Source of the DNA: Nitrosomonadales bacterium | GTDB taxonomy: Bacteria > Pseudomonadota > Gammaproteobacteria > Burkholderiales > Gallionellaceae | Reading direction: 5' to 3' | Length of the DNA: 64,000 nt | Assembly (NCBI GenBank): GCA_016235045.1 | Contig: JACRME010000033.1 | Coordinates: 124,001-188,000, forward strand | Shown: in pieces, positions 1 through 64,000 of the stretch | Position numbering within the stretch: position 1 is the first letter of the stretch | Layout: each line of letters begins with the position of its first letter | Made by a program: the position numbers and the translations under genes | The notes under the pieces: generated by a model | What the model was told of the DNA's origin: nothing | Seen by the model: the letters and a program-made list of their open reading frames with translations, nothing else | Databases searched by the model: none

Positions 1-542
1 GTCATCGACATAACAGGATGGTTATCGCACAAGATAATGCGTACATCGGCCAGACCGAGGGGGCTCAACAGTTCTATTTCGGCATGTTGCACGATCCGGC
101 TTTCGATGATGGCCCGATCACCCAGATCAAATGAGAAAACGCCGAAAATAATGTCCGAAATATGCCTTTGCAGATCGTATAAGGTGTAGATCTTTCCGCT
201 TATTCCGATCCAGTCCTGACCGCTCCGCCCAACGATAACGATGATGCCGTTGCCGCCGCTGCCCTGGGCCGGTTTGATGACGAAATCATGATATGCATCG
301 AGATCCTGTTCAAGATTTCTCAGCTCATAGAAATAACTATAGACGCGAAACGTTTCCGGCATGCGCACTCCAGCCGGGACCAGAACCTCCTTGGCGAGAA
401 GTTTGTCGTCTGCCAGCGGAAAATGTTTGCGCTGATTGCGCGTGTAAATATAGTGAAGGTTGCGCCGGTTCATGGATAGCACTGTTGCCGCTCGCTCGCT
501 CAAGCCACTCAGGCGCGATAGAAATGATTGCAGTGACTTCAC
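1..542 (-). CDS. alpha-L-glutamate ligase-like ATP-grasp protein (partial, C-terminus beyond window)
   Basis: Reading the minus strand from a GTG at 542 gives about 180 residues with no stop before the window edge. The segment MNRRNLHYIYTRN, then HFPLADDKLLAKEVL, then FVIKPAQGSGGNGI matches the start of the RimK-related ATP-grasp family (glycine-rich loop near residue 90) usually encoded next to 7TM transglutaminase-like proteins. These enzymes are predicted to join amino acids or peptides by ATP-dependent amide ligation; the substrate is unknown. The GTG overlaps the stop of the upstream gene (GTGA), indicating translational coupling. An internal ATG at 473 is the alternative start. The family call is firm; the function is inference. 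Confidence 0.8.
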   Translation of the reverse strand, partial: MKSLQSFLSRLSGLSERAATVLSMNRRNLHYIYTRNQRKHFPLADDKLLAKEVLVPAGVRMPETFRVYSYFYELRNLEQDLDAYHDFVIKPAQGSGGNGIIVIVGRSGQDWIGISGKIYTLYDLQRHISDIIFGVFSFDLGDRAIIESRIVQHAEIELLSPLGLADVRIILCDNHPVMSM

Positions 543-2179
543 GAAGCCGTCCCAAGTATCAGGCGGCGAAAGCGCATGAATTCCATAACCCGTATGCCTA
601 TCCATTTACCCAGCCACAGGTTCAGCGCAATCACCACCAGCAGCAACTCCGGAAATGCGAGTATCAGGCTTTGCATGAACAACGAGTCCATTACTGCGTA
701 ACACGCAGCGATGACGACCAGAGTCATTAGCGTAATGCGCACGACTTTCATTGCGCCCTGTTCTGCCTCCATAAGCGCAACGCGTTCAGCGGTAATGGCA
801 AGGATGGCAATCGGGAACAGGGTCATATGCGCAAGTTCAAACAAGCCGAATTGCACACCAACAACTGTGATTGCCATCATGACAATCACCACCGTCGTCA
901 GCATGATAGCCATCTTGGGGGAGTGCAATAATTGCAGCCAGTCGAGCGCCCTGCGAACTATCGCCGACACCAGGATGATCGCAAGGAAACCAATAATGCC
1001 CCACAGCAAACCCGTTTCACGGGCTGCCGAAGCGATCAGCGCCGGAAGGAATGTACCGAATGTCTCCAGTCCGACCACATTGCGAAACACCACCGTCACC
1101 AGGGCGCCGAGCGGAAGCATGAGAAGAATCTTCAGAAGATTTTGTGAAATGCCGACGCGTTCAAAGAATGAATACATATTGGTTATGTTCAGCTTCGACT
1201 GGCTGAGTGCAGCCTGCGCATCGCGTTGGGGAACCAACTGTTTGGTTATCTTGAAAAAGTACTGGAAGTTGACATTGGGAGTGTGCTTGAACAACACCTG
1301 GTCGCCATAGTAGAGCGTCAGATAATTCGTCGGTATCTCCGCGAAATGGTCATTGATGGTATCGAATGGCACCCAATGGCCGCTGATATAGATTTCGACC
1401 CACTGGTGAGTGGTGCGCTTCGTGCCTTGCTGCATTATCACGCCACCCACGAGACGTGCCGGAATATTCAGCTTGCGCGCAAATGCAACGAACAAACGGC
1501 TCTTCCCGTTGCAACTGGCTTCACCGAGCTTCAGCGCCGTCAGGGCATCCGTGTACCCCGAAAAGTTGCGATTCGCCAGTTTGTCCTGCAAGTATCTATG
1601 GATCCTGGTCACTGCTTCCAGGATGGTCGGCTTTTCGGCAGGCACAATGCTGCGCAATGCGGCCACTATCTGCGGATCGTCTTTTTGTATACCCCGCTCG
1701 TCCACCAGATAAGTCGCCAGCGCTGCGGGGTATGAGTCCGGTATGGTCATATCTGCCGGTATGTTGAAACGCACGTGGTGTGCTTGCACATCGTAGGCGT
1801 AAAGAATGCCTTGTTGTCCGCGAACGTTCTCGGCTTTCCAGGTCGCTTCACGATTCAACTGTACAGACTTCAGTTCAGCGGTAAAAAGACCGGACGAATT
1901 CTGCTCCTTGTCGACTGTTTGACGCGAGTCGGTTTTGGGAAGGAAAGTGCGGATATCGATATCTTCACCGTGTCCCTCAACCTGCATACTGACTTCTACC
2001 TTGTAGCTGGGGGCGGGAATCAGCCCTGCCAAGGGATAGTCAAGGGCGTAAAGTTTATAGGCGGTCACACTCATGGGCAGCAGCACCATGAAGGCGAGCA
2101 CCGCGATGAATACGCCGCGCCTTGCGTTCCCGGTATTATTGTTGGTCATTGGCATTGTTTTCTTTGGATATGACTGCAT
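539..2179 (-). CDS. transglutaminase-like protein fused to seven transmembrane helices
   Basis: 546 residues: an N-terminal helix (about 22-42), a periplasmic region with a transglutaminase-like fold (about 170-300), then seven hydrophobic helices (about 340-530). It matches the family named inactive transglutaminase with 7TM. However, a Cys in SCNGKSRLF, a His in THQWVEIY and an Asp in HWVPFDTIN are all present in triad-like positions, so inactivity should not be assumed. It is coupled by a 4-nt overlap to the ATP-grasp ligase and follows the TPR lipoprotein on the same strand. The likely role is membrane-anchored handling of a peptide made or modified by the ligase; that is inference. Start chosen at 2179; two further ATGs lie 8 and 10 codons in. 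Confidence 0.85.
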   Translation of the reverse strand: MQSYPKKTMPMTNNNTGNARRGVFIAVLAFMVLLPMSVTAYKLYALDYPLAGLIPAPSYKVEVSMQVEGHGEDIDIRTFLPKTDSRQTVDKEQNSSGLFTAELKSVQLNREATWKAENVRGQQGILYAYDVQAHHVRFNIPADMTIPDSYPAALATYLVDERGIQKDDPQIVAALRSIVPAEKPTILEAVTRIHRYLQDKLANRNFSGYTDALTALKLGEASCNGKSRLFVAFARKLNIPARLVGGVIMQQGTKRTTHQWVEIYISGHWVPFDTINDHFAEIPTNYLTLYYGDQVLFKHTPNVNFQYFFKITKQLVPQRDAQAALSQSKLNITNMYSFFERVGISQNLLKILLMLPLGALVTVVFRNVVGLETFGTFLPALIASAARETGLLWGIIGFLAIILVSAIVRRALDWLQLLHSPKMAIMLTTVVIVMMAITVVGVQFGLFELAHMTLFPIAILAITAERVALMEAEQGAMKVVRITLMTLVVIAACYAVMDSLFMQSLILAFPELLLVVIALNLWLGKWIGIRVMEFMRFRRLILGTAS

Positions 2180-2266
2180 TACTCATGCTCCGCCGGGTCG
2201 GAGATGATTTGTTTACCTGCATTCGACTGGCCCAATTATCGATAAGTGACATGAAGAACCAATATC

Positions 2267-3898
2267 TCAAATGCATGGTCCGTGCGCCAGCGGTGTTACC
2301 AGGCTCAGATCTGCGATATGCGTGTTGGCAGTTGCAACAAAAGGACTAAGCGGATACGCCAGCACGAATGCCTGCATCGCAGAAAGCTCAAGGGTGCATT
2401 GCTTCGAACCGTCATAGGTGAAAGCAGAATGGTAAGCCGCATTGTCTGCCAGTATGCCGGCTGGGGCGAACGCAATAGCCGCGGCATATGCCGTACGTGC
2501 AGCAGGATAATCCAGCAGAATATGGTGTGACCGCCCGACATAGTATTGCCCATCATCGAAGTAACTCGACGTCGGATAGGATGTCAGGAAAATGTTCAAT
2601 TCTGCAATCGCCGTCAGATAATTGGCCTCGTCATAGTAAGTCTTGCCTATCCGGTAATAGGCATTGTCTACGTAGATGCTGAGAGGGAAATTCGTATACA
2701 GCTTGACATATTCTGCGCGCGCCAAAGCGTAATCTGCGGGCAGCTTGGAGATTGATGCAGTACCGTTGATGGAACGTGCCTTGTAGTATTGCGCAGAAGC
2801 GGCGCTGGTTGAAGTCGCATAATTCGCCAACACATATTCGAATTGTGCTATCGCGGCAACATAGTTGGCTTCATCAAAATAGGTCAGGCCGATCTGGTAA
2901 TAAGCATTGTCGACGAAGATGCTGAGAGGGTAATTCGTATACAGCTTGACATATTCTGTGCGCGCCAAGGCGTAATCTGCGGGCAGCTTGGAGACTGATG
3001 CAGTACCGTTGACGGAACGTGCTTTGTAATACTGCGCTGAATCGGCGATGGAAGAAGCTGCATAATTTGTCAGCACATAATCGAATTGTGCAATCGCGGC
3101 AACAAAGTTGGCTTCATCATAGTGGGTCTTGCCGATCTGGTAATAAGTATTGTCGACGAAGATGCTGAGAGGGTAGTTCGTATACAGTTTGACGTATTCG
3201 GCACGAGCCAGGACAAAGTCACCAGGGGCGTCCAATGGGGCCGATATCTGCTCATTCAACGCCTTCCCGTGCAGGGAGCGCGCAAAATAGTATTGCGCGC
3301 CGTCAGCCACAGTCGATGCTGGATAGCTTGTGACAACTGCCTGCAATAATGGAATGGCTTCGACATATCTATGCTCGTCAAAATATGACAAGCCGATCTG
3401 ATAATTGCAGTCAGGTACCAGGGTGGTACCGGGGTAGTTCGTGATTACCGACTGATAGATTGCTCTGGCATCAGAAAAAATGGTTGCTGCATTCGCAAGA
3501 TTTCCGGCGGCAAATTGTAAATTGGCCAACTGCTGCCGACTTTTCCCTTTCCAGAGCAATGCATCGTCAGCAAAGGAGTTGGAGGGGTAGGCACTCAATA
3601 CGATATCGAATTTCGCAATTGCCCCGGTGAAATCATTCAGATGATAGTTGCACTTTCCGAGGTAAAAATACGCTGAACCGACAAGGCTGCTGTTCGGATA
3701 TTGAGCTATCAATGATTCAAATGAGGTGGCAGCACTTGCGTAGGAAGTGGCGTTGTAAGCCGCATAACCTGTATTAAACAAATCCTGGTCGGGAGTGCCG
3801 CCTCCCGCTGCTCCTCCAGGACTCCCGCCTCCACCACCACAACCGCTCAGTATTGCCAGGAAATATGCCAAGAATACAACCGATAATATTTTTTTCAT
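2267..3898 (-). CDS. TPR-repeat lipoprotein with near-identical 81-residue tandem units
   Basis: 543 residues. The N-terminus is a lipoprotein signal with lipobox LSGC followed by a run of five glycines. The rest is TPR-like helical repeats of the YbgF/BamD style (motifs such as YYQIGKTHYDEANFVAAIAQF). The middle holds at least two near-identical 81-residue units plus more divergent ones, repeated at the DNA level with a 243-bp period, so copy number has changed recently. It is probably an outer-membrane or periplasmic protein-binding scaffold. It lies 87 bp upstream of the 7TM transglutaminase-like gene on the same strand and may be cotranscribed with it. No enzymatic motif is visible. Confidence 0.8.
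   Translation of the reverse strand: MKKILSVVFLAYFLAILSGCGGGGGSPGGAAGGGTPDQDLFNTGYAAYNATSYASAATSFESLIAQYPNSSLVGSAYFYLGKCNYHLNDFTGAIAKFDIVLSAYPSNSFADDALLWKGKSRQQLANLQFAAGNLANAATIFSDARAIYQSVITNYPGTTLVPDCNYQIGLSYFDEHRYVEAIPLLQAVVTSYPASTVADGAQYYFARSLHGKALNEQISAPLDAPGDFVLARAEYVKLYTNYPLSIFVDNTYYQIGKTHYDEANFVAAIAQFDYVLTNYAASSIADSAQYYKARSVNGTASVSKLPADYALARTEYVKLYTNYPLSIFVDNAYYQIGLTYFDEANYVAAIAQFEYVLANYATSTSAASAQYYKARSINGTASISKLPADYALARAEYVKLYTNFPLSIYVDNAYYRIGKTYYDEANYLTAIAELNIFLTSYPTSSYFDDGQYYVGRSHHILLDYPAARTAYAAAIAFAPAGILADNAAYHSAFTYDGSKQCTLELSAMQAFVLAYPLSPFVATANTHIADLSLVTPLAHGPCI
2611..3240 (-). repeat. 243-bp in-frame tandem repeat inside the TPR lipoprotein gene
   Basis: The string GATGCTGAGAGGG recurs at 2675, 2918 and 3161, exactly 243 bp (81 codons) apart. 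The first two full units are nearly identical; the third diverges after about 70 bp, and a partial copy precedes the first. This is a recent internal duplication of a two-TPR module. Confidence 0.9.
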
Positions 3899-4411
3899 TT
3901 GGCAGAATCCCCGTTAACCAAGTTCCAGATTGCCAACTATTCCGATCAGGGTTTTCGATATCGACTACCCTTTGCAGTATTCCGTTTCACTTCAGTGTTG
4001 GCACGGCAGAAAATGAAAACAATCGCACGATTCAAAGCAACCATGCTCACCCTGTCCTCCGTTGACGCAAATTCCAGCCGAAGAACACCTGGCTCCACAC
4101 ATTGAAAATCATTCTAATCACCCTTATGTCAAAAATATGTGAAAGTATTGTCAAATTAACGGTAAGGCTATTTTTTCCGATTCAATTTCCAGTCAATCAA
4201 CACAATCTCAATTGTGCGTTATCAGCTTCATGCCGAGGCAATCTGGATGCGGGCAGGCGTTATGGAGAGATTAAGAAGACTTTGTCTATATTTTGTCTAT
4301 ATATAGGTAATGGACATTTGGATTTGCACTTATTGGGAAATCCCGATTTAAGTCCACGCCAACTGGTTCAACCTGGCGGATGAAGCATGCGGAGCCACTT
4401 CTGTATGACAC
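3899..4411. other. gene-free AT-rich stretch
   Basis: About 510 bases with no coding frame I would support. It contains the 5' region of the minus-strand TPR lipoprotein. Near 4278-4306 there is a directly repeated TTTGTCTATAT ending in TATATAGGTAATGG, weakly like the TAGG...GGCA element described elsewhere in this window. Nothing else is recognisable. Confidence 0.6.
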
Positions 4412-4702
4412 GCAGGCGACGAGCCCAGCGTGGTGGTGAACAAGGTATTGGAAGGCAAGAGCAGCTTCGGCTACAGCGCAGCGACCAGCGAATACGGCGA
4501 CATGCTGGTCATGGGCGTGGTCGATCCGACCAAGGTGACGCGCGTTGCATTGCAGAATGCAGCTTCCATCGCCGGCCTGATGCTGACGACAGCTTGTATG
4601 GTTGCCGAATTGCCGGAAGGCAAGTCAGCTGGCGGCATGGGCGGCGATATGGGCGGTATGGGTGGCATGGGTGGTATGGGTGGTATGGGCGGCATGATGT
4701 AA
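4412..4702 (+). pseudogene. groEL 3' fragment (C-terminal ~96 residues of chaperonin GroEL)
   Basis: The frame reads [20 protein letters not shown], then [20 protein letters not shown], an apical/equatorial return segment, and ends in the typical GGM-repeat tail and MM stop. This is the last sixth of GroEL (full length about 545 residues). Directly upstream is an in-frame TGA, and the preceding codons do not resemble GroEL, so the 5' five-sixths are missing. No groES precedes it. It keeps a strong terminator just downstream. It is most likely a truncated extra copy left by a rearrangement; translation from the GTG at 4430 is possible but the product could not fold as a chaperonin. Confidence 0.85.
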
Positions 4703-4735
4703 TTGCCGCGGGCAATTTGCAGCACCTGAAGCATC

Positions 4736-4768
4736 AACGAACCCCGCTTCTGGCGGGGTTCGTTTTTT
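4736..4768 (+). terminator. Rho-independent terminator after the groEL fragment
   Basis: A perfect 12-bp stem AACGAACCCCGC / GCGGGGTTCGTT with a 5-nt loop is followed by a T run. Confidence 0.9.
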
Positions 4769-4771
4769 ATA

Positions 4772-4800
4772 TTGCCCGCAATGCGGCTTGCCGCTACAAT
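4772..4800 (+). promoter_or_regulatory. sigma-70 promoter of tRNA-Phe
   Basis: TTGCCC (4772-4777) and TACAAT (4795-4800) are separated by 17 bp and followed by a GC-rich discriminator GCGCGCC, typical of stable-RNA promoters under stringent control. Confidence 0.6.
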
Positions 4801-4845
4801 GCGCGCCTTCGTTTTACCCACTCCGCAAGGGAAGGGCGCAAAAAC

Positions 4846-4921
4846 GGCTCGGTAGCTCAGTTGGTAGAGCAGCGGATTGAAAATCCGCGTGTCGGTGGTT
4901 CGATTCCGCCCCGAGCCACCA
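4846..4921 (+). tRNA. tRNA-Phe (GAA)
   Basis: A 76-nt cloverleaf: acceptor GGCTCGG pairs with CCGAGCC, the D-arm reads GCTCAGTTGGTAGAGC, the anticodon loop TTGAAAA gives GAA, the T-arm is GGTGGTTCGATTCCGCC, and CCA is encoded. Its last 10 bases recur at 5822, marking it as the probable integration site of the small decayed element downstream. Confidence 0.97.
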
Positions 4922-4955
4922 GATTCGATAAGGCTTGCAGAGATGCAGGCCCTTT

Positions 4956-5033
4956 TCATTTCAGGGGGCTGACCTTGTCGCCCTTCCGGTGCCGGGTGTA
5001 CATGGCTCGTGTCTTGTGCCCAAGCCCCTGCGC
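4956..5033 (-). pseudogene. phage-type tyrosine integrase, C-terminal remnant
   Basis: The minus-strand frame ends GLGHKTRAMYTRHRKGDKV followed by SPLK and a stop. It resembles the last box of phage tyrosine recombinases, where a conserved LGH precedes the catalytic Tyr (here MYTRH). Only about 25 codons look integrase-like; the frame continues upstream without recognisable domains. The position directly after tRNA-Phe fits an integrase next to its attachment site. Short match, so moderate confidence. Confidence 0.45.
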
Positions 5034-5178
5034 GCACACTGCTTTACCGACATATTGATTTGCGTGGTTGGGCTCATAGTTTTGTTGCACTTTGGTGAAA
5101 CCCAGGACTACGAGCCAGATAGGCCAATTGTTGAATTTCTTGCTTGGAATGCAGATTTTGGGATAGCATGACTCCACT

Positions 5179-5388
5179 ATGAATGCAAAAGTTAAAAACC
5201 TTCTTCGCGGTGCCGGTAGCGTGATGGATATTGCGCCATCTACTGATCTGCGTCGATTCGCCCCGCGCATAACAACTGCAGATCGCATGTCAGGGCATTT
5301 CGCCCGTGTTGGCATGTCGTTGCAAAGCGCTTGTGGCACATTTGAGAACAATGACAAAGCCCCCCGCCAGGACAAAAAAGCGGCTTAA
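5179..5388 (+). CDS. small hypothetical protein of phage/island type
   Basis: 69 residues starting MNAKVKNLLRGAGSVMDIAP. It overlaps the 5' end of the DUF2335 gene by 38 bp in another frame. I do not recognise a domain, although its N-terminal half looks like small proteins found beside DUF2335 genes. No strong ribosome-binding site is visible. It lies inside the segment bounded by the tRNA 3' end and its copy. Confidence 0.5.
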   Translation: MNAKVKNLLRGAGSVMDIAPSTDLRRFAPRITTADRMSGHFARVGMSLQSACGTFENNDKAPRQDKKAA

Positions 5389-5797
5389 TACAGCTGTAGA
5401 TCAATCCAAGGTATCTGTGACGGCAGAACAATCCCCTCCGCAAAACGGAAAACAAGTCGCCCATATTCAACAGGCAACCTTCTCGGGGCCAATGCCGCCA
5501 CCCGCCCTCCTTGAAGGATATGAACGCATCGTTCCTGGCGCGGCTGAGCGTATTTTGGCCATGGCTGAATCGGACACGAAGCACCAGCATGCAATTGAGT
5601 TTGCCGCCTTGAAAGCAGCTACTGGTGAAGTAAAACGTGGCCAGATATTCGGCTTTATTATTGGCCTTACCGCTCTCGGAGCTTCAATAGTTGCCTTGGC
5701 GTTGGGTTCTCCTGCTGTTGCTGGCGTAATCGGCGGCACTACGGTTGTCGGTCTTGTCTCCGTATTCATCATCGGCCGTATTTCAAAATCAGAATAA
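5351..5797 (+). CDS. DUF2335 membrane protein
   Basis: 148 residues. The centre carries the DUF2335 signature (FSGPMPPPALLEGYERIVPG, then AERILAMAESDTKHQH), followed by two hydrophobic helices (about residues 98-142) and a short basic tail. The family is common in prophages and genomic islands; its function is unknown. ATG at 5351 is chosen because the DUF2335 N-terminus is normally a Pro/Gln-rich hydrophilic stretch, as here; an in-frame ATG at 5306 would add 15 unlikely residues. Confidence 0.8.
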   Translation: MTKPPARTKKRLNTAVDQSKVSVTAEQSPPQNGKQVAHIQQATFSGPMPPPALLEGYERIVPGAAERILAMAESDTKHQHAIEFAALKAATGEVKRGQIFGFIIGLTALGASIVALALGSPAVAGVIGGTTVVGLVSVFIIGRISKSE

Positions 5798-5821
5798 CCG
5801 GCTTCAATTTTCGCACTCCAT

Positions 5822-5831
5822 CGAGCCACCA
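5822..5831 (+). repeat. attachment-site-like copy of the tRNA-Phe 3' end
   Basis: CGAGCCACCA here duplicates the last 10 bases of tRNA-Phe (4912-4921). A strong terminator follows immediately, in the place where the tRNA terminator would be expected. Together they bound a 0.9-kb segment with an integrase tail and DUF2335. Confidence 0.6.
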
Positions 5832-5840
5832 AAATCAGTT

Positions 5841-5877
5841 GAAGCCCAACTTCGATCGGTTGGGCTTCTTTCTTTCC
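5841..5877 (+). terminator. Rho-independent terminator (probably the original tRNA-Phe terminator)
   Basis: The stem GAAGCCCAAC / GTTGGGCTTC with an 8-nt loop is followed by TTTCTTTCC. It now also closes the DUF2335 gene. Confidence 0.85.
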
Positions 5878-5963
5878 ATCACCCTCAGGTGTGTCCGGCT
5901 ATGGCATCATTGCGCGAAGGGCGTCTCGGACGGCCCCGGTTCGTAGTCAGGGAGATATCGAGC

Positions 5964-8006
5964 ATGGCCACTAAGCCATTTATTAAAAAGATGTCGGCAC
6001 GCGGAAATGCCGCTGTACTTTCGGTAGTGCTGGCAGTGCTTTCAATTTTCAGTGTGCTGTTTCTCTACTACACGCAGAATTCCTTCCTCGAGGCCTTTGA
6101 GGCCAAGACTTACGATCTTCGCTTCAAGGATCTGCGCGGGCCGATCCGGCCCAATCCCGATATCGCCATCATTGCCATCGACGACAAGAGCATCGCCGAG
6201 TTGGGGCGCTATCCGTGGAGCCGCGACCGCTATGCGCACCTGCTCGACAGATTGGCCGCAGCCAAGGCGAAGGCGGTGATTTTCGATGCCTTTTTCCCCG
6301 AGCGGGAAAATGCAGCGCATGACCGGCTTTTCGCGGCAGCGACGAAGCGGGCGGGCAACGTCGTATTGGGGGTGGCCTTCGATCTGGACAAGAGCGGGCA
6401 GGTGAAGGCCATCACCCGCAGCCTGCCGGAGATCGAACGCGGCGCGATCGGGGTGGGGCATATCAACCAGTTGCCGGATGACGATGGCGTGATCCGTCGC
6501 ATCCCGCTGATGATCGAAATGGACGGCAAACAAGTTCCGTCGCTGGGTCTGATGGGCGCGATGCTGGCGCTGGGTGAGAAAGAATTCGTGCCCGGCGATT
6601 TCAATATCGGGCTGGGCAAGCATCGAATTCCCGTGGATGCGGAATACCGGATGTGGCTCAATTATGTGGGCGGCCCCGGCGTCTACCCGCGCTATTCGTT
6701 TACCGATGTCATGCATGGGCGCGTTCCGGCCGCAGAATTGAAGGGCAAGATATTGTTCCTCGGGGCGACTGCGCTGGGCATCTACGATATGCGCGTTACG
6801 CCGTTCCACGGCAATACGCCGGGGGTGGAGCTGCATGCCACCGTTGCCGACAACATCATCAGCGAACGGTATATCCGCCAGAGCGGCATCGAGGCGCTGA
6901 TCGACATGGTCTTCATCATCGCGATGGGAGGCGTCGCTTTCTTTCTGACAACCCGCCTGCACCAGTCGCGCGCAATTCCGGCGACGGTCGTGTTGTTGGC
7001 CGGCTATCTCTGGTTTACGACTTACATGTTCGGCGCCGGACACTGGATCAACATGATCTATCCGACCATGTCGGCTATCGTCGCCGTGCTGGTCGGCGGA
7101 AGTTTCCGTTACCTGGTGCTGGAACGCAGCGCGCGCGAGATGCGTTCGATGTTTTCCAGCTATCTGTCGCCGAAGCTGGTGGCGCGTCTGGAAAAAGATC
7201 CGGAGTCGGCCAGGATCGGGGGCGACAACAAAGAAGTGACAGTGCTGTTCACCGACATCAAGGGCTTCACTTCTTTCAGCGAGGCGCACCCGCCGCAGGA
7301 GGTGGTGTCGCGGCTCAACGGATACCTGGGGGCGATGGTGCAGGTGATCGAGCAGCATGACGGCACCATAGACAAATTTATCGGCGACGGTGTCATGGCC
7401 TATTGGGGCGCACCGTTGGCGCAACCCGATCATGCCAGTCTGGCCATTGCCTGCCTCAAAGCCATCGACAAGCGCATGGGGGAATTGCGCGCGCAGTGGC
7501 AAGCGGCAGGTCTGGAGCCGTTTACCATTCGGGGAGGCGTACAATCCGGCGAGGTGGTGGCCGGCAATGTGGGCCTGGCAGGAAAGAAAATGGAATACAC
7601 CGTGATCGGCGACACCGTGAACCAGGCGGCGCGCCTCGAGGGGACGGCGAAATATTACGGCGTTGCCTACCTGGTTGGCGACGACACGTATCGAAGAACG
7701 CGCGATATTTGCCGATACCGGGAACTGGACAAGATACGCGTAGTGGGCAAGCAATTACCCGTTACAATCTACGAGCCGCTGGACGGTCTGTCCATGCTGG
7801 ATGCCGAGGCGGCAAAGCGCTTTGCCGCCGCATTGGTTTTGTACCGGACGAGGGAATGGGATAAGGCGCGGGATGCATTCGGCAGGGTGCTGGATGTCGC
7901 GCCGGAAGACAAACCCAGTAGAATATATATAGAGCGGTGCGAATATTTCGCGCAGAAGCCGCCCGCCGCAGATTGGGACGGCGTTTTCAATCGCTCCGAA
8001 AAGTGA
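5964..8006 (+). CDS. CHASE2-domain class III adenylate cyclase
   Basis: 680 residues. An N-terminal helix (about 15-35) precedes an extracytoplasmic CHASE2 sensor domain (about 40-300), then transmembrane helices (about 310-385), then a class III cyclase domain (about 410-600). Both metal-binding Asp sites (FTDIKGFTSF and KFIGDGVMAYWG) are present, as are the Asp of YTVIGDTVNQ and the Asn/Arg of NQAARLE, so it should be active and specific for ATP. The C-terminus has a short TPR-like tail. ATG at 5964 follows GGAGAT at good spacing; upstream in-frame ATGs run into the preceding terminator. It heads a three-gene group with the NHL/TGase protein and a small periplasmic protein, and would produce cAMP in response to a periplasmic signal. 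Confidence 0.9.
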   Translation: MATKPFIKKMSARGNAAVLSVVLAVLSIFSVLFLYYTQNSFLEAFEAKTYDLRFKDLRGPIRPNPDIAIIAIDDKSIAELGRYPWSRDRYAHLLDRLAAAKAKAVIFDAFFPERENAAHDRLFAAATKRAGNVVLGVAFDLDKSGQVKAITRSLPEIERGAIGVGHINQLPDDDGVIRRIPLMIEMDGKQVPSLGLMGAMLALGEKEFVPGDFNIGLGKHRIPVDAEYRMWLNYVGGPGVYPRYSFTDVMHGRVPAAELKGKILFLGATALGIYDMRVTPFHGNTPGVELHATVADNIISERYIRQSGIEALIDMVFIIAMGGVAFFLTTRLHQSRAIPATVVLLAGYLWFTTYMFGAGHWINMIYPTMSAIVAVLVGGSFRYLVLERSAREMRSMFSSYLSPKLVARLEKDPESARIGGDNKEVTVLFTDIKGFTSFSEAHPPQEVVSRLNGYLGAMVQVIEQHDGTIDKFIGDGVMAYWGAPLAQPDHASLAIACLKAIDKRMGELRAQWQAAGLEPFTIRGGVQSGEVVAGNVGLAGKKMEYTVIGDTVNQAARLEGTAKYYGVAYLVGDDTYRRTRDICRYRELDKIRVVGKQLPVTIYEPLDGLSMLDAEAAKRFAAALVLYRTREWDKARDAFGRVLDVAPEDKPSRIYIERCEYFAQKPPAADWDGVFNRSEK

Positions 8007-8077
8007 ACATAGTGATAACAAACGGACGAGGCGCACCTCGAGCCGGAAACCTGCAATTATTTCGAATGGGCCAGGAA

Positions 8078-11000
8078 ATGCGAAACATCCTTACGATAAT
8101 TTCAATGTTGCTGATTTCGTCCGCCGCCAACGCGGCGGATGCCGCCATCGGCGCGACCGGCGGTTTTTCCAAGGCCGACTTCCGCAGCGAGATTCCTGCC
8201 CCCAAATTGCACAAGTTGCTCGGTACCGGCGGCGGCAATTTGCTGATCGCCAGGCAGGACGGTTCGGTGGAAGCCGTGGACAAGGAAGGCAAGACCGTGA
8301 TGACGCTGGCGGCAAAGAGCGGCGACGTTGAATTGCTCAGGATGCCGGAGGCTGCCGCAGTCGCCAACGACACGATCTATGTGGTGGACAGCAAACTCGA
8401 ACATGTCGTCATGTACGACCTGTCCACCGGCAAATATCAGGGACGTTTCGGCAGCAAGGGCAGCGTCGCCGGCAATCTTGCGCTGGACGAGCCGCAGGGC
8501 ATCGCCGTTCACGAAGGCGTGGTGTATGTCGCGGATACCGGCAACGAGCGCATACAGATGTTCGGCATCAATGGCGTATTCCTGTCCACCCTGGTACTGG
8601 GCGCAACGCCGGGCAGCAACGCGGAGAAGGAAAAAACCTACAAGCTGGGCGAGCCGACGGATATCGCGCTGGATGCGCAGGGACACCTTTACGTGCATGA
8701 CGCGGACGACAAGTCGATCAAGGTCTATTCCGCGAACGGTGTCTACCAGCGCTCGCTGCCCAAGACCGGCAAGCCGGTTGCCATGAGTGTGGCCGAGGAC
8801 GGCATCTATGTGGCGGACGACATCAGTTTGAGCATCTACAAATACGGCTTCGACGCCAACCTGGTTTACAGCTTCGGTTCCAAGGGCGAAGGCAAGGCGC
8901 AGTTTTCCAGCCTGTCCGGCATGGTCGTGGACCGGGCACAGCAGGTGTATGTGGGCGACGCGCGGAAATCGCTGGTCGATGCGTTTGTGGTCGAGGCCGG
9001 CACCGCGCTGGACCCCCTGCCCAAATCGGCGGGAAGAGTGTCGGTGAAGTGGCTGCAGAATATTCCGGAAGAGGCGGGCCAACTGGCCTGGGATGGCAAG
9101 GAAACCATTTATGCGGTCAGCAAGGACAAGAAAAGCCTGCTGGCGATCCGAAAGGGCGCGGTGGCGGGCGAGATCAAGCCGGGCGATATGCAGATTGCAG
9201 CCGTCACGGTGGATAAAAACGGCGCGATCTGGGTGCTGGACAAGAAGAATTACCGCGGCGCCAAGCTGGACGAAAGCGGCAAGGTGCTGCTGAGCTTTGG
9301 CAGCGAAGGAAGCGGGGCGGGGCAGTTCAACGGCCCGACGGCAATCGCCGTATCGTCTTCCGGCATGGTGTTCGTGTCCGACCGTTCCAATCACAACGTG
9401 CAGATATTCCGCGGCGACGGGGTGTTCCTGAATTCCCTCAATGGCGAAAATGCCGGCAACATACGCTCGCCGGTCGCCATGGCTTTCGACCAGCACGACA
9501 ATTTGTACATCCTCGATGTTTCGCGCGAAAGCATATTTGCCTATTCTTCAAGCGGGCAGTACGCGGGCGAAATTGGCAGGCCCAAAGAAGGCAGCCTGTT
9601 TACCCAGCCGGTCTCGCTGATTGCGGCCAACGACGAGGTCATGGTGCTGGATACCAACCAGGTCAAGGTGTTTTCGCCCAAGGGGCGTTTGATCCGCTCC
9701 TTCGGCGCCAAGGGAACCGGAACGGGCTCATTCGAAGAACCGGCTGCCATTGCTTATGCCGGCGGTTCCAATTTCATCGTCTCCGACAGCGGCAACAAGC
9801 GCGTGCAAGTCCTGGCGACGCTGTACAAACCGGACGCGCCGCAACAGGTGACGGCGCAGGGCAAGGTGCATGCCGTCGAGCTGCGCTGGGCGCAGGCGGA
9901 TGCTCCCTATATCAAGCAATACCGCATCTATCGTTCCAGAGACGAGAGCGGCGGTTTCATGCTGGTGGGCACAAGCCCGACCAACGAGTTCGCAGACCAG
10001 GAACTGGATGCCGAAGTGCGCTATTACTACCGCATCGGCGCGGAAACCCATTTCGGCTTTGAAGGCGCAACCGGCGCGGTGGTGAACGCCGAGCCGACCA
10101 AGTTTGTGCCGCCGGCGCTGACCGGCGTGCTGGCGGAGACCACGCCCTGGCAAGTGAAGTTGAATTGGCCGGCAGTCGACGCCAAATATTTCAGCGCTTA
10201 CCGCATCTACCAGAAGGACGGCGACACATTCACCAGGATCGGCGAAGTTACCCAGCCCGAATTCATCCGGGATGCGCTGACGCCCGAGACCCAATACACC
10301 TATTACGTCTCGACCTTCAGCAGCGACGGGACGGAATCCGAGAAGGTGGCAGTCGAGGCAACCACCCAGATATTCAACCGCCCACCGCTGGAAATCGACG
10401 TGGTCGAGTTGCACGACGTGTTTTCCAATTCCTACAAGACTTACGAGCGGGAAGGCATCGGCCGCATCAAGCTGACCAACAACACCAACAAGAGCATGGA
10501 GCGGATCAAGGTCACGTTCCAATTGCGGGATTTCATGGATTTCCCGACGGAAACCAAGCTGGACAAGCTGTTGCCGGGAAAGAGCGAGGAGGTCGCACTC
10601 AAGGCGGTATTCAACAACAGCATTCTTACGCTGACCGAAGACAGTTCGGTGCAGGCGATGATCGAAGCGAGCTATTTCGAAAACGGCAAGCGCGTCAATT
10701 ACAGCAAAAATCCGACGGTCAATGTCTACGACAAGCACCGCCTGACCTGGGACGAGCGTGATCGTTTTGCGACCTTCGTGACGCCCAAGGATGCGCCCAT
10801 CATCGACTTGGTGCGTTCGATCGCAACCCAGTTCAAGGAAACCCGTGACGAGGCCCAGTTGGCGGCAGCGGTGTTCGATGCGCTGGGCCTGTACGGCATC
10901 ACCTATATCCAGGACCCGAGCAATCCATACCAGATCAGTTCGGGCAAGGTGAATACGGTCGATTACATCCAGTTCCCGCGCGAAACGATGGAACGCAAAT

Positions 11001-11821
11001 CCGGCGATTGCGACGATCTGGTGGCGTTCTATTCGGCAGCACTCGAAAGCATGGGAATCAACACCCGCGTACTGGAAGTGCCGGGGCACATGCTCATGAT
11101 GTTCTCGACCGGCATCGCGGCAGACGAAGATGCATACACCATGGACAACATGTACGTCATCCACGAAGACCAGTTGTGGATACCCGTGGAAACCACGCTG
11201 GTCGGCAATGCTTTCGTCAAGGCGTGGGAGAAGGGCGCGGCGTCGTACTACAAATGGAAGGACAAGGGGCTGACCGTACTGGATGTGCATGCCGCCTGGG
11301 AGAAATACAAGCCGGCGAGCTTGCCGGTATCGAACATGAAACAGGGCGAGATATCCCGTGCCGAGATCGAGAAAAAATTCCCGGCCGACCACATGTCGGT
11401 GCTGAAGATCAGTTCGCAAACCAAGACGCGGCGGTATTTGAATGTCATCAAAAAAGACCCGTCCGACGCCGATGCGCACCTGCAAATGGGCATCATTCTC
11501 GCCAAGGCCGGAGACCGCAAGGAAGCAATGAAGTATTTCGACAAGGTACTCAGCCTGCAGCCCAAGAATGCGGCGGCGCTGAACAATCGCGGCAATATCT
11601 ACATGATCGAGGATAAATATCAGGATGCGCAAAAGGCCTACCTGGCGGCGACGCAGATCGCCCCCAAGGACGCCTACCTGTGGGTAAACCTGGCGCGCGC
11701 CTACAAGGCGACCAACGATATCAAGAAGGCCAAGGCCGCCTTCATCAAGGCCAAAGGGCTTGACCCCGCCGTGAAGGACGAGCACCGGGCATTGGCGCTG
11801 GAACTATTGAATGCACTGTAA
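8078..11821 (+). CDS. secreted NHL beta-propeller / FN3 / transglutaminase-like / TPR protein
   Basis: About 1247 residues. Signal peptide MRNILTIISMLLISSAANA; NHL-type beta-propeller repeats (about 40-590, e.g. GIAVHEGVVYVADTGNERIQ and AIAVSSSGMVFVSDRSNHNV); two fibronectin III domains (about 590-780); a transglutaminase-like domain (about 900-1080) with Cys in KSGDCDDLVAFYSAA, His in PGHMLMMF and Glu where Asp is usual in WIPVETT; and C-terminal TPRs (about 1110-1240). It is likely a large periplasmic or outer-membrane scaffold with a possible peptidase or crosslinking activity. It lies 70 bp after the adenylate cyclase. ATG 8078 suits the signal peptide; ATG 8066 is the alternative. I know no characterised protein with this whole architecture. 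Confidence 0.8.
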   Translation: MRNILTIISMLLISSAANAADAAIGATGGFSKADFRSEIPAPKLHKLLGTGGGNLLIARQDGSVEAVDKEGKTVMTLAAKSGDVELLRMPEAAAVANDTIYVVDSKLEHVVMYDLSTGKYQGRFGSKGSVAGNLALDEPQGIAVHEGVVYVADTGNERIQMFGINGVFLSTLVLGATPGSNAEKEKTYKLGEPTDIALDAQGHLYVHDADDKSIKVYSANGVYQRSLPKTGKPVAMSVAEDGIYVADDISLSIYKYGFDANLVYSFGSKGEGKAQFSSLSGMVVDRAQQVYVGDARKSLVDAFVVEAGTALDPLPKSAGRVSVKWLQNIPEEAGQLAWDGKETIYAVSKDKKSLLAIRKGAVAGEIKPGDMQIAAVTVDKNGAIWVLDKKNYRGAKLDESGKVLLSFGSEGSGAGQFNGPTAIAVSSSGMVFVSDRSNHNVQIFRGDGVFLNSLNGENAGNIRSPVAMAFDQHDNLYILDVSRESIFAYSSSGQYAGEIGRPKEGSLFTQPVSLIAANDEVMVLDTNQVKVFSPKGRLIRSFGAKGTGTGSFEEPAAIAYAGGSNFIVSDSGNKRVQVLATLYKPDAPQQVTAQGKVHAVELRWAQADAPYIKQYRIYRSRDESGGFMLVGTSPTNEFADQELDAEVRYYYRIGAETHFGFEGATGAVVNAEPTKFVPPALTGVLAETTPWQVKLNWPAVDAKYFSAYRIYQKDGDTFTRIGEVTQPEFIRDALTPETQYTYYVSTFSSDGTESEKVAVEATTQIFNRPPLEIDVVELHDVFSNSYKTYEREGIGRIKLTNNTNKSMERIKVTFQLRDFMDFPTETKLDKLLPGKSEEVALKAVFNNSILTLTEDSSVQAMIEASYFENGKRVNYSKNPTVNVYDKHRLTWDERDRFATFVTPKDAPIIDLVRSIATQFKETRDEAQLAAAVFDALGLYGITYIQDPSNPYQISSGKVNTVDYIQFPRETMERKSGDCDDLVAFYSAALESMGINTRVLEVPGHMLMMFSTGIAADEDAYTMDNMYVIHEDQLWIPVETTLVGNAFVKAWEKGAASYYKWKDKGLTVLDVHAAWEKYKPASLPVSNMKQGEISRAEIEKKFPADHMSVLKISSQTKTRRYLNVIKKDPSDADAHLQMGIILAKAGDRKEAMKYFDKVLSLQPKNAAALNNRGNIYMIEDKYQDAQKAYLAATQIAPKDAYLWVNLARAYKATNDIKKAKAAFIKAKGLDPAVKDEHRALALELLNAL

Positions 11822-11870
11822 GTCGGATGTACCGTTGCATCCTGTCGCAACCTTAACCAAGGAGAATCAC

Positions 11871-12266
11871 ATGAAGAAACTGATCGCTTTGCTCGTCCTG
11901 CTGGGCGTGGTCTTCGCAGCCCCGGCATACAGTGCGGATGAGAAGACGGATGGTTCGCTGTGGGAGCGCCTGCGCAAGAAAATCGAATTGCTCACCCCCA
12001 AGAAAAAAATCAGCACCACCACCGCCGTGGGGGGCGTGCGCGGTTCGCAGGCGGATGCGGACGACGTCTACTGGAAGGGGGAAGCCAAGGCTCAGCCTGT
12101 CGATGCAGACGAACTGGCCGCATTCAAGAAGGCGATGTCGCTGGTCGATGCCGGGGATATGGCAGGGGCTCAGGCGGCATTCTCGGAATTCCTGAAAAAA
12201 CACCCCGACAGCCGCCTGCGCGAAGACGCGGAACAGGCGCTGGCGCTGCTGCAACCCAAGAAATAG
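11871..12266 (+). CDS. small periplasmic protein with a TPR-like C-terminus
   Basis: 131 residues. Signal peptide with cleavage after AYSA, a basic stretch (RKKIELLTPKKK), then a C-terminal helical pair AFKKAMSLVDAGDMAGAQAA / FSEFLKKHPDS like one TPR unit. ATG 11871 has AGGAG seven bases upstream. Third gene of the cyclase-NHL group and probably a partner of the large scaffold; function unknown. Confidence 0.75.
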   Translation: MKKLIALLVLLGVVFAAPAYSADEKTDGSLWERLRKKIELLTPKKKISTTTAVGGVRGSQADADDVYWKGEAKAQPVDADELAAFKKAMSLVDAGDMAGAQAAFSEFLKKHPDSRLREDAEQALALLQPKK

Positions 12267-12285
12267 CCTGCACGCCGACCGGGTT

Positions 12286-12322
12286 GGGCTGGCTGGTGTT
12301 CGGCCAGTCCAGCCCTTATAAT
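12286..12322 (+). promoter_or_regulatory. hairpin plus TATAAT ahead of hemA
   Basis: The stem GGGCTGG...CCAGCCC (12286-12315) could terminate the preceding gene. It directly abuts TATAAT (12317-12322), a perfect -10 for hemA at 12358. No clear -35 is visible. Confidence 0.4.
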
Positions 12323-12357
12323 CCGCTCCCTTGCGAAACGGATAGTCGTTCACTCCC

Positions 12358-13611
12358 ATGCAGTTATTCACTTTCGGCATCAACCATCAGACCGCGCCGC
12401 TCGCCGTGCGCGAGCAGATTGCGTTCGATGCCGACACGCTGGACTCCGCATTGCGCGACCTGGTGGGCAAAGGCGCCGCCAAGGAAGCGACCATCCTTTC
12501 CACCTGCAACCGCACCGAAATCTATTGCAGTACCAATGCCCCCGTCCATGCAGTGGACTGGCTGGCCGAATATCACCATCTTCCCACTGCCGAGATCGAG
12601 CCCTACATTTACCGCCTGCCGCAGGAACAGGCGGTAAAGCATGCGTTCCGCGTGGCCAGCGGGCTGGAATCCATGGTGTTGGGCGAGCCGCAGATATTGG
12701 GGCAGATGAAACAGGCCGTGCGCCATGCCGAGCAGGCCGGCACCCTGGGTTTTTTGCTGCATAAGCTCTTCCAGCGCACGTTTTCCGTGGCCAAGGATGT
12801 GCGCACGCAGACCGAGATCGGCGCCAACCTGGTGTCCATGGCCGCCGCCGCGGTCAAACTCGCGGAACGCATTTTCCCCAGCATCGCCGATCAGCGCATC
12901 CTGTTCATCGGAGCGGGCGAAATGATCGAATTGAATGCGGTGCACTTTGCCGCGCGCAATCCCAAGCACATCACTGTCGCCAACCGCACGCTGGAGCGCG
13001 CGCAAGTGCTGGCGCGCCGCATCAACGGCCATGCCATCACCCTGAACGAACTGCCGGAACAACTGGCGCAGCACGACATCGTCGTGACCTGCACCGCCAG
13101 TCCCCTGCCGATCCTGGGCAAGGGCATGGTCGAACGCGCGCTCAAGACGCGCAAGCACCGTCCGCTGTTCATCGTTGACCTCGCGGTGCCGCGCGATGTG
13201 GAAGCCGAGGTGGCCGAGTTGAGTGACGTGTTCCTGTACAGCGTGGACGACTTGGCCGAAGTGGTGCGCGACGGACAGGATGCGCGCCAGGGAGCGGTGA
13301 AGGAAGCCGAGGTCATTATCGATTCCGGCGTCAACGAATTTGTCCACTGGATGGAATCGCGCGAAGTCGTGCCGGTCATCCGCAGCCTGCGTGACCACGC
13401 CGAGCGTCAACGCCGTCACGAAATGGAAAAAGCCCTGCGTTTGCTGGCCAAGGGGGAAACGCCGGAAAAAGTGCTGGAATCCCTGAGCATGGGCCTGACC
13501 AATAAATTTTTGCATGCACCGACGCAGGCGCTGAATCAGGCCCAAACCGGCGATCGGGATGCCTTCCTGGAAGCGGTGCATCGCATCTACCGCCTGCACG
13601 ACACCGAATGA
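12358..13611 (+). CDS. hemA: glutamyl-tRNA reductase
   Basis: 417 residues, the usual length. It reduces glutamyl-tRNA to glutamate-1-semialdehyde, the first committed step of C5-pathway tetrapyrrole synthesis. The catalytic Cys lies in [11 protein letters not shown] (about residue 50); the NADPH-binding fold is at [14 protein letters not shown] (about 180-195); the C-terminal dimerisation helix is intact. It overlaps prfA by 4 bases (ATGA), the common betaproteobacterial hemA-prfA-prmC order. Heme supply matters here because several multi-heme cytochromes are encoded nearby. Confidence 0.97.
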
Positions 13612-14690
13612 AACCGAGTATCTCCACCAAGCTCGCCCAGCTCAGTGAACGGCTGGACGAGGTCAACAGCCTATTGAGCAGCGAAGAAGCAACGCGCAAC
13701 ATGGAAGCGTTCCGCAAGCTCAACCGCGAACGCGCCGAGATCGAGCCGGTGGTCGGGCTTTACCACACCTGGCAGTCGTGCGAATCCGACATCGCCACCG
13801 CGCAGGAAATGGCGGGCGATCCCGACATGAAAGAGTTCGCCGAGGCCGAGATCAAAGCCGGTCGCGACAAGCTGGAGCAGCTCGAAGTCGAATTGCAAAA
13901 GCAACTGCTGCCGAAAGACCCCAACGACGAGCGCAACGTGTTTCTCGAAGTGCGTGCCGGCACCGGCGGCGACGAAGCGGCGATCTTCGCGGGCGACATC
14001 TTCCGCATGTATGTGCGCTTTGCCGAGCGCCGCCGCTGGCAGGTGGAGATCGTTTCCGAGAGTCCCGGCGAAATGGGCGGCTACAAGGAAGTCATCGCGC
14101 GCATCATCGGCCAGGGCGCCTATTCCGTTCTGAAATTCGAATCCGGCGCGCATCGCGTGCAGCGCGTGCCCGCCACCGAAACGCAGGGCCGCATCCACAC
14201 CTCAGCCTGTACCGTGGCCATCCTGCCGGAAGCGGACGAAGTGGGCGAAGTCGAACTGAATCCCGCCGAACTGCGTATCGACACCTTCCGCGCCTCCGGC
14301 GCGGGCGGCCAGCACATCAACAAGACCGACTCCGCCGTGCGCATCACCCACCTGCCCACCGGCACCGTGGTCGAATGCCAGGACGGTCGCTCGCAGCACC
14401 AGAACAAGGCGCAGGCCATGCGCGTGCTGGCGGCGCGCATCAAGGACAAACAGGAACAGGCCGCGCACAGCAAGATCGCCGCCGAGCGCAAATCGCTGGT
14501 GGGCAGCGGCGACCGCTCCGAACGCATCCGCACCTACAATTTCCCGCAAGGCCGCATCACCGACCACCGCATCAACCTCACGCTGTACAAGATGGACCAG
14601 ATCATGGACGGCGACATCGGCGAACTGACCAATGCGCTGATGGCGGAGCACCAGGCCGAACTGCTGGCTGCGCTGGCGCAAGAAGGCTGA
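13608..14690 (+). CDS. prfA: peptide chain release factor 1
   Basis: 360 residues, full length. It recognises UAA/UAG and triggers peptidyl-tRNA hydrolysis. The GGQ motif sits in [14 protein letters not shown] (about 230) and the PAT tripeptide in [10 protein letters not shown] (about 185). It is translationally coupled to hemA and followed after 4 bp by prmC, whose product methylates the GGQ glutamine. Confidence 0.98.
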
Positions 14691-14694
14691 TGCC

Positions 14695-15549
14695 TTGAGC
14701 AGCATCCGGGAGATTCTTCAGCGCGACATTCCGCGCATCGGTGCCATGCATGAACTCGATGCGTCAACGGCTCGTATCGAGGTGCAAACCCTGCTGCAAC
14801 ATGTTTTGCAGGTTCCGCGCGCCTATCTGCTGGCACATCCCGAGCAAGTTCCGGAGGCAAAACAACAAGCGGCCTACGACGCAATATTGCAACGCCGCCT
14901 GCAAGGCGAGCCCATCGCCTACCTTCTGGGCGAACGCGAATTTTTCGGGCTGAACTTAAAAGTGACTCCCGCCACGCTTATTCCGCGTCCCGACACGGAA
15001 CTGCTGGTCGAACTCGCCTTGCAGCGGGTGCCGCAGAACAAAGTTTGCCGCGTACTGGATCTGGGGACGGGGAGCGGCGCGATTGCGCTGGCGATCGCCC
15101 ATTCCCGGCCCGGTGCGGCGGTAACGGCAATCGATGCCGCGGAGGCGGCGCTGCAAGTGGCGCGCGAAAATGCGCGGCGGCTGGGCATTGCCAACGTTGT
15201 TTTTCAGCGCAGCGACTGGTTCGCCGCGCTGAACGGGCAACGCTTCGATCTCATCGTTTCCAATCCCCCTTATGTCGCAACGGGCGATCGGCATCTCGTT
15301 CGCGGCGATGTGCGCTTCGAGCCTCGGTCAGCGCTGGTTTCCGGGGAGGACGGGCTGGACGATATCCGCCGCATCGTCAGCCAGACGGAGAGTTATCTTG
15401 AGCGGGAAGCTTGGCTATTGCTGGAACACGGTTACGATCAAGCCGCCCGAGTGCGCGGAATATTTCAGCAGTACGGATTCGGAGAAATCTTTTCGGCAAA
15501 AGATATAGCCGGAATAGACCGTGTCAGCGGTGGGGTGAAGCTGCGATAG
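14695..15549 (+). CDS. prmC: peptide chain release factor N5-glutamine methyltransferase
   Basis: 284 residues. The N-terminal helical domain is followed by a SAM-binding Rossmann fold (VLDLGTGSGAIALAIAHSRP) and the NPPY catalytic motif in FDLIVSNPPYVA. The substrate is the GGQ glutamine of release factors, including the adjacent prfA product. TTG at 14695 is chosen because the family N-terminus (IREIL...) is present from there; the first ATG, at 14743, would cut the substrate-binding domain. Confidence 0.93.
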   Translation: MSSIREILQRDIPRIGAMHELDASTARIEVQTLLQHVLQVPRAYLLAHPEQVPEAKQQAAYDAILQRRLQGEPIAYLLGEREFFGLNLKVTPATLIPRPDTELLVELALQRVPQNKVCRVLDLGTGSGAIALAIAHSRPGAAVTAIDAAEAALQVARENARRLGIANVVFQRSDWFAALNGQRFDLIVSNPPYVATGDRHLVRGDVRFEPRSALVSGEDGLDDIRRIVSQTESYLEREAWLLLEHGYDQAARVRGIFQQYGFGEIFSAKDIAGIDRVSGGVKLR

Positions 15550-15610
15550 GCCTGAAATAACAAGAGAAGTGGCGATTTACTAGGGAAGTTGGGGGCGAAA
15601 GGTATAGGCC

Positions 15611-15637
15611 GATATATAGGCCGTTTGGCATATATGC
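15611..15637 (+). promoter_or_regulatory. TATAGGCCG...TTTGGCATATATG element (copy A)
   Basis: This stretch, with flanking bases from 15603, matches the region 52555-52588 closely (TATAGGCCG-N-TAT-N-TAGG, then GGCA-N-ATATG). Related shorter forms occur at 33782 and 41516. A -10-like TACAAT follows at 15656. Candidate activator site. Confidence 0.4.
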
Positions 15638-15667
15638 AACATGAAAATACGCCCCTACAATCCGTCC

Positions 15668-15755
15668 TGAGTTGTTAGAGCCTTGAGTTGCAACCAACTC
15701 AATCTTTCATACTCTCCTCCTATTCTGGGCCATCGCAAGGTGGCCCATTTTTTTT
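15668..15755 (+). ncRNA. candidate small RNA with exposed CUCCUCC and a strong terminator
   Basis: After TACAAT (15656-15661) comes a perfect 8-bp hairpin TTGAGTTG/CAACTCAA (about 15683-15702), a pyrimidine-rich single strand containing CTCTCCTCCT, and an intrinsic terminator TGGGCCA...TGGCCCA plus eight T (15726-15755). An anti-Shine-Dalgarno loop between two hairpins is a typical layout of trans-acting small RNAs. No coding frame fits. Alternatively this is just the distant terminator of prmC, which ends 120 bp upstream of the hairpin. Confidence 0.4.
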
Positions 15756-15763
15756 GCCTGCGA

Positions 15764-17155
15764 TCAGGCGTGTATCAGTTTGCGGGCCCGCGCAATGGCG
15801 GCTTCCACTTGTTGCGGTGCAGTGCCGCCGGTGTGGTTGCGCGCGGCGAGCGAGCCTTCCAGCGTGAGTACGCCGAAGATGTCTTCCGCGATGAGATCGG
15901 AGAACTGTTGCAGTTCATCCAGCTTGAGTTCGGCCAGGTCGCAGCCTTTCTGTTCGGCATAACGCACGGCCACGGCCACCGCCTCGTGTGCGTCGCGGAA
16001 CGGCAAACCCTTTTTCACCAGGTAGTCGGCCAGATCGGTGGCCGTGGCATACCCCTGCAAAGCGGCGCGGCGCATGGCTTCCGGTTTCACGGTGATGCCG
16101 CGCATCATGTCGGCGTAGATGCGCAACGTCTGCGTGAGCGTGTCCACGGTGTCGAACAGCGGTTCCTTGTCTTCCTGGTTGTCCTTGTTGTAGGCGAGCG
16201 GCTGGCCTTTCATCAGCGTGAGCAAAGCCACCAGATGGCCGTTCACGCGACCGGTCTTGCCGCGCACCAGTTCCGGCACGTCGGGGTTCTTTTTCTGCGG
16301 CATGATGCTGGAGCCGGTGCAGAAGCGGTCGGCGATGTCGATGAAACCGAAACGCGGGCTCATCCACAGGATCAACTCTTCCGACAGGCGCGACAGGTGC
16401 GTCATGACCAGCGCGGCGGCGGCGGTGAATTCGATGGCGAAGTCGCGGTCGGACACGGCGTCCAGCGAATTCTGGCATACCGCCTCGAAACCCAGCAATT
16501 CGGCTACCATTTCGCGCTTGATCGGGTAACTGGTTCCGGCCAGCGCAGCGGCGCCCAGCGGCAAACGGTTGATGCGCCGGCGCGCATCGCCGAAACGCTC
16601 GACATCGCGCTGGCACATTTCGAAATAGGCAAGCAGGTGATGGGCAAAACTCACCGGCTGCGCCACCTGCAGGTGGGTAAAGCCGGGCATGACGGTGCGC
16701 GTGTGATGCTGCGCCAGGTCGAGCAGGGAGGTTTGCAACGCTTTGAGCAAAACGACGATGTCATCGACGGCATGGCGCAGGTACAGGCGGATGTCGGTCG
16801 CCACCTGGTCGTTGCGCGAGCGCCCGGTGTGCAGGCGCTTGCCCGCATCGCCCACCAGCGCGGTAAGCCGTTTCTCGATGTTCAGGTGCACGTCTTCCAG
16901 GTCGAGTTGCCATTCGAAATCGCCGCCGATGATCTCGTTTTCGATCTGCGCCAGGCCGCGCCGGATGTCGTCCAGGTCCTGGGGGCCGATGATTTTGCAA
17001 TTGGAAAGCATCTGCGCGTGAGCCAACGAGCCCTGGATGTCGAACAACGCCAGCCGTTTGTCGAAATCCACCGAAGCGGTATAACGTTTCACCAACTCTG
17101 CCACGGGTTCGTTGAAACGTCCCGACCAGGTCTGATTGTCTTGCATCGTAGCCAT
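15764..17155 (-). CDS. argH: argininosuccinate lyase
   Basis: 463 residues. It splits argininosuccinate into arginine and fumarate, the last step of arginine synthesis. The fumarase-superfamily signature [12 protein letters not shown] is present (about 282-293), with the N-terminal [12 protein letters not shown] and the [14 protein letters not shown] loop. ATG at 17155 gives the normal family length; the open frame reaches 17188 but those codons are not conserved. It diverges from the AlgZ-like kinase; argH next to algZ-algR is also the arrangement in Pseudomonas. Confidence 0.96.
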
Positions 17156-17189
17156 GTCTTGTCCAGAATGAGGCACTTGAAAGGTCAAA

Positions 17190-18230
17190 ATGCCGGAGAC
17201 GCGCAGTATAAATCAAAACATTACGCCCAAGCTGATGCCGGATTTCCGCAATTTGGGAACGGTATTGCGCATTGTGCTGCTGGCCAACGGAATCGCACTG
17301 CTTGGCGCAGTGGCGCAAGCCTCCTCGCCCACTGCTTTGCAAAACAGCGTGCTGCAGGGCTCTGTGCTATTGCAACCGGTGCTGTTGACCAGTCTGCTGC
17401 TGCTTTACGCGCTTAACCCGGCATTTTCCAGGGTGTCCTACTGGCAGGGCGCACTTGTCGCGGCGGCGATTGTGGCGCTGATCACCGTGGTGTTCGACAT
17501 GATAAGCGGCGCGCTGCTTTTCTTAACCGTCGATACCGGCCTGTTCCACTATGTTCGCCATGCGCTGGTGGCGATGGCCATTGCCTCGATATTGCTGGTG
17601 TACTTCAGGTTGCGCATCCAGGCGCTTTCCCCGGCAAAACAGGAGGCCAGGCTGCAAGCCCTGCAGGCGCGCATCCGGCCGCATTTCCTGTTCAACACCA
17701 TCAACGCGGTGCTCAGCATCGTGCGCGCCGATCCCAGGCGTGCCGAGGCTGCGCTGGAAGACATGGCGGACCTGTTTCGCATGGCGATGGCCGATCCGCA
17801 CGAACTGGTCGAGTTGGGCAAGGAAGTGGCGCTTGCGCGACAATATCTGGAACTTGAAGCGCTGCGCCTGGGCGAACGGCTCCAGGTTCGCTGGGATACG
17901 CAGAACATGCCGCCGGATGCGCTCATTCCGCCGCTGATCCTGCAACCGCTGCTGGAGAATGCGGTGTATCACGGCATCGAGCCGTTGCCGGAAGGCGGGT
18001 TGGTCGAAGTGAAGGTATATCTGGATGGCGACGAATTGCACCTGAAAGTGATCAATCCCGCGCATGATCGTACCCAGCCGCGCACCGATGGCAATAAAAT
18101 GGCGCTTTCGAACATCCGGGAAAGGCTGGCCTTGCTATTCGATGTCGAAGCGCAGTACCAGGTGGAGAACGATGCGAAAAACTACCAGGTTCACATCCTT
18201 ATTCCCTACGTGAAGGGGCAGGCAGCATGA
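17190..18230 (+). CDS. LytS/AlgZ-type sensor histidine kinase
   Basis: 346 residues. Four hydrophobic segments (about 25-150) precede a His_kinase domain with [19 protein letters not shown] (phosphoacceptor His about residue 169) and a compact ATPase domain ([16 protein letters not shown]). This is the AlgZ/FimS class. It overlaps the downstream LytTR regulator by 4 bp, so the two are a cognate pair. AAAGG lies just before ATG 17190; ATG 17235 (MPDFRNLG, the usual family start) is the alternative. Confidence 0.88.
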
Positions 18231-18991
18231 ACGATACGATTACATTGCCGCTCACCGTATTCATCGTCGACGACGAAGCGCCCGCGCGCAACCGGCTCAA
18301 GGAGTTGCTGACCGATTGCTCCGCCCAGTTCCCCCTGCAAATGCTGGGCGAGGCAGGCAACGGGCAGGAGGCGCTGGACAAGCTCGCCGAGACGCCGGCC
18401 GAGGTCGTGCTGATGGATATACGCATGCCGCAAATGGACGGTATCGAACTGGCGCGCCACCTCAACAAGCTCGATCACCCTCCAGTCATCATCTTCACCA
18501 CCGCCTACGATGCCTATGCCATCCAGGCCTTCGAACAGCATGCGATCGACTACCTGCTCAAACCGATCCGTCTCGGGCGCCTGTTCGACGCGCTTTCGCG
18601 CGCGCGCGATGCCGTGCCGATCCGCACCGAAGTGCTGCGGGAACTGACTCCCGAGCCACGCAGCAATCTTTCCACCCATGAGCGCGGGAAAGTGCTGCTG
18701 ATCCCGATTGAACAAGTGCTTTACCTGCGGGCAGAATTGAAATACGTTACTGTGCGCACCCTGGAGCGCGAATACCTCATCGAAGAATCGCTCACCGCCC
18801 TGGAAAAAGAATATGCTGCACGGTTTGTGCGCATCCATCGCAACTGCCTGGTAGCGAGAAACGCCATTGCGGGGTTCGAAAAAGGCGGCGAAGAGGGCGA
18901 AAGCGGATGGCTGATGAAATTGAAAGGGTTGCAGGACAAGCTTCCGATCAGCCGGAGACAGTTATCCATTGTTAAGGAATACGGGAAATAA
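18227..18991 (+). CDS. LytTR-family response regulator (AlgR-like)
   Basis: 254 residues: receiver domain (VFIVDDEAPARNRLKELL; phosphoacceptor Asp in VVLMDIRMPQMDG about residue 64) and a C-terminal LytTR DNA-binding domain (about 150-250, RFVRIHRNCLVARNAI). AlgR-type regulators bind direct repeats and control exopolysaccharide, pili or virulence genes. Partner of the preceding kinase. Only 3 bp separate it from the next response regulator, so two two-component systems probably share one transcript. Confidence 0.92.
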   Translation: MNDTITLPLTVFIVDDEAPARNRLKELLTDCSAQFPLQMLGEAGNGQEALDKLAETPAEVVLMDIRMPQMDGIELARHLNKLDHPPVIIFTTAYDAYAIQAFEQHAIDYLLKPIRLGRLFDALSRARDAVPIRTEVLRELTPEPRSNLSTHERGKVLLIPIEQVLYLRAELKYVTVRTLEREYLIEESLTALEKEYAARFVRIHRNCLVARNAIAGFEKGGEEGESGWLMKLKGLQDKLPISRRQLSIVKEYGK

Positions 18992-18994
18992 GCC

Positions 18995-19684
18995 ATGCGT
19001 GTACTGATTATTGAAGACAACCGGGATCTTGCTTCCAACATGTTCGATTTTCTGGAAGCGAAGGGGCATGTGGTGGATGCGGCGGGCGACGGCATCACCG
19101 GCATGCATCTGGCGCTGGTCAACCAATACGATGCCATCGTGCTGGATTTGACCCTGCCGGGAATGGACGGCATCACGCTCTGCCGCAAGCTGCGCGAAGA
19201 GGGCGGCAAGGACACGCCCATCCTGATGATCACGGCGCGCGATTCGCTGGACGACAAGATTGCCGGACTGGAAGCGGGCGCGGACGATTACCTGGTCAAG
19301 CCCGCCGAACTGCGCGAGATCGAGTTGCGCTTGCGCGTGCTGCTGCGCCGCAGCGGCGAGCATACGCAAAAACAGAAAACGATGGCGGTAGAAGACCTCA
19401 GCCTCGATCCCAGCACCTGCTCGGTAAGGCGCGGCGACAAGGCGATCGAATTGCCGCCGATTCCCTACAAGATACTCGAAACCCTGATGACGCGTTCGCC
19501 GCAAGTGGTCAACCGCGAAGATATCGAACATACGGTGTGGGGCGAAGGGCGGCCGGACAGCGATTCGCTGCGGGCGCATGTGCATCTGCTCCGCGATCTC
19601 ATCGACAAGCCTTTCCCGCGGAAACTGCTGCGCACGATGCGCGGCTTCGGATACCAACTGGTCAGCCCGGATGATCCGCACTAG
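18995..19684 (+). CDS. OmpR/PhoB-family response regulator (QseB/PmrA-like)
   Basis: 229 residues: receiver with Asp in IVLDLTLPGMDG (about 51) and Lys in DDYLVKPAELREIE (about 103), then a winged-helix DNA-binding domain (about 130-225, ending TMRGFGYQLV). Regulators of this class bind direct half-sites spaced 11 bp. Three promoters at 21065, 21348 and 25974 show exactly such repeats and lie within 7 kb downstream, making this the obvious candidate regulator. It overlaps its kinase gene by 14 bp. Confidence 0.93.
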   Translation: MRVLIIEDNRDLASNMFDFLEAKGHVVDAAGDGITGMHLALVNQYDAIVLDLTLPGMDGITLCRKLREEGGKDTPILMITARDSLDDKIAGLEAGADDYLVKPAELREIELRLRVLLRRSGEHTQKQKTMAVEDLSLDPSTCSVRRGDKAIELPPIPYKILETLMTRSPQVVNREDIEHTVWGEGRPDSDSLRAHVHLLRDLIDKPFPRKLLRTMRGFGYQLVSPDDPH

Positions 19685-20966
19685 CAGTCTGCGGTATCGC
19701 GTCGCTTTCTACTACGCGCTGTTCGGTGCGGGACTCAGCATTTTTCTTTCCACCGGCGTGTACCTGACCATGCAGGCCATCGGGCATCGCCTCATGGATC
19801 ATGTACTGGTGGGGGAATTGTTCGAACATGCCAGCGAGCCGGTATTCACGTCGCCGAATACCGCGTCGATCAGGGGCTATATTCTTTCGGCTGCGCAAAC
19901 CAGCGCGGATCTTCCAGCCGAGATCAGGAATCTGCCGCCGGGAACACACAACGTGAAAATCGGGCAGATCGACTACCACACGCTGGTTTCGGACGTGGGC
20001 GACGCGCGCTATTTCATGCTGTTCAATACGGAAAGCCAGCACCTGCAGGAAAAGGAGTTCTTCAACTACGTGGTGTTCTTCGCCCTGTTCATGATCGTCA
20101 GTTCCTCCATCGGCGGGGTATTGCTGGCGAGCCGGGTGACGCGATCGGTCACCCGCCTGGCGGAACAGGTCGGACAGGCGAAGCCGGGCGACACCGAGTT
20201 GACCCTGATCGAATTGACCGGCAACGACGAAGTCGGGGATCTGGCGCGGGCCTTCGATCGCTACCTCAGCCGCCTGAGAAAATTCGTCGAGCGGGAAAAT
20301 TATTTCACGGCGGACGTGAGCCATGAATTGCGCACGCCGCTGGCCATCATGCTGGGCACGGTGGAAGTGCTGGAGCAGGACGAAACACTGTCGGCAAAAC
20401 AAAAAGAGCGGCTCAGGCGCATCCGGCGCGCCGCACAAGACATGATAGACCTCACGTCAGCCTTGTTATTGATGGCGCGCGAACACCAGTTCGCCGCCGA
20501 CGAGCAACCCAGCCGCGTCGCCGAGGTGGCGCTTGCGTGTGTCGAAAAACACCGTCACCTGATCGGCGACCGTCCCATCCGCATGGACGTGGAGTTGAAG
20601 GCCGATCCGAGTTTGATCGTCGAGCGCCCGTTGCTTGAGATCGTGATCGGCAACCTGATCCGCAATGCCCTGTTCAATACCAAGTCCGGTGTCGTCCTGC
20701 TTCGCCTCGAAGCGACGCGGCTCATCGTCAAGGATACCGGCGTTGGAATGCGTCCGGAGGAACTGGCGCGTGCGCTCGAACGCTATTACAAAGGCGCGAC
20801 GAGTGCCGGGGCGGGCGTGGGCCTGTCGCTGGTGAAACGAATCTGCGACCGCTACGGCTGGAGCATATCCCTCGAAAGCCAGGAAGGTCAGGGCACTACG
20901 GCAGAGATCGATTTCTCCGAGCGCAGGCGCGCGGGTCGTGTTGCCGACGCCGACTCGGATCAGTAA
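19671..20966 (+). CDS. sensor histidine kinase paired with the OmpR-type regulator
   Basis: 431 residues from ATG 19671, inside the end of the regulator gene. Two transmembrane helices (about 12-34 and 130-152) flank a periplasmic sensor of about 95 residues with no recognised domain. HAMP-like linker, HisKA (FTADVSHELRTPLAIM, His about 217) and HATPase (GNLIRNALFNT, DTGVGM, GAGVGLSLVK) follow. Signal unknown; its position directly before the cyc2 cluster suggests a signal linked to iron or redox state (inference). Confidence 0.9.
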   Translation: MIRTSSLRYRVAFYYALFGAGLSIFLSTGVYLTMQAIGHRLMDHVLVGELFEHASEPVFTSPNTASIRGYILSAAQTSADLPAEIRNLPPGTHNVKIGQIDYHTLVSDVGDARYFMLFNTESQHLQEKEFFNYVVFFALFMIVSSSIGGVLLASRVTRSVTRLAEQVGQAKPGDTELTLIELTGNDEVGDLARAFDRYLSRLRKFVERENYFTADVSHELRTPLAIMLGTVEVLEQDETLSAKQKERLRRIRRAAQDMIDLTSALLLMAREHQFAADEQPSRVAEVALACVEKHRHLIGDRPIRMDVELKADPSLIVERPLLEIVIGNLIRNALFNTKSGVVLLRLEATRLIVKDTGVGMRPEELARALERYYKGATSAGAGVGLSLVKRICDRYGWSISLESQEGQGTTAEIDFSERRRAGRVADADSDQ

Positions 20967-21064
20967 CTGAGTACCAGTATCGGTCGCATTGGTTTACAGG
21001 CAGCAGCACTGGTCATCGCTATTTCCATTTTGCCTGTTGCAGAAAACGCAAATTATCCCCCTTC

Positions 21065-21108
21065 TTTACGTTCATTTAATTTGTCCTTAACAAGGTTATT
21101 GCTAACAT
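21065..21108 (+). promoter_or_regulatory. promoter P1: 11-bp-spaced repeats plus -10
   Basis: TTTAC (21065), TTAAT (21076) and TTAAC (21087) are each 11 bp apart; TAACAT (-10) starts at 21103, 16 bp after the last repeat start. The geometry is identical to P2 and P3. It drives the leader and short remnant at 21216. Confidence 0.7.
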
Positions 21109-21215
21109 TCTTATCAGCTTGTGCAAACAAAGCCTGTTTTTGAATCGTTGCGCAAGCGAAGCATTTGGACGGGAGAGTTCGAATCCTGCCGGGGAACCGC
21201 AAGATGAGAACTGCA

Positions 21216-21305
21216 ATGAAGATAATTGTTCTGTATCCGGTTGGCGTATTTGCAATAACTGCTTTTGCATTAAAGGTCATCTCCTTTTCCTTTGGAGAAA
21301 GCTGA
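21216..21305 (+). pseudogene. decayed duplicate of the cyc2 5' end
   Basis: ATG 21216 opens a 29-codon frame beginning MKIIVLYPVGVFAITAFAL. This aligns with the Cyc2 signal peptide MKKIVLSLASVLVATAFAP encoded at 21513; the DNA is similar over about 60 bp. Upstream, P1 and its leader parallel P2 and its leader, including a GGGAGAG about 68 nt after the -10. No CXXCH follows. It reads as a tandem duplicate that lost its body; a short expressed peptide is possible but unsupported. Confidence 0.55.
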
Positions 21306-21347
21306 TTGAGACGAATACTGTTGCAATAAACGCAAATTCACATTTTC

Positions 21348-21391
21348 TTGACGTTGCGTTGACAAGACCTTAACGAACCAATTGCTAGGAT
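21348..21391 (+). promoter_or_regulatory. promoter P2 of cyc2: 11-bp-spaced repeats plus -10
   Basis: TTGAC at 21348, TTGAC at 21359 and TTAAC at 21370 (period 11); TAGGAT at 21386, 16 bp after the last repeat start. The repeats occupy the -35 region, as expected for activation by an OmpR-family regulator. cyc2 starts 127 bp downstream of the -10. Confidence 0.75.
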
Positions 21392-21512
21392 TGCGCCGCA
21401 CTTGTGCAAGAAGCCAGAAATAACCAATGCGCAGGCGTGTGAATTTTTGCAGTCGGGAGAGTATTCAGCTCAATTAATTGTTCAAGTACTTTAGATATAG
21501 GGGAAATACAAA

Positions 21513-22730
21513 ATGAAGAAAATCGTACTGTCACTTGCAAGCGTGTTGGTCGCAACCGCATTTGCACCAGAAGCTTCCGCCGTTCCGGCATTCGCCCGGC
21601 AGCAGGGCAAGGCCTGCTCCACCTGCCACTTCCAGCACTATCCGGCGCTGAACGACTACGGCCGCAGCTTCAAGGCCGCCGGTTATACCGAGATGGGCAA
21701 GCAGGGCACCATCAAGGGTGAAGGGCTGTCCCTTCCCGAAGTGCTGAATTCCAGCCTGTTCTTCAAGTTCCGTTATGTGGACACCAATGGCACCGACGCA
21801 TCCGGAGTGCCGACAGCCGCCAGCGGCCAATGGCAGATTCCAGACGAGTTCGCGCTGCTAATGGGCGGCCGCGTTTCCGAAAATGCCGGCTTCCTGCTCG
21901 AAGCCCAGTTGATCGACAATACCGCACCCGTGCTCGCCGGTTTCAAGATGCCGATCATGTTCCCGGTTGGCGAAGGCGAGATGAAGGTTGGCGCGGTGCC
22001 GTTCTCCACCGACGGTCTGGGCGCATCCTACGGCTTCGAACTGTTGAATACCGGCGCTGTGCGTAACGTGCGTGTCTCCGAGAACCGCAACGAGACTTCC
22101 GCCCAGCAGTACATCGGTACCGCCCAAGGGGCGCAAGGCGTGGCTTTCGTGGTTGCCGATCCGATGTTCTTCGTCAACGTCTCCCGTTATGCCAACGGCA
22201 GCGCCACGGATCAGAAGATGAGCCTGACCTACCTGCGTGCGGCCGTTACCCCCACCATTGGTGAATGGGATATGGGCTTCGGCGTCCAGTCCTGGTCCGG
22301 CAATCAGGCCGATTCGACCGGTCTTGCCGGCAACGACTTCAAGGCGACCGCCATCGATGCACAGGCGCAAGGCGCGGTTGGCGGCATGCCGCTGGGCCTG
22401 TACTTCACCTATGCCACCGCACCGAAGTCCGGCGCGACGGCCAATACTTTCAACACCGGCACCAATGCCGACAAGAAAGCCACCACGATCACGGCCGAAC
22501 TTGGCGTGCTTCCAGGAACGGCAACCGTTTTGGTCGGTTACCGCAATGCCGATACCGGTGCTGCGACCAACGCCAAGGACAATGCTGTGACGCTGGGCGG
22601 TACTTACCAGTTTGCCCAGAACATCCAGTTGCAGTTGACCTACTCCAAACGCGACAAGAATGGCACCACCGGCCGTTACGCGGGTGGTGGCGATACGCAG
22701 ACCCTGTTCATGTTGTCGGCAGGTCTGTAA
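21513..22730 (+). CDS. cyc2: Cyc2-type outer-membrane cytochrome c-porin (iron oxidase)
   Basis: 405 residues. Signal peptide (1-23, ending EASA), then a short heme module with VPAFARQQGKACSTCHFQHY; the single CXXCH is at 35-39, followed by PALNDYGRSFKAAGYT. The remaining ~340 residues are alternating amphipathic strands of a beta-barrel. This one-heme-plus-porin design and the FARQ...CHFQH...LN.YGRSFK.GYT pattern define Cyc2, which oxidises Fe(II) at the cell surface and passes electrons inward. Three diheme cytochromes and a tetraheme CymA-like protein follow. It has its own regulated promoter (P2) and terminator. GGGGAAAT precedes the ATG. I am confident of the family; the in vivo substrate is inferred. 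Confidence 0.9.
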   Translation: MKKIVLSLASVLVATAFAPEASAVPAFARQQGKACSTCHFQHYPALNDYGRSFKAAGYTEMGKQGTIKGEGLSLPEVLNSSLFFKFRYVDTNGTDASGVPTAASGQWQIPDEFALLMGGRVSENAGFLLEAQLIDNTAPVLAGFKMPIMFPVGEGEMKVGAVPFSTDGLGASYGFELLNTGAVRNVRVSENRNETSAQQYIGTAQGAQGVAFVVADPMFFVNVSRYANGSATDQKMSLTYLRAAVTPTIGEWDMGFGVQSWSGNQADSTGLAGNDFKATAIDAQAQGAVGGMPLGLYFTYATAPKSGATANTFNTGTNADKKATTITAELGVLPGTATVLVGYRNADTGAATNAKDNAVTLGGTYQFAQNIQLQLTYSKRDKNGTTGRYAGGGDTQTLFMLSAGL

Positions 22731-22748
22731 AGTTAGTGTGACGTAAAC

Positions 22749-22776
22749 GGGAAGGCCGCAAGGCCTTCCCTTTTTT
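22749..22776 (+). terminator. Rho-independent terminator after cyc2
   Basis: The stem GGGAAGGCC / GGCCTTCCC with a GCAA tetraloop is followed by six T. It separates cyc2 from the periplasmic cytochromes and would make cyc2 mRNA more abundant than readthrough. A TACAAT at 22792 may start a second transcript. Confidence 0.9.
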
Positions 22777-22826
22777 AGCTTTCGTGGCGGGTACAATGCG
22801 TCACGGAATGCATGGGGAGGATCACC

Positions 22827-23612
22827 ATGAAGTATAAAAATAAATATATAAGGAATTTTAATGGCCTGCTGATGAGCGCAATGGCTGCGCTCGTCGGCAT
22901 GCTGTTTGTGTCGGCGTCTATCCACGCCGAGTCCATGCCTGCGAGCGGAGCGGCAGCAACCCCCGAGACGCCTGCGGCGGTGGCGGCAACTCCCGAAACA
23001 GCGCCTGTAGCTCCGGCACCCGAAGCTTCTGCAGCGCCGGCGCCGGAAGTCGCCGCAGCGCCTTCCGGTCCGCAGCCGCTGGAAGAGCGCCTGCAACTGT
23101 GCGCCGGTTGCCACAATCCGGACGGCAACAGCGTCATTCCGGAGAATCCGAAGCTGGCCGGCCTGAATGTCAAATATCTCAATCGCCAACTGAAGGACTT
23201 CAAGAGCGGCGATCGCACAAGTCCGATCATGAGCAGCATCATTCCGATGGTCGACGAGTCCGAGTTCAAGGCGCTGGCGCAGTATTTCAGCGAACAGAAA
23301 CGCTCGGACGGGGCGACGGATAAACCCGACCTGGCCGCGCAGGGCAAGCAGATATTTGACGAAGGTATCATCGGGAGTGCGGTGCCTGCCTGTTCCGGTT
23401 GCCACAACGAAGATGGCAGCGGCACCGACAAGTATCCGCGTCTGAACGGCCAGAATTCGGTCTACGTCGTCAACCAATTGACGAATTTCAAGAGCGGCGA
23501 ACGCAAGAACGACCCGAAAGCGGTTATGCAGACGGTGGCCAAGCGCATGACGGAGCAGGAAATCGCCGCCGTGGCCGAGTATGTGACTACCTTGAAGGAA
23601 GCCCAACAATGA
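22827..23612 (+). CDS. diheme c-type cytochrome with a Pro/Ala-rich spacer
   Basis: 261 residues. An N-terminal hydrophobic segment (about 12-34; cleavage after SIHA possible, otherwise a membrane anchor) is followed by about 45 residues rich in Pro and Ala (36-83). Two cytochrome c domains of the c4 type follow, with CAGCH (92-96) and CSGCH (189-193). The spacer could let the heme domains reach across the periplasm. It is the likely electron acceptor from Cyc2, in the role of Cyc1 in acidophilic iron oxidisers (inference). GGGGAGG lies upstream of ATG 22827. It overlaps the next gene by 4 bp. Confidence 0.88.
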   Translation: MKYKNKYIRNFNGLLMSAMAALVGMLFVSASIHAESMPASGAAATPETPAAVAATPETAPVAPAPEASAAPAPEVAAAPSGPQPLEERLQLCAGCHNPDGNSVIPENPKLAGLNVKYLNRQLKDFKSGDRTSPIMSSIIPMVDESEFKALAQYFSEQKRSDGATDKPDLAAQGKQIFDEGIIGSAVPACSGCHNEDGSGTDKYPRLNGQNSVYVVNQLTNFKSGERKNDPKAVMQTVAKRMTEQEIAAVAEYVTTLKEAQQ

Positions 23613-24331
23613 AAACTATTCTCTCTATGTGTGTAGCGCTGTTGTTACCTTTGCAGGCAACCGTGGCGCAAGCGGAAGACGCCTACACGCCCAAGGTCTA
23701 CGGCAAAAAGGGTTACGTCTGGGACGAGATGACACCCGAGCGTGTCGAGGTTCTGAAAATGACCGGAGACCCGGTAAAGGGCAAGGAAGCCTTCCGCGGT
23801 TGCCGTGGTTGCCACAAGGCCGACGCGGCGGGCGTGCGTGAAGGGGTCTATCCGCGTCTGAGCGGCCAACACGCCAGTGTGCTGATCAAGCAGATCACCG
23901 AAATCCGCGCGGGTATCCGCCTCAACCCGAAAATGCTGCCGTTCGTCGAGGATCCGGCCATTGCGGTGGATGAAATCGCCGATATCGCGGCCTACCTGAA
24001 TTCCGTGGAATCCCTGCGCGAAAACGGCAAGGGTCCGGACGACATGTCAGCACGCGGCAAGAAGCTCTATACCGACAACAAGTGCTTCACCTGCCACGGC
24101 AAGAACGGCGAAGGGGATGCGGCCAAGGCGTTCCCGGTGCTCGCGGCCCAGCACTACGGCTACCTGATGCGCGAAATGAAGCTGATCGAGACCGGGGCGC
24201 GCGGCAACTCGCATCCAGACATGGTCAAGGCCATCGCCAAATTCTCGCAAAGCGACCGCGAGGCGGTGTCCGACTATCTGTCGCGCCTGCCCGATTACCG
24301 GACGCTGAATGCCGTGCCGGCAACGAAGTAA
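23609..24331 (+). CDS. periplasmic diheme cytochrome c
   Basis: 240 residues. Signal peptide cleaved after VAQA (residue 22). Two heme domains: CRGCH (65-69) with a probable Met ligand in LNPKMLPF, and CFTCH (159-163). Similar in size to c4-type cytochromes, with an extra N-terminal extension (YTPKVYGKKGYVWDEMTPER). Start codon ATG overlaps the stop of the preceding cytochrome, so the two are made together. Likely a soluble shuttle between outer- and inner-membrane cytochromes. Confidence 0.88.
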   Translation: MKTILSMCVALLLPLQATVAQAEDAYTPKVYGKKGYVWDEMTPERVEVLKMTGDPVKGKEAFRGCRGCHKADAAGVREGVYPRLSGQHASVLIKQITEIRAGIRLNPKMLPFVEDPAIAVDEIADIAAYLNSVESLRENGKGPDDMSARGKKLYTDNKCFTCHGKNGEGDAAKAFPVLAAQHYGYLMREMKLIETGARGNSHPDMVKAIAKFSQSDREAVSDYLSRLPDYRTLNAVPATK

Positions 24332-24367
24332 ACCGGCGGCGTATCGCCGGACAATGTAGTTTGAAGT

Positions 24368-24397
24368 ATCCGGCAACGGTGGAGGCCGTTGCCGGAT
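24368..24397 (+). promoter_or_regulatory. perfect 12-bp hairpin between cytochrome genes
   Basis: ATCCGGCAACGG / CCGTTGCCGGAT with a 6-nt loop and no T run after it. It could be an mRNA-processing or stability hairpin that sets different levels for the flanking cytochrome genes. Confidence 0.6.
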
Positions 24398-24424
24398 GTG
24401 ACGAAAAATAAAAAGGGGAATGTG

Positions 24425-25051
24425 ATGTCCAAGGAACGCAACAACTATGCTGCGCTGGCGTGCTCGGCGCTGCTCGCCGTGTCTGTGTCGACGGCCGCCT
24501 TTGCCGGCGATGTCAACAAGCTCGTGGAAGTGTGCTCATCCTGCCACGGCAAGGACGGAAACAGCGCAGAAGCGGACATCCCCAACATTGCCAGCTATTC
24601 CGTGGAATATGTCACCAAAAGCCTGACGCGATACCAGAAGAAAGAACGTCCGTGCATCGAAACTGAAATCCGCTCGGGCAGCAAGAAGGGCTCGAAATCG
24701 GACATGTGCAAAATTGCCGCCGGGCTGAGCGAAAGCGACATCGCGCAACTCGGGGAATTTTTTGCCGGACAGACCTTTGTGCGCACGGCGCAGGCGACCG
24801 ATGCCGAAATGGTAAAAAAGGGCAAATCGATCCACAACAAGAAGTGTTTTACCTGCCATGCCGAATCGGGCAGCGAGCCCAGCGACCATTCCGGCATTCT
24901 GGCCGGGCAAAAAATGGGCTATCTCAAGCAGGAAATCAAGTTCTTCAAAGAGGGCAAGCGCCCCATTTCAAAGAAAATGAAACCGAAACTGGAGTCTCTG
25001 GACGATGCGGAGATTGAAGCGGTCATTCAATACTACGGAAGCATCCAGTAA
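24425..25051 (+). CDS. periplasmic diheme cytochrome c
   Basis: 208 residues. Signal peptide cleaved after AAFA (27). CSSCH (37-41) and CFTCH (141-145). Two further cysteines (about 77 and 95) in the first domain could form a disulfide, a feature not shared by the two upstream cytochromes. AGGGGAA lies six bases before ATG 24425. Third diheme cytochrome in the cluster, so it is either a parallel shuttle or the partner of the tetraheme protein. Confidence 0.87.
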   Translation: MSKERNNYAALACSALLAVSVSTAAFAGDVNKLVEVCSSCHGKDGNSAEADIPNIASYSVEYVTKSLTRYQKKERPCIETEIRSGSKKGSKSDMCKIAAGLSESDIAQLGEFFAGQTFVRTAQATDAEMVKKGKSIHNKKCFTCHAESGSEPSDHSGILAGQKMGYLKQEIKFFKEGKRPISKKMKPKLESLDDAEIEAVIQYYGSIQ

Positions 25052-25071
25052 TCCTGCCGAATGCCGGAAAT

Positions 25072-25100
25072 CCGGGAAACGCCTGCTTTCCCGGCATTTC
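25072..25100 (+). terminator. hairpin after the third cytochrome (possible weak terminator)
   Basis: CCGGGAAA / TTTCCCGG with a 7-nt loop (25072-25094), followed by CATTTCTG. The T content is poor, so readthrough into the tetraheme gene is likely. Confidence 0.4.
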
Positions 25101-25187
25101 TGCTGTTAAGCCGCAAAGGGTGGCAGTGCGCAAGTTGAAGCTGTCAATGCCCTGCTTTCAAGGCAGTGCGGTGTAAAGGACGCCAAA

Positions 25188-25778
25188 ATGAATATGCAAC
25201 AAAAAATCAAAAATGGGTGGCATGCACTGCGCAGCCCGACGGCCCGCTTTTCCGTGATTTTTCTGCTGGGTTGGGGTTTCGTCGCCGGCATTATTTTCTG
25301 GGGCGGTTTCAATACCGGGATGGAGGCAACCAACAAGCTCGAGTTTTGTATTTCCTGCCATGAAATGCGGGATACCGTCTATGAGGAATACAAGACTTCC
25401 ATTCACTACGCCAATCGCACTGGTGTGCGCGCAGTGTGTTCGGACTGCCATGTGCCCAGGGACTGGGTCCACAAAATCAAACGCAAGATCCAGGCGAGCG
25501 GCGAATTGTGGAGCAAAGTGACCGGCACTATCGATACCAGGGAAAAATTCGAGGCCAGGCGGCTGGAGTTGGCGCAGCACGAATGGGCGCGCATGAAGGC
25601 ATCGGATTCGCGCGAATGCCGCAACTGCCACAGCTACGAGGGCATGAATGCGGAGATGCAGGACGAGACGGCGAAGGAAAAGCATATGCAGGCAACCAAG
25701 CCCGGCTCCGGCAAGACCTGCATCGACTGCCACAAAGGCATCACCCACGAGTTGCCGGAAGGCATGGAAGGTTTGTAA
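25188..25778 (+). CDS. NapC/NirT-family tetraheme cytochrome (CymA/ImoA-like)
   Basis: 196 residues. One N-terminal membrane helix (about 21-43) anchors a periplasmic domain with four CXXCH sites: CISCH (54), CSDCH (84), CRNCH (144) and CIDCH (178). This is the NapC/NrfH/CymA quinol-cytochrome family. In iron oxidisers a CymA homologue is proposed to deliver electrons from periplasmic cytochromes into the quinone pool for reverse electron flow to NADH. Being last in a cyc2-diheme-diheme-diheme-tetraheme order, it completes a path from cell surface to inner membrane. Family assignment firm; direction of electron flow inferred. Confidence 0.9.
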   Translation: MNMQQKIKNGWHALRSPTARFSVIFLLGWGFVAGIIFWGGFNTGMEATNKLEFCISCHEMRDTVYEEYKTSIHYANRTGVRAVCSDCHVPRDWVHKIKRKIQASGELWSKVTGTIDTREKFEARRLELAQHEWARMKASDSRECRNCHSYEGMNAEMQDETAKEKHMQATKPGSGKTCIDCHKGITHELPEGMEGL

Positions 25779-25809
25779 TCCGGTTTCATCCAGGGAATCG
25801 CCGGTCAAG

Positions 25810-25880
25810 TCGTCACACCGGCGAAGACCGGTGTCCAGTCGATTAAAACGCCTGATTCCGGCTTCGCCGGAATGACGTGT
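25810..25880. repeat. dispersed palindromic repeat (CCGGCG...CCGG type)
   Basis: Two adjacent palindromes (CACCGGCGAAGACCGGTG and ATTCCGGCTTCGCCGGAAT) ending GACG. The same family recurs at 33521, 39104 and 39380 between other genes. Confidence 0.75.
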
Positions 25881-25973
25881 CAGGACTTGCCCGGTGTTTT
25901 CCCAAGTCGGCGCGGTGGAATCATCGCTTTGGCGCTGCGAAAAAAAGCCGAAAATGCAGCGAATCCCTTGTTC

Positions 25974-26028
25974 TTGACATTCATTTAACGTCGCGATGAC
26001 GTTCTCTTCACGCGCAGCTTGCTAGGAT
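25974..26028 (+). promoter_or_regulatory. promoter P3: four 11-bp-spaced repeats plus -10
   Basis: TTGAC (25974), TTAAC (25985), ATGAC (25996) and TTCAC (26007) are each 11 bp apart; TAGGAT starts at 26023, 16 bp after the last repeat. Same architecture as P1 and P2. It reads into the gap before ppc. Confidence 0.7.
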
Positions 26029-26423
26029 GCAAACACTTTCTGCAGATGTGTGTATACCAAACAATAACAAGGGAAGCAGTAAAGTCAGGGAGGAAGCAAT
26101 TCAGACGCCTGAGCCAGCCAAGACGGGACAGGCGTTCTGATGAATAAACACTACCATGCCGCGAGGGTGGGTTGCTGCAGGTTCTCGATCGCCTTAGTCC
26201 AGGGAGCTACAGGGGGTCGCAATGTGGGAGCCTGGGGTTGGCCCAAAATCACATCAATAAAGGCGAGTAGTGAAAAAATAGGGGAGACTTCGGTGCGCTG
26301 CGTAGCCAATCTGCGTATCGGATTGCGTGCCGCAGTCTCCCTCTTTATTTGCCCGCTTGCCTTGCGTGGTGCAACACAGTCCCTCGCTTGGCGCCGTCCC
26401 TCGGAAAATTCCCGCCGCAGTCT
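26029..26423 (+). other. P3 transcript region, no convincing gene
   Basis: A GGGAGG sits about 65 nt after the -10, as in the P1 and P2 leaders, followed by a bulged hairpin around 26101-26140. ATG 26140 opens a 95-codon frame whose distance from the -10 (117 nt) matches the P1 and P2 start codons (113 and 127 nt), but the product has no recognisable signal peptide or domain and runs to the ppc 3' end. A stem GGGAGACT...AGTCTCCC near 26280-26338 followed by TCTTTATTT could end a transcript. It may encode an RNA or a decayed gene. Confidence 0.4.
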
Positions 26424-29192
26424 TTAGCCGCTGTTCCGCAATCCGGTCGCGATACCGTTGATGGAAAGGTGGATTGCCCGTTTCACTTTCTCGTCGTTAT
26501 CCCCGGCGCGATGTCGCTGCAACAGCGCCACTTGCAAGTGGTTGAGCGGGTCGATATACGGCATGCGCGTGAGCAGGCTGCGCGCAAAAGCCGGGTTGTC
26601 CTGCAACAGGGCCGAGTTGCCGGTTACCTTGAGCAGCAATTCCACGCTGGCATTCCACTCGCCGTCGATCTCCCCGAAAATACGCTCGCGCAATTCAACA
26701 TCCCCGACCAGTTCGGCATAGCGCGAGGCGATACCCATATCGGTTTTGGAGAGCACCATTTCCATGTTGGACATGAGGCCGCGGAAAAAAGCCCAGTTCT
26801 TGTACATCGCCTGCAATTGGGCAAGCCCGTTCTGTCCTTCGCGCTCCAGGAACAGCTTTACCGCGCTGCCGTAACCGTACCAGCCCGGCAACAGAATGCG
26901 GTTCAGTCCCCAACTGAACACCCAGGGAATGGCGCGCAGGTCTTCGATGCGGTTCGACGGCTTGCGCGACGCCGGGCGGCTGCCGATATTCAATTCGGCA
27001 ATCTCGCGGATGGGCGTCGCGGCAAAGAAGAAATCGGTAAAGCCGGGCGTCTCATACACCAGCCGACGATAGGCGGCATAGGCATCACGGCTCAACTCGT
27101 CCATGATGCGGTGGTATTCGGGCATGGCGCTGTCCGCCCCGTGCCGGTGCAGCAGCGTCGCTTCCATGGTCGCGGCGATCAGCGTTTCCAGGTTGCGGCG
27201 GCCGACCTCGGGGTTGGAGTATTTGCTGGAAATGACTTCGCCCTGTTCGGTGATGCGGATCTGCCCGTTCACGCTGCCCGGCGGCTGCGCCAGAATCGCG
27301 TCGTAACTGGGGCCGCCGCCGCGGCCCACCGTTCCGCCGCGGCCGTGGAACAAACGCAGCTCGACTCCGTGCTGCTGGAATACTTTCACCAGTTCGAGTT
27401 CGGCCTTGTACAGTTCCCAGTTCGCGGTGAGATACCCGCCGTCCTTGTTGCTGTCGGAATAGCCCAGCATCACCTCCTGCGTGTTGCCGCGGCTGGCCAG
27501 CAGCTTGCGGTACCAATCCAGCGAAAACAGTTCGTCCATGATCCGGCTGCAACCGCGCAAATCCTCGATGGTCTCGAACAGGGGAATGATGTTGACGTGC
27601 AAGGCATCGCTTCCCTCGAGCAAGCCGACCTGCTGCAGCATCAGCGCAAGTTCCAGCAGGTCGCTGACGGCATCCGTTTTGGAAATGATATGGTTGGGCA
27701 AGGCGGCGTGCCCGAAGCGCCGGTGAATCGCCGCCGCAGCCAGCATGATGCGCAGTTCGCCTTGCGGGATGGCCGAGTAGCGTTCGATGTCCGTCATCAG
27801 CGTTTTGCCGGCCTGCAGGGTTTCGAGCAGCACCCGGCGTTTTGCCGCTTCGTCCAGACCTGCGTAATCCGCCATTACTGAACCGGGCGCAAGCAGCTCG
27901 CCCACCGTCTGCTCGATGACCGCGCTGTGCTGGCGCATGTCCAACGGCGTCAGGTGGAAGCCGAACACTTCAGCCGAGCGGCGCAGATTGGCCAGCCGAC
28001 CCGTTGCCACATGCAGCGCGCCATGCCGGCGCAGCGAATCGATCACGATGTCGAGATCGACCATGAATTCCTGCGGCGTGGCATAAGGCTGCTCGTTTGC
28101 GCCCAGCGGCGGCTGGTGCGCGATGCTGTGGCCGAACTGTTTCGCCGTGGCCGACAGGCGCGAATAGATCAGGTTGCACGCGCGGCGGTAAGGCTCGTCC
28201 GCGCGCACGGGATCCTTGTCCGGCGAGTTGTCGGAGAGTCTGCGCAATTCGCTGCTGACGTCAGCCAGGCGGTCCGTCAGGCTCAGGCTGCGGCTCAACA
28301 CGTAGACTTCCGCCAGATAGTGCTCGAAAGCCAGCGCCGACTGCTGCTGCAACGCATCCTGCATCACATCGTGGGTGACGAACGGATTGCCGTCGCGGTC
28401 GCCGCCGATCCAGCTGCCGATGCGCAGCAGCGGCGGAACGACGATACCCTTGCCGAAACGCGCCTCGAATTGTTTCTCCAGATTGGCGTAAATCTTCGGA
28501 ATCTCGACCAGAAAGGTGTAGCGGTAATACTCCAATCCGTTGTTGATCTCGTCGCGCACGGTCAGCTTGGCGGTGCGCAGCATGCGCGTCTGCCACAGGA
28601 TCAGCACGGAACGGCGCAGCGCCTCCTCGTTCTCCTCAAGCTCGTCCGGCGTCATGTCGATGCGGTCGCGCTCGGAAAGAAAGCGGGCGATGTAGAGCTG
28701 GCAGTCGAGAATGCTTTTGCGCTGCACCTCGGTCGGGTGCGCAGTCAGGACCGGCGACACCAGCGCGATGTTGAGGAACGATTGCAGCGTTTGTGCATCG
28801 ACCGGCTTCTGCTGCAACCGGTTCAGCGTCAGCGGCAGCGTACCGTCGGCAGGCGCATTGCCGACCTTGAGGCGGGCGCGGTGCAGCCGGTTGTGGTGCT
28901 GGTCTTCGGCGATGTTGGAAAGCTGGGAGAAATAGCTGAACGAGCGCACCACGGCCAGGGTATCGGCGGGTGAGAGCGCGTCCAGTATCTGTTCCAGCGC
29001 CTCGCCGTCGCGTTCGTCCTGCGTCTTGCGGAAACGGACGGCGGCGCGGCGCACGTTTTCGATCAACTGGAAATATTCCTCCCCTTCCTGTTCGAGCAGG
29101 GTGTCGCCGAGAATGCGGCCCAACAGCCGCACGTCGTTGAGCAACGGCAAGTCCCGGCTGGAAATATCGGAGGGAGAGGCGATCAAATTCAT
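26424..29192 (-). CDS. ppc: phosphoenolpyruvate carboxylase
   Basis: 922 residues. It carboxylates PEP to oxaloacetate, replenishing the TCA cycle. The catalytic His is in LTAHPTEVQRKS (about 150), and the second active-site region GYSDSNKDGGYLTANW and FHGRGGTVGRGG are intact, as is the C-terminal NSG-type end. ATG 29192 (MNLIASPS) gives the normal length; the open frame extends 23 codons further without conservation. Transcribed away from hemC across an 93-bp divergent gap. Confidence 0.96.
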   Translation of the reverse strand: MNLIASPSDISSRDLPLLNDVRLLGRILGDTLLEQEGEEYFQLIENVRRAAVRFRKTQDERDGEALEQILDALSPADTLAVVRSFSYFSQLSNIAEDQHHNRLHRARLKVGNAPADGTLPLTLNRLQQKPVDAQTLQSFLNIALVSPVLTAHPTEVQRKSILDCQLYIARFLSERDRIDMTPDELEENEEALRRSVLILWQTRMLRTAKLTVRDEINNGLEYYRYTFLVEIPKIYANLEKQFEARFGKGIVVPPLLRIGSWIGGDRDGNPFVTHDVMQDALQQQSALAFEHYLAEVYVLSRSLSLTDRLADVSSELRRLSDNSPDKDPVRADEPYRRACNLIYSRLSATAKQFGHSIAHQPPLGANEQPYATPQEFMVDLDIVIDSLRRHGALHVATGRLANLRRSAEVFGFHLTPLDMRQHSAVIEQTVGELLAPGSVMADYAGLDEAAKRRVLLETLQAGKTLMTDIERYSAIPQGELRIMLAAAAIHRRFGHAALPNHIISKTDAVSDLLELALMLQQVGLLEGSDALHVNIIPLFETIEDLRGCSRIMDELFSLDWYRKLLASRGNTQEVMLGYSDSNKDGGYLTANWELYKAELELVKVFQQHGVELRLFHGRGGTVGRGGGPSYDAILAQPPGSVNGQIRITEQGEVISSKYSNPEVGRRNLETLIAATMEATLLHRHGADSAMPEYHRIMDELSRDAYAAYRRLVYETPGFTDFFFAATPIREIAELNIGSRPASRKPSNRIEDLRAIPWVFSWGLNRILLPGWYGYGSAVKLFLEREGQNGLAQLQAMYKNWAFFRGLMSNMEMVLSKTDMGIASRYAELVGDVELRERIFGEIDGEWNASVELLLKVTGNSALLQDNPAFARSLLTRMPYIDPLNHLQVALLQRHRAGDNDEKVKRAIHLSINGIATGLRNSG

Positions 29193-29285
29193 GATTTCGG
29201 CATAATGTCGTCGGCGCAAAACAGCGGCGCACCTGTTAGAATGCGCACGCTGCAACCGCAAATTATTTATCGTTAGGAAACCCCG

Positions 29286-30230
29286 ATGAGTCAGGCTTTA
29301 CTTACCCCGCCAGCCCGCCTGGTAATCGCTTCGCGCGAGAGCGCTTTGGCTATGTGGCAAGCCGAACACATTCGGGACAGGCTGCGCGCATTATACCCGC
29401 AAACCCCGGTCAGCATTCTGGGCATGACCACGCAGGGCGACCAGATATTGGACGTGACCCTGTCCAAGATCGGCGGCAAGGGCCTGTTCGTGAAAGAACT
29501 GGAAACCGCGCTGGAAAACGGCAGCGCCGACATCGCCGTGCACTCGCTGAAAGACGTGCCGATGAACCTGCCCGGCGGTTTCACCCTGGCCTGCATCGGC
29601 GAACGCGAAGACCCGCGCGATGCATTCGTCTCCAATCAATTCGACAATCTCGCGGCGTTGCCCGCGGGCAGCGTCGTGGGCACTTCCAGCCTGCGCCGCG
29701 AAAGCCAGTTGCGCGCGCGCTTTCCGCATCTCAGGATCGAGCCGCTGCGCGGCAACGTGCAGACGCGATTGCGCAAGCTGGACGAGGGCCAATACGCCGC
29801 CATCATCCTTGCCGCCGCCGGTTTGAAACGGCTGGGACTGGGCGCTCGCATCCGCAATGTCATTTCCAGCGACGACAGCCTGCCTGCCGTGGGACAGGGC
29901 GCACTGGGCATCGAGACGCGCGCCGACCGTACCGACCTGAAAGCCGTGCTGGCGCCGCTGCACCACGCCGACACCGCCGCCTGCGTGCTGGCCGAACGCG
30001 CCATGAGCCGCGCGCTGGCCGGCAGTTGCCAGGTGCCGCTGGGCGGTTTCGCGGAAGTGCAGGGCGCCAAATTGCGCATGCGCGGTTTTGTCGCCACGCC
30101 GGACGGCACGCGCTTGCTGCGCGCCGAGCATGTCGGCGACATCGCACAACCCGAAGCGCTGGGCGACCTGGTTGCGCGCGATCTGCTCCAGCAAGGCGCA
30201 GGCGAAATTCTCGCGGCGCTGTCTTTGTAA
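29286..30230 (+). CDS. hemC: hydroxymethylbilane synthase (porphobilinogen deaminase)
   Basis: 314 residues. It polymerises four porphobilinogens into hydroxymethylbilane. The dipyrromethane-cofactor Cys lies in [14 protein letters not shown] (about 245), and the substrate loop [13 protein letters not shown] and [15 protein letters not shown] are present. AGGA lies 9 bases before the ATG. It leads hemC-hemD-hemX-hemY; a palindromic repeat separates it from hemD. Confidence 0.96.
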
Positions 30231-30242
30231 GCAACAAACAAC

Positions 30243-30328
30243 CTTATGCCACAGAGGGCACAGAGATCACAGAGGAAAAGCAAAACCACTTCAGGTTTTC
30301 TCTGTGTGCTCTGTGTTCTCTGTGGCAA
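30243..30328. repeat. imperfect inverted repeat of CACAGAG/CTCTGTG type
   Basis: GCCACAGAGGGCACAGAG on the left pairs with CTCTGTGTGCTCTGTGTTC and CTCTGTGGC on the right, making a long hairpin that fills the hemC-hemD gap. This CACAGAG pattern is a common dispersed intergenic repeat in proteobacteria. Confidence 0.7.
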
Positions 30329-30336
30329 ATGAATTT

Positions 30337-31107
30337 ATGACTTCCGGCGTTCCGCTCGCCGGACTCAACATCGTCGTCACGCGCCCGCGCGGACAGGCCG
30401 CCGGTCTGGTGCAGCGCATCGAACAACTGGGTGGCAAGCCGCTGTTGTTTCCCTTGCTGGAAATCGACGCGGTGCGCGACGATCAATTGCTGCGCAAGCA
30501 ATTGGCTCAACTGAAACAAGCCGACCTGGCCATCTTCATCAGCTCGAATGCGGTGCGTTACGGCATGGCCGCGATACGCGCAGCGGGCGATCTTCCCGCC
30601 ACGCTGGTGCTGGCTGCCGTCGGGCAGGGCAGTGCCACGGCGCTGCGCGCACTGGGTATCGAACGCATTATCGTCCCGGCAGAGCGCTTCGACAGCGAAG
30701 GCTTGCTGGCATTACCCGAATTGCAGGATGTCGCCGGGAAACAGGTGATGATCTTCCGCGGCGACGGCGGGCGTGAGCTGCTGGGCGATACGCTCAAGGC
30801 GCGCGGCGCTCAGGTGGAATACGTCACCTGTTACTTGCGCAGCAAACCCGAACTGGATGCGGAGACGATGTTGGGGTCTTCACCGGACGCGATCGCGGTG
30901 ACCAGCAGCGAAGCATTGGGATACCTGTGGGAGATGCTCGATACAACGCAACGCAAACGTGTCGGCGCAATACCTTTGTTCGTGCCGCACGCGCGTATCG
31001 CCGAGGCGGCAAGGCAGCAGGGCTGGCAGCAGGTGGTTGTCACCGATTCCGGAGATGACGGAATGTTGTCGGGTTTGATAGCATGGGCCAACACCAAACG
31101 GAAATGA
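30337..31107 (+). CDS. hemD: uroporphyrinogen-III synthase
   Basis: 256 residues. It closes hydroxymethylbilane to uroporphyrinogen III with D-ring inversion. The fold is poorly conserved, but IVVTRPRGQAAGLVQRIEQL at the start, FISSNAVRYGM and VTSSEALGYLW are typical. ATG 30337 directly follows the repeat and has no good ribosome-binding site, so expression may rely on readthrough from hemC. hemX begins 4 bp after its stop. Confidence 0.92.
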   Translation: MTSGVPLAGLNIVVTRPRGQAAGLVQRIEQLGGKPLLFPLLEIDAVRDDQLLRKQLAQLKQADLAIFISSNAVRYGMAAIRAAGDLPATLVLAAVGQGSATALRALGIERIIVPAERFDSEGLLALPELQDVAGKQVMIFRGDGGRELLGDTLKARGAQVEYVTCYLRSKPELDAETMLGSSPDAIAVTSSEALGYLWEMLDTTQRKRVGAIPLFVPHARIAEAARQQGWQQVVVTDSGDDGMLSGLIAWANTKRK

Positions 31108-31111
31108 CGCT

Positions 31112-32188
31112 ATGAGCGATTCACTGGAACAACCCTCTTCCGCCAAATCCTCCGCCACAACGGAGGCTGGGCGTCCCGCCGCAGCGCGCAGCCGTTTCGG
31201 CGAAATGCTCGCGCGCATGACGCTGACGCACCTGACCCTGGTGGTGCTGGTGGCGGTCTTCGTCTGGCAATGGCTGGATGCGCACACCCAACTCAACCAG
31301 ACGCAGCAGCAGGTGGCGCAACGCCTGTCCGAGGTGGAAGCGTCAAACAAGGCCAACCAGATGTTGTTGGCGCAGAACCAGGAACTGGTGCGCGAACTCG
31401 GCGGCAAACTCAGCCTGGTGGAGACCAAATATGCGGAGACACAGAACCAGCGCGCCGCACTGGAATCGCTGTACCAGGAAATGTCGAGCAGCCGCGACCA
31501 GACCGCGCTGGCCGAAGTCGAACAGATGCTGCTCATCGCCGGACAGCAGTTGCAACTCTCCGGCAATGTGAAAGCGGCGCTGATCGCCCTGCAACAGGCG
31601 GAAAGCCGTTTGCAGCGGCCCGCCTTCGCCAGTCTGCGCAAACGCATCGGCCAGGACATCGACAAATTGCGCGCCTTGCCCAGCATCGACGTGCCGGCCA
31701 TCAACCTGCGCCTGGATGGGGTGATCGGCGCGGTGGATAAGCTGGTGCTGGCGCAGGACACGCGCATCCAGGTGCAGCAGCCCGAGGCAACAGCAGCCGA
31801 TCCGGCCGAAAGCGCATGGAGGCGCTTCTGGCGCGAGTTTTGGCAGGAAACGAAACATCTGGTGCGCATCGAGAATACCGAACAGCAGGAAATGCCGCTG
31901 CTGTCGCCGACGCAGGCATATTTCCTGCGCGAGAACCTGAAACTGCGCCTGCTCTCCGCGCGCATGGCACTGCTGACGCGCGACGAAGTGAGCTTCCGCC
32001 GCGACCTGAAGACGTCGCAGGAGTGGCTCAAGCGCTACTTCGACATCAAATCGGCCGAGTCCGCGCAGGCATTGGGCGCGCTGCAGAAACTCGCCGCCTC
32101 CAACATCGTCATCGACATGCCGGATATCAGCGGCAGCCTGGAAGCAGTACGCAACTATCGCGTCTCGCGCGAGCGGGGTGTGCGGTGA
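31112..32188 (+). CDS. hemX: HemX-family membrane protein
   Basis: 358 residues. One membrane helix (about 38-55, LTLVVLVAVFVWQWLDA), a coiled coil (about 60-125) and a helical periplasmic domain (TAYFLRENLKLRLLSARMAL-like region near 270). Annotated as uroporphyrinogen-III C-methyltransferase-like, but it lacks a SAM-methyltransferase fold; its role in heme synthesis is unclear. It overlaps hemY by 4 bases (GTGA). Confidence 0.88.
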   Translation: MSDSLEQPSSAKSSATTEAGRPAAARSRFGEMLARMTLTHLTLVVLVAVFVWQWLDAHTQLNQTQQQVAQRLSEVEASNKANQMLLAQNQELVRELGGKLSLVETKYAETQNQRAALESLYQEMSSSRDQTALAEVEQMLLIAGQQLQLSGNVKAALIALQQAESRLQRPAFASLRKRIGQDIDKLRALPSIDVPAINLRLDGVIGAVDKLVLAQDTRIQVQQPEATAADPAESAWRRFWREFWQETKHLVRIENTEQQEMPLLSPTQAYFLRENLKLRLLSARMALLTRDEVSFRRDLKTSQEWLKRYFDIKSAESAQALGALQKLAASNIVIDMPDISGSLEAVRNYRVSRERGVR

Positions 32189-33363
32189 GGTGGCTGCTGT
32201 GGCTGCTCGGGCTGTTTGCCGCGGCGGTCGGCGTGATGCTGGTGGCGCGCAACCCCGGCTACGTGCAGTTCGTCTATCCGCCTTACAAGATGGAGATGTC
32301 GCTGACCCTGTTTGTATTCTCGCTGACGGTCGTTTTTGTGCTGGGATACCTGCTGGTGCGCGTCACCGTCGTCACATTGCGGTTGCCGGAATACGTGCAT
32401 AAATTCCGCGAGGAGCGCGCTGCCGGCAAGGGCCGCGAGGCGATGCAGGAAGCGCTCAGGGCCTATTTCGAAGGGCGCTTTGCGGCGGCGGAAAAAGCGG
32501 CCGTGCGCGCCATGAAACTGGGCGAAAAGTCCGGGCTCAACCCCATCGTGGCGGCGCGCGCCGCCCACGAGTTGCGCGAATTCGACAAGCGCGATGCCTA
32601 CCTCGCCGATGCCGGCAACAAGACCGTGGGCGAGTCCACCATGCGCCTGATGGCGAAGGCCGAATTCCTGCTGGACCAGAAACAGCCGCAGTCTGCGCTC
32701 AATTCGCTGAAGGAGTTGAGCGCAACGGGGATGCACAAGCATATCGGCGCACTCGGCCTGGAACTGAAAGCACAGCAACAGGCAAGAAACTGGGAAGCGG
32801 TGCTGGACGTGACGGCGCAACTGGAGAAGCGCAATGCCATCGACAAAGTCGTCGCCGGGCAACTGCGCCAGCAAGCCTGGCTGGAGAAGCTGCGCAACCA
32901 GGCGGCGGACATCGGCACGTTGCGGGCATTGTGGAAATCCGTGCCGAACGAACTCAGGCGCCGCAGCAAAATCGCCGCGGCGGCGGCGCAGGCATTCAGC
33001 AAACTCGGCGATTGCCAAAGCGCCCAGCAACTGCTGACCGAGAGCCTGAACGCGCAATGGGACAGCGAACTGGTGTCGCTGTACGGCGAATGCCGCGGCG
33101 ACAACAACGTCGCGCAGATCGAACAGGCCGAACGCTGGCTGAAACAACACACCGACGACGCGGGCCTGATGCTTGCCCTGGGCAAACTCTGCCTGTATCA
33201 GGGACTGTGGGGCAAAGCGCAAAGCTATCTCGATGCCAGCATCAGCCTGGCGCCGCAGCGCGATGCCTATACGTCGCTGGGACAACTGGCCGAGAAAATG
33301 GGCAAGCCCGAGCAGGCGCTTGCCTACTTCCAGCAGGCGACGCAGGCGGACAAGTCCGCGTAG
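32185..33363 (+). CDS. hemY: HemY-type TPR inner-membrane protein
   Basis: 392 residues from a GTG overlapping the hemX stop. Two membrane helices (about 3-22 and 38-62) form the HemY N-domain (YVQFVYPPYKMEMSL), followed by TPRs to the end (GQLAEKMGKPEQALAYFQQA). It belongs to the proteobacterial HemY (hemCDXY-linked) family, not to protoporphyrinogen oxidase HemY of Bacillus. It probably organises heme-synthesis enzymes at the membrane. Confidence 0.9.
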   Translation: MRWLLWLLGLFAAAVGVMLVARNPGYVQFVYPPYKMEMSLTLFVFSLTVVFVLGYLLVRVTVVTLRLPEYVHKFREERAAGKGREAMQEALRAYFEGRFAAAEKAAVRAMKLGEKSGLNPIVAARAAHELREFDKRDAYLADAGNKTVGESTMRLMAKAEFLLDQKQPQSALNSLKELSATGMHKHIGALGLELKAQQQARNWEAVLDVTAQLEKRNAIDKVVAGQLRQQAWLEKLRNQAADIGTLRALWKSVPNELRRRSKIAAAAAQAFSKLGDCQSAQQLLTESLNAQWDSELVSLYGECRGDNNVAQIEQAERWLKQHTDDAGLMLALGKLCLYQGLWGKAQSYLDASISLAPQRDAYTSLGQLAEKMGKPEQALAYFQQATQADKSA

Positions 33364-33421
33364 GCAACCCCCGGCTATGCCGCTTGTCCTCTCTCCCATG
33401 CAGGCCAATGGATGGGCGGCT

Positions 33422-33512
33422 TCAACTCCTTCCCCCATGCAGGGGGAAGGTTGGGATAGGGGTAGAAATTACGATCATATCCGCACCTGGTTTCTACCCC
33501 CACCTATCCTCC
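33422..33512. repeat. dispersed repeat with CCCCCATGCAGGGGG core and inverted TTTCTACCCC
   Basis: CCTTCCCCCATGCAGGGGGAAGG is followed by GGATAGGGGTAGAAA and, after about 30 bp, TTTCTACCCCCACCTATCC. A second copy in the opposite arrangement lies at 39224-39334. It is part of a ~540-bp gene-free interval after hemY. Confidence 0.75.
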
Positions 33513-33520
33513 ACAAACCC

Positions 33521-33546
33521 CGTCATTCCGGCGCACCGGAATCCAG
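33521..33546. repeat. dispersed palindrome (GTCATTCCGGCG type)
   Basis: GTCATTCCGGCGCACCGGAATCCAG is the same family as 39104 and 25810. Confidence 0.65.
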
Positions 33547-33637
33547 CAGAACAAATATCTGCGCAGCGACAAAACCACACCGGTTTCCCGCAACGCGGGG
33601 GATGTTTTACTAACCTGCCTACTTCACGAGGAAATTT

Positions 33638-33703
33638 GTAGGAGCCCGGCTTGCCGGGCGATTTTCCGCATAAACCTTATCGCGCAACAAGTTGCGCTCC
33701 TAC
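33638..33703. repeat. palindromic repeat GTAGGAGC...GCTCCTAC
   Basis: The outer arms TGTAGGAGC / GCTCCTACG enclose two inner hairpins (GCCCGGCTTGCCGGGC and GCGCAACAAGTTGCGC). Typical REP-like intergenic element. Confidence 0.75.
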
Positions 33704-33781
33704 GGATTTTTCTTGATGAGTCAATGGTGCGCCTGCGCACCTTACAACTAAGCGGCCCCCGAAAAAGATATAGATGCAGTT

Positions 33782-33803
33782 CTATATCTTTTGGCATATA
33801 TCC
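33782..33803 (+). promoter_or_regulatory. CTATATC-TTTTGGCATATAT element (copy B)
   Basis: It shares the 12-mer TTTGGCATATAT with copy A at 15624, and is preceded by GATATAGATGCAG, which forms an inverted repeat with TTCTATATC. It lies 100 bp before the gene at 33905. Candidate regulator site. Confidence 0.4.
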
Positions 33804-33904
33804 GGCTTATGACGGTGCTGTTAAAGTCCGGCTTGGATTGGTGTGCGATATGGATCTTGATTACTCCAATGGATTCGTAAGTGGATGATTAATAGGAGGT
33901 GAAA

Positions 33905-34297
33905 ATGGGCCGTACGGTACATTTCCTGATACTGGGTTGGTTGGTTGCCCTGACGGCCACGGTTTCGGCGTGCGCCCAACCGGTTAAAATATCCCAGGCA
34001 CCCGCGTCGACCGGGACAAAACCGGAACTCGGTACCACCGAAGAAGAGCCGCGCGTCCCGGACGAATACCTCATCACCCTGTCTCCCGATGCGGATAAGG
34101 GCGTAATCGCCGAACATTTCGGGCGTTATGGGATAAAGGACATCTATGCGCTGGGCGGCGAGACCTATTTGCTGGTTTTAGTGAACGATCCCGGTCCGCA
34201 ACAAATGGTCGCGCTGGTCGATGAAGATTCCCGTGTGATGGCGATCCAACCCAATCTCGTTTTCTGGGACAATCGATCGGGCAGCATTACAAAATAA
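33905..34297 (+). CDS. small lipoprotein resembling an S8-protease pro-domain
   Basis: 130 residues. Lipoprotein-type signal (lipobox TVSAC, about 19-23). The mature part has VPDEYLITLSPDADKG, then YGIKDIYALGGETYLLVLV and IQPNLVFW, a pattern like the I9-type propeptide/inhibitor fold of subtilisin-family proteases, with no protease domain attached. AGGAGG lies 5 bases before ATG 33905. A real S8 protease is encoded 2.6 kb downstream. The I9-like reading is inference from motif spacing; otherwise unknown. Confidence 0.65.
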   Translation: MGRTVHFLILGWLVALTATVSACAQPVKISQAPASTGTKPELGTTEEEPRVPDEYLITLSPDADKGVIAEHFGRYGIKDIYALGGETYLLVLVNDPGPQQMVALVDEDSRVMAIQPNLVFWDNRSGSITK

Positions 34298-34356
34298 GCG
34301 CCAAAGCGCATGTTCGGCCGCCGCTGCAGCAACGGATGCGGCACAAAGGAGGAGGA

Positions 34357-34926
34357 ATGAAACAGACAATCCTGCGGCTGGCAGCCGCAATTCTTATTTC
34401 CATGCATGCGTGCGCCTGGGCGGGCACCATCTTCAAGTGCAAGAATTCAGCCGGCGTCACCCAATACCAGGAGAAACCCTGCGAGAAAGAAGCGCAGGCC
34501 ATTTCCTCCTGGGCCGATACCTCCTCGACCAAACTGGAAGTCGACGAAGATTCTCCCGGAGCGGAAAACCAGACGCTGGTTCTCGCCCAGGGGCAGGGCG
34601 GGCACTACTATATCGATGGCTCGGTAAACGACAATTTCCTGAACTTCGTCGTCGACACCGGCGCGACCATCGTCGCCCTGCCGCTCTCCTTCGCGAGCAG
34701 CGCCGGGCTGAAGTGCAAGCAAAAAGTGATGATGATGACTGCGAACGGCCAGGCCCAGGGCTGCATCACCACGATAGACAGGCTCAAAATCGGGAATTTC
34801 ACGCTGCGCTATGTGGATGCGGTGATGCAGCCCAACCTCAGCCAGCCCCTGCTCGGCATGAACGTGCTGAAGCAGTTCCGCGTCGAACAGGACAACGGGC
34901 AGATGCGGTTGTCGAGGAAGTATTGA
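34357..34926 (+). CDS. secreted retropepsin-like aspartic protease with DUF4124 N-domain
   Basis: 189 residues. Signal peptide cleaved after CAWA (22). A short DUF4124-like segment (IFKCKNSAGVTQYQEKPCEK) precedes a single-chain retropepsin-like domain with FVVDTGATIVALPLS (catalytic Asp in DTGA, about 109) and the closing LLGMNVLKQF. The enzyme would dimerise to make its active site. GGAGGAGG just upstream of ATG 34357. Probably periplasmic; substrate unknown. Confidence 0.85.
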   Translation: MKQTILRLAAAILISMHACAWAGTIFKCKNSAGVTQYQEKPCEKEAQAISSWADTSSTKLEVDEDSPGAENQTLVLAQGQGGHYYIDGSVNDNFLNFVVDTGATIVALPLSFASSAGLKCKQKVMMMTANGQAQGCITTIDRLKIGNFTLRYVDAVMQPNLSQPLLGMNVLKQFRVEQDNGQMRLSRKY

Positions 34927-35059
34927 TTTTTTGATCAGCCGTTCCGCGCAAGGGAGGCAGTGCAATTTCAGGAGCAGGAAAAACCGGATGGACTTGAATT
35001 CAGGCGTGGATGGTGCAAGAGGCCGATACAAATTTTTTGTTAATTTATAAAGGTAAGTC

Positions 35060-36169
35060 ATGCGATTGATGAGTAATGTAGTTAAGGCGGTAGAAGCCGG
35101 AGTGTTGTTGGGGGCAGTTACTACTTTGCTGCTGGTCGGCTGCGGTGGCGGGGGAGGGGGCAGTTCGGGAAGCCCTGCGAGTACCGTGGTAAGCAATGCC
35201 TTTGTCTCGGCCTTGACGGATGGGGTGGGCTTGCGCAGATTGTCTCTTTCTGCCAGCCCGGTGGTCGCGACAATTTCAATTGCGACGGCAGGCGCTTCAG
35301 GCTCCTATATGGCATCGGATATTGGAATAGAGCTGAACGGCAACACCTGGCAAACGCGAGCACAAGTCGTGACGGATTATTTTTTGAACTCGTCCGGTGT
35401 GTGGTATGACAATACGTCTGAAATGCCCTTCACTCCCAATTCGGATGGCACCATTACTGTCGATGGCGACAAATTAACGATGGTGGCGGTAGATTTGTCC
35501 GGCGTCACAATCAAGACCGGTGCCAGTTACAGATTGGTCAATCCGGCGATTGCCGGAGGATCGGCGGTGATCAACGTAGGGGCGATGCCAATTTCTTCCG
35601 CATCGGCGGTATATCCGGCCGGTTCGACATCGTGGATAACCACAGGGCTGGTTTATTTGACGGATCAATACCATGTTGGCGCTGATTCCACACAACAGAT
35701 CAAAACGCCGACAGCGAATTTGACGGCGCTCGATTTTGCCGGCGCCAGCACCTTTACCCTGAGCAATCCTCTGTGCCTGCCTGGGGAAGCGCTGGTCTAT
35801 TCGGCTACGCAGCCCGCCACGGCGAATACAGCCCGATACGATGTTTACCTGGGCAGTTGTGCTGCAGTTGCCGGCACTGCAACAAAATGGGGAACCGTGG
35901 ATTTGGCCTACAAGACGGTGCTGACGCAATCCGTTGCGCAATTCGCCAACTATACCGGGGCGCTCGCTGGCGTATTCACAATGTCTATCGGGGGAGTCGT
36001 TTATCCCGCTGTCGTGGCCGTTGTCAATGGCGGTGTCTGGTTTGGATATATGACTCCGGCAGGAACTGCTACAGATGTCATGTCTGCGAATGTCGCCACC
36101 CAGACCGGCTGGCTGAACAAGACCGCGATGGATGCAGTGACGACTGCGGCGGGGTTGCAGAACTTCTAG
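35060..36169 (+). CDS. putative lipoprotein of unknown function
   Basis: 369 residues. Lipobox LVGC (about 25-28) followed by six glycines, the same poly-Gly style as the lipoproteins at 3898 and 36483. The mature part is rich in Ser, Thr, Ala and Val, predicted beta-rich (e.g. GVTIKTGASYRLVNPA), with two Cys (CLPGEALV, GSCAAVAG). I recognise no family. It sits between the retropepsin and the S8 protease and ends in its own terminator. Confidence 0.7.
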   Translation: MRLMSNVVKAVEAGVLLGAVTTLLLVGCGGGGGGSSGSPASTVVSNAFVSALTDGVGLRRLSLSASPVVATISIATAGASGSYMASDIGIELNGNTWQTRAQVVTDYFLNSSGVWYDNTSEMPFTPNSDGTITVDGDKLTMVAVDLSGVTIKTGASYRLVNPAIAGGSAVINVGAMPISSASAVYPAGSTSWITTGLVYLTDQYHVGADSTQQIKTPTANLTALDFAGASTFTLSNPLCLPGEALVYSATQPATANTARYDVYLGSCAAVAGTATKWGTVDLAYKTVLTQSVAQFANYTGALAGVFTMSIGGVVYPAVVAVVNGGVWFGYMTPAGTATDVMSANVATQTGWLNKTAMDAVTTAAGLQNF

Positions 36170-36189
36170 CTGTTAGGCCTGTATCGTTC

Positions 36190-36224
36190 AACCCCTCGCC
36201 AGTAGCGTGAGGGGTTTGCGTTTG
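36190..36224 (+). terminator. Rho-independent terminator
   Basis: AACCCCTC / GAGGGGTT stem after the unknown lipoprotein, followed by TTGCGTTTGCG. Confidence 0.75.
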
Positions 36225-36305
36225 CGTACCCAACAAAAGCCGCCTTGGGACAACAAGCAAAAAGTGGGAGAGAAACGATTGTCCGGTTGCAAAGGATAGC
36301 AATCC

Positions 36306-36450
36306 ACTAGGGTATATCGCATGCGTTTCAGAAAATTTCCGCTCTTTTGTGAAAAAAGAGATATTAGGCAATTCGGACTATAGCCCGTTTCAAAAAGGGC
36401 ATGCTAAAGTGCGTGCAACCGGTTGGTGTAGTAACCACCAGCCGTTTTTA
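36306..36450 (+). promoter_or_regulatory. leader of the S8 protease gene with terminator-like hairpin
   Basis: CTAGGGTATATCGCATGCG at 36308 loosely resembles the CTAGG...GGCA elements. Before the gene, GGTTGGTG / CACCAGCC (36421-36443) with a following GTTTTTATTT forms a terminator only 33 nt before the ATG. This arrangement fits transcriptional attenuation of the protease gene; no known riboswitch class is recognised. Confidence 0.4.
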
Positions 36451-36482
36451 TTTACTCAAATATTAAGCAGGGGGCGATCAAA

Positions 36483-38402
36483 ATGGTTAAGCGTCTGGTT
36501 TTGGCAACACTCTTGAGTGCGGGGCTTGCGGCTTGTGGCGGCGGCGGTGGTGGCGGTACGACAACCCCTGCTACTCCACCCGCCGCGCCGACAGCCGTAA
36601 CGGCCGTTGCGGGCGACCAATATGTGAAGGTAGATGGCACGGTCGACCCAGCCGCGACGGCAGTCAACCTCTACTGGAAAGTAGGCACAGGCGTGACCAA
36701 GTCCAACGGCGCAAAGCTGGTGGTTACCACCGCGCCGCAATGGCACACCGGGCTCACCAATGGCCAACAGTATTGCTATGTCGTTACCGCCGTCGTGGGC
36801 GGTGTCGAGAGTGCAGATTCGGCTGAAGCATGCGCGACTCCGGCAGCGGTCAATATGGCTGTTGATGATCCGTTTTTTGCCGAGCAATGGCATTTGCTCA
36901 GCACAGGCACGCAAGCCGGGGCGAGCGGCGTGGCCGCTGCGGGCGAAGACGTGAGAGCGCAGGGCGCCTGGACGCAAGGCTATAAGGGTCAAGGCGTACG
37001 CATCGCTGTCGTGGATGACGGGATCGAGGCTTACCATGAGGATCTGGCCAGCAACATGGGTGCAAACGGGTTGAGCTACAACTACGTTACCGGCACCAGC
37101 GACCCATCCAACGATCCGACCGATACGACATCCGGCCACGGCACGATGTGTGCGGGCATTGCTGCCGCGCGTGACTTGAACGGGGTGGGCGGAAACGGAG
37201 TGGCGCCGCGTGCAACCATGGTCGGCTACAACGCAACCCTTAACTTGACGTCAAGCAACGAAACCGATGCCATGACGCGTAATGCAGCCGATGTCAGTGT
37301 TTCCAGCAACAGTTGGGGCGCTGCCGACGGAACGGGGGAATTGGCGGCCAGTTCCAGCACCTGGAAATCGGCCATTACGACAGGACTCACAACCGGGCGC
37401 GGCGGCAAGGGCATTCTTTACTTTTGGGCGGCGGGTAACGGGCGGAGCGGCGGCAATGCATGCGCGAACTGTTCCGACAACTCCAACTACGACGGCCGGG
37501 CCAACTATCGCGGCGTCATGGCGGTGGGAGCGGTCAACGACCAGGGCCTGCAATCGTCCTATTCCGAGTCGGGCGCCAACCTGTGGGTGTCTGCTCCGGG
37601 AGGCGAATTCTGCAGCACCCATACCATCACCACCACGGATCGTACCGGCACCCTCGGCCACAATAGCGGATCGACGGCGGGTGACTACACCAACGGCAAT
37701 TACACCAAGTGCATGAACGGCACCTCGTCGGCCACGCCGGGTGCGGCGGGGGTGGCGGCATTGGTGCTGTCGGCCAAGCCGACTTTGGGCTGGCGCGATG
37801 TCAGGATCATCCTGGCGCAATCTGCGCGTCAAAACAATGCTGGCGATGCCGGTTGGTTTACCAATGGCGGCGGCTATCATTTCAATACCAAGTACGGGTT
37901 CGGCGTGGTCGATGCGAATGCCGCCGTGACGGCGGCGCTGGCGTATGGCACGAATGTCGGGACGGAGCTGACCTATACCACGCCGACCACCACGGTCAAC
38001 GGGACGATTGCCGACACCGCAACTTCCGGGACTTATGGCACCGCAACGATCAGCACCATGAACGTTACGACCAGCCCCACCATCGCCAGCATCGAGTGGG
38101 TCGAGGCTACCGTGACGATCACGGCGGGTCCCGGAGCGGTGGCGAATAGCTATTATTCGGGCGATTTCGGCATTCAGCTCACCGGCCCGTCCGGAGCGAC
38201 CACCATGTTGGCCTTGCCGCATGTCTGTGCGGCAGACAATTTCGGCGCCTGCACGACCACTTACACCGGATGGGTGTTCGGCGACGCGGCGCACCTGGGC
38301 GAAGCGGCGAATGGAAACTGGACGCTGGCTGTTGCGGACGCCATAAAAGGCGGCGCCACGGGAACGCTCGTTTCCTGGAAGCTCAAGTTTTACGGACATT
38401 GA
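36483..38402 (+). CDS. kexin-like S8 serine protease lipoprotein with FN3 and P domains
   Basis: 639 residues. Lipobox LAAC (about 16-19) and poly-Gly, an FN3-like domain (about 35-118), a subtilisin-type catalytic domain (about 130-480) with Asp in IAVVDDGIEAYHED, His in SGHGTMCAG and Ser in NGTSSATPGAAG, then a proprotein-convertase P domain (about 510-639). Usual S8 precursors carry an N-terminal pro-domain; none is visible here, while two pro-domain-like proteins are encoded separately nearby. Probably anchored in the outer membrane and acting on secreted proteins. Confidence 0.9.
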   Translation: MVKRLVLATLLSAGLAACGGGGGGGTTTPATPPAAPTAVTAVAGDQYVKVDGTVDPAATAVNLYWKVGTGVTKSNGAKLVVTTAPQWHTGLTNGQQYCYVVTAVVGGVESADSAEACATPAAVNMAVDDPFFAEQWHLLSTGTQAGASGVAAAGEDVRAQGAWTQGYKGQGVRIAVVDDGIEAYHEDLASNMGANGLSYNYVTGTSDPSNDPTDTTSGHGTMCAGIAAARDLNGVGGNGVAPRATMVGYNATLNLTSSNETDAMTRNAADVSVSSNSWGAADGTGELAASSSTWKSAITTGLTTGRGGKGILYFWAAGNGRSGGNACANCSDNSNYDGRANYRGVMAVGAVNDQGLQSSYSESGANLWVSAPGGEFCSTHTITTTDRTGTLGHNSGSTAGDYTNGNYTKCMNGTSSATPGAAGVAALVLSAKPTLGWRDVRIILAQSARQNNAGDAGWFTNGGGYHFNTKYGFGVVDANAAVTAALAYGTNVGTELTYTTPTTTVNGTIADTATSGTYGTATISTMNVTTSPTIASIEWVEATVTITAGPGAVANSYYSGDFGIQLTGPSGATTMLALPHVCAADNFGACTTTYTGWVFGDAAHLGEAANGNWTLAVADAIKGGATGTLVSWKLKFYGH

Positions 38403-38443
38403 TGCATATCGACAGAGTGTCGTTTTTATAAGGAAAAGACGTG

Positions 38444-39088
38444 ATGAACAAATCGACTTTCATTTCTGCAGCACAGGTATTGGCGGTGGCGTTGGCGACG
38501 ACGTTATCCTTCAGCGCGATGGGCGAAGGCCGGGCGGTTGTGTCCTCGGTACGGGCGGCGCCGCAGCTTTCCCAATCCTATACCTGGTATGACGGCAATC
38601 GCCAGGAAACGGTCTGGCTGAATCCGCAGATCGTGGCGGAATTCAATCCGAGCAAGCAGGGCACGGCAGCAGCCAAGAGTGCGGACGCCAATGCCAAGAC
38701 GCTTTCCGCGAAATACAGCAAGGGTGCGGTGCGCCTGTGGAAGATGGATAACGCGGGCGATGCCGCGCTGCGCAGCCTGGCGACGAGCAATGCCACCGGT
38801 AAATATTCGCCGGTTTTCCATGCCACTTCGAGCACCGGCAGCAACATGCGCGCCCTGCCGGGCAACATCATCGTTTACCTGAATCCGACCTGGGATGCGG
38901 CTGCGGTGGATGGCTGGATCAAGGCCAAGAAACTGGAAGTGGTGAAAAAGCTGAACATCGGCCCCAACATCTATGTCATCAAGACGGCGCCCGGACTGGA
39001 AGCGCTGAACAAGGCCAATGAACTTTATCTGTCGGGCGAAGTGGCCGCCGCGTTCCCCGATTGGTGGCAGGAAGTTTCGAACCGCTGA
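38444..39088 (+). CDS. secreted stand-alone S8 pro-domain-like protein
   Basis: 214 residues. Signal peptide cleaved near SAMG (about 25). The C-terminal half reads MRALPGNIIVYLNPTWDAAA, then LNIGPNIYVIKTAPGLEALN and AAFPDWWQE, closely like the region before the catalytic domain in many S8 peptidases. No protease domain follows. It starts 42 bp after the S8 protease, so it may act in trans as a folding chaperone or inhibitor of that enzyme (inference). AGGAAAAG precedes ATG 38444. Confidence 0.75.
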   Translation: MNKSTFISAAQVLAVALATTLSFSAMGEGRAVVSSVRAAPQLSQSYTWYDGNRQETVWLNPQIVAEFNPSKQGTAAAKSADANAKTLSAKYSKGAVRLWKMDNAGDAALRSLATSNATGKYSPVFHATSSTGSNMRALPGNIIVYLNPTWDAAAVDGWIKAKKLEVVKKLNIGPNIYVIKTAPGLEALNKANELYLSGEVAAAFPDWWQEVSNR

Positions 39089-39103
39089 TCGACGGTTCTG
39101 CGG

Positions 39104-39135
39104 CGTCATTCCGGCGCAGGCCGGAATCCAGTCAA
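39104..39135. repeat. dispersed palindrome (GTCATTCCGGCG type)
   Basis: GTCATTCCGGCGCAGGCCGGAATCC with GTCAATCGAC after it; same family as 25810, 33521 and 39380. Confidence 0.7.
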
Positions 39136-39142
39136 TCGACAT

Positions 39143-39203
39143 AACCCCGCGCAGTGGGACATTGCACAAAATGTGACTTTGTCCGCTGCGCGGGGTTTTT
39201 TTT
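39143..39203 (+). terminator. long-stem Rho-independent terminator
   Basis: AACCCCGCGCAG pairs with CTGCGCGGGGTT, followed by eight T. It closes the protease/pro-domain operon. Confidence 0.8.
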
Positions 39204-39223
39204 CAAACCGGATTCCAAAAATC

Positions 39224-39334
39224 GCGCTCTCCTCCATGCAGGGGGAGGTGGGGTGGGGTGTAGAAGCTCGGCATGGGCACAATCAAAATTTCTACCCCCA
39301 TCCCGGCCTTCCCCCTGCATGGGGGAAGGAGTTA
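39224..39334. repeat. second copy of the CCATGCAGGGGG / TTTCTACCCCC repeat
   Basis: TCCTCCATGCAGGGGGAGG, GTGTAGAAG, TTTCTACCCCCATCC and CCCCCTGCATGGGGG occur in order, matching the elements at 33422-33512 in inverted layout. Confidence 0.7.
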
Positions 39335-39379
39335 AAGGTAGGGAGCGCAAGCGCACCCTACCAATAGTTCGCTAAATCA

Positions 39380-39450
39380 TTCGTCGCACCGGCGCAAGCC
39401 GGTGTCCGGTTGATTGAAGCACCGGATTCCGGCCTGCACCGGAACGACGA
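39380..39450. repeat. double dispersed palindrome (CACCGGCG / ATTCCGG)
   Basis: It has the same two-palindrome layout and spacer (TTGATTGAAGCACC) as 25810-25880, ending 3 bp before the flavin reductase stop. Confidence 0.7.
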
Positions 39451-39452
39451 AC

Positions 39453-40454
39453 TCAGGTCTTGGGTACGAAAGTAAACGCGTCCGAATAGAACGCGTCGTT
39501 GGGCAAACCGCGCCGGGTCGTGAACTCGCGATGGGTGGCTTCCACCATCACCGGCGCGCCGCAGGAATACACGGCGTGGCCCGACAAATCCTTGAAGTCA
39601 TCCAGCACCGCCTGATGCACCAGGCCGGTACGGCCGCTCCACGGTTCGTCCGAAACCACCGGGACGAATTTGATGCCCTGCGCTTCCCACGCTTTCACCT
39701 TGTCCAGCATGTAGAGGTCGGATTGCAGGCGCACGCCCCAGTAGAAATGCATTTCGCGCTGGAAGCCGATATGCAGCGCATGCTCGATGATGGCCTTGAC
39801 CGGGGCGAAGCCGGTGCCGCTGGCGACGAAGACGATGGGCTTGGGCGAGTCTTCATGCAGGAAGAAATTGCCGAGCGGGCCCTTGATGCGCAGGATGTCG
39901 CGCTCTTTCATCGCATTGAACACATGCTGCGTGAAGGTGCCGCCGGGGATGTTGCGCACGTGCAGTTCCAGCAGCGCGTCGTCGTGCGGCGCATTGGCCA
40001 GCGAGAAGCTGCGCGGCTTGCCTTCTTTTTGCAGGATATCGATATATTGGCCGGCGAGGAATTGCATGCGCTCGTTGGCGGGCAGCTTGAGGTACAGCGC
40101 CATCACGTCGCCGGTCAGCCTGACCATTTTTTCCACGCGGCAGGGCAACGTTTTCACAACGATCTCCTGCGCGGAAGTGACTTCATGGCTTTCGACCACC
40201 AGATCGGAAAGCGGCTTGGCGCAGCAGAACAAGGCCATTCCGGCGGCCTTTTCCTCTTCGCTCAGCGCGAAGGCCTGGGCCTTGCCGTGATCCACCAAGC
40301 CCTGCAACACCTTGCCCTTGCACGCGCCGCAGGCGCCGTCGCGGCAGCTATAGGGCAGCGTATATCCGTGCTCCAGCGCGGCTTCGAGAATGGTCTCGCT
40401 GGCATCATTGGGGAACGTGTGATTGCTGGGGTGAATGGTGGTCTTGAAACTCAT
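39453..40454 (-). CDS. 2Fe-2S ferredoxin-FNR fusion flavin reductase (AscD-like)
   Basis: 333 residues. The N-terminal plant-type 2Fe-2S domain has CRDGACGACKGKVLQG and a fourth Cys in FCCAKPL; a FAD-binding barrel (PRSFSLANAP) and NAD(P)-binding domain (IVFVASGTGFAPVKAIIEH) follow. Commonly annotated CDP-6-deoxy-3,4-glucoseen reductase, but in betaproteobacteria lacking such sugars it is better called a general NAD(P)H:acceptor reductase. Divergent from the epimerase gene with a 48-bp gap. Confidence 0.88.
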   Translation of the reverse strand: MSFKTTIHPSNHTFPNDASETILEAALEHGYTLPYSCRDGACGACKGKVLQGLVDHGKAQAFALSEEEKAAGMALFCCAKPLSDLVVESHEVTSAQEIVVKTLPCRVEKMVRLTGDVMALYLKLPANERMQFLAGQYIDILQKEGKPRSFSLANAPHDDALLELHVRNIPGGTFTQHVFNAMKERDILRIKGPLGNFFLHEDSPKPIVFVASGTGFAPVKAIIEHALHIGFQREMHFYWGVRLQSDLYMLDKVKAWEAQGIKFVPVVSDEPWSGRTGLVHQAVLDDFKDLSGHAVYSCGAPVMVEATHREFTTRRGLPNDAFYSDAFTFVPKT

Positions 40455-40502
40455 GTTATTTCCGGATGAATGGAGGGCGCGATTTTAACGCATAATCCCG
40501 GT

Positions 40503-41387
40503 ATGAAACGACTGCTCATTATCGGTTGCGGCTTCACCGCGCGCCGCGCCATCCCGCTGCTGGCCCGCCATTTCCGCCTTTATGTGCTGGTGCGGAACGA
40601 AGCGCAGAAAGCCGGGTTGAGCGCCCGCGGCGTCACGCCCGTTTCCGGCGATCTGGACGATCGCGCGAGCCTGTCCAGGATCGCGGGCCTGGCCGATGTC
40701 GTGCTGCATCTCGCGCCGCCGGCGGGCGAAGGCGCAATCGACAGCCGCACCCGGCATCTGCTCTCCGCACTGTCGCAGGGCACACTGCCGAAGCGCCTCG
40801 TCTATATCAGCACCAGCGGCGTGTATGGCGATTGCGGCGGAGCCTGGGTGGACGAGACAAGCGTGCCGCACCCGCAAACCGCGCGCGCGCAACGCCGCGT
40901 GGATGCGGAATTGCAGATACGCGACTGGGCGCAGCGCAACGGCGTGGGCGCCTGCATTTTGCGCGTGCCCGGCATCTACGCGGAGAACCGCATGCCGCTG
41001 GATCGCATCCGCGTCAGCATGCCGGCCATCGTGGCGGAGGAAGACAGCTACACCAACCACATCCACGCCGACGACCTGGTGCGCATCATCGTTGCCGCGC
41101 TGCGCAACGGCAAACCGAACCGCGTGTACCACGCCAGCGACGACAGCCGGATGCTGATGGGCGATTACCTGGATGCGGTGGCGGACGCCTATCGCCTGCG
41201 CCGCCCGCCGCGCATCGCGCGCGAAAAGGCGCAACGCACGCTGCCGGATACGTTGCTGTCGTTCATGAACGAATCGCGGCGGTTGACGAACCTGCGCCTG
41301 AAACGGGAACTGAAAGTGAAGCTGCGCTATCCGACCGTGGCGGATTTGCTACAGGCCGTCAAACATCCCCGAACGGTTTCTTCGTAA
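40503..41387 (+). CDS. NAD-dependent epimerase/dehydratase family protein
   Basis: 294 residues. N-terminal nucleotide-binding motif LLIIGCGFTARRAIPLL, then YISTSGVYGDCGGAWVDE (Ser and Tyr of the SDR catalytic set) and HIHADDLVRI, typical of extended SDR enzymes. Substrate not identifiable. ATG 40503 has no ribosome-binding site but lies 13 bp after CATAAT, so a very short or leaderless mRNA is possible; ATG 40470 is the upstream alternative. Confidence 0.83.
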   Translation: MKRLLIIGCGFTARRAIPLLARHFRLYVLVRNEAQKAGLSARGVTPVSGDLDDRASLSRIAGLADVVLHLAPPAGEGAIDSRTRHLLSALSQGTLPKRLVYISTSGVYGDCGGAWVDETSVPHPQTARAQRRVDAELQIRDWAQRNGVGACILRVPGIYAENRMPLDRIRVSMPAIVAEEDSYTNHIHADDLVRIIVAALRNGKPNRVYHASDDSRMLMGDYLDAVADAYRLRRPPRIAREKAQRTLPDTLLSFMNESRRLTNLRLKRELKVKLRYPTVADLLQAVKHPRTVSS

Positions 41388-41464
41388 CGCCGTTCTGGAA
41401 ATATGCTGCCAATAGAGCGCGTTAGGCTGGTCCGGCGACCCCTGCCGACCTGGAAATCCATCTG

Positions 41465-41480
41465 TTGTACCTTGGTACAA
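41465..41480 (+). promoter_or_regulatory. inverted repeat TTGTACC-TT-GGTACAA
   Basis: A perfect 7-2-7 palindrome 86 bp before the PEP-CTERM gene, the size of a dimeric regulator operator. The regulator is unknown. Confidence 0.5.
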
Positions 41481-41512
41481 TTGTTCTGCCACCCCAAAGC
41501 CGGTCAAATGCC

Positions 41513-41535
41513 ATCCTAGGATATCGGGCAATCGA
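41513..41535 (+). promoter_or_regulatory. CCTAGGATATCGGGCAATCG element (copy D)
   Basis: It resembles copy C (CTAGGTATTCGGCAATATG at 52570) and lies 31 bp before the PEP-CTERM start codon, so it overlaps or flanks the promoter. Confidence 0.4.
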
Positions 41536-41565
41536 GCGGCACTTAATTACAAAGGGGTAGCGACA

Positions 41566-42306
41566 ATGACCAAGAACAAGAGCTTACGCGGGTTGTCCGT
41601 AGCGGCACTTGCTGCAACTGCGCTGTTTGCAGCGCAGCCAGCCGCGGCGGACGTGATCGAAATCAATAATTTCTGGGCCGACGCCGGCTACGTCACCCTC
41701 GATTTTACCGGGACGAACTGGCACGACGGAAGCACCGTCACCGGCTTGCACGAAAGCGGCGGCGCGGGCGGTTTCCTGACCTACAACCAGACAACCGATC
41801 CCGGTCAGCAAAGCCCGTTCCAGTCGTTCTGCGTGGACATCTTCCACAGCTTCGGTTTTGCCGTTGCATCCGAAGACACGCTGCAACCCGCCTCGATCAT
41901 CAGCGCGGAAGCGGCTGCCGACCTGGGGCAACTGTACACGAATCACCATAACGAAATCGACTCGATGGGCAGCAGCGCCACCAACGAGTCGGCATTCCAG
42001 TTGGCAGTATGGGAAATCGTGAACGAAAATTCAGGCGCCTACAATATCGGCGCGGGCGATTTCATGGCGTCGGGAACGGGCAGTTCCCTTGCCCAGGCAT
42101 GGTTGAACGAACTGAGCACCCCCTCCGCCAGCGATTACGTTGCCAACATCTGGACCGTCCAGTCCATGCTGACGACCGGCCACGGCTATGCGCAGGATGT
42201 CGTCGTTTTCGCACCGGTTCCGGAACCCCAAACCTACGCCATGATGCTGGTTGGCCTGGGCCTGCTGGGCTTCTCGGCACGACGCAAGAACCAGAACCTG
42301 GGTTAA
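41566..42306 (+). CDS. PEP-CTERM sorting-domain protein
   Basis: 246 residues. Signal peptide cleaved near AAAD (about 29); a beta-rich body with FCVDIFHSFGF and AFQLAVWEIVNE; and a C-terminal PEP-CTERM tripartite signal (VPEPQTYAMMLVGLGLLGF, then SARRKNQ). The tail would be cut by an exosortase and the protein released to the surface or exopolysaccharide matrix; no exosortase lies in this window. AAAGGGG precedes the ATG. Two candidate regulatory sites lie upstream. Confidence 0.9.
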   Translation: MTKNKSLRGLSVAALAATALFAAQPAAADVIEINNFWADAGYVTLDFTGTNWHDGSTVTGLHESGGAGGFLTYNQTTDPGQQSPFQSFCVDIFHSFGFAVASEDTLQPASIISAEAAADLGQLYTNHHNEIDSMGSSATNESAFQLAVWEIVNENSGAYNIGAGDFMASGTGSSLAQAWLNELSTPSASDYVANIWTVQSMLTTGHGYAQDVVVFAPVPEPQTYAMMLVGLGLLGFSARRKNQNLG

Positions 42307-42308
42307 AC

Positions 42309-42371
42309 GTGCAGGTGCGGATTTATTCGCACGGGTCAAGAAGCATGAGCGAATGAATTCGCACCTACAAC
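42309..42371. repeat. palindromic repeat GTGCAGGTGCG...CGCACCTACAAC
   Basis: GGTGCGGATTTATTCGCAC and GCGAATGAATTCGCACC form nested inverted repeats, like many betaproteobacterial intergenic elements. Confidence 0.65.
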
Positions 42372-42380
42372 GTCGCAAGC

Positions 42381-42411
42381 AACCCCGCCCTGGTGGCGGG
42401 GTTTGTGTTTT
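42381..42411 (+). terminator. Rho-independent terminator after the PEP-CTERM gene
   Basis: AACCCCGCC / GGCGGGGTT stem with a 5-nt loop and TGTGTTTTAT after it. Confidence 0.8.
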
Positions 42412-42431
42412 ATGGCAGGAAGAATCTATAG

Positions 42432-42490
42432 GTACTGAGTTGTAGGTGCGCTTGCGCACCAGAGCTATTTGGTGCGCAAGCGCACCCTGC
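42432..42490. repeat. inverted repeat GGTGCGCTTGCGCACC / GGTGCGCAAGCGCACC
   Basis: Two inverted copies of a 16-bp palindrome separated by AGAGCTATTT, lying 28 bp past the relA stop. Confidence 0.75.
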
Positions 42491-42517
42491 ATCGATGGCT
42501 TGCAGCCAGACCCGGCG

Positions 42518-44491
42518 TCACACTTTTTTCGCCGCCCACGTCGCCTCCAGCAACCTGTCCCGCCGGTCCTGTGGCACGCGTTGCATGAACGAGCAGTCCT
42601 CGCGGTGGAGGGTGATGCCGAGGCGGGTGGTGTAGCCGACGATGCGGTCGGGCGGTTCGGGGTTGCAGCATTTCGCCATGCGCACGGTCAGGTTGCCGAC
42701 GCCTTCGATGAGTACGCCGCTGGAGGAGGTGCGCGGTACGGCGGTCTTCTGCGGCGCGGGCTTGGGCACGACGACCTTGGTCGGCGCTTCCTGCTGCGCG
42801 GCGGTGGCGATGCGGTTCTGCTTGACCTCGTCGCGGCCGATGGCGGCAAGCAATTCGTCCAGTTTGTTGAAGCGCAGGCGCTGCGCGAGTTTTTCCTGGT
42901 TGAGGTCGGTGACGCCGAGGCGGTGCAGTTCGCGGTCGAGGATGGCGCGGCCTTCGGCGATGCTCACGTCGAGGTTCTGCGTGGAGAACCAGTGGCGCAC
43001 CTTGGCGCGCGCGCGCGCACTCTTCAGGAAGCCGAGCTGCGGCGACAGCCAGTCGCGGCTGGGCGCGCCCACCTTGGTGGTGAGTATCTCCACGCGCTGG
43101 CCGGTCTGCAGTTTGTAGTTGAGCGGAACGATGCTGCCGTCCACCTTGGCGCCGCGGGTGCGGTGGCCGAGGTCGGTGTGCAGCACGTAGGCGAAGTCCA
43201 CCGGCGTTGCGCCCTTCGGCAGGTCGATCACCTTGCCCTGCGGCGTCAGCACGTACACGCGATCCTGCAGCAGTTCGTTGCGGAACTGTTCCTGCAACTC
43301 GCCGCTGTCGGCCAGTTCGGCTTTCCACGCCAGGATCTGGCGCAGCCAGGCGATCTTCTCGTCCACGCCGCTTTCGGTTTTTTTGTTTTCCTTGTAGCGC
43401 CAGTGCGCCGCCACGCCCAGCTCGGAATCGTGGTGCATCTGCTGCGTGCGGATCTGCACTTCCACCGAAAGCTCGCGCGGGCCTGTCACGGCGGTGTGCA
43501 GCGAGCGGTAGCCGTTGGGCTTGGGGCGCGCGATGTAGTCGTCGAACTCCTTCTGGATCGGCGTCCACAACTCGTGCACGATGGAGAGCGCGGCATAGCA
43601 TTGCTCGATGTCGTCGACGAGGATGCGCACGGCGCGCACATCGTAGAGCTGGTCGAAGTCGAGTTGCTTGCGCTTCATCTTGTTGATGATGCTGTAGATG
43701 TGTTTCGGGCGTCCGGTCACGTCGGCCTTGATGCCGGACTGCGCCAGCGACTGCCGCAGTTGCTCCAGTACATCGGCGATGTAACGTTCGCGATCCACGC
43801 GTCTTTCGTCCAGCAGCTTGGCGATTTTCTTGTACAGCGCCGGCTCCAGATAGCGCATCGACAGGTCTTCCAGCTCCCACTTGATCTGCCACACGCCGAG
43901 GCGGTTCGCCAGCGGCGCGAAGATGCTGTGCGTCTCCTGCGCGACCAGCTTCTGCTGTTCGGGCGTTGCGCCGGAGAGCGTGCGCAGGGTCTGCGTGCGC
44001 TCGGCGAGTTTGATCAGCACCACGCGGATGTCTTCCACCATCGCCAGCAGCATTTTGCGCAGGCTCTCAATCTGCTGTGCCTGCGCCTCCTTGTCTTTTC
44101 CGGCAGAACGCATCTCGCTGAACTGGCGTATCTGTTCCATGCGCGAGATGCCGTCGACCATCGCGGTGACGTTCCGGCCGAAGCGTTCGGTCAGCACCTC
44201 GTTCCAGCCTTCGAGCAATTCCGGCACCGCATGCAGCGCAGTGGCGGCGATGGTCTCGTGATCCATGTTCAGGCCGATGAGGATGGAGGCCGAGCCGAGC
44301 GCGTGCTGCAGCAGCGGCGTGCCGGTGACCACGGCCTTGCCGTGATAAAGCGGCGCGGCGAATTCGCAGGCGTTGCGGATCAACTCGATCTCGGCGGGCG
44401 CGAACACCTCAGACAGCGCCGCCAGCCAGTTCCGGATGTCGGCGCTGTCCTCTCCGGCGAGCGGGGGAAATTGATGCTGAATCGAGACCAT
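42518..44491 (-). CDS. relA: RelA-type (p)ppGpp synthetase lacking the C-terminal ACT domain
   Basis: 657 residues. The HD region is degenerate (ATALHAVPELLEGW, no HD pair), so it should lack hydrolase activity. The synthetase domain is intact with EFDDYIARPKPNGYRSLHT (the ExDD signature of monofunctional RelA) and the TGS domain (VYVLTPQGKVIDLPKGATPV) follows, then the conserved Cys region MAKCCNPEPPDRIVGY. The protein stops at ATWAAKKV, where a typical RelA continues into an ACT/RRM domain of about 80 residues. It synthesises ppGpp on stalled ribosomes; loss of ACT could change its regulation. Confidence 0.93.
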   Translation of the reverse strand: MVSIQHQFPPLAGEDSADIRNWLAALSEVFAPAEIELIRNACEFAAPLYHGKAVVTGTPLLQHALGSASILIGLNMDHETIAATALHAVPELLEGWNEVLTERFGRNVTAMVDGISRMEQIRQFSEMRSAGKDKEAQAQQIESLRKMLLAMVEDIRVVLIKLAERTQTLRTLSGATPEQQKLVAQETHSIFAPLANRLGVWQIKWELEDLSMRYLEPALYKKIAKLLDERRVDRERYIADVLEQLRQSLAQSGIKADVTGRPKHIYSIINKMKRKQLDFDQLYDVRAVRILVDDIEQCYAALSIVHELWTPIQKEFDDYIARPKPNGYRSLHTAVTGPRELSVEVQIRTQQMHHDSELGVAAHWRYKENKKTESGVDEKIAWLRQILAWKAELADSGELQEQFRNELLQDRVYVLTPQGKVIDLPKGATPVDFAYVLHTDLGHRTRGAKVDGSIVPLNYKLQTGQRVEILTTKVGAPSRDWLSPQLGFLKSARARAKVRHWFSTQNLDVSIAEGRAILDRELHRLGVTDLNQEKLAQRLRFNKLDELLAAIGRDEVKQNRIATAAQQEAPTKVVVPKPAPQKTAVPRTSSSGVLIEGVGNLTVRMAKCCNPEPPDRIVGYTTRLGITLHREDCSFMQRVPQDRRDRLLEATWAAKKV

Positions 44492-44520
44492 GATCTAGGG
44501 AGTCAAAGGCGAATATGTCG

Positions 44521-44590
44521 TTGCGGCAGCGCCGACGCTCCGTCGGCAACCTTTAAAAAAAGCCGACGGGACGTCGGCGCTCCCGCAGCC
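44521..44590. repeat. inverted repeat GCGCCGACGCTCCGTCGGC / GCCGACGGGACGTCGGCGC
   Basis: The arms flank AACCTTTAAAAAAA, forming a long hairpin between relA and trpD. REP-like. Confidence 0.75.
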
Positions 44591-44621
44591 CACCTGCGCG
44601 AATATTATTAGTTGCAAAATT

Positions 44622-45641
44622 TCAGGCGTTGCTGACCTGGACCAACTGCGCCAGCTTGTCCTTCGCCGCCCCGCAAGCGATCGCCTCGGCGGCCTTCTGC
44701 ACGCCCTTTGCCAGCGTATCGGCCACTCCCGCTGCGTAGATCGCGGCACCCGCGTTGAGCAGCACGATGTCGCGCGCCGGGCCGGCCTCGTTATCCAGCA
44801 CGGCCACCAGCATGGCCTTGGCGCGGCCGGCGTCCGCGACCTTGATGGCATCCAGCGGTGCGCGCTGCAAGCCGAACTGCTCCGGCGTGACGGTGTATTC
44901 GCTTACCTGGCCGTCCTTCAATTCGGCCACGTTGGTCGGGCCGCTGAGGGTGATCTCGTCCAGTCCGTCGCTGCCGTTCACCACCAGCACATGGCGGCTG
45001 CCGAGGCGCTGCAGCACGCGCGCCTGGATGCCGACCAGGTCGGGATGGAATACGCCCATTACCTGGTTTTCGGCGCCTGCCGGGTTGGTGAGCGGGCCCA
45101 ACACGTTGAACAGGGTGCGCACGCCCAGTTCCTTGCGCACCGGCGCGGCGTATTTCATCGCGCCGTGGAAGTTGGGGGCGAACATGAAGCCGATGCCGAT
45201 CTGGTCGATGCTGTGTGCGACCTGCTCGGGTTTCAGGTTGAGGTTCACCCCCAGCGCTTCCAGCACATCGGCCGAACCGCAGGTGGAAGAAACGGAGCGG
45301 CCGCCATGCTTGGCCACGCGCGCGCCCGCTGCCGCGGCCACGAAGGCGCTGGCGGTGGAGATGTTGAAGGTGTGCGCGGCGTCGCCGCCGGTGCCGCAGG
45401 TGTCGACCAGGTGGTCGCGCTTGCTGACCGGCACCTTGCTGGCGAACTCGCGCATCACAAAGGCGGCGGCGGAGATTTCGCCGATGGTTTCCTTTTTCAC
45501 CCGCAGGCCGACCAGGATCGCCGCGATCATGGTGGGCGTGACTTCGCCGCTCATGATCTGGCGCATCAGCGACAGCATCTCGTCGTAGAAAATTTCGCGT
45601 TGCTCGATCAGGCGTACCAGCGCTTGTTGCGGTGTGATCAT
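44622..45641 (-). CDS. trpD: anthranilate phosphoribosyltransferase
   Basis: 339 residues, usual length. It transfers phosphoribosyl to anthranilate in tryptophan synthesis. Motifs: [18 protein letters not shown] (PRPP/Mg site), [20 protein letters not shown] and [14 protein letters not shown] 45641 lies 2 bp after the trpG stop, so the two are coupled. No trpC follows; relA is next. Confidence 0.97.
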
Positions 45642-45643
45642 GA

Positions 45644-46213
45644 TTACTTTTTCCCTTCCAGAAAGTTCTTCAGCATGGCGTGCCCGTGTTCGGTGAGGAT
45701 GGACTCGGGGTGGAACTGCACCCCGTGCACCGCCAGCGTCTTGTGGCGCACGCCCATGATCTCGCCGTCGTCCGTCCAGGCGGTGATCTCCAGGCAATCC
45801 GGCAGCGTCTCGCGCTCGATCACCAGCGAGTGGTAGCGCGTGGCGGTAAAGGGATTGGGCAGGCCGGTGAAGACGCTGTTGCCGCTGTGGTGGATCAGCG
45901 AGGTCTTGCCGTGCATCAGCGTCTTGGCGTGGATGATCTTGCCGCCGAAGGCCTGGCCTATGCTCTGGTGGCCCAGGCACACGCCCAGCAACGGGATTTT
46001 TCCGGCGAAGTGTTTGATCGCGGCGACCGATACGCCGGCTTCGGTGGGCGTGCAGGGCCCCGGGGAGACGACGATGTGCTGCGGGTTCAGCTTCCCGATC
46101 TGCTCGACGCCGATCTCGTCGTTGCGGTATACCACCACGTCGGCGCCGAGTTCGGCGAAATACTGCACCAGGTTGTAGGTGAAGGAGTCGTAATTGTCTA
46201 TCATCAACAGCAT
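45644..46213 (-). CDS. trpG: anthranilate synthase glutamine amidotransferase subunit
   Basis: 189 residues. The glutaminase triad is visible: Cys in [13 protein letters not shown] (about 79), and His/Glu in VQFHPES (about 167). [19 protein letters not shown] is the standard start. It supplies ammonia to TrpE. It precedes trpD, but trpE is 3 kb away behind an opposite-strand gene. Confidence 0.97.
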
Positions 46214-46382
46214 GTTGGGTTCCTAGCTTTTAAGGGTGTGTTGTCCGAGCCTGTCCATGCGTTTGGTGGCAGAATGCCGAAAGCAGGGCAACACATCCGG
46301 TCAGGCAGCGATTCTCCCCTAAAACCGGTCGCAGGAAAACCGCTCTGTTGCCATGGCGGTCAAAAAAAGGCGGAACGTGAAT

Positions 46383-49283
46383 ATGAGAGCAGTAGATGTA
46401 ACGCTGGGCGAGTTGATGAGCGCCAGCGTGAAGACGATTGCGCCGGAAGTCACCCTGGGCGAAGCGGCGCGAATCATGAGCGATTCGCCGGTTTCCTGCC
46501 TGGTGGTGCGGCAGCACGGCCGCTTGCTCGGCATCCTCACCGAGCGCGATATGGTGGCGCAGTTGCACAACCGCGCCGTTTCTTCCGCCCCCGTTTCCAG
46601 AGTCATGACGTCGCCGGTGATCACCGCGCGGGCGGGAGATTCTTTCCGCGACGGTCTGTTGCTCATGCGCCAGTACGGACTGCATCACCTGGTGGTGACC
46701 AATGAGGAGGAGGAGGTGCTCGGGGTGATCAGCGAGTCCGACATGCGCAGCCACCTCGGCTTGGGCATTGTCGGCAAGATGCAGAACCTGCTCTCGGCGA
46801 TGGATCGCCAGTCGCCCAAGTTTCCGCCCGAGACCCCGGTCATTGCCGCGCTGCAGCGCATGGTCTTCGAGCGCTGGGATTATGTGGTGGTCACGCAGGA
46901 CGAGATGCCGCTGGGCATCCTGACCGAGCGCGACGTGCCGCGCCTGTTGCGCGACCAGGCGGATGTGTCCGCCCTGACGCTGCGCGAGGTGATGAGCCGG
47001 TCGTTGACCACCATTGCCGTCGATTCCGGGCTGGTCGAGGCGGTCAGGATGATGACGGAATCCGGCCTGCGCCATCTGGTGGTGATCGACGACGAGGGAC
47101 GCTATCTGGGCGTGATCAGCCAGCAGGGACTGCTGGAGCGCATCGGCCTGGAACTGATCGGCGACAGCCTGCACGAACTGGAGGCGCTGCGCGCAGAGCG
47201 CAAGGCCGCCGAGCTGGAATTGCGCGAGCGCGAAGAAATCTACAGCACCCTCGTCAACCAGGCGGCGGATGCCATCGTGCTGATCGACGGCGAGACGCTC
47301 GGATTTTCCGAGTTCAATACGGTGGCGCATGAAGGGCTGGGGTACACGCGGGAGGAGTTCGCCGCCTTGACGCTGGCCGACTTGCAGGCGCAGAAGTCGT
47401 TCGAGCAGGTGCACCGGCTGGTGAAACAGCATCTGGACAAAGGCGGAAACAACCTTCTCGAGGTCGCGCATCGGCGCAAGGATGGCTCGGTGCGCATGAC
47501 CCAGGTCAGCAGCCGGTCGGTGAACATACGCGGCAAGGGCTATCTGCTGGCGATCTGGCACGACATCACCGAGCGCAAACAGGCGGAGGAGCAGATCAAG
47601 CTTGCCGCCAGCGTGTTTCACGACGCGAACGAAGGCATCCTGATCACGGATGCGGAGGGAACGATTCTCAAGATCAACCTGGCGTTTTCGGCGATCACCG
47701 GCTTCCAGCCCGACGAGGTGTACGGCAAGACGCCGCGCGTGCTCAAATCCGGGCGGCATGAGCGCGAGTTCTACGGCAAGTTGTGGCAGCAGTTGCTGCA
47801 GACGGAACATTGGTCGGGCGAGATATGGAACCGGCGCAAGAACGGCGAAGAATATCCGGAACAACTCAGCATTTCGGCGGTGAAAGACGAAACCGGCAAG
47901 ACCTCGCACTATGTCGGCATCTTCACCGACATCACCGAGCACAAACAGCAGCAGGAGCAGATCGAGCATCTGGCCTATTACGATGCATTGACCCGGCTGC
48001 CCAACCGCGTATTGCTGGCGGACCGGATGCAGCAAGCGCTCGCGCGTGCGGATCGCAAGAACAAGATCGTTGCGGTCTGTTATCTGGACCTGGACGGTTT
48101 CAAGCCGATCAACGACCGCTACGGGCACAAGGCGGGAGACAGCGTGCTGATGGAAATTTCCAGACGCCTGCAGGACTTCATCCGCGCCGAAGACACCATC
48201 GCGCGCCTGGGCGGCGACGAGTTCGTGCTGCTGCTGACCGACCTGTCCGGCGAAGACGAGAGCGAGCCGATATTGATGCGCATGCTGGAAATCGTGACCA
48301 AACCCTGCGAAATACAAGGCGACATCAAGGTGAACGTTTCCGCCAGCATCGGCGTCACCTTCTATCCGACCGACCATAACGATTCCGATGTGCTGTTGCG
48401 CCATGCCGATCAGGCGATGTACCAGGCCAAACAACTGGGGCGCAATCGCATGCATCACTTCGACCCCAGGTACGACCTGCAGAACAGGAAACTGCGCGAG
48501 CTGAAAACCCGGGTTCACGCCGGCCTGGCGTATGGGGATTTCATATTGTATTGGCAACCCAAGATCGACCTGGTTTACGGCCGGGTGGTGGGCGCCGAGG
48601 CCCTGCTGCGCTGGAAGCAGGCGGACGGTTCCGTCCTGCTGCCGGGCGCATTCCTGCCGCAACTGGAAAACGACGACCTCATCGTCGAAATCGGCGACTA
48701 CGTCATCGCGCAGGCGGTGGCGACGTTAGCCCGCTGGAGCGAACTGGGGCTGGATTTGTCCGCCAGCATCAACGTCGCCGCGAGGCAGATGCTGGCGGTC
48801 GATTTCATGCCCAAGTTGCACGGGGCGCTGCAAGGCCGCGCCGATCTTGCCGCGCACCTGGAGATGGAGATTCTGGAGACTGCCGCGCTGGAGGACCTGG
48901 AGAAAGTGAAGCGCCTGATCAACGAATGCCGCATGCTGGGCATAGGAACCGCGCTGGACGATTTCGGCACCGGGTATTCGTCGATGACCTACTTCCGCCG
49001 CCTGCCGGTGGACACGGTGAAGATCGACCAGTCGTTCGTGCGCGACATGCTGGACAACGCCGACGACCTGGCCATCGTGCAGGGCATTCTCGGCCTGACC
49101 AAGGCCTTCGGCAAAAATTCCGTGGCGGAAGGCGTCGAATTGACCGAGCAACTGGCCGTGCTGCAAGGCATGGGCTGCAACGTCGCCCAGGGCTACGCCA
49201 TCGGCTATCCCATGCCGGAACAGGAATTCCTGCGCTGGCTGGAAGACTACAAACCGGACATGTCCTGGGCGCAACGCCGCTGA
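46383..49283 (+). CDS. CBS-PAS-PAS-GGDEF-EAL cyclic-di-GMP signalling protein
   Basis: About 966 residues. Two CBS pairs (about 1-260), two PAS domains (about 275-390 and 400-520), GGDEF (about 535-700) and EAL (about 710-960). The GGDEF motif is intact in ARLGGDEFVLLL with an RAED inhibitory site five residues before it. The EAL domain keeps GAEALLRWK, LEMEILETAA, DDFGTGYSSM and AEGVEL. Both synthesis and hydrolysis of c-di-GMP are possible; CBS may sense adenine nucleotides and PAS redox or oxygen. No membrane helix, so cytoplasmic. ATG 46353 is an alternative start. It lies opposite to and between trpE and trpGD, ending 11 bp from the trpE stop. Confidence 0.93.
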   Translation: MRAVDVTLGELMSASVKTIAPEVTLGEAARIMSDSPVSCLVVRQHGRLLGILTERDMVAQLHNRAVSSAPVSRVMTSPVITARAGDSFRDGLLLMRQYGLHHLVVTNEEEEVLGVISESDMRSHLGLGIVGKMQNLLSAMDRQSPKFPPETPVIAALQRMVFERWDYVVVTQDEMPLGILTERDVPRLLRDQADVSALTLREVMSRSLTTIAVDSGLVEAVRMMTESGLRHLVVIDDEGRYLGVISQQGLLERIGLELIGDSLHELEALRAERKAAELELREREEIYSTLVNQAADAIVLIDGETLGFSEFNTVAHEGLGYTREEFAALTLADLQAQKSFEQVHRLVKQHLDKGGNNLLEVAHRRKDGSVRMTQVSSRSVNIRGKGYLLAIWHDITERKQAEEQIKLAASVFHDANEGILITDAEGTILKINLAFSAITGFQPDEVYGKTPRVLKSGRHEREFYGKLWQQLLQTEHWSGEIWNRRKNGEEYPEQLSISAVKDETGKTSHYVGIFTDITEHKQQQEQIEHLAYYDALTRLPNRVLLADRMQQALARADRKNKIVAVCYLDLDGFKPINDRYGHKAGDSVLMEISRRLQDFIRAEDTIARLGGDEFVLLLTDLSGEDESEPILMRMLEIVTKPCEIQGDIKVNVSASIGVTFYPTDHNDSDVLLRHADQAMYQAKQLGRNRMHHFDPRYDLQNRKLRELKTRVHAGLAYGDFILYWQPKIDLVYGRVVGAEALLRWKQADGSVLLPGAFLPQLENDDLIVEIGDYVIAQAVATLARWSELGLDLSASINVAARQMLAVDFMPKLHGALQGRADLAAHLEMEILETAALEDLEKVKRLINECRMLGIGTALDDFGTGYSSMTYFRRLPVDTVKIDQSFVRDMLDNADDLAIVQGILGLTKAFGKNSVAEGVELTEQLAVLQGMGCNVAQGYAIGYPMPEQEFLRWLEDYKPDMSWAQRR

Positions 49284-49294
49284 TTCATTGCGGC

Positions 49295-50881
49295 TCAGCG
49301 GTGAGCCCGGGCATCCAGCCCGTCCAGCACCATCTCTGCCGCCCGCAGCACTGCGCGCGCCTTGTTCTGCGTTTCCAGCCATTCGCTTTCCGGCACCGAG
49401 TCGGCGACGATGCCGGCGCCCGCCTGCACATACAGAATCTTGTCTTTCACCACCGCGGTGCGCAGCGCGATGGCCACATCCATGTCGCCGTTGAAGCCGA
49501 GGTAACCCACGGCGCCCGCGTAGATGCCGCGCTTGGTCGGTTCAAGTTCGTCGATGATTTCCATTGCGCGCACTTTTGCCGCGCCGCTGACCGTGCCCGC
49601 GGGGAAGGTGGCCTTGAGCACGTCCATTGCGGAGAGGCCTTCCTTCAGTTTCGCCTCGACGTTGGAGACGATGTGCATCACGTGCGAGTAACGCTCGATC
49701 ACCATCTTGTCGGTAAGCTTCACCGTGCCATTCTGCGCCACGCGTCCGATGTCGTTGCGGCCGAGGTCGATCAGCATCAGGTGTTCGGCCAGTTCTTTCG
49801 GGTCGGCCAATAACTCCTGCGCCAGTTCGGCGTCTTTCTGCGGGGTCTTGCCGCGCGGGCGCGTTCCGGCGATGGGGCGCACGGTGACGGTGGCGCCTGA
49901 GAGGCGCGATTCCGACACGGTGGGGCGGAGCCCGCTGGTGCGGGAGGAGTCGCTGTTCGGTTGATTCTGTGGACTGTCAGTTTCTGCTGTGTCGTGTTCC
50001 AACCGAACCAGTATTTCCGGGGAGGAGCCGACCACGTGGTGATCGTCCATGTCGTAATAGAACATGTAGGGCGACGGGTTGATGCTGCGCAAGGCGCGAT
50101 ACAGCGACAGCGGCGAGGCCGGGAACGGCTGCGACATGCGCTGCGACAGCACCACCTGCATGATGTCGCCGTCGAAGATGTACTGCTTGGATTTTTGCAC
50201 GGCGGCCTTGAACGCCGTCTCGCCGAATTCCGATTTCGCCTCGAAACGGCGCGTTTGCGGTGCGTCGGGTATCTGCACCGGCTGGCGCAGGGCACGCTGC
50301 AACTCGTGCAGCCGTTGCAGCGCAGTGCGATAGGCATCGGCGTGCGCGGGATCGGCATACACGATGAAGGTCAGCTTGCCGGAAAGGTTGTCGATCACCG
50401 CGAGTTCCTCGGTGAGCATGAGCAGGATGTCGGGCGTGCCGATGACATCCTTCTTGGCGGTCTTGTTCAGGCGCGGCTCGATGTAGCGCACGGTATCGTA
50501 GCCGAAGTATCCGGCCAGGCCGCCGGTGAAGCGCGGCAAGCCGGGGAGTTGCGCGACCTTGAAGCGCGCCTGGTAGTCCTCGATGAAGTCCAGCGGATTG
50601 GCAACTTCCTGCGTGGTTTCGCCGTCGGCGGTGGTCAGCGTGACCTGCTTGTCGCGCACCGAGATGCGCGTTGCGGCAGGCAGGCCGATGAAGGAGTAGC
50701 GCCCGAAGCGTTCGCCGCCCTGCACCGATTCCAGCAGGTAGGAAAACGGCTGGTTGGCGAGTTTGAGATACAGCGACAGCGGCGTGTCGAGATCGGCAAA
50801 AGATTCGACGGCAAGCGGGATGCGGTTGTAGCCTTGACTGGCAAGGGCCTTGAATTCCTGTTCGGTGATGGGAGACAGCAT
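49295..50881 (-). CDS. trpE: anthranilate synthase component I with a 35-residue insertion
   Basis: 528 residues, about 30 more than usual. It converts chorismate to anthranilate using TrpG ammonia. Motifs: [12 protein letters not shown] (N-terminal), [31 protein letters not shown] and [20 protein letters not shown]. Between [10 protein letters not shown] and [11 protein letters not shown] there are 35 extra residues, coded by a hairpin-rich segment (see 49892). Feedback regulation by tryptophan is expected. No leader-peptide attenuator was recognised. Confidence 0.95.
49892..49996 (-). repeat. in-frame 105-bp insertion in trpE
   Basis: These 35 codons (starting [12 protein letters not shown], ending SRLSGA) split two motifs that are adjacent in ordinary TrpE. 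The DNA contains a GCGCCTGAGAGGCGC hairpin and GGAGCCCGC/GCGGGAGGA-like arms, in the style of the dispersed palindromes elsewhere. Reading frame is kept. Confidence 0.6.
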
Positions 50882-50901
50882 GAAAAACCTCCAGAGTTGT
50901 T

Positions 50902-50970
50902 ATACGGCGCAATAACCAACGGGCATTGCGCCGTAGTTTGGTGCAAGGCGCTACGCGTATTGCACCCTAC
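50902..50970. repeat. palindromic repeat ACGGCGCAAT...ATTGCGCCGT
   Basis: TACGGCGCAATAAC pairs with GCATTGCGCCGTA; a related GGTGCAAGGCGC...GTATTGCACC follows. It fills the gph-trpE gap. Confidence 0.7.
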
Positions 50971-51018
50971 AAAAGCATCAGCACCATCGCCAACCAAGGA
51001 GGCTATTCGGTTTCATAT

Positions 51019-51705
51019 TCAAACGCGTTTAATGAGTTTCAATGCGGCAGGCAGGTCGGGTATCACTGCATCCAGGTCCAGACCGTCCACCGGTTTGCCG
51101 TGATTATAACCATAAGGCACGCAGAATACCGGACAGCCTGCGGCGCGAGCAGCGAGGGTGTCGTTAAGCGAGTCGCCTATCATCAGCATTCTGGAAACCG
51201 GAACCCCAAAGAATTTTGCGCAGTGTTGCAGCGGCAGCGGGTGCGGCTTCTTCTCGGGCAGCGTGTCGCCGGACACCACGATGCCGAAATAGGGCGCAAG
51301 GCCGCTGCTCTCCAGCAGCGGCCCGGTGTAGCGCGCCGCCTTGTTGGTGATGCAGCCGAGTTCGAAGCCCGCGTCCTTCATGGCATTCAAGCCTTCCATG
51401 ACGCCCGGATACGGCTTGCTTTGCCTCAGTAGCGCGGAGTAGTGGTGGTCGAAGAAAGGCAGCGCCCGGTCGTACAGCGCGGCCTCCGGCTCGGCGTGCA
51501 TGTCGCCGGTCAGGGCGCGTTTCACCAGCCACGAAATGCCGTTGCCGATATAACTCATCAGCAGGTCTTGCGATACGGCAGGACGATCCATATCGCGCAA
51601 CATGCGGTTCGCCGCCTCCGCCAACTCCGGCGCGCTGTGCAGCAGCGTGCCGTCGAGATCGAGGACGATGGCGGATATGGGGAGCGGGAATTCCCGGAAC
51701 GACAT
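51019..51705 (-). CDS. gph: phosphoglycolate phosphatase (HAD family)
   Basis: 228 residues. HAD motif I is AIVLDLDGTLLHSAPE, motif II CITNKAARYTGPLL, and motif III/IV MLMIGDSLNDTLAARAAGC. It removes phosphate from 2-phosphoglycolate, a by-product of Rubisco oxygenase activity and DNA repair. Its start overlaps the rpe stop by one base (TAATG), the familiar rpe-gph-trpE order. Confidence 0.92.
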   Translation of the reverse strand: MSFREFPLPISAIVLDLDGTLLHSAPELAEAANRMLRDMDRPAVSQDLLMSYIGNGISWLVKRALTGDMHAEPEAALYDRALPFFDHHYSALLRQSKPYPGVMEGLNAMKDAGFELGCITNKAARYTGPLLESSGLAPYFGIVVSGDTLPEKKPHPLPLQHCAKFFGVPVSRMLMIGDSLNDTLAARAAGCPVFCVPYGYNHGKPVDGLDLDAVIPDLPAALKLIKRV

Positions 51706-52391
51706 TACTTGCCGACTTTGGCCAACTCGGCGCGCAGTTCGGCGATGACGGTGTTGTAGTGGTTCTTGTCCTTGTCGTTCTTCTTGCCGAACACCGCCGA
51801 ACCGGCGACGAAGGTGTCCACGCCCGCTTCGGCCACTTCCCTGATGTTGGCCGGGCCGACGCCGCCGTCGATCTCCAGGCGGCAGTTGTATTTACCCGCG
51901 TCTATCATCTTGCGCACCTTGCGTGCCTTGTCCAGCGCATGGGGGATGAATTTCTGGCCGCCGAAACCCGGGTTTACCGACATGATCAGCACCATGTCCA
52001 GCTTGGGCAGCGTGTATTCCAGCACGTCCAGCGGCGTGGCCGGGTTGAACACCAGACCGGCTTTGCAGCCGCTTTCCTTGATCAGGCCGATGGTGCGGTC
52101 GATGTGCTCGGAAGCTTCCGGGTGGAAGGTGATATAGGTGGCGCCGGCCTTGGCGAAGTCGGGGATGATGCGGTCGACGGGCTTGACCATCAGGTGGCAG
52201 TCGATCGGCGCGGTCACGCCATGCTTGCGCAACGCCTCGCACACCAGGGGACCTATGGTCAGGTTGGGCACGTAATGGTTGTCCATCACGTCGAAGTGAA
52301 CGATGTCCGCGCCGGAGGCGAGCACGTTGTCGACTTCTTCGCCTAGCCGCGCGAAATTGGCGGAAAGGATGCTGGGGGCGATCTGATACAT
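51705..52391 (-). CDS. rpe: ribulose-phosphate 3-epimerase
   Basis: 228 residues. TIM-barrel motifs [45 protein letters not shown] and [11 protein letters not shown] are present. It interconverts ribulose-5-P and xylulose-5-P in the pentose-phosphate and Calvin cycles. AAGGA lies 8 bases before ATG 52391; the open frame extends 13 codons further without homology. Confidence 0.97.
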
Positions 52392-52554
52392 GGTCAAGTC
52401 CTTAAGGGTAAGTTTGAATTCAAGGCGCATATTTTACCCGAAACTCCTGCGGGCACGACCGCCCGCGAAGCGCATCGCTACAGGCCGGTTTCGTTCGAAC
52501 CGCAGGTTTAACCCTAGCCGATTCAGGGTTGATGGCCTAGTGGTACCAGGCGGG

Positions 52555-52588
52555 TATATAGGCCGCTATCTAGGTATTCGGCAATATG
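52555..52588 (+). promoter_or_regulatory. TATAGGCCGCTATCTAGG...GGCAATATG element (copy C)
   Basis: TATATAGGCCG-C-TAT-C-TAGG matches copy A (15603-15637) with two differences over 18 positions, then GGCA-ATATG also matches. It lies 350 bp before the sensor kinase gene. Confidence 0.45.
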
Positions 52589-52938
52589 TGAATCCGGCCG
52601 CATTGGGTATAAGATATGCATAACTGACAAGGGGTTGATGCCCATGCAAGATCGCAAACGGTGCAAAGCGCCAGCAATCACAATGGGCTGCGCCGTATCT
52701 CATGAGGCATATCGAAGGGCAAATTTCGGAAGGCGTGGGACAAGTTGATGCTGTGCTGCCGCTTCCGGCACCACACCGGGAGCGGTGATTTGTTGTGCCC
52801 GGGGCGCAGGCAAATACGATTTGTCCGTGGCTGTTGTTATCCCAGATGTTGTGATTGCATTTCCATTGGCAACTGCCTTCAATGATCAGAAATTGAATGC
52901 TGTGAAAAATAAAAGCAACAAAAAATACCAGGATTGAA
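52589..52938 (+). other. 350-bp leader before the sensor kinase, no gene seen
   Basis: GGGTATAAGATATG near 52604 could hold a -10. No supported coding frame. A pair of GC-rich inverted segments (GCTTCCGGCACC / CCGGGAGCGG, about 52760-52786) is the only structure. A long 5' leader of the kinase mRNA is possible. Confidence 0.4.
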
Positions 52939-54672
52939 ATGAACAAGTCCGAAATACAGCAGAACGTTCTGATGGGGCTCATCGTATTGGTCATGTTGGG
53001 GGCCCTGTGGTTCCTCTATGACAAAACCCAATCCGTCGATCTGCGCGAGCAGAACGAAGTGGTGGGCCTGCTGAACGAGGTGAAGGAAATCGACAGCCGC
53101 TGGGATATGGAAGTGCGGCGCGCGCGGATCGATCTTTCCAGCCGGGAAGCGCTTTTTGTGCGGGCCGATTCGGGCGAAAAAGCGCTGCGCGACATCACCC
53201 GTTTTGCCGGGCTGACTTCCAGCAAGGCGCTCAGGACCGGCCTGCCCGAACTCAGGAGCGCCATACAACTCAAATCCGACCTGGTGCAGCAATTCCTGTC
53301 CGAGAACCGGGCCAACAAGGCGACGCTGCAGGAGTTGGTAACAGCCGCGGCAGAATCAGCCGCCCAGCTCAAGGGAAAAAAATCGGCGGTGGCGCTCATG
53401 GAGGCATTGAACCAGCTGGATGAAGCCGCGCCGCAATATTTCCTGCATGGCGAAGCGGCGCAACGGGCCGTCTTGCAGGCCGCAATTGCGCAATTGGGTT
53501 CGATGCCGGCCGCAGGCAATGAAAAAGCAAGGCTGGAAAAAGCAGTGCAGGCGCTGCTGGATCAGGTTCCGCCCGAATTCGAGCATTTCGCCCAACTGGA
53601 GCGGTTGAGCACCGGGCCACGCCTGATCAATCTGACGCTGTCGTTCAACAGCGAACTGGAAGATATCTTCCAGGACAAAGAACGCTACCGGATATACCTG
53701 GTGTATTACACCTCCGCCTTGCTGGTGTTGCTGATCTATTTCGGGGCCAAGCTGAAAACCGCCAACCAGACCCTGGAACACCGGGTCGAGGAGCGCACCC
53801 GCGAATTGTCGGATGCGTTGAAACACCTCAAGGAATCCGAGGCGCAATTGATCCAGTCGGAGAAGATGTCTTCGCTGGGACAGATGGTGGCGGGCGTCGC
53901 ACACGAAATCAATACGCCGCTGGCTTATGTCAAGAACAGCCTGGGCCGCGTCTCCGAGCAATTGCCGGGCATCGAGGAGGCGCTGGTTCATTGCGACAAG
54001 TTGCTGGAATTCCTGAAAGCGGGAAACGACCCGGAAGGCCTGTCGCGCGAGTTTCAGCTGACTGCCAACCAGGTCGGTGCGCTCAAGCAGCAGAACGTGC
54101 TGGAAGAACTGGACGCGCTGGTCAAGGACGGCCTTTATGGCACCGGGCAAGTGGCCGAGATTGTCGGCAATCTGAAGAATTTCAGCCGCCTTGACCGCAG
54201 CAAAGTCTCGCACTCCAATTTGAACGAAAATCTGAACAACACCCTGCTGCTGGCCAAGCACCTGCTCAAGTCCGTGACCGTGAACAAGAACTTCGGCGAG
54301 ATTCCGGACATCACCTGCGCCCCTTCGCAAATCAACCAGGTGCTCCTGAACCTCGTGACCAACGCGGTGCAGGCGATGCCGGGCGAACGCGGGACGCTTA
54401 CCCTGACATCGCGCCGCGATGGAGAAGGCGTTGCGGTCGATGTGCAGGATGACGGGGCGGGCATCCCGGCGGACGTGATTTCCAGGATTTTCGATCCCTT
54501 CTTTACGACCAAGGAAGTCGGCAAGGGTACCGGCCTGGGGCTGTCGATCTCGTACAAGATCGTGCAGGATCACGGCGGGAAAATCAGCGTCGAATCCGCG
54601 CCCGGCTCGGGCACCAAATTTACGGTGTGGTTGCCGCTGACACCGCCTGCCGAAGCTCAACTGGAGGGTTGA
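52939..54672 (+). CDS. membrane sensor histidine kinase with an all-helical periplasmic domain
   Basis: 577 residues. Helices at about 12-27 and 253-270 flank a periplasmic region of about 220 residues that looks entirely helical (DAHL-like, with RWDMEVRRARIDLSSRE). A cytoplasmic coiled coil (HRVEERTRELSDALKHLKES) leads to HisKA with VAGVAHEINTPLAYV (His about 321) and HATPase with NLVTNAVQAM, DDGAGIP and GTGLGLSIS. The next gene, 7 bp after its stop, encodes a kinase-receiver fusion that is its probable partner. Confidence 0.9.
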   Translation: MNKSEIQQNVLMGLIVLVMLGALWFLYDKTQSVDLREQNEVVGLLNEVKEIDSRWDMEVRRARIDLSSREALFVRADSGEKALRDITRFAGLTSSKALRTGLPELRSAIQLKSDLVQQFLSENRANKATLQELVTAAAESAAQLKGKKSAVALMEALNQLDEAAPQYFLHGEAAQRAVLQAAIAQLGSMPAAGNEKARLEKAVQALLDQVPPEFEHFAQLERLSTGPRLINLTLSFNSELEDIFQDKERYRIYLVYYTSALLVLLIYFGAKLKTANQTLEHRVEERTRELSDALKHLKESEAQLIQSEKMSSLGQMVAGVAHEINTPLAYVKNSLGRVSEQLPGIEEALVHCDKLLEFLKAGNDPEGLSREFQLTANQVGALKQQNVLEELDALVKDGLYGTGQVAEIVGNLKNFSRLDRSKVSHSNLNENLNNTLLLAKHLLKSVTVNKNFGEIPDITCAPSQINQVLLNLVTNAVQAMPGERGTLTLTSRRDGEGVAVDVQDDGAGIPADVISRIFDPFFTTKEVGKGTGLGLSISYKIVQDHGGKISVESAPGSGTKFTVWLPLTPPAEAQLEG

Positions 54673-54679
54673 CCTGCTC

Positions 54680-56569
54680 ATGAACGCTTCCCTTGGCAAA
54701 ATCGGCAAGTACGAAATACAGGGCGAACTCGGCAGCGGCGGCATGGGCACCGTCTACCGGGGATGGGATCCGGCGATCAACCGCGAGGTGGCGATCAAGG
54801 GCGTCAAGAAATACACGTTGCCGGCGGAAGAACGCGAAAGCGTATTGAGCCGCTTCCGCCAGGAAGCGCAGGCGGTCGGCCGGCTGGTGCATCCGCGCAT
54901 CGTGCAGATTTACGATTTCATCGAAGATGAGCATGCGGCCTACATCATCATGGAACTGGTGCATGGCAAGACGCTTTCCCAGCATCTGGCCGCCAGGGAA
55001 AAATTCGGCCTGCGCGAAGTCGCGCAAATCATCACGCAAACCCTGGACGGCATCGGCTATGCGCATGCGCAAGGCGTGATCCACCGCGACATGAAATCGG
55101 CGAACGTCATGATCAATAGCGACGGGCGCGTCAAGATCAACGATTTCGGCATTGCCCACATCGATACCTCGACGCTGACCAAGGTTGGCGACTTGATCGG
55201 CACGCCGTCCTACATGTCGCCCGAGCAATTCACCAGCCAGGAGGTCGACGGGACATCCGACCTGTACTCGATCGGGGTGATTGCCTATGAGCTGTTGACC
55301 GGCAGGAAGCCGTTTGTCGGCAGTCTTCCGGTGATCATGCAGCAGGTGGTGAATGCGGAGGCCGAGAAGCCTTCGTCCATCAATGACAAACTCTCGCCGG
55401 AGATCGACAAGGTTCTCGCCAAGGCCATGGCGAAGAATCCGCGCGACCGTTACCAGTCGGCGGGCGAGCTATCCGAAGCCTTCAAGGCGGCGATTCATGC
55501 CTCGCTCATGCTGGCCGAGCCGCAGCCCGCCGACATCACTCCCGACACTGCAAAATTGCTGAATGCCGCGCGCGGGCTGAAAATCGATTCCACCGGCGTC
55601 AACAGCGCCAACGCGGAAGAAGAAGCCTATGGCGACAGTCCCATCATTCTCGACCCGGGCCTGAAAAAGGCGCGCCTGCTGATCGTCGACGACGAAGAGC
55701 GCATCCTGAACGCGCTGAAATCGCTGTTCCGCCATCGCTATCACGTGTTTACCACCACCGACGGCAACAAGGCGCTGGACTTCCTGACCCGCTACCAGAT
55801 GCATGTCATCATCAGCGACCAGCGCATGCCCATCATGACCGGGGTGGAACTGTTGCGGCGCTCGCGGCAAATTTCCCCGCACAGCGTGCGCATCCTGCTG
55901 ACGGGCTATTCCGACCTGGCCGCCATGGTGGGCTCGATCAACGACGGCGAGGTCTACCGTTTCCTCAACAAGCCTTGGGACAACCAGGCGCTGCAAACCC
56001 TGGTGGGCGAGGCGGCCACGATCGCGCTCGAACTGGCCAACACCAAATCCGCGACGCTGGAGCTGCCCGAGAAAATGCAGGCCGGCGTGCTGGTGGTCGA
56101 CCGCGACGAAGAAGTGTTCGGCGTGGTGCGCGAACTGGTCGGCGGGCTTTGTCCGGTGCTGTATGCCGCCAACACCGATGCGGCCTTGGGCCAACTGCAA
56201 AAACACGAAATTGCGCTGGTGATCGCGGATGTCGAATCGAGCCAGGAGCAACTGACTTCCCTGCTCAAGCTGCTGAAACAGGAATACCCGAAAATCCTCT
56301 CCATCGTCACGACCAAGGCAAAAGATGCCGAACTGGTGATCGAGCTCATCAACCAGGCCCAGGTGTTCCGCATCCTCAACAAGCCGATCAACGTGGCGCT
56401 GCTGAAAGAGCATGTGCATGCCGCATTGCACCGTTATCTCACCTATGTGCAGGAGCCCAGACTGTTGCAGGCGCACAAGGTCGAGGCGCCCGAGCGTGTG
56501 CGCACTTCCAGTGCGGCGATCAATATCCTGAAAGGCCTGGGGCTGCTGCTCGGGCACTCAAAGCCGTAG
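54680..56569 (+). CDS. Ser/Thr protein kinase fused to two receiver domains
   Basis: 629 residues. Hanks-type kinase domain (about 8-275): GELGSGGMGTVYRG, catalytic Lys in VAIKGVKK, HRDMKSANVMI and DFGIAHID, so it should be active. A receiver domain (about 333-450) has LLIVDDEERILNAL and Asp in VIISDQRMPIMTG. A second receiver-like domain (about 470-590) keeps VLVVDRDEE and IADVESS, possibly degenerate. Phosphorelay from the upstream histidine kinase could gate Ser/Thr phosphorylation. No membrane helix. This joining of two phospho-signalling chemistries in one protein is uncommon. Confidence 0.9.
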   Translation: MNASLGKIGKYEIQGELGSGGMGTVYRGWDPAINREVAIKGVKKYTLPAEERESVLSRFRQEAQAVGRLVHPRIVQIYDFIEDEHAAYIIMELVHGKTLSQHLAAREKFGLREVAQIITQTLDGIGYAHAQGVIHRDMKSANVMINSDGRVKINDFGIAHIDTSTLTKVGDLIGTPSYMSPEQFTSQEVDGTSDLYSIGVIAYELLTGRKPFVGSLPVIMQQVVNAEAEKPSSINDKLSPEIDKVLAKAMAKNPRDRYQSAGELSEAFKAAIHASLMLAEPQPADITPDTAKLLNAARGLKIDSTGVNSANAEEEAYGDSPIILDPGLKKARLLIVDDEERILNALKSLFRHRYHVFTTTDGNKALDFLTRYQMHVIISDQRMPIMTGVELLRRSRQISPHSVRILLTGYSDLAAMVGSINDGEVYRFLNKPWDNQALQTLVGEAATIALELANTKSATLELPEKMQAGVLVVDRDEEVFGVVRELVGGLCPVLYAANTDAALGQLQKHEIALVIADVESSQEQLTSLLKLLKQEYPKILSIVTTKAKDAELVIELINQAQVFRILNKPINVALLKEHVHAALHRYLTYVQEPRLLQAHKVEAPERVRTSSAAINILKGLGLLLGHSKP

Positions 56570-56640
56570 TAAAATCGCGCCTGCCCGGTTTTGTGCACGC
56601 GCCGCTTGTCATGCCGCGCAAAATACGGTGAAATGCAGCG

Positions 56641-57024
56641 ATGGAAGACATTTCCCAATACCGCATCCAGGTTGCCGTGCAAGTGCGCTACCTCGCCGAC
56701 CAGTCGGATGAGGCCGATAACCGCCATGTGTTCGCGTATACCATCACGCTCACCAACGAGGGCGAGCACGCCGTGCAACTGCTCAGCCGCCACTGGATCA
56801 TCACCGATGCCAACAACCACGTGCAGGAAGTGAAGGGCAAAGGCGTGGTGGGCGAGCAGCCGGTGATCAAGCCGGGCCAGCATTTCGAGTACACCAGCGG
56901 CACCGTGCTGGCAACGCAAGTGGGAACCATGTCCGGCAGTTATAAAATGCAGGTGGTGGATGGCGGGGAGTTCTCCGTTCCCATCCCGCAATTCGTATTG
57001 AGCGTACCGCGCGTGCTGCACTGA
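56641..57024 (+). CDS. apaG: ApaG domain protein
   Basis: 127 residues, full family length: YRIQVAVQVRYLADQSDE, then HAVQLLSRHWIITDANN and FEYTSGTVLATQVGTMSGSY. ApaG is a small beta-sandwich protein linked to diadenosine-tetraphosphate and magnesium phenotypes in enterobacteria; its biochemical role is not settled. Confidence 0.96.
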   Translation: MEDISQYRIQVAVQVRYLADQSDEADNRHVFAYTITLTNEGEHAVQLLSRHWIITDANNHVQEVKGKGVVGEQPVIKPGQHFEYTSGTVLATQVGTMSGSYKMQVVDGGEFSVPIPQFVLSVPRVLH

Positions 57025-57110
57025 ATATCCGTACAATTTACCGACCCCGTGCTTATCGTGTCCAGACCTGGTGCCGACCGGTACCGGTTGCGTTGCGGGT
57101 GTCTTGAAGA

Positions 57111-58289
57111 ATGAGTGAAATGAAGAAAATTGCTTTGAACAAATCGATCTGGCTGGTGTTGGCGTTGAGCGTGTGGCTGGCAGCCTGCAAAACGACCCCG
57201 CCGGCGGAAGTCAGGATTCCGGTCGGCAAACCTGCGCCCGATTTCATGGTCAGCAAATGGGAGATGCTGCCGGATTGGCTGACCCAGGACTTGTCCGCCT
57301 CATGGCCGGCCTTGCAGCAAAGCTGCCGCGCGCTCAAGTTCAAACCGGTGTGGCTGCCCATTTGCGCCGCCGCCGCCAAGGTGCCGGAGGGCGACGCGGC
57401 GGCGCAGCGCGCGTTCTACGAAACCTGGTTCACGCCCTACCAGGTGTTCAACCCGGACGGCACCGATACCGGACTCGTCACCGGCTATTACGAGCCGCTG
57501 CTGCAGGGCAGCCGCACGCCCGGCAAGCGCTTTGCCTACCCGATCTACGGCCCGCCGGACGACATGCTCGATGTGGACATGGGCGAACTGTACCCGCAGT
57601 TCAGGGGCCAACGCGTGCGCGGCCGCCTGGTCGGCAAGCGCGTCGTCCCTTACTTCAACCGCGCCGAGATCGATGCCGGACAGGCGCCGGCGTTGCAAGG
57701 CCGCGAAATATTCTGGGTGGAAAATCCGGTCGAACTTTTCTTCCTGCAAATCCAGGGTTCCGGGCGTATCGAACTGGAAGACGGCACGCGCGTGAAGATC
57801 GGCTATGCCGAACAAAACGGCCATTCCTACGCGTCCATCGGCAAAAAGCTCGTCGACATGGGCGAACTCAAACTGGAAGAAGCCTCCATGCAGGGCATCA
57901 AGAACTGGGCCGAGAAGAATCCCGAGCGGCTGTTCACCCTGCTCGGACATAACCCCAGCTACGTCTTCTTCCGCGAATTGCCGGACACCCTCTCCGCCCC
58001 GCTGGGCGCATTGGGCGTGCCGCTCACCAACGAATACAGCATCGCAGTCGACCAGCGCACCATCCCGCTCGGCGTGCCGGTGTTCATTTCCACCACCCAG
58101 CCTAGCAGCACCGAACCGCTCAACCGCCTGATGTTTGCGCAGGATACGGGCGGCGCGATCAAAGGCGCGGTGCGCGCGGATTTCTTCTGGGGCTTCGGCG
58201 AATACGCTGCCGCGCGCGCCGGAAGCATGAAACAGTCCCTCCGCATGTGGGTGCTGTTTCCCCGGGGCGGAGAACCGGCGTTGAATTAG
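57111..58289 (+). CDS. mltA: membrane-bound lytic murein transglycosylase A
   Basis: 392 residues. Lipobox LAAC (about 21-24). MltA domain with TGYYEPLLQGSRTPGKRFAY, LFFLQIQGSGRIEL, and 3D domain with catalytic Asp in MFAQDTGGAIKGAVRADFFWG. It cleaves peptidoglycan to anhydromuropeptides at the outer-membrane face. A second ATG (MKKIALN) lies 3 codons in and may be the real start. Confidence 0.93.
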   Translation: MSEMKKIALNKSIWLVLALSVWLAACKTTPPAEVRIPVGKPAPDFMVSKWEMLPDWLTQDLSASWPALQQSCRALKFKPVWLPICAAAAKVPEGDAAAQRAFYETWFTPYQVFNPDGTDTGLVTGYYEPLLQGSRTPGKRFAYPIYGPPDDMLDVDMGELYPQFRGQRVRGRLVGKRVVPYFNRAEIDAGQAPALQGREIFWVENPVELFFLQIQGSGRIELEDGTRVKIGYAEQNGHSYASIGKKLVDMGELKLEEASMQGIKNWAEKNPERLFTLLGHNPSYVFFRELPDTLSAPLGALGVPLTNEYSIAVDQRTIPLGVPVFISTTQPSSTEPLNRLMFAQDTGGAIKGAVRADFFWGFGEYAAARAGSMKQSLRMWVLFPRGGEPALN

Positions 58290-58345
58290 CCCGCAACGCA
58301 ATCGAAGATTTCAACCCTTTCAACATCGATATTGGAGCACGACAC

Positions 58346-58768
58346 ATGTACAACACTTTCAAACCCGAACAGCCCATGGGTCTCATGGACTTCGTCCGTT
58401 CCGCCAAAGCCTGCATCAGGGAAATCACCCCGCAAGAGCTGCTCGACAAGCTCAACAACAAGGAAGACCTGCTGCTGATCGACGTGCGCGAACACGGCGA
58501 ATACGAGAACGGCCACATCAACGGCGCCCACCTGGTGCCGCGCGGCATCCTCGAAGCCGCCGCCGATCCGGCGTATCCCAAGCATGTGCCCGAACTGACC
58601 GCTGCCCGCGACCGTCAGGTTGTCGTGTATTGCGCGACCAGCGGACGTTCCGCGATGGCTGTCGCCGTGCTGCAGATGATGGGGTTCAGGAATGTGCTGA
58701 ATATGGCGGGGGGATATACCAAGTGGGTGGCGGATGGGATGCCGGAGATTCACGAGGCGACTTATTAA
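58346..58768 (+). CDS. single-domain rhodanese-like sulfurtransferase
   Basis: 140 residues. Rhodanese domain with LLIDVREHGEYENGHINGA and active-site loop VVYCATSGRSAMA (Cys about 95). Six-residue loop typical of sulfurtransferases rather than phosphatases. GGAG lies 9 bases before ATG 58346. Cytoplasmic. Confidence 0.9.
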   Translation: MYNTFKPEQPMGLMDFVRSAKACIREITPQELLDKLNNKEDLLLIDVREHGEYENGHINGAHLVPRGILEAAADPAYPKHVPELTAARDRQVVVYCATSGRSAMAVAVLQMMGFRNVLNMAGGYTKWVADGMPEIHEATY

Positions 58769-58797
58769 GTTTGGTTGTGCTTGTTGCACGAGCTTTC

Positions 58798-59103
58798 TAA
58801 ACCAACATCGTCGGGGGTAGCCCGACAGCTAGTCACTTTTTCTTGCTTCGCCAAAGAAAAAGTAACCAAAAAGAAGGCGCGCCCCGGCGCGCCGCCCCTG
58901 CTGGGTTCCCTCGATATTTCGCAAACAAGCGGGGCTGCGCAACTCGCCCTGGCGGGGCACACAAAACGTGCCCCACTGCGGAACTCGGACAGTGCTCGCC
59001 TAAACCTCCGCTTGTTTGCGAACTATCGAGACGGCGCACAGGGGATTGAAAAGCGAAACCCAAAAAACCAAACCGTAGAGTGGGCACTTTGTGCCCACTC
59101 TAC
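58798..59103 (+). repeat. ~300-bp dispersed element, left copy
   Basis: It begins TAAACCAACATCGTCGGGG, continues with TAGCCCGACAGCTAGTCAC and GCTTCGCCAAAGAAAAAG, and ends in GTGGGCACTTTGTGCCCAC. An inverted copy lies at 60198-60471. Together they frame the HEPN-like gene. Confidence 0.85.
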
Positions 59104-59104
59104 C

Positions 59105-60100
59105 TTATGGAGGCTGGAGTCTTGCCTCACCAGCTTTATTCCCCACCCACCTTGGTTTCTTTAGGAGAATAGAGGCATTATTGACCGATAATTCTTTCTT
59201 TAATCCTTGAGTGATTTCGAACACTACTTGCAATGCCACCCGATAAATTTCAATTGCTTCATCAATCGAAACATATTTTTCGCCATATCTGTACTGAATC
59301 GCGGTTTTCCAATGAGGCAATAACGGCAGTAGTGACGGTCTCAAGACAAGTCCGAATTTCTTTGCTTCTTCATACAAATCGTCTAAGCAATGGCCGTGCT
59401 TTTTTGTGTTGTTCTGATAGATGAAAACCTTAAAAGCTTTTTCTATGCACAAATGAAGTTCCCAACATCCGACAGCTACAGATGCTTGCTGTAAAGTCAA
59501 AATGTCTGAGATTGCTTTTTCAAAGTGCATCCACACGCTGGTTGCCATTGCCGTTGCTTCCTCGCAAAGACCAGAAGCAGAATGCAAATTAAGCTGTATG
59601 CTGCGACTCCAGTGCACAACATCTTTGATGCTGTCTAACAATAACTTCCTTTCATCAGGCTCTAAGTAATTCAAGTTTGGTTTCGATTGAAATAGCTCCA
59701 GAATATCTTCGTCGTCTTGTAACTTATCAGGAAAGGTAAGCCACGCAGTTTCACCTTCGACTTCTACGCGAGAAGTTGTTACTGGAATTGAAATTATTGT
59801 TGGCGTCAGATGAAGCATGACGATGCCGCTTAATTTATCTCTTGATGCATGACAAGAAGTTGAGCCATATCTATCTGCATACCATTCCTTAATTACATTG
59901 ACGATAACGCAAAACCATTCCTCATCTAAATAGTTTTCTTTAGAACCAGTATTTACATCGGCGATGGCGTCACGCACGAACCACATGGCTGATTTTAGCG
60001 GTCTCTCATGAATCGGAACATTGTCGTAAGACATGCGCTTGTCAAACAATTCCAGCCAGTGACGAGAAGCATCCAAAAATTCGCGATTGTTCACATGCAT
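59105..60100 (-). CDS. HEPN-like protein of unknown function
   Basis: 331 residues, clearly more AT-rich than its neighbours. The C-terminal half (about 200-305) resembles a HEPN fold: CWELHLCIEKAFKVFIYQNN, then HGHCLDDLYEEAKKFGL and a closing helix AIEIYRVALQVV. The canonical R-x4-6-H RNase motif is not evident (RYGEKYVSIDE instead). The N-terminal half has no recognised domain. No toxin-antitoxin partner is adjacent. Its composition, isolation and flanking inverted repeats suggest horizontal acquisition; a defence role is only a guess. Confidence 0.7.
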   Translation of the reverse strand: MHVNNREFLDASRHWLELFDKRMSYDNVPIHERPLKSAMWFVRDAIADVNTGSKENYLDEEWFCVIVNVIKEWYADRYGSTSCHASRDKLSGIVMLHLTPTIISIPVTTSRVEVEGETAWLTFPDKLQDDEDILELFQSKPNLNYLEPDERKLLLDSIKDVVHWSRSIQLNLHSASGLCEEATAMATSVWMHFEKAISDILTLQQASVAVGCWELHLCIEKAFKVFIYQNNTKKHGHCLDDLYEEAKKFGLVLRPSLLPLLPHWKTAIQYRYGEKYVSIDEAIEIYRVALQVVFEITQGLKKELSVNNASILLKKPRWVGNKAGEARLQPP

Positions 60101-60197
60101 GCCCTAACAAATAGAAAATTGAGGTCAGTATTTCGATGTGCTGGAGTTGAGCTAACTATATGCATCGCTCCTAGCACAAATGTAACACTTTCTATTC

Positions 60198-60471
60198 GAG
60201 TGGGCACGAAGTGCCCACGCCGTGGTTTTCGCTTTTCCTCCCCTGTGCGCCGCCGAGTAGCGCCGGCTGGTCTGGGAATTCTGACGAATATGTTTGTGCA
60301 CGTGGACGCGTAGCGGATCGCGCGAGTTTATGAGGAGGCCTGTCTGGTTGAGCAACGCAGGGAACCCCGAAGGGGCGGCGCGCTGGGGTCGCCTTTTCTT
60401 TTGTTACTTTCTTTTTGGCGAAGCAAAAGAAAGTGACTAGCTGTCGGGCTATCCCCGACGGTGTTGGTTTT
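60198..60471 (-). repeat. ~300-bp dispersed element, right inverted copy
   Basis: Read on the minus strand it repeats the left copy: AAACCAACACCGTCGGGGATAG..., GCTTCGCCAAAAAGAAAG, GCGCGCCGCCCC, then GGCGCACAGGGGA and GTGGGCACTTCGTGCCCAC. The central part differs. Confidence 0.85.
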
Positions 60472-60559
60472 AAAATGAGGCGGGAGTACAACGAGTGTTC
60501 CCCCACCCTAGCCCTCCCCCGGAGGGAGAGGGGACTGGAGGCGCTCGACCCGACCGGCC

Positions 60560-61705
60560 TTAAATACTCCTCAACGAACCCGGCTTCCCAAACAACCACC
60601 CCTGCCCATAATCGCAACCAAGTTCCAGCAGCGCCAGTCTTTCTTCTTCAATCTCGATCCCCTCCGCCACCACGTCCATCTTGAGCGAGTGGGCGAGGTC
60701 GACGGCGGCCTGGACGATCTTGGCGCTTTGGGGCGAGGAGAGCATCTGGTTGACGAAGCTGCGGTCTATTTTCATGGTGCCGATGGGGTAGCGGTGCAGC
60801 GAGTCGAGGCCGGAATGGCCGGTGCCGAAATCGTCCAGGGCGAGGGTGCTGCCGGCTTCGGTGAGTTTGGAGAGCAATTGCAGCGCGAGTTCGGGATTGT
60901 CGATGATGACGGTTTCGGTCAGTTCCAGCTTGAGTTCCTGCGCCGGCATCCGGTGGCGGCCGACGATGGTCTTCACGTCGCCGATGAAGCCGTCCCCGGT
61001 GAGTTGCGAGGGCGACAGGTTGACGCTGACGAAGGGTTTGTGGTGAACGATGCGTTCGCGCAGTGTCGGCCAGTCGAGGCAGGCGCGTTCCAGCGTCCAC
61101 AGCCCGATCTCGCGTATCTGTCCGGTCTGCTCCGCCACCCACAAAAAATCCAGCGGCGAGATCATGCCTTCGACCGGATGGTGCCAGCGGATCAGCGCTT
61201 CATAGCCCGAGATGCGTCCGCTGGAAAGGTCGCAGATGGGCTGGTAGTACATTTCGAACTGTTCCTCCCGCAAGGCTTCGGCGATGTCGTGCGCCAGACG
61301 CAATTGATGCGTGGCGACGCCGCGCGTCGCGTCGCGCCTGAAGGTGGTGGAGCGGGACGGGTCGAACGCGGGCTGGCCACGCGTGGAGCGATAACGCTCG
61401 AGGATGGTCAGCAGCAAATGGCGCACCACCGGGTCGGTCTTTTCCAGCAGTTCCTTCACCAGTTGGCGCGGGATGGGGATGAGCACCGTGTTCTCGACGG
61501 CGCGCACGGTCGCGGTGCGCGGCTGCTGGTCGATCAGCGCGATCTCGCCGAACAGTTCGCCCTTGTTGATCCGCGAGCGCTGCGTGCTGCTGACGCTTAC
61601 TTCGACGCTGCCCTCTTCGATCAGGTAGGCAGTGTTTCCCGGATCGCCTTCCTTGAAGATGATCTCTCCGGCCGGAAATATTTCGCGATGCAGATTCTTC
61701 AGCAC
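60560..61705 (-). CDS. cyclic-nucleotide-binding domain + EAL phosphodiesterase
   Basis: 381 residues. A cNMP-binding domain (about 1-115) has the phosphate-binding cassette GELFGEIALIDQQPRTATV. The EAL domain (about 140-375) keeps GYEALIRWHH, VNLSPSQL, LELTETVII, LDDFGTGHSGL, KIDRSFV and AEGIE, so c-di-GMP hydrolysis is expected. It would link cAMP (or another nucleotide) to c-di-GMP turnover. GTG 61705 is chosen because AGGAGG sits four bases upstream and the frame further up overlaps the preceding gene. Confidence 0.9.
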   Translation of the reverse strand: MLKNLHREIFPAGEIIFKEGDPGNTAYLIEEGSVEVSVSSTQRSRINKGELFGEIALIDQQPRTATVRAVENTVLIPIPRQLVKELLEKTDPVVRHLLLTILERYRSTRGQPAFDPSRSTTFRRDATRGVATHQLRLAHDIAEALREEQFEMYYQPICDLSSGRISGYEALIRWHHPVEGMISPLDFLWVAEQTGQIREIGLWTLERACLDWPTLRERIVHHKPFVSVNLSPSQLTGDGFIGDVKTIVGRHRMPAQELKLELTETVIIDNPELALQLLSKLTEAGSTLALDDFGTGHSGLDSLHRYPIGTMKIDRSFVNQMLSSPQSAKIVQAAVDLAHSLKMDVVAEGIEIEEERLALLELGCDYGQGWLFGKPGSLRSI

Positions 61706-61722
61706 GATACCTCCTGGCAGGA

Positions 61723-62061
61723 TTAATTTACGCTGTCGGGTTGCCAGCCGCCCGCGATTTTCTTGTTCCATTCGCGATCGAACGAATCGAATTGCATCTG
61801 CAATTCGTTCTTGCACTCGAGCGACCGGAGCGAGGTTGCAGGATGTGCGCAGTCATTGGGCTGGCTTAATTGTGCCTTCCATTTTCGCCAGGCCTGTTCT
61901 TTTGCCTCCTGCCAGACTGCGGCACGCTTTTCGGCGAAATGATTTTCAAAGGGGGAGGCAATCTGGTGGTACTGCGCAACCAGCACTTCCGGTTTGGTTG
62001 CCCACAAGATCAGGCCGGTCATCGCTATAGTCATGAGTATGACGAGGAACACAAAACGCAT
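61723..62061 (-). CDS. small membrane-anchored periplasmic protein, unknown
   Basis: 112 residues. N-terminal helix MRFVFLVILMTIAMTGLILW followed by a charged, Trp-rich helical region (WQEAKEQAWRKWKAQL) and two Cys (about 70 and 82). GGAGAATCC precedes the ATG. 18 bp upstream of the cNMP-EAL gene on the same strand, so probably cotranscribed. I do not recognise the family. Confidence 0.7.
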   Translation of the reverse strand: MRFVFLVILMTIAMTGLILWATKPEVLVAQYHQIASPFENHFAEKRAAVWQEAKEQAWRKWKAQLSQPNDCAHPATSLRSLECKNELQMQFDSFDREWNKKIAGGWQPDSVN

Positions 62062-62162
62062 CTGGATTCTCCATGTTGAAGCACTTGGCCAGTTGATGCC
62101 TGGCGACGGACGGACACTAATTCAGCCGCGGCAATCGGTCAATATGCCGAACGGCCAACGAG

Positions 62163-62624
62163 TTATTTGTTTCTTGACTCGATCACCAGCGCAATGCCGA
62201 GCAAGCTCTGTATCAGGTAAAGGATGCTGGAAACGGCATGCCAGGTTTTGAACCGGGGCGCAACGGGACTGTTCATCACGTCCAGCGGCAGCGCCTGCAC
62301 CTTGAGGTCGGCCAGTATCGGTTGCAGGGCGAATTGCCCGATGCAGACGAGCAGCAGCATTGCTGCGGCGATGCGGAAAGCGTTGCGCTGCAGCGCCGCG
62401 CGTCCGAACTGCTGCAATTGGTACAGCAGCAGGTAGAGCGCGCAGGCGATGCCGATGAACGCCAGCAAAGTGAACAGTTCGCCCGCGATCCTGCCTGCAA
62501 GCATGCGATCCGGCAGCAGCCTGAACAGCGCGGGCACCACCCCATAACCCAGCATCCACATGCCGCCGACCCACAAGACGATGCTCAGGTCGGCGAGGTG
62601 GCGGGGCAGGTTGCGCATGGTCAT
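62163..62624 (-). CDS. DUF4149 membrane protein
   Basis: 153 residues with four hydrophobic helices (about 12-32, 47-68, 84-104, 128-148). LSIVLWVGGMWMLGYGVVPALF and TWHAVSSILYLIQSLLG are typical of DUF4149 proteins, often beside dsbC or ribosome-associated genes in betaproteobacteria. Function unknown. Confidence 0.83.
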   Translation of the reverse strand: MTMRNLPRHLADLSIVLWVGGMWMLGYGVVPALFRLLPDRMLAGRIAGELFTLLAFIGIACALYLLLYQLQQFGRAALQRNAFRIAAAMLLLVCIGQFALQPILADLKVQALPLDVMNSPVAPRFKTWHAVSSILYLIQSLLGIALVIESRNK

Positions 62625-62636
62625 TGGCTGCGGTGG

Positions 62637-63347
62637 CTATCTATCGTTGTCATCCAGCGCCTTGTTCAGGTTGGCGGCGGGCATATAACCGGGATTGATG
62701 ACGCCGTTGGCGAAGATCAAGGCGGGCGTGCCGTTCACTTTGAGCTTGCGCCCCAGTTCCATCACTTTTGTCGTAGGCACGTCGCACTTGCCTGCGGCAG
62801 GCTGGACGCCGTTCAGCATCAGGTCGTCCCAGGCTTTGACCTTGTCGGCGCTGCACAGGATTCCCTGCACTTTCTCGGCCGAGCCGTCGAAGATGGGGTA
62901 GAGGAACAAGTACAGCGTGACGTCGGTGACGTTTTGCAGTTCCTGCTCCAGTTTCTTGCAGAAACCGCAGTTCGGGTCGGTGAAATAGGCCATCTTGCGG
63001 CTGCCGTTGCCCTTGACCTTTTTCACTGCCAGGTCGAGTGGAAGCTGGCTGAAATCGACCGCAAACAGTTTGCGCGAACGCGCCTCGGTGATGTTCTTGC
63101 GGGCCTTCAGGTCGAACAGGCTGCCGTCGATCAGGTACTGCGCGGTTTTGTCGGTGTAGAAGATGTGATCGCCGGTAACGACTTCATACAGGCCGGGAAT
63201 GGGCGAAGTATTCACCTGCTCGACCGGGCCGATGAGTTGCGCGTAGTTCTTTTGCAACGCCTCCTTGACGGCGGCAGTGGTTTTGTTCGTTTCGGCAGCG
63301 TGCGCGAGGGAAACGGAGAGCAGCAGCAACAACAGGGCTTTGTACAT
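62637..63347 (-). CDS. dsbC: thiol:disulfide interchange protein DsbC
   Basis: 236 residues. Signal peptide cleaved after LAHA (17). N-terminal dimerisation domain (GLYEVVTGDHIFYTDKTAQY) and thioredoxin-fold catalytic domain with FTDPNCGFCKKLEQEL (CGFC about 126-129) and the cis-Pro in VNGTPALIFANG. It isomerises wrong disulfides in the periplasm, and in this organism probably helps mature multi-Cys cytochromes. Confidence 0.95.
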   Translation of the reverse strand: MYKALLLLLLSVSLAHAAETNKTTAAVKEALQKNYAQLIGPVEQVNTSPIPGLYEVVTGDHIFYTDKTAQYLIDGSLFDLKARKNITEARSRKLFAVDFSQLPLDLAVKKVKGNGSRKMAYFTDPNCGFCKKLEQELQNVTDVTLYLFLYPIFDGSAEKVQGILCSADKVKAWDDLMLNGVQPAAGKCDVPTTKVMELGRKLKVNGTPALIFANGVINPGYMPAANLNKALDDNDR

Positions 63348-63369
63348 GGGGGGATTCCTCAGGAAAAAA

Positions 63370-64000
63370 TCAATTTAACGCGTGGCGCACCAGCATCTTC
63401 TTCAGCGGAGCTATCTTGTTGGTGGCGGAAAGACCGAGGTTGCGCAGGGCACGCAGCAGCGGGTTGTCGTTGACGAACAGGTTTTTCAGCGTGTCCGTGG
63501 TGAGTTGCATGGACATGATGTCGGCCCGGCGCGCCTGTTCGTAGCGGCGCAGCAGGCGCACATCGCCGCAATCCAGTTCGCCGCGCTGTTGCAGCACTTG
63601 CGCCAGTTCGCGCACGTCGCGCAGGCCGAGGTTCACGCCCTGGCCGGACAGCGGATGGATGTTATGCGCGGCATCGCCGATCAGCGCCAGGCGCGGCTTG
63701 GCGAGATGCGCCAGATTCAGCACGCGCAAGGCAAAGGAGGCGGGCGGGGTGATGACCTGCAGTTCGCCCAGCGTGTGCTTCGAGGCTTCCGCGACGCGCG
63801 CACTGAATTCGGCATGAGTGAGGTCCAGCAGTTCGGCCGACTTCTCCGGGCTGACCGACCACACGATGGAAATGCGCTTACCCGGCAGCGGCAGCAGCGC
63901 GAGGATGCCGTCCGGCGTGAACCACTGGTAAGCGATGCCGCGGTGGGCTTTGGCGATGTTGAAGTTGGCAACCACTCCGTGCTGGTGGTAGGGCGTGGGC
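63370..64000 (-). CDS. UbiH/UbiF-family FAD-dependent monooxygenase (partial, N-terminus beyond window)
   Basis: About 210 C-terminal residues; the frame stays open to the window edge (GVVANFNIAKAHRGIAYQWF). Second FAD motif RLALIGDAAHNIHPLSGQGVNLG (about 115-137 of the visible part) is diagnostic of ubiquinone-biosynthesis hydroxylases. The exact paralogue (UbiH, UbiF or UbiI type) cannot be settled from this part. Confidence 0.9.
   Translation of the reverse strand, partial: PTPYHQHGVVANFNIAKAHRGIAYQWFTPDGILALLPLPGKRISIVWSVSPEKSAELLDLTHAEFSARVAEASKHTLGELQVITPPASFALRVLNLAHLAKPRLALIGDAAHNIHPLSGQGVNLGLRDVRELAQVLQQRGELDCGDVRLLRRYEQARRADIMSMQLTTDTLKNLFVNDNPLLRALRNLGLSATNKIAPLKKMLVRHALN

Follow-up and report, generated by a model that had tools for sequence, protein, structure and literature searches.

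The window analysed here, a 64,000-nucleotide stretch of DNA from a Nitrosomonadales bacterium of the family Gallionellaceae, carries a two-component system directly upstream of a cytochrome cluster. A response regulator (18995-19684, + strand; PF00072, Response_reg, and PF00486, Trans_reg_C) is followed by a ColS-like sensor kinase (19671-20966, +; HAMP, HisKA and HATPase_c domains), and these domains bear out the OmpR-family regulator and kinase placed at 18995-20966 by the first-pass annotation. Downstream lies an ORF encoding a CXXCH motif near its N-terminus (21513-22730, +), which we take to be cyc2, the fused cytochrome-porin iron oxidase. This name comes from the first-pass annotation and from 23 named loci (41–76% identity), which are not an independent set as three of them (L006, L007 and L028) are genomes G136, G152 and G144, and the ORF gave no Pfam or NCBIfam match. 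It is followed on the same strand by two di-haem c-type cytochromes (22812-23612 and 23609-24331, each with PF00034 and two CXXCH motifs) and, on the basis of profile matches, by a third that is PdsA-like but below the NCBIfam cut-off (24425-25051) and a NapC/NirT-type tetrahaem cytochrome (25188-25778).

Four promoters in the window share one design, in which TTNAC-like half-sites recur with a period of 11 bp and the last half-site starts 16 bp ahead of the -10. P1 (21065-21108, +) has three half-sites, one of them off-consensus (TTTAC/TTAAT/TTAAC), and a -10 of TAACAT at 21103. The cyc2 promoter P2 (21337-21391, +), for which orthologous promoters were seen, has four half-sites (TTCAC/TTGAC/TTGAC/TTAAC) and TAGGAT at 21386, while P3 (25974-26028, +) has four (TTGAC/TTAAC/ATGAC/TTCAC) and TAGGAT at 26023. 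The fourth (4154-4111, − strand; TTGAC/TTCAC/TTGAC, -10 TAGAAT) was a perfect match in the window scan, is absent from the first-pass annotation and precedes a TPR lipoprotein ORF (2267-3898, −). Scores of at least 15 of 16 occurred at four places in the window, whereas none of 200 dinucleotide shuffles reached even 14, and across periods of 9–13 and offsets of 12–20 the only matches were at period 11 with offset 16 (four) or offset 19 (one). The array geometry previously proposed for P1–P3 was therefore upheld by scan and shuffles, as were the positions of P1 and P3, although P2 starts at 21337 rather than 21348. No sigma-70-like consensus promoter was found within 20900-26600 (shuffles gave a mean of 2.7) and there is no consensus -35 at standard spacing, as is characteristic of activator-dependent promoters; in most promoters of the family the extended -10 reads TTGCTAGNAT. 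A genome-wide search for three exact TTNAC half-sites at period 11 returned five places in three clusters (P2, window position 4154 and contig C9:60062) and none for the reversed-pattern control; P1 and P3 are invisible to this search because each has one mismatch. The same search found no array ahead of cytochrome genes other than cyc2 in this genome. The neighbours of 4154 and C9:60062 are not known iron genes.

P1 and P2 are not independent, because alignment shows the P1 region to be a decayed tandem copy of the segment that holds P2, the leader and the first part of cyc2. A remnant of the cyc2 signal-peptide start persists behind P1 (21216-21305, +; alignment and translation), running for 29 codons before a stop. 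The three promoters of the first-pass annotation thus share the architecture that it described but do not count as three separate lines of support. The predicted cyc2 transcript opens with a 5′-leader hairpin (21401-21435, +; CUUGUGC stem) 9 nt past the -10, and this element directly follows the predicted transcription start in 21 of 35 leaders.

P3 had been read as a further promoter of the regulon, and its design supports this, but its product is predicted to be an RNA rather than a protein-coding mRNA. No conserved ORF lies downstream (a short shared MPRGW reading was discounted as too short); instead, there is a structured RNA with an intrinsic terminator (26144-26350, +) that is conserved in relatives, where it occurs either behind a P3-type promoter or at the 3′ end of cyc2. 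In one genome (G135) approximately 840 kb of the same contig separate the P3-type promoter and its array from the regulator. Rfam 15 covariance models gave no match within 20900-26600 up to E 1. Weak matches to our own covariance search (approximately 30–55 bits), often just behind cyc2, were treated as terminator-like as a group, not singly, and are excluded from the RNA count. CpxQ-type small RNAs are 3′UTR-derived or stand-alone and act under envelope regulators. The RNA described here resembles them in its origin, which is either the 3′ end of an mRNA of the regulon or a regulated promoter of its own, but differs in that a single RNA family without an Rfam match occurs in both arrangements among related genomes.

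The regulator groups with ColR, by identity and in the tree, and not with other members of the OmpR family. It shares 50% identity with a Pseudomonas ColR-like protein, compared with at most 38% for eight other OmpR-type regulators of the same genome (eight of the nine others were covered, three of them by tblastn, while one gave no match; the genome encodes 10 Trans_reg_C domains in total). Its orthologues at 74% identity or above form one tree group with support of 100/99, in a tree that flags long branches for two sequences (L247 and L248). The ColR reference, L247, was named ColR-like from its PAP2, methyltransferase and InaA-type kinase neighbours, which we take to be the ColR neighbourhood. 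The best NCBIfam subfamily model (CztR/SilR/CopR) scored far below its curated cut-offs and was discarded. The family named by the first-pass annotation stands, but the DNA site is of the ColR and not of the PhoB/PmrA type. The sensor region of the kinase can be aligned to a ColS-like protein, with the ExxE motif altered to a QHxxE-like form. Among the 25 kinases found beside a regulator of at least 74% identity, the first Glu of ExxE is absent in all 25 (H in 16, R in 5, L in 3 and N in 1) and the second is kept in 24.

In Pseudomonas putida, the parts of the ColRS literature considered here describe a response to excess Fe(III), Zn, Mn and Cd and control of membrane genes (PMC4074579, PMC2689224). 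The present system shares with it a PDSDSLR-H-H-LR region and TTNAC-N6-TTSAC half-sites at period 11, and the published ColR footprints reach 75 of 84 at that period, compared with at most 56 at other periods and at most 55 in 2000 shuffles. It differs in lacking the T-tract (YTTTTT) between core half-sites, the P1–P3 spacers not following NNYTTT, as well as in the lost ExxE Glu, its gene neighbours and its electron-transport targets. The Fe(II)-responsive two-component system BqsRS of Pseudomonas aeruginosa likewise has direct repeats at an 11-bp period in the text consulted (TTAAG-N6-TTAAG; PMC4682146), but the half-sites of P1–P3 end in C (10 of 11; T in one, G in none), and it is by this operator, rather than by full-length regulator comparison, that we set BqsRS apart. 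RegB/RegA of Acidithiobacillus ferrooxidans is, in the portion of the source considered, also a two-component system of an iron oxidiser, proposed to control iron and sulfur oxidation (PMC5506826). It is a different system in a different organism, and was set apart on that basis rather than by comparison with the RegA sequence. RegA is not known to belong to the OmpR/ColR type.

Across 158 genomes of the family, the array co-occurs with the regulator. It was found in 25 of the 27 genomes encoding the regulator at 74% identity or above versus 25 of the 118 without any (Fisher P of approximately 4e-12, ignoring relatedness; as the genomes are related, counts are not independent events and P values overstate the association). 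Of the 21 loci of this regulator (74% identity or above) with a downstream array, 15 have the first array beginning 1295–1370 bp past the end of the regulator, right behind the kinase. Array and -10 together score at least 15 of 16 at 25 of the 30 cyc2 copies that were read on the downstream side of the regulator, and in a separate scoring 7 of 8 copies from regulator genomes reached 16 while all 19 scored copies from genomes without it were at 11 or below. The array is not confined to cyc2. It precedes the diheme-cytochrome orthologue of a CcoN-like operon in 5 of 6 genomes with the regulator (G092 being the exception) versus 0 of 22 without, although a diheme-cytochrome search at E 1e-25 found nothing in this genome itself, and a small cytochrome c in 4 of 8 versus 0 of 22. 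Whether the pattern falls at random genes, the refuting case named by the first-pass annotation, was examined in these relatives: where the regulator is present, 16 of 37 distal sites lie ahead of a haem-c ORF (the 16 coming from 9 related genomes) and one further distal site, in one genome, lies ahead of ccoN; where it is absent, this holds for 0 of 28 sites. A full -10 at +16 is present at only 6 of the 37 distal sites, and three of the 16 haem-c cases leave no space for one because the array ends too near the start codon.

Taken together, these patterns make it very probable that a ColR-like regulator of the Gallionellaceae switches on electron transport from Fe(II) to oxygen, together with a conserved RNA, through a single promoter design. 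Most likely, the kinase phosphorylates the regulator, which would then bind in tandem to TTNAC-N6-TTNAC(-N6-TTNAC) direct repeats on one helix face; with the last half-site occupying the usual place of the -35, the bound regulator would recruit sigma-70 RNA polymerase to the extended -10. The kinase probably responds to iron or a related redox or envelope cue. Predicted targets in this genome are cyc2 (through P2, with P1 a relic) and the stand-alone RNA (through P3), with the lipoprotein gene downstream of 4154 as a probable third. Among relatives, the diheme-cytochrome/CcoN-like operon and small cytochromes c of the periplasm would belong to the regulon together with most of the tandem cyc2 copies, and in one genome ccoN would be a member too; jointly these genes would form the path from Fe(II) to oxygen. 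A dedicated iron-oxidation regulon, as first proposed, is supported as far as arrays accompany the regulator both at cyc2 and at electron-transport genes elsewhere in the genome, but "dedicated" is too strong because two relatives have the array ahead of a NiFe-hydrogenase small-subunit-like gene and the two other exact sites of this genome do not adjoin known iron genes.

The window lipoprotein and the arrays ahead of hydrogenase- and haemerythrin-like genes in relatives would also fit a general ColRS-type envelope or metal-stress regulon that includes cyc2 and the cytochromes simply as envelope proteins, in keeping with the metal response and membrane-gene control of ColRS in P. putida. Published ES-1 data also report high cyc2_1 on thiosulfate without added iron, and an Fe(II)-only signal therefore cannot explain all copies. 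We nevertheless consider such a regulon unlikely, given the electron-transport bias of the distal sites and a kinase without the ColS ExxE. It is a good deal less probable still that another OmpR-family regulator binds the arrays and the neighbour is present by linkage only. The other Trans_reg_C proteins are candidates for this, and distant ColR-like paralogues in relatives (50–61%) adjoin arrays of this kind at different genes (in several genomes SulP-type transporters and OmpA-like lipoproteins, named by eye, rather than cyc2), which shows that the site is not exclusive to a single regulator; yet only the neighbour is ColR-like among the regulators compared, and among scored promoters the full array stood at cyc2 and diheme-cytochrome genes only where the neighbour regulator was present. 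Finally, tandem duplication spreading a promoter with non-functional repeats would suit P1 and the tandem cyc2 copies of relatives, but is very improbable, as cyc2 copies encoding widely divergent proteins (37–50% identity among the three ES-1 copies) retain the half-sites, their spacing and the -10, and as unrelated genes carry half-sites too, with variable spacers.

Beyond regulation by the ColR-like protein, it is conceivable, though rather doubtful as a whole, that evolution converted a ColR-type metal sensor (ExxE to HxxE-like) into the switch that governs the use of iron for energy. This switch would control the entire Fe(II)-to-oxygen chain and a new structured RNA, made from the cyc2 mRNA 3′ end or from a regulon promoter of its own, and the RNA would act in trans, tuning the expression of envelope or respiratory genes to the heavy load of outer-membrane oxidase. 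The papers on neutrophilic iron oxidisers, in the sections considered, describe cyc2 copies that respond to iron but do not name a regulator, the nearest remark being that ES-1 copies are "preceded by transcriptional regulators", and a search of one library of open-licence papers found none with "ColR" and "cyc2" together. If correct, our interpretation would provide iron-oxidation energy metabolism with a testable regulator, a readable operator code, a predicted regulon joining Cyc2 to a terminal oxidase and the accompanying RNA, and the bacterial decision to oxidise iron would become testable in the cultured strain ES-1 (Sideroxydans lithotrophicus).

Not all cyc2 promoters follow this design. 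The full architecture was found at 0 of 10 copies located elsewhere or upstream of the regulator in regulator genomes (scores 10–13), a second copy in G149 scored 9 and likewise lacks it, and the third copies in G123 and the ES-1-like G124 have a spacing of 24 rather than 16. Several unlinked copies in regulator genomes show, by eye, a TTGACA-type promoter instead.

Direct reading and scoring bore out the three promoters that the first-pass annotation had placed around cyc2 (21513-22730, forward strand). P1 (21065-21108), P2 (21337-21391) and P3 (25974-26028), all on the forward strand, carry TTNAC-like half-sites at a period of 11 bp, and each array places the start of its last half-site 16 bp ahead of the -10, as had been claimed. 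P1 has three half-sites (one reading TTAAT) and P3 four (one reading ATGAC); P2 begins at 21337 and has one half-site more than described. Scores of at least 15 of 16 occur at four places within the window, the fourth being a perfect match on the reverse strand (4154-4111), some 210 bp upstream of a TPR lipoprotein ORF, while none of 200 dinucleotide shuffles reached 14. Across periods of 9-13 and offsets of 12-20, all alternatives gave zero matches except for one at offset 19. A search of 20900-26600 for consensus sigma-70 promoters gave none, so the last half-site sits in the place of a -35. Elsewhere in this genome (contig C9, position 60062; locus L164), a period-11 run of five to six TTNAC-like half-sites has neither a matching -10 nor a clear gene.

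P1 and P2 can be aligned across the upstream element, array, -10, leader and first cyc2 codons, and a 29-codon remnant downstream of P1, MKIIVLYPVGVFAITAFALKVISFSFGES, matches the start of Cyc2. Together, the alignment and the remnant identify P1, on sequence grounds, as part of a cyc2 unit that was duplicated and has since decayed. Tandem cyc2 genes, in two or three copies, are present in five fetched relatives (L091-L094, L096).

The candidate regulator of these promoters is an OmpR-family response regulator (18995-19684), followed by its cognate kinase (19671-20966). Its own genome encodes ten Trans_reg_C domains; the window regulator is 50% identical to a Pseudomonas ColR-like protein, none of eight others exceeds 38%, and the remaining one (L186) gave no match. 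The Pseudomonas reference was named ColR-like from its neighbours, a PAP2 phosphatase, a methyltransferase and an InaA-type kinase, a neighbourhood that we take to be a mark of ColR. In a 57-row tree using 28 of the 29 regulator places (the partial G143 copy was omitted), the 28 regulators at least 74% identical to that of the window form one group (100/99) nested within a ColR-type clade (100/98), with eight other regulators of the genome outside; the tree program flags long branches for two plasmid rows. Among 399 evenly drawn genomes of the order, only five, all members of this family, have matches above 74%, and the remaining matches at E 1e-70 were 50-64% identical.

The operator can be compared with published sites. 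The accessible part of PMC2689224 derives the ColR consensus (T/C)(T/C)NA(C/G)NN(T/C)TTTTT(C/G)AC from seven DNase I footprints, and this reduces to TTNAC-N6-TTSAC. When scored by the window rule, the seven published sequences, as given there, score 75 of 84 at period 11; periods 9, 10, 12 and 13 give no more than 56, and none of 2000 shuffles exceeds 55. Judged by its bases, the window site is of the ColR type, although ColR sites have a T-tract between half-sites that the window promoters lack; the BqsR site, TTAAG in the available part of PMC4682146, differs at the fifth base. The kinase is alignable to a ColS-like protein across the sensor region. According to the accessible part of PMC4074579, the ColS ExxE motif is needed for iron and zinc sensing; in kinases beside close regulators (those at least 74% identical) it reads QHxxE-like, with the first glutamate missing in 25 of 25 and the second kept in 24 of 25, so that metal specificity may differ from that of ColS. 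A LytS/LytR-type two-component pair (17190-18991) lies directly upstream of the ColR-like pair, and the two are kept together in several relatives. Extra regulator copies (81-85%) without an adjoining kinase homologue occur at L104 (G154), L106 (G145) and L107 (G146), the first two with genes for a six-haem cytochrome and iron-sulfur/NrfD-like proteins behind them (identified by eye). Distant ColR-like regulators (50-61%; L117-L128, L166-L168) have a kinase and often then TTNAC arrays, some of which precede SulP-type transporters or OmpA-like lipoproteins.

The exact three-half-site pattern forms 103 clusters across 158 genomes of the family. It is present in 25 of 27 genomes with a close regulator (66 clusters), in 7 of the 13 whose sole regulator is a 50-61% relative (9 clusters) and in 25 of 118 without a regulator (28 clusters). 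Thirty-four clusters follow a regulator on its own strand at no more than 12 kb; where a close regulator has such a downstream array (21 cases), the first stands 1295-1370 bp past the regulator end, directly behind the kinase, in 15. The order regulator-kinase-array-cyc2 recurs in the fetched cassettes, mostly with TTGCTAGNAT as an extended -10. Scored promoters cover part of the 114 genomes with cyc2: 25 of 30 copies downstream of a regulator score 15 or 16, the misses being L091 at 7958, L092 at 7823, L097 at 10184, L105 and L113. In another set of 30 loci, the eight copies from regulator genomes comprise seven at 16 and one at 9, while the 19 scored from genomes without it range over 8-11 (L202, L211 and L215, with no frame at the expected base, were left unscored). 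Eight further promoters whose genomes lack the regulator score 8-12, and scores of 10-13 were obtained for ten copies that regulator genomes carry at other places or upstream of the regulator. Of 23 named loci, only the three with a close regulator (L006, L007, L028) have the array; they are G136, G152 and G144 and thus restate the family result, while the other 20 include non-family bacteria. At L028 the array and spacing are kept even though Cyc2 is 41% and the kinase 48% identical. The copies at L092 (7823) and L091 (7958) are third cyc2 genes, with the array kept but 24 bp from the -10, a natural variant of the spacing.

In genomes with a close regulator, 38 array clusters lie away from it, of which 37 were read as a set and the last, at 4154 in the window, separately. 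A haem-c ORF starts within 500 bp at 16 of the 37 distal sites (nine genomes; counted by eye, with orthologues of related genomes recounted), comprising small cytochromes c, a diheme cytochrome and one cyc2; at three (L147, L151, L163) the array is too near the start codon to fit a -10. By script, with ORFs of at least 80 aa instead of 60, none was found behind the 28 clusters of regulator-free genomes. Further distal sites, with genes named by eye, include one before ccoN, two before haemerythrin-like genes and two (L139, L141; two genomes) with a NiFe-hydrogenase small-subunit-like gene some 250 bp downstream. A full -10 at 16 bp follows the array at 6 of 37 distal sites in regulator genomes versus 0 of 28 in those without. 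The strongest test of the proposed regulon is a single-orthologue comparison, on a diheme cytochrome that stands in front of a CcoN-like gene: 5 of 6 regulator genomes carry three perfect half-sites ahead of it, versus 0 of 22 without the regulator, three of the latter having a 50-61% relative (L298 and L300 of 30 loci unscored; 13 of 43 gene-bearing genomes outside the fetched sample). Similarly, the best-matching small cytochrome c has three perfect half-sites in 4 of 8 regulator genomes versus 0 of 22 without (30 sampled of 155 genomes with a match). Judging by position, the diheme gene of Sideroxydans lithotrophicus ES-1 is probably Slit_2657, which the accessible part of PMC8788666 describes as cbb3-associated and FeCl2-induced. 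In the window's own genome no exact array precedes cytochrome genes other than cyc2, so the proposed wider regulon rests on relatives.

Published expression in ES-1 (G124, recognised by the 604-bp gap between its first two cyc2 genes, as in the available text of PMC8788666) can be set beside the promoters. All three of its cyc2 copies have the array, with -10 spacings of 16 for cyc2_1 and cyc2_2 and 24 for cyc2_3. RT-qPCR levels in the same text exceed mtoA by 359-fold, 70-fold and 21-fold, respectively, and protein percentiles in the accessible part of PMC12016527 fall in the same order, which fits the spacing, three points being no proof. Cyc2_1 of ES-1 is also high on thiosulfate and cyc2 of strain CL21 on lactate (PMC12442390), as far as the available texts report, which argues against a purely Fe(II)-driven switch. 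Within the open-licence literature, no paper was found to contain ColR together with cyc2 (whole words), most subscription journals lying outside that scope. By their listing, the three papers there that name cyc2, response regulator, promoter and iron-oxidizing together belong to the acidophile field, and the one naming cyc2, small RNA and iron-oxidizing to acid mine drainage work; a word find in the available main text of the Gallionellaceae pangenome paper gave no 'two-component', 'histidine kinase' or 'promoter'.

No conserved protein-coding sequence was found behind P3, where a conserved structured RNA (26144-26350) ends in an intrinsic terminator and lies in the same place before ppc in G139 and G152. 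Relatives occur at the cyc2 3' end in G123, G124, G142, G145, G149, G154 and G155, and a covariance model from ten sequences identifies 14 genomes scoring over 70 bits (L305-L318), of which four are new. The RNA stands alone in seven of the 14 (G000, the window's genome, G139, G152, G134, G135, G128 and G151), lying between lytR and ppc in the last four; in G135 some 840 kb separate it from the regulator. The regulator search came up empty in just one of the 14, G151 (73% complete). Six stand-alone RNAs have a four-half-site promoter with the 16-bp spacing to the -10, scoring 15 of 16, while that of G152 was taken from the cassette reading; directly upstream of the cyc2-linked RNAs, a P3-type promoter is absent in the five scored of seven. 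Sixteen of 34 pairs changed on both sides (17 of 34 in the model-fitted alignment), a count equalled in none of 500 shuffles, and slid alignments gave about half the pairing and 3-10 two-sided pairs. These counts favour RNA secondary structure; the single-sequence fold is modestly above shuffles (z -2.5), and Rfam gave no match. Our guess is that the RNA acts in trans on other mRNAs.

Many leaders also share a feature: 21 of 35 have a CUUGUGC-like element beginning 9-10 nt downstream of the -10. In 18 chosen leaders of the 35 it pairs with a downstream GCGCAAG-like sequence to form a 7-bp stem near the 5' end of cyc2-type transcripts (21401-21435 in the window), with changes mostly one-sided and a single pair changed on both sides. 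Such an element would fit transcription starting shortly after the -10 and protection of the mRNA at its 5' end.
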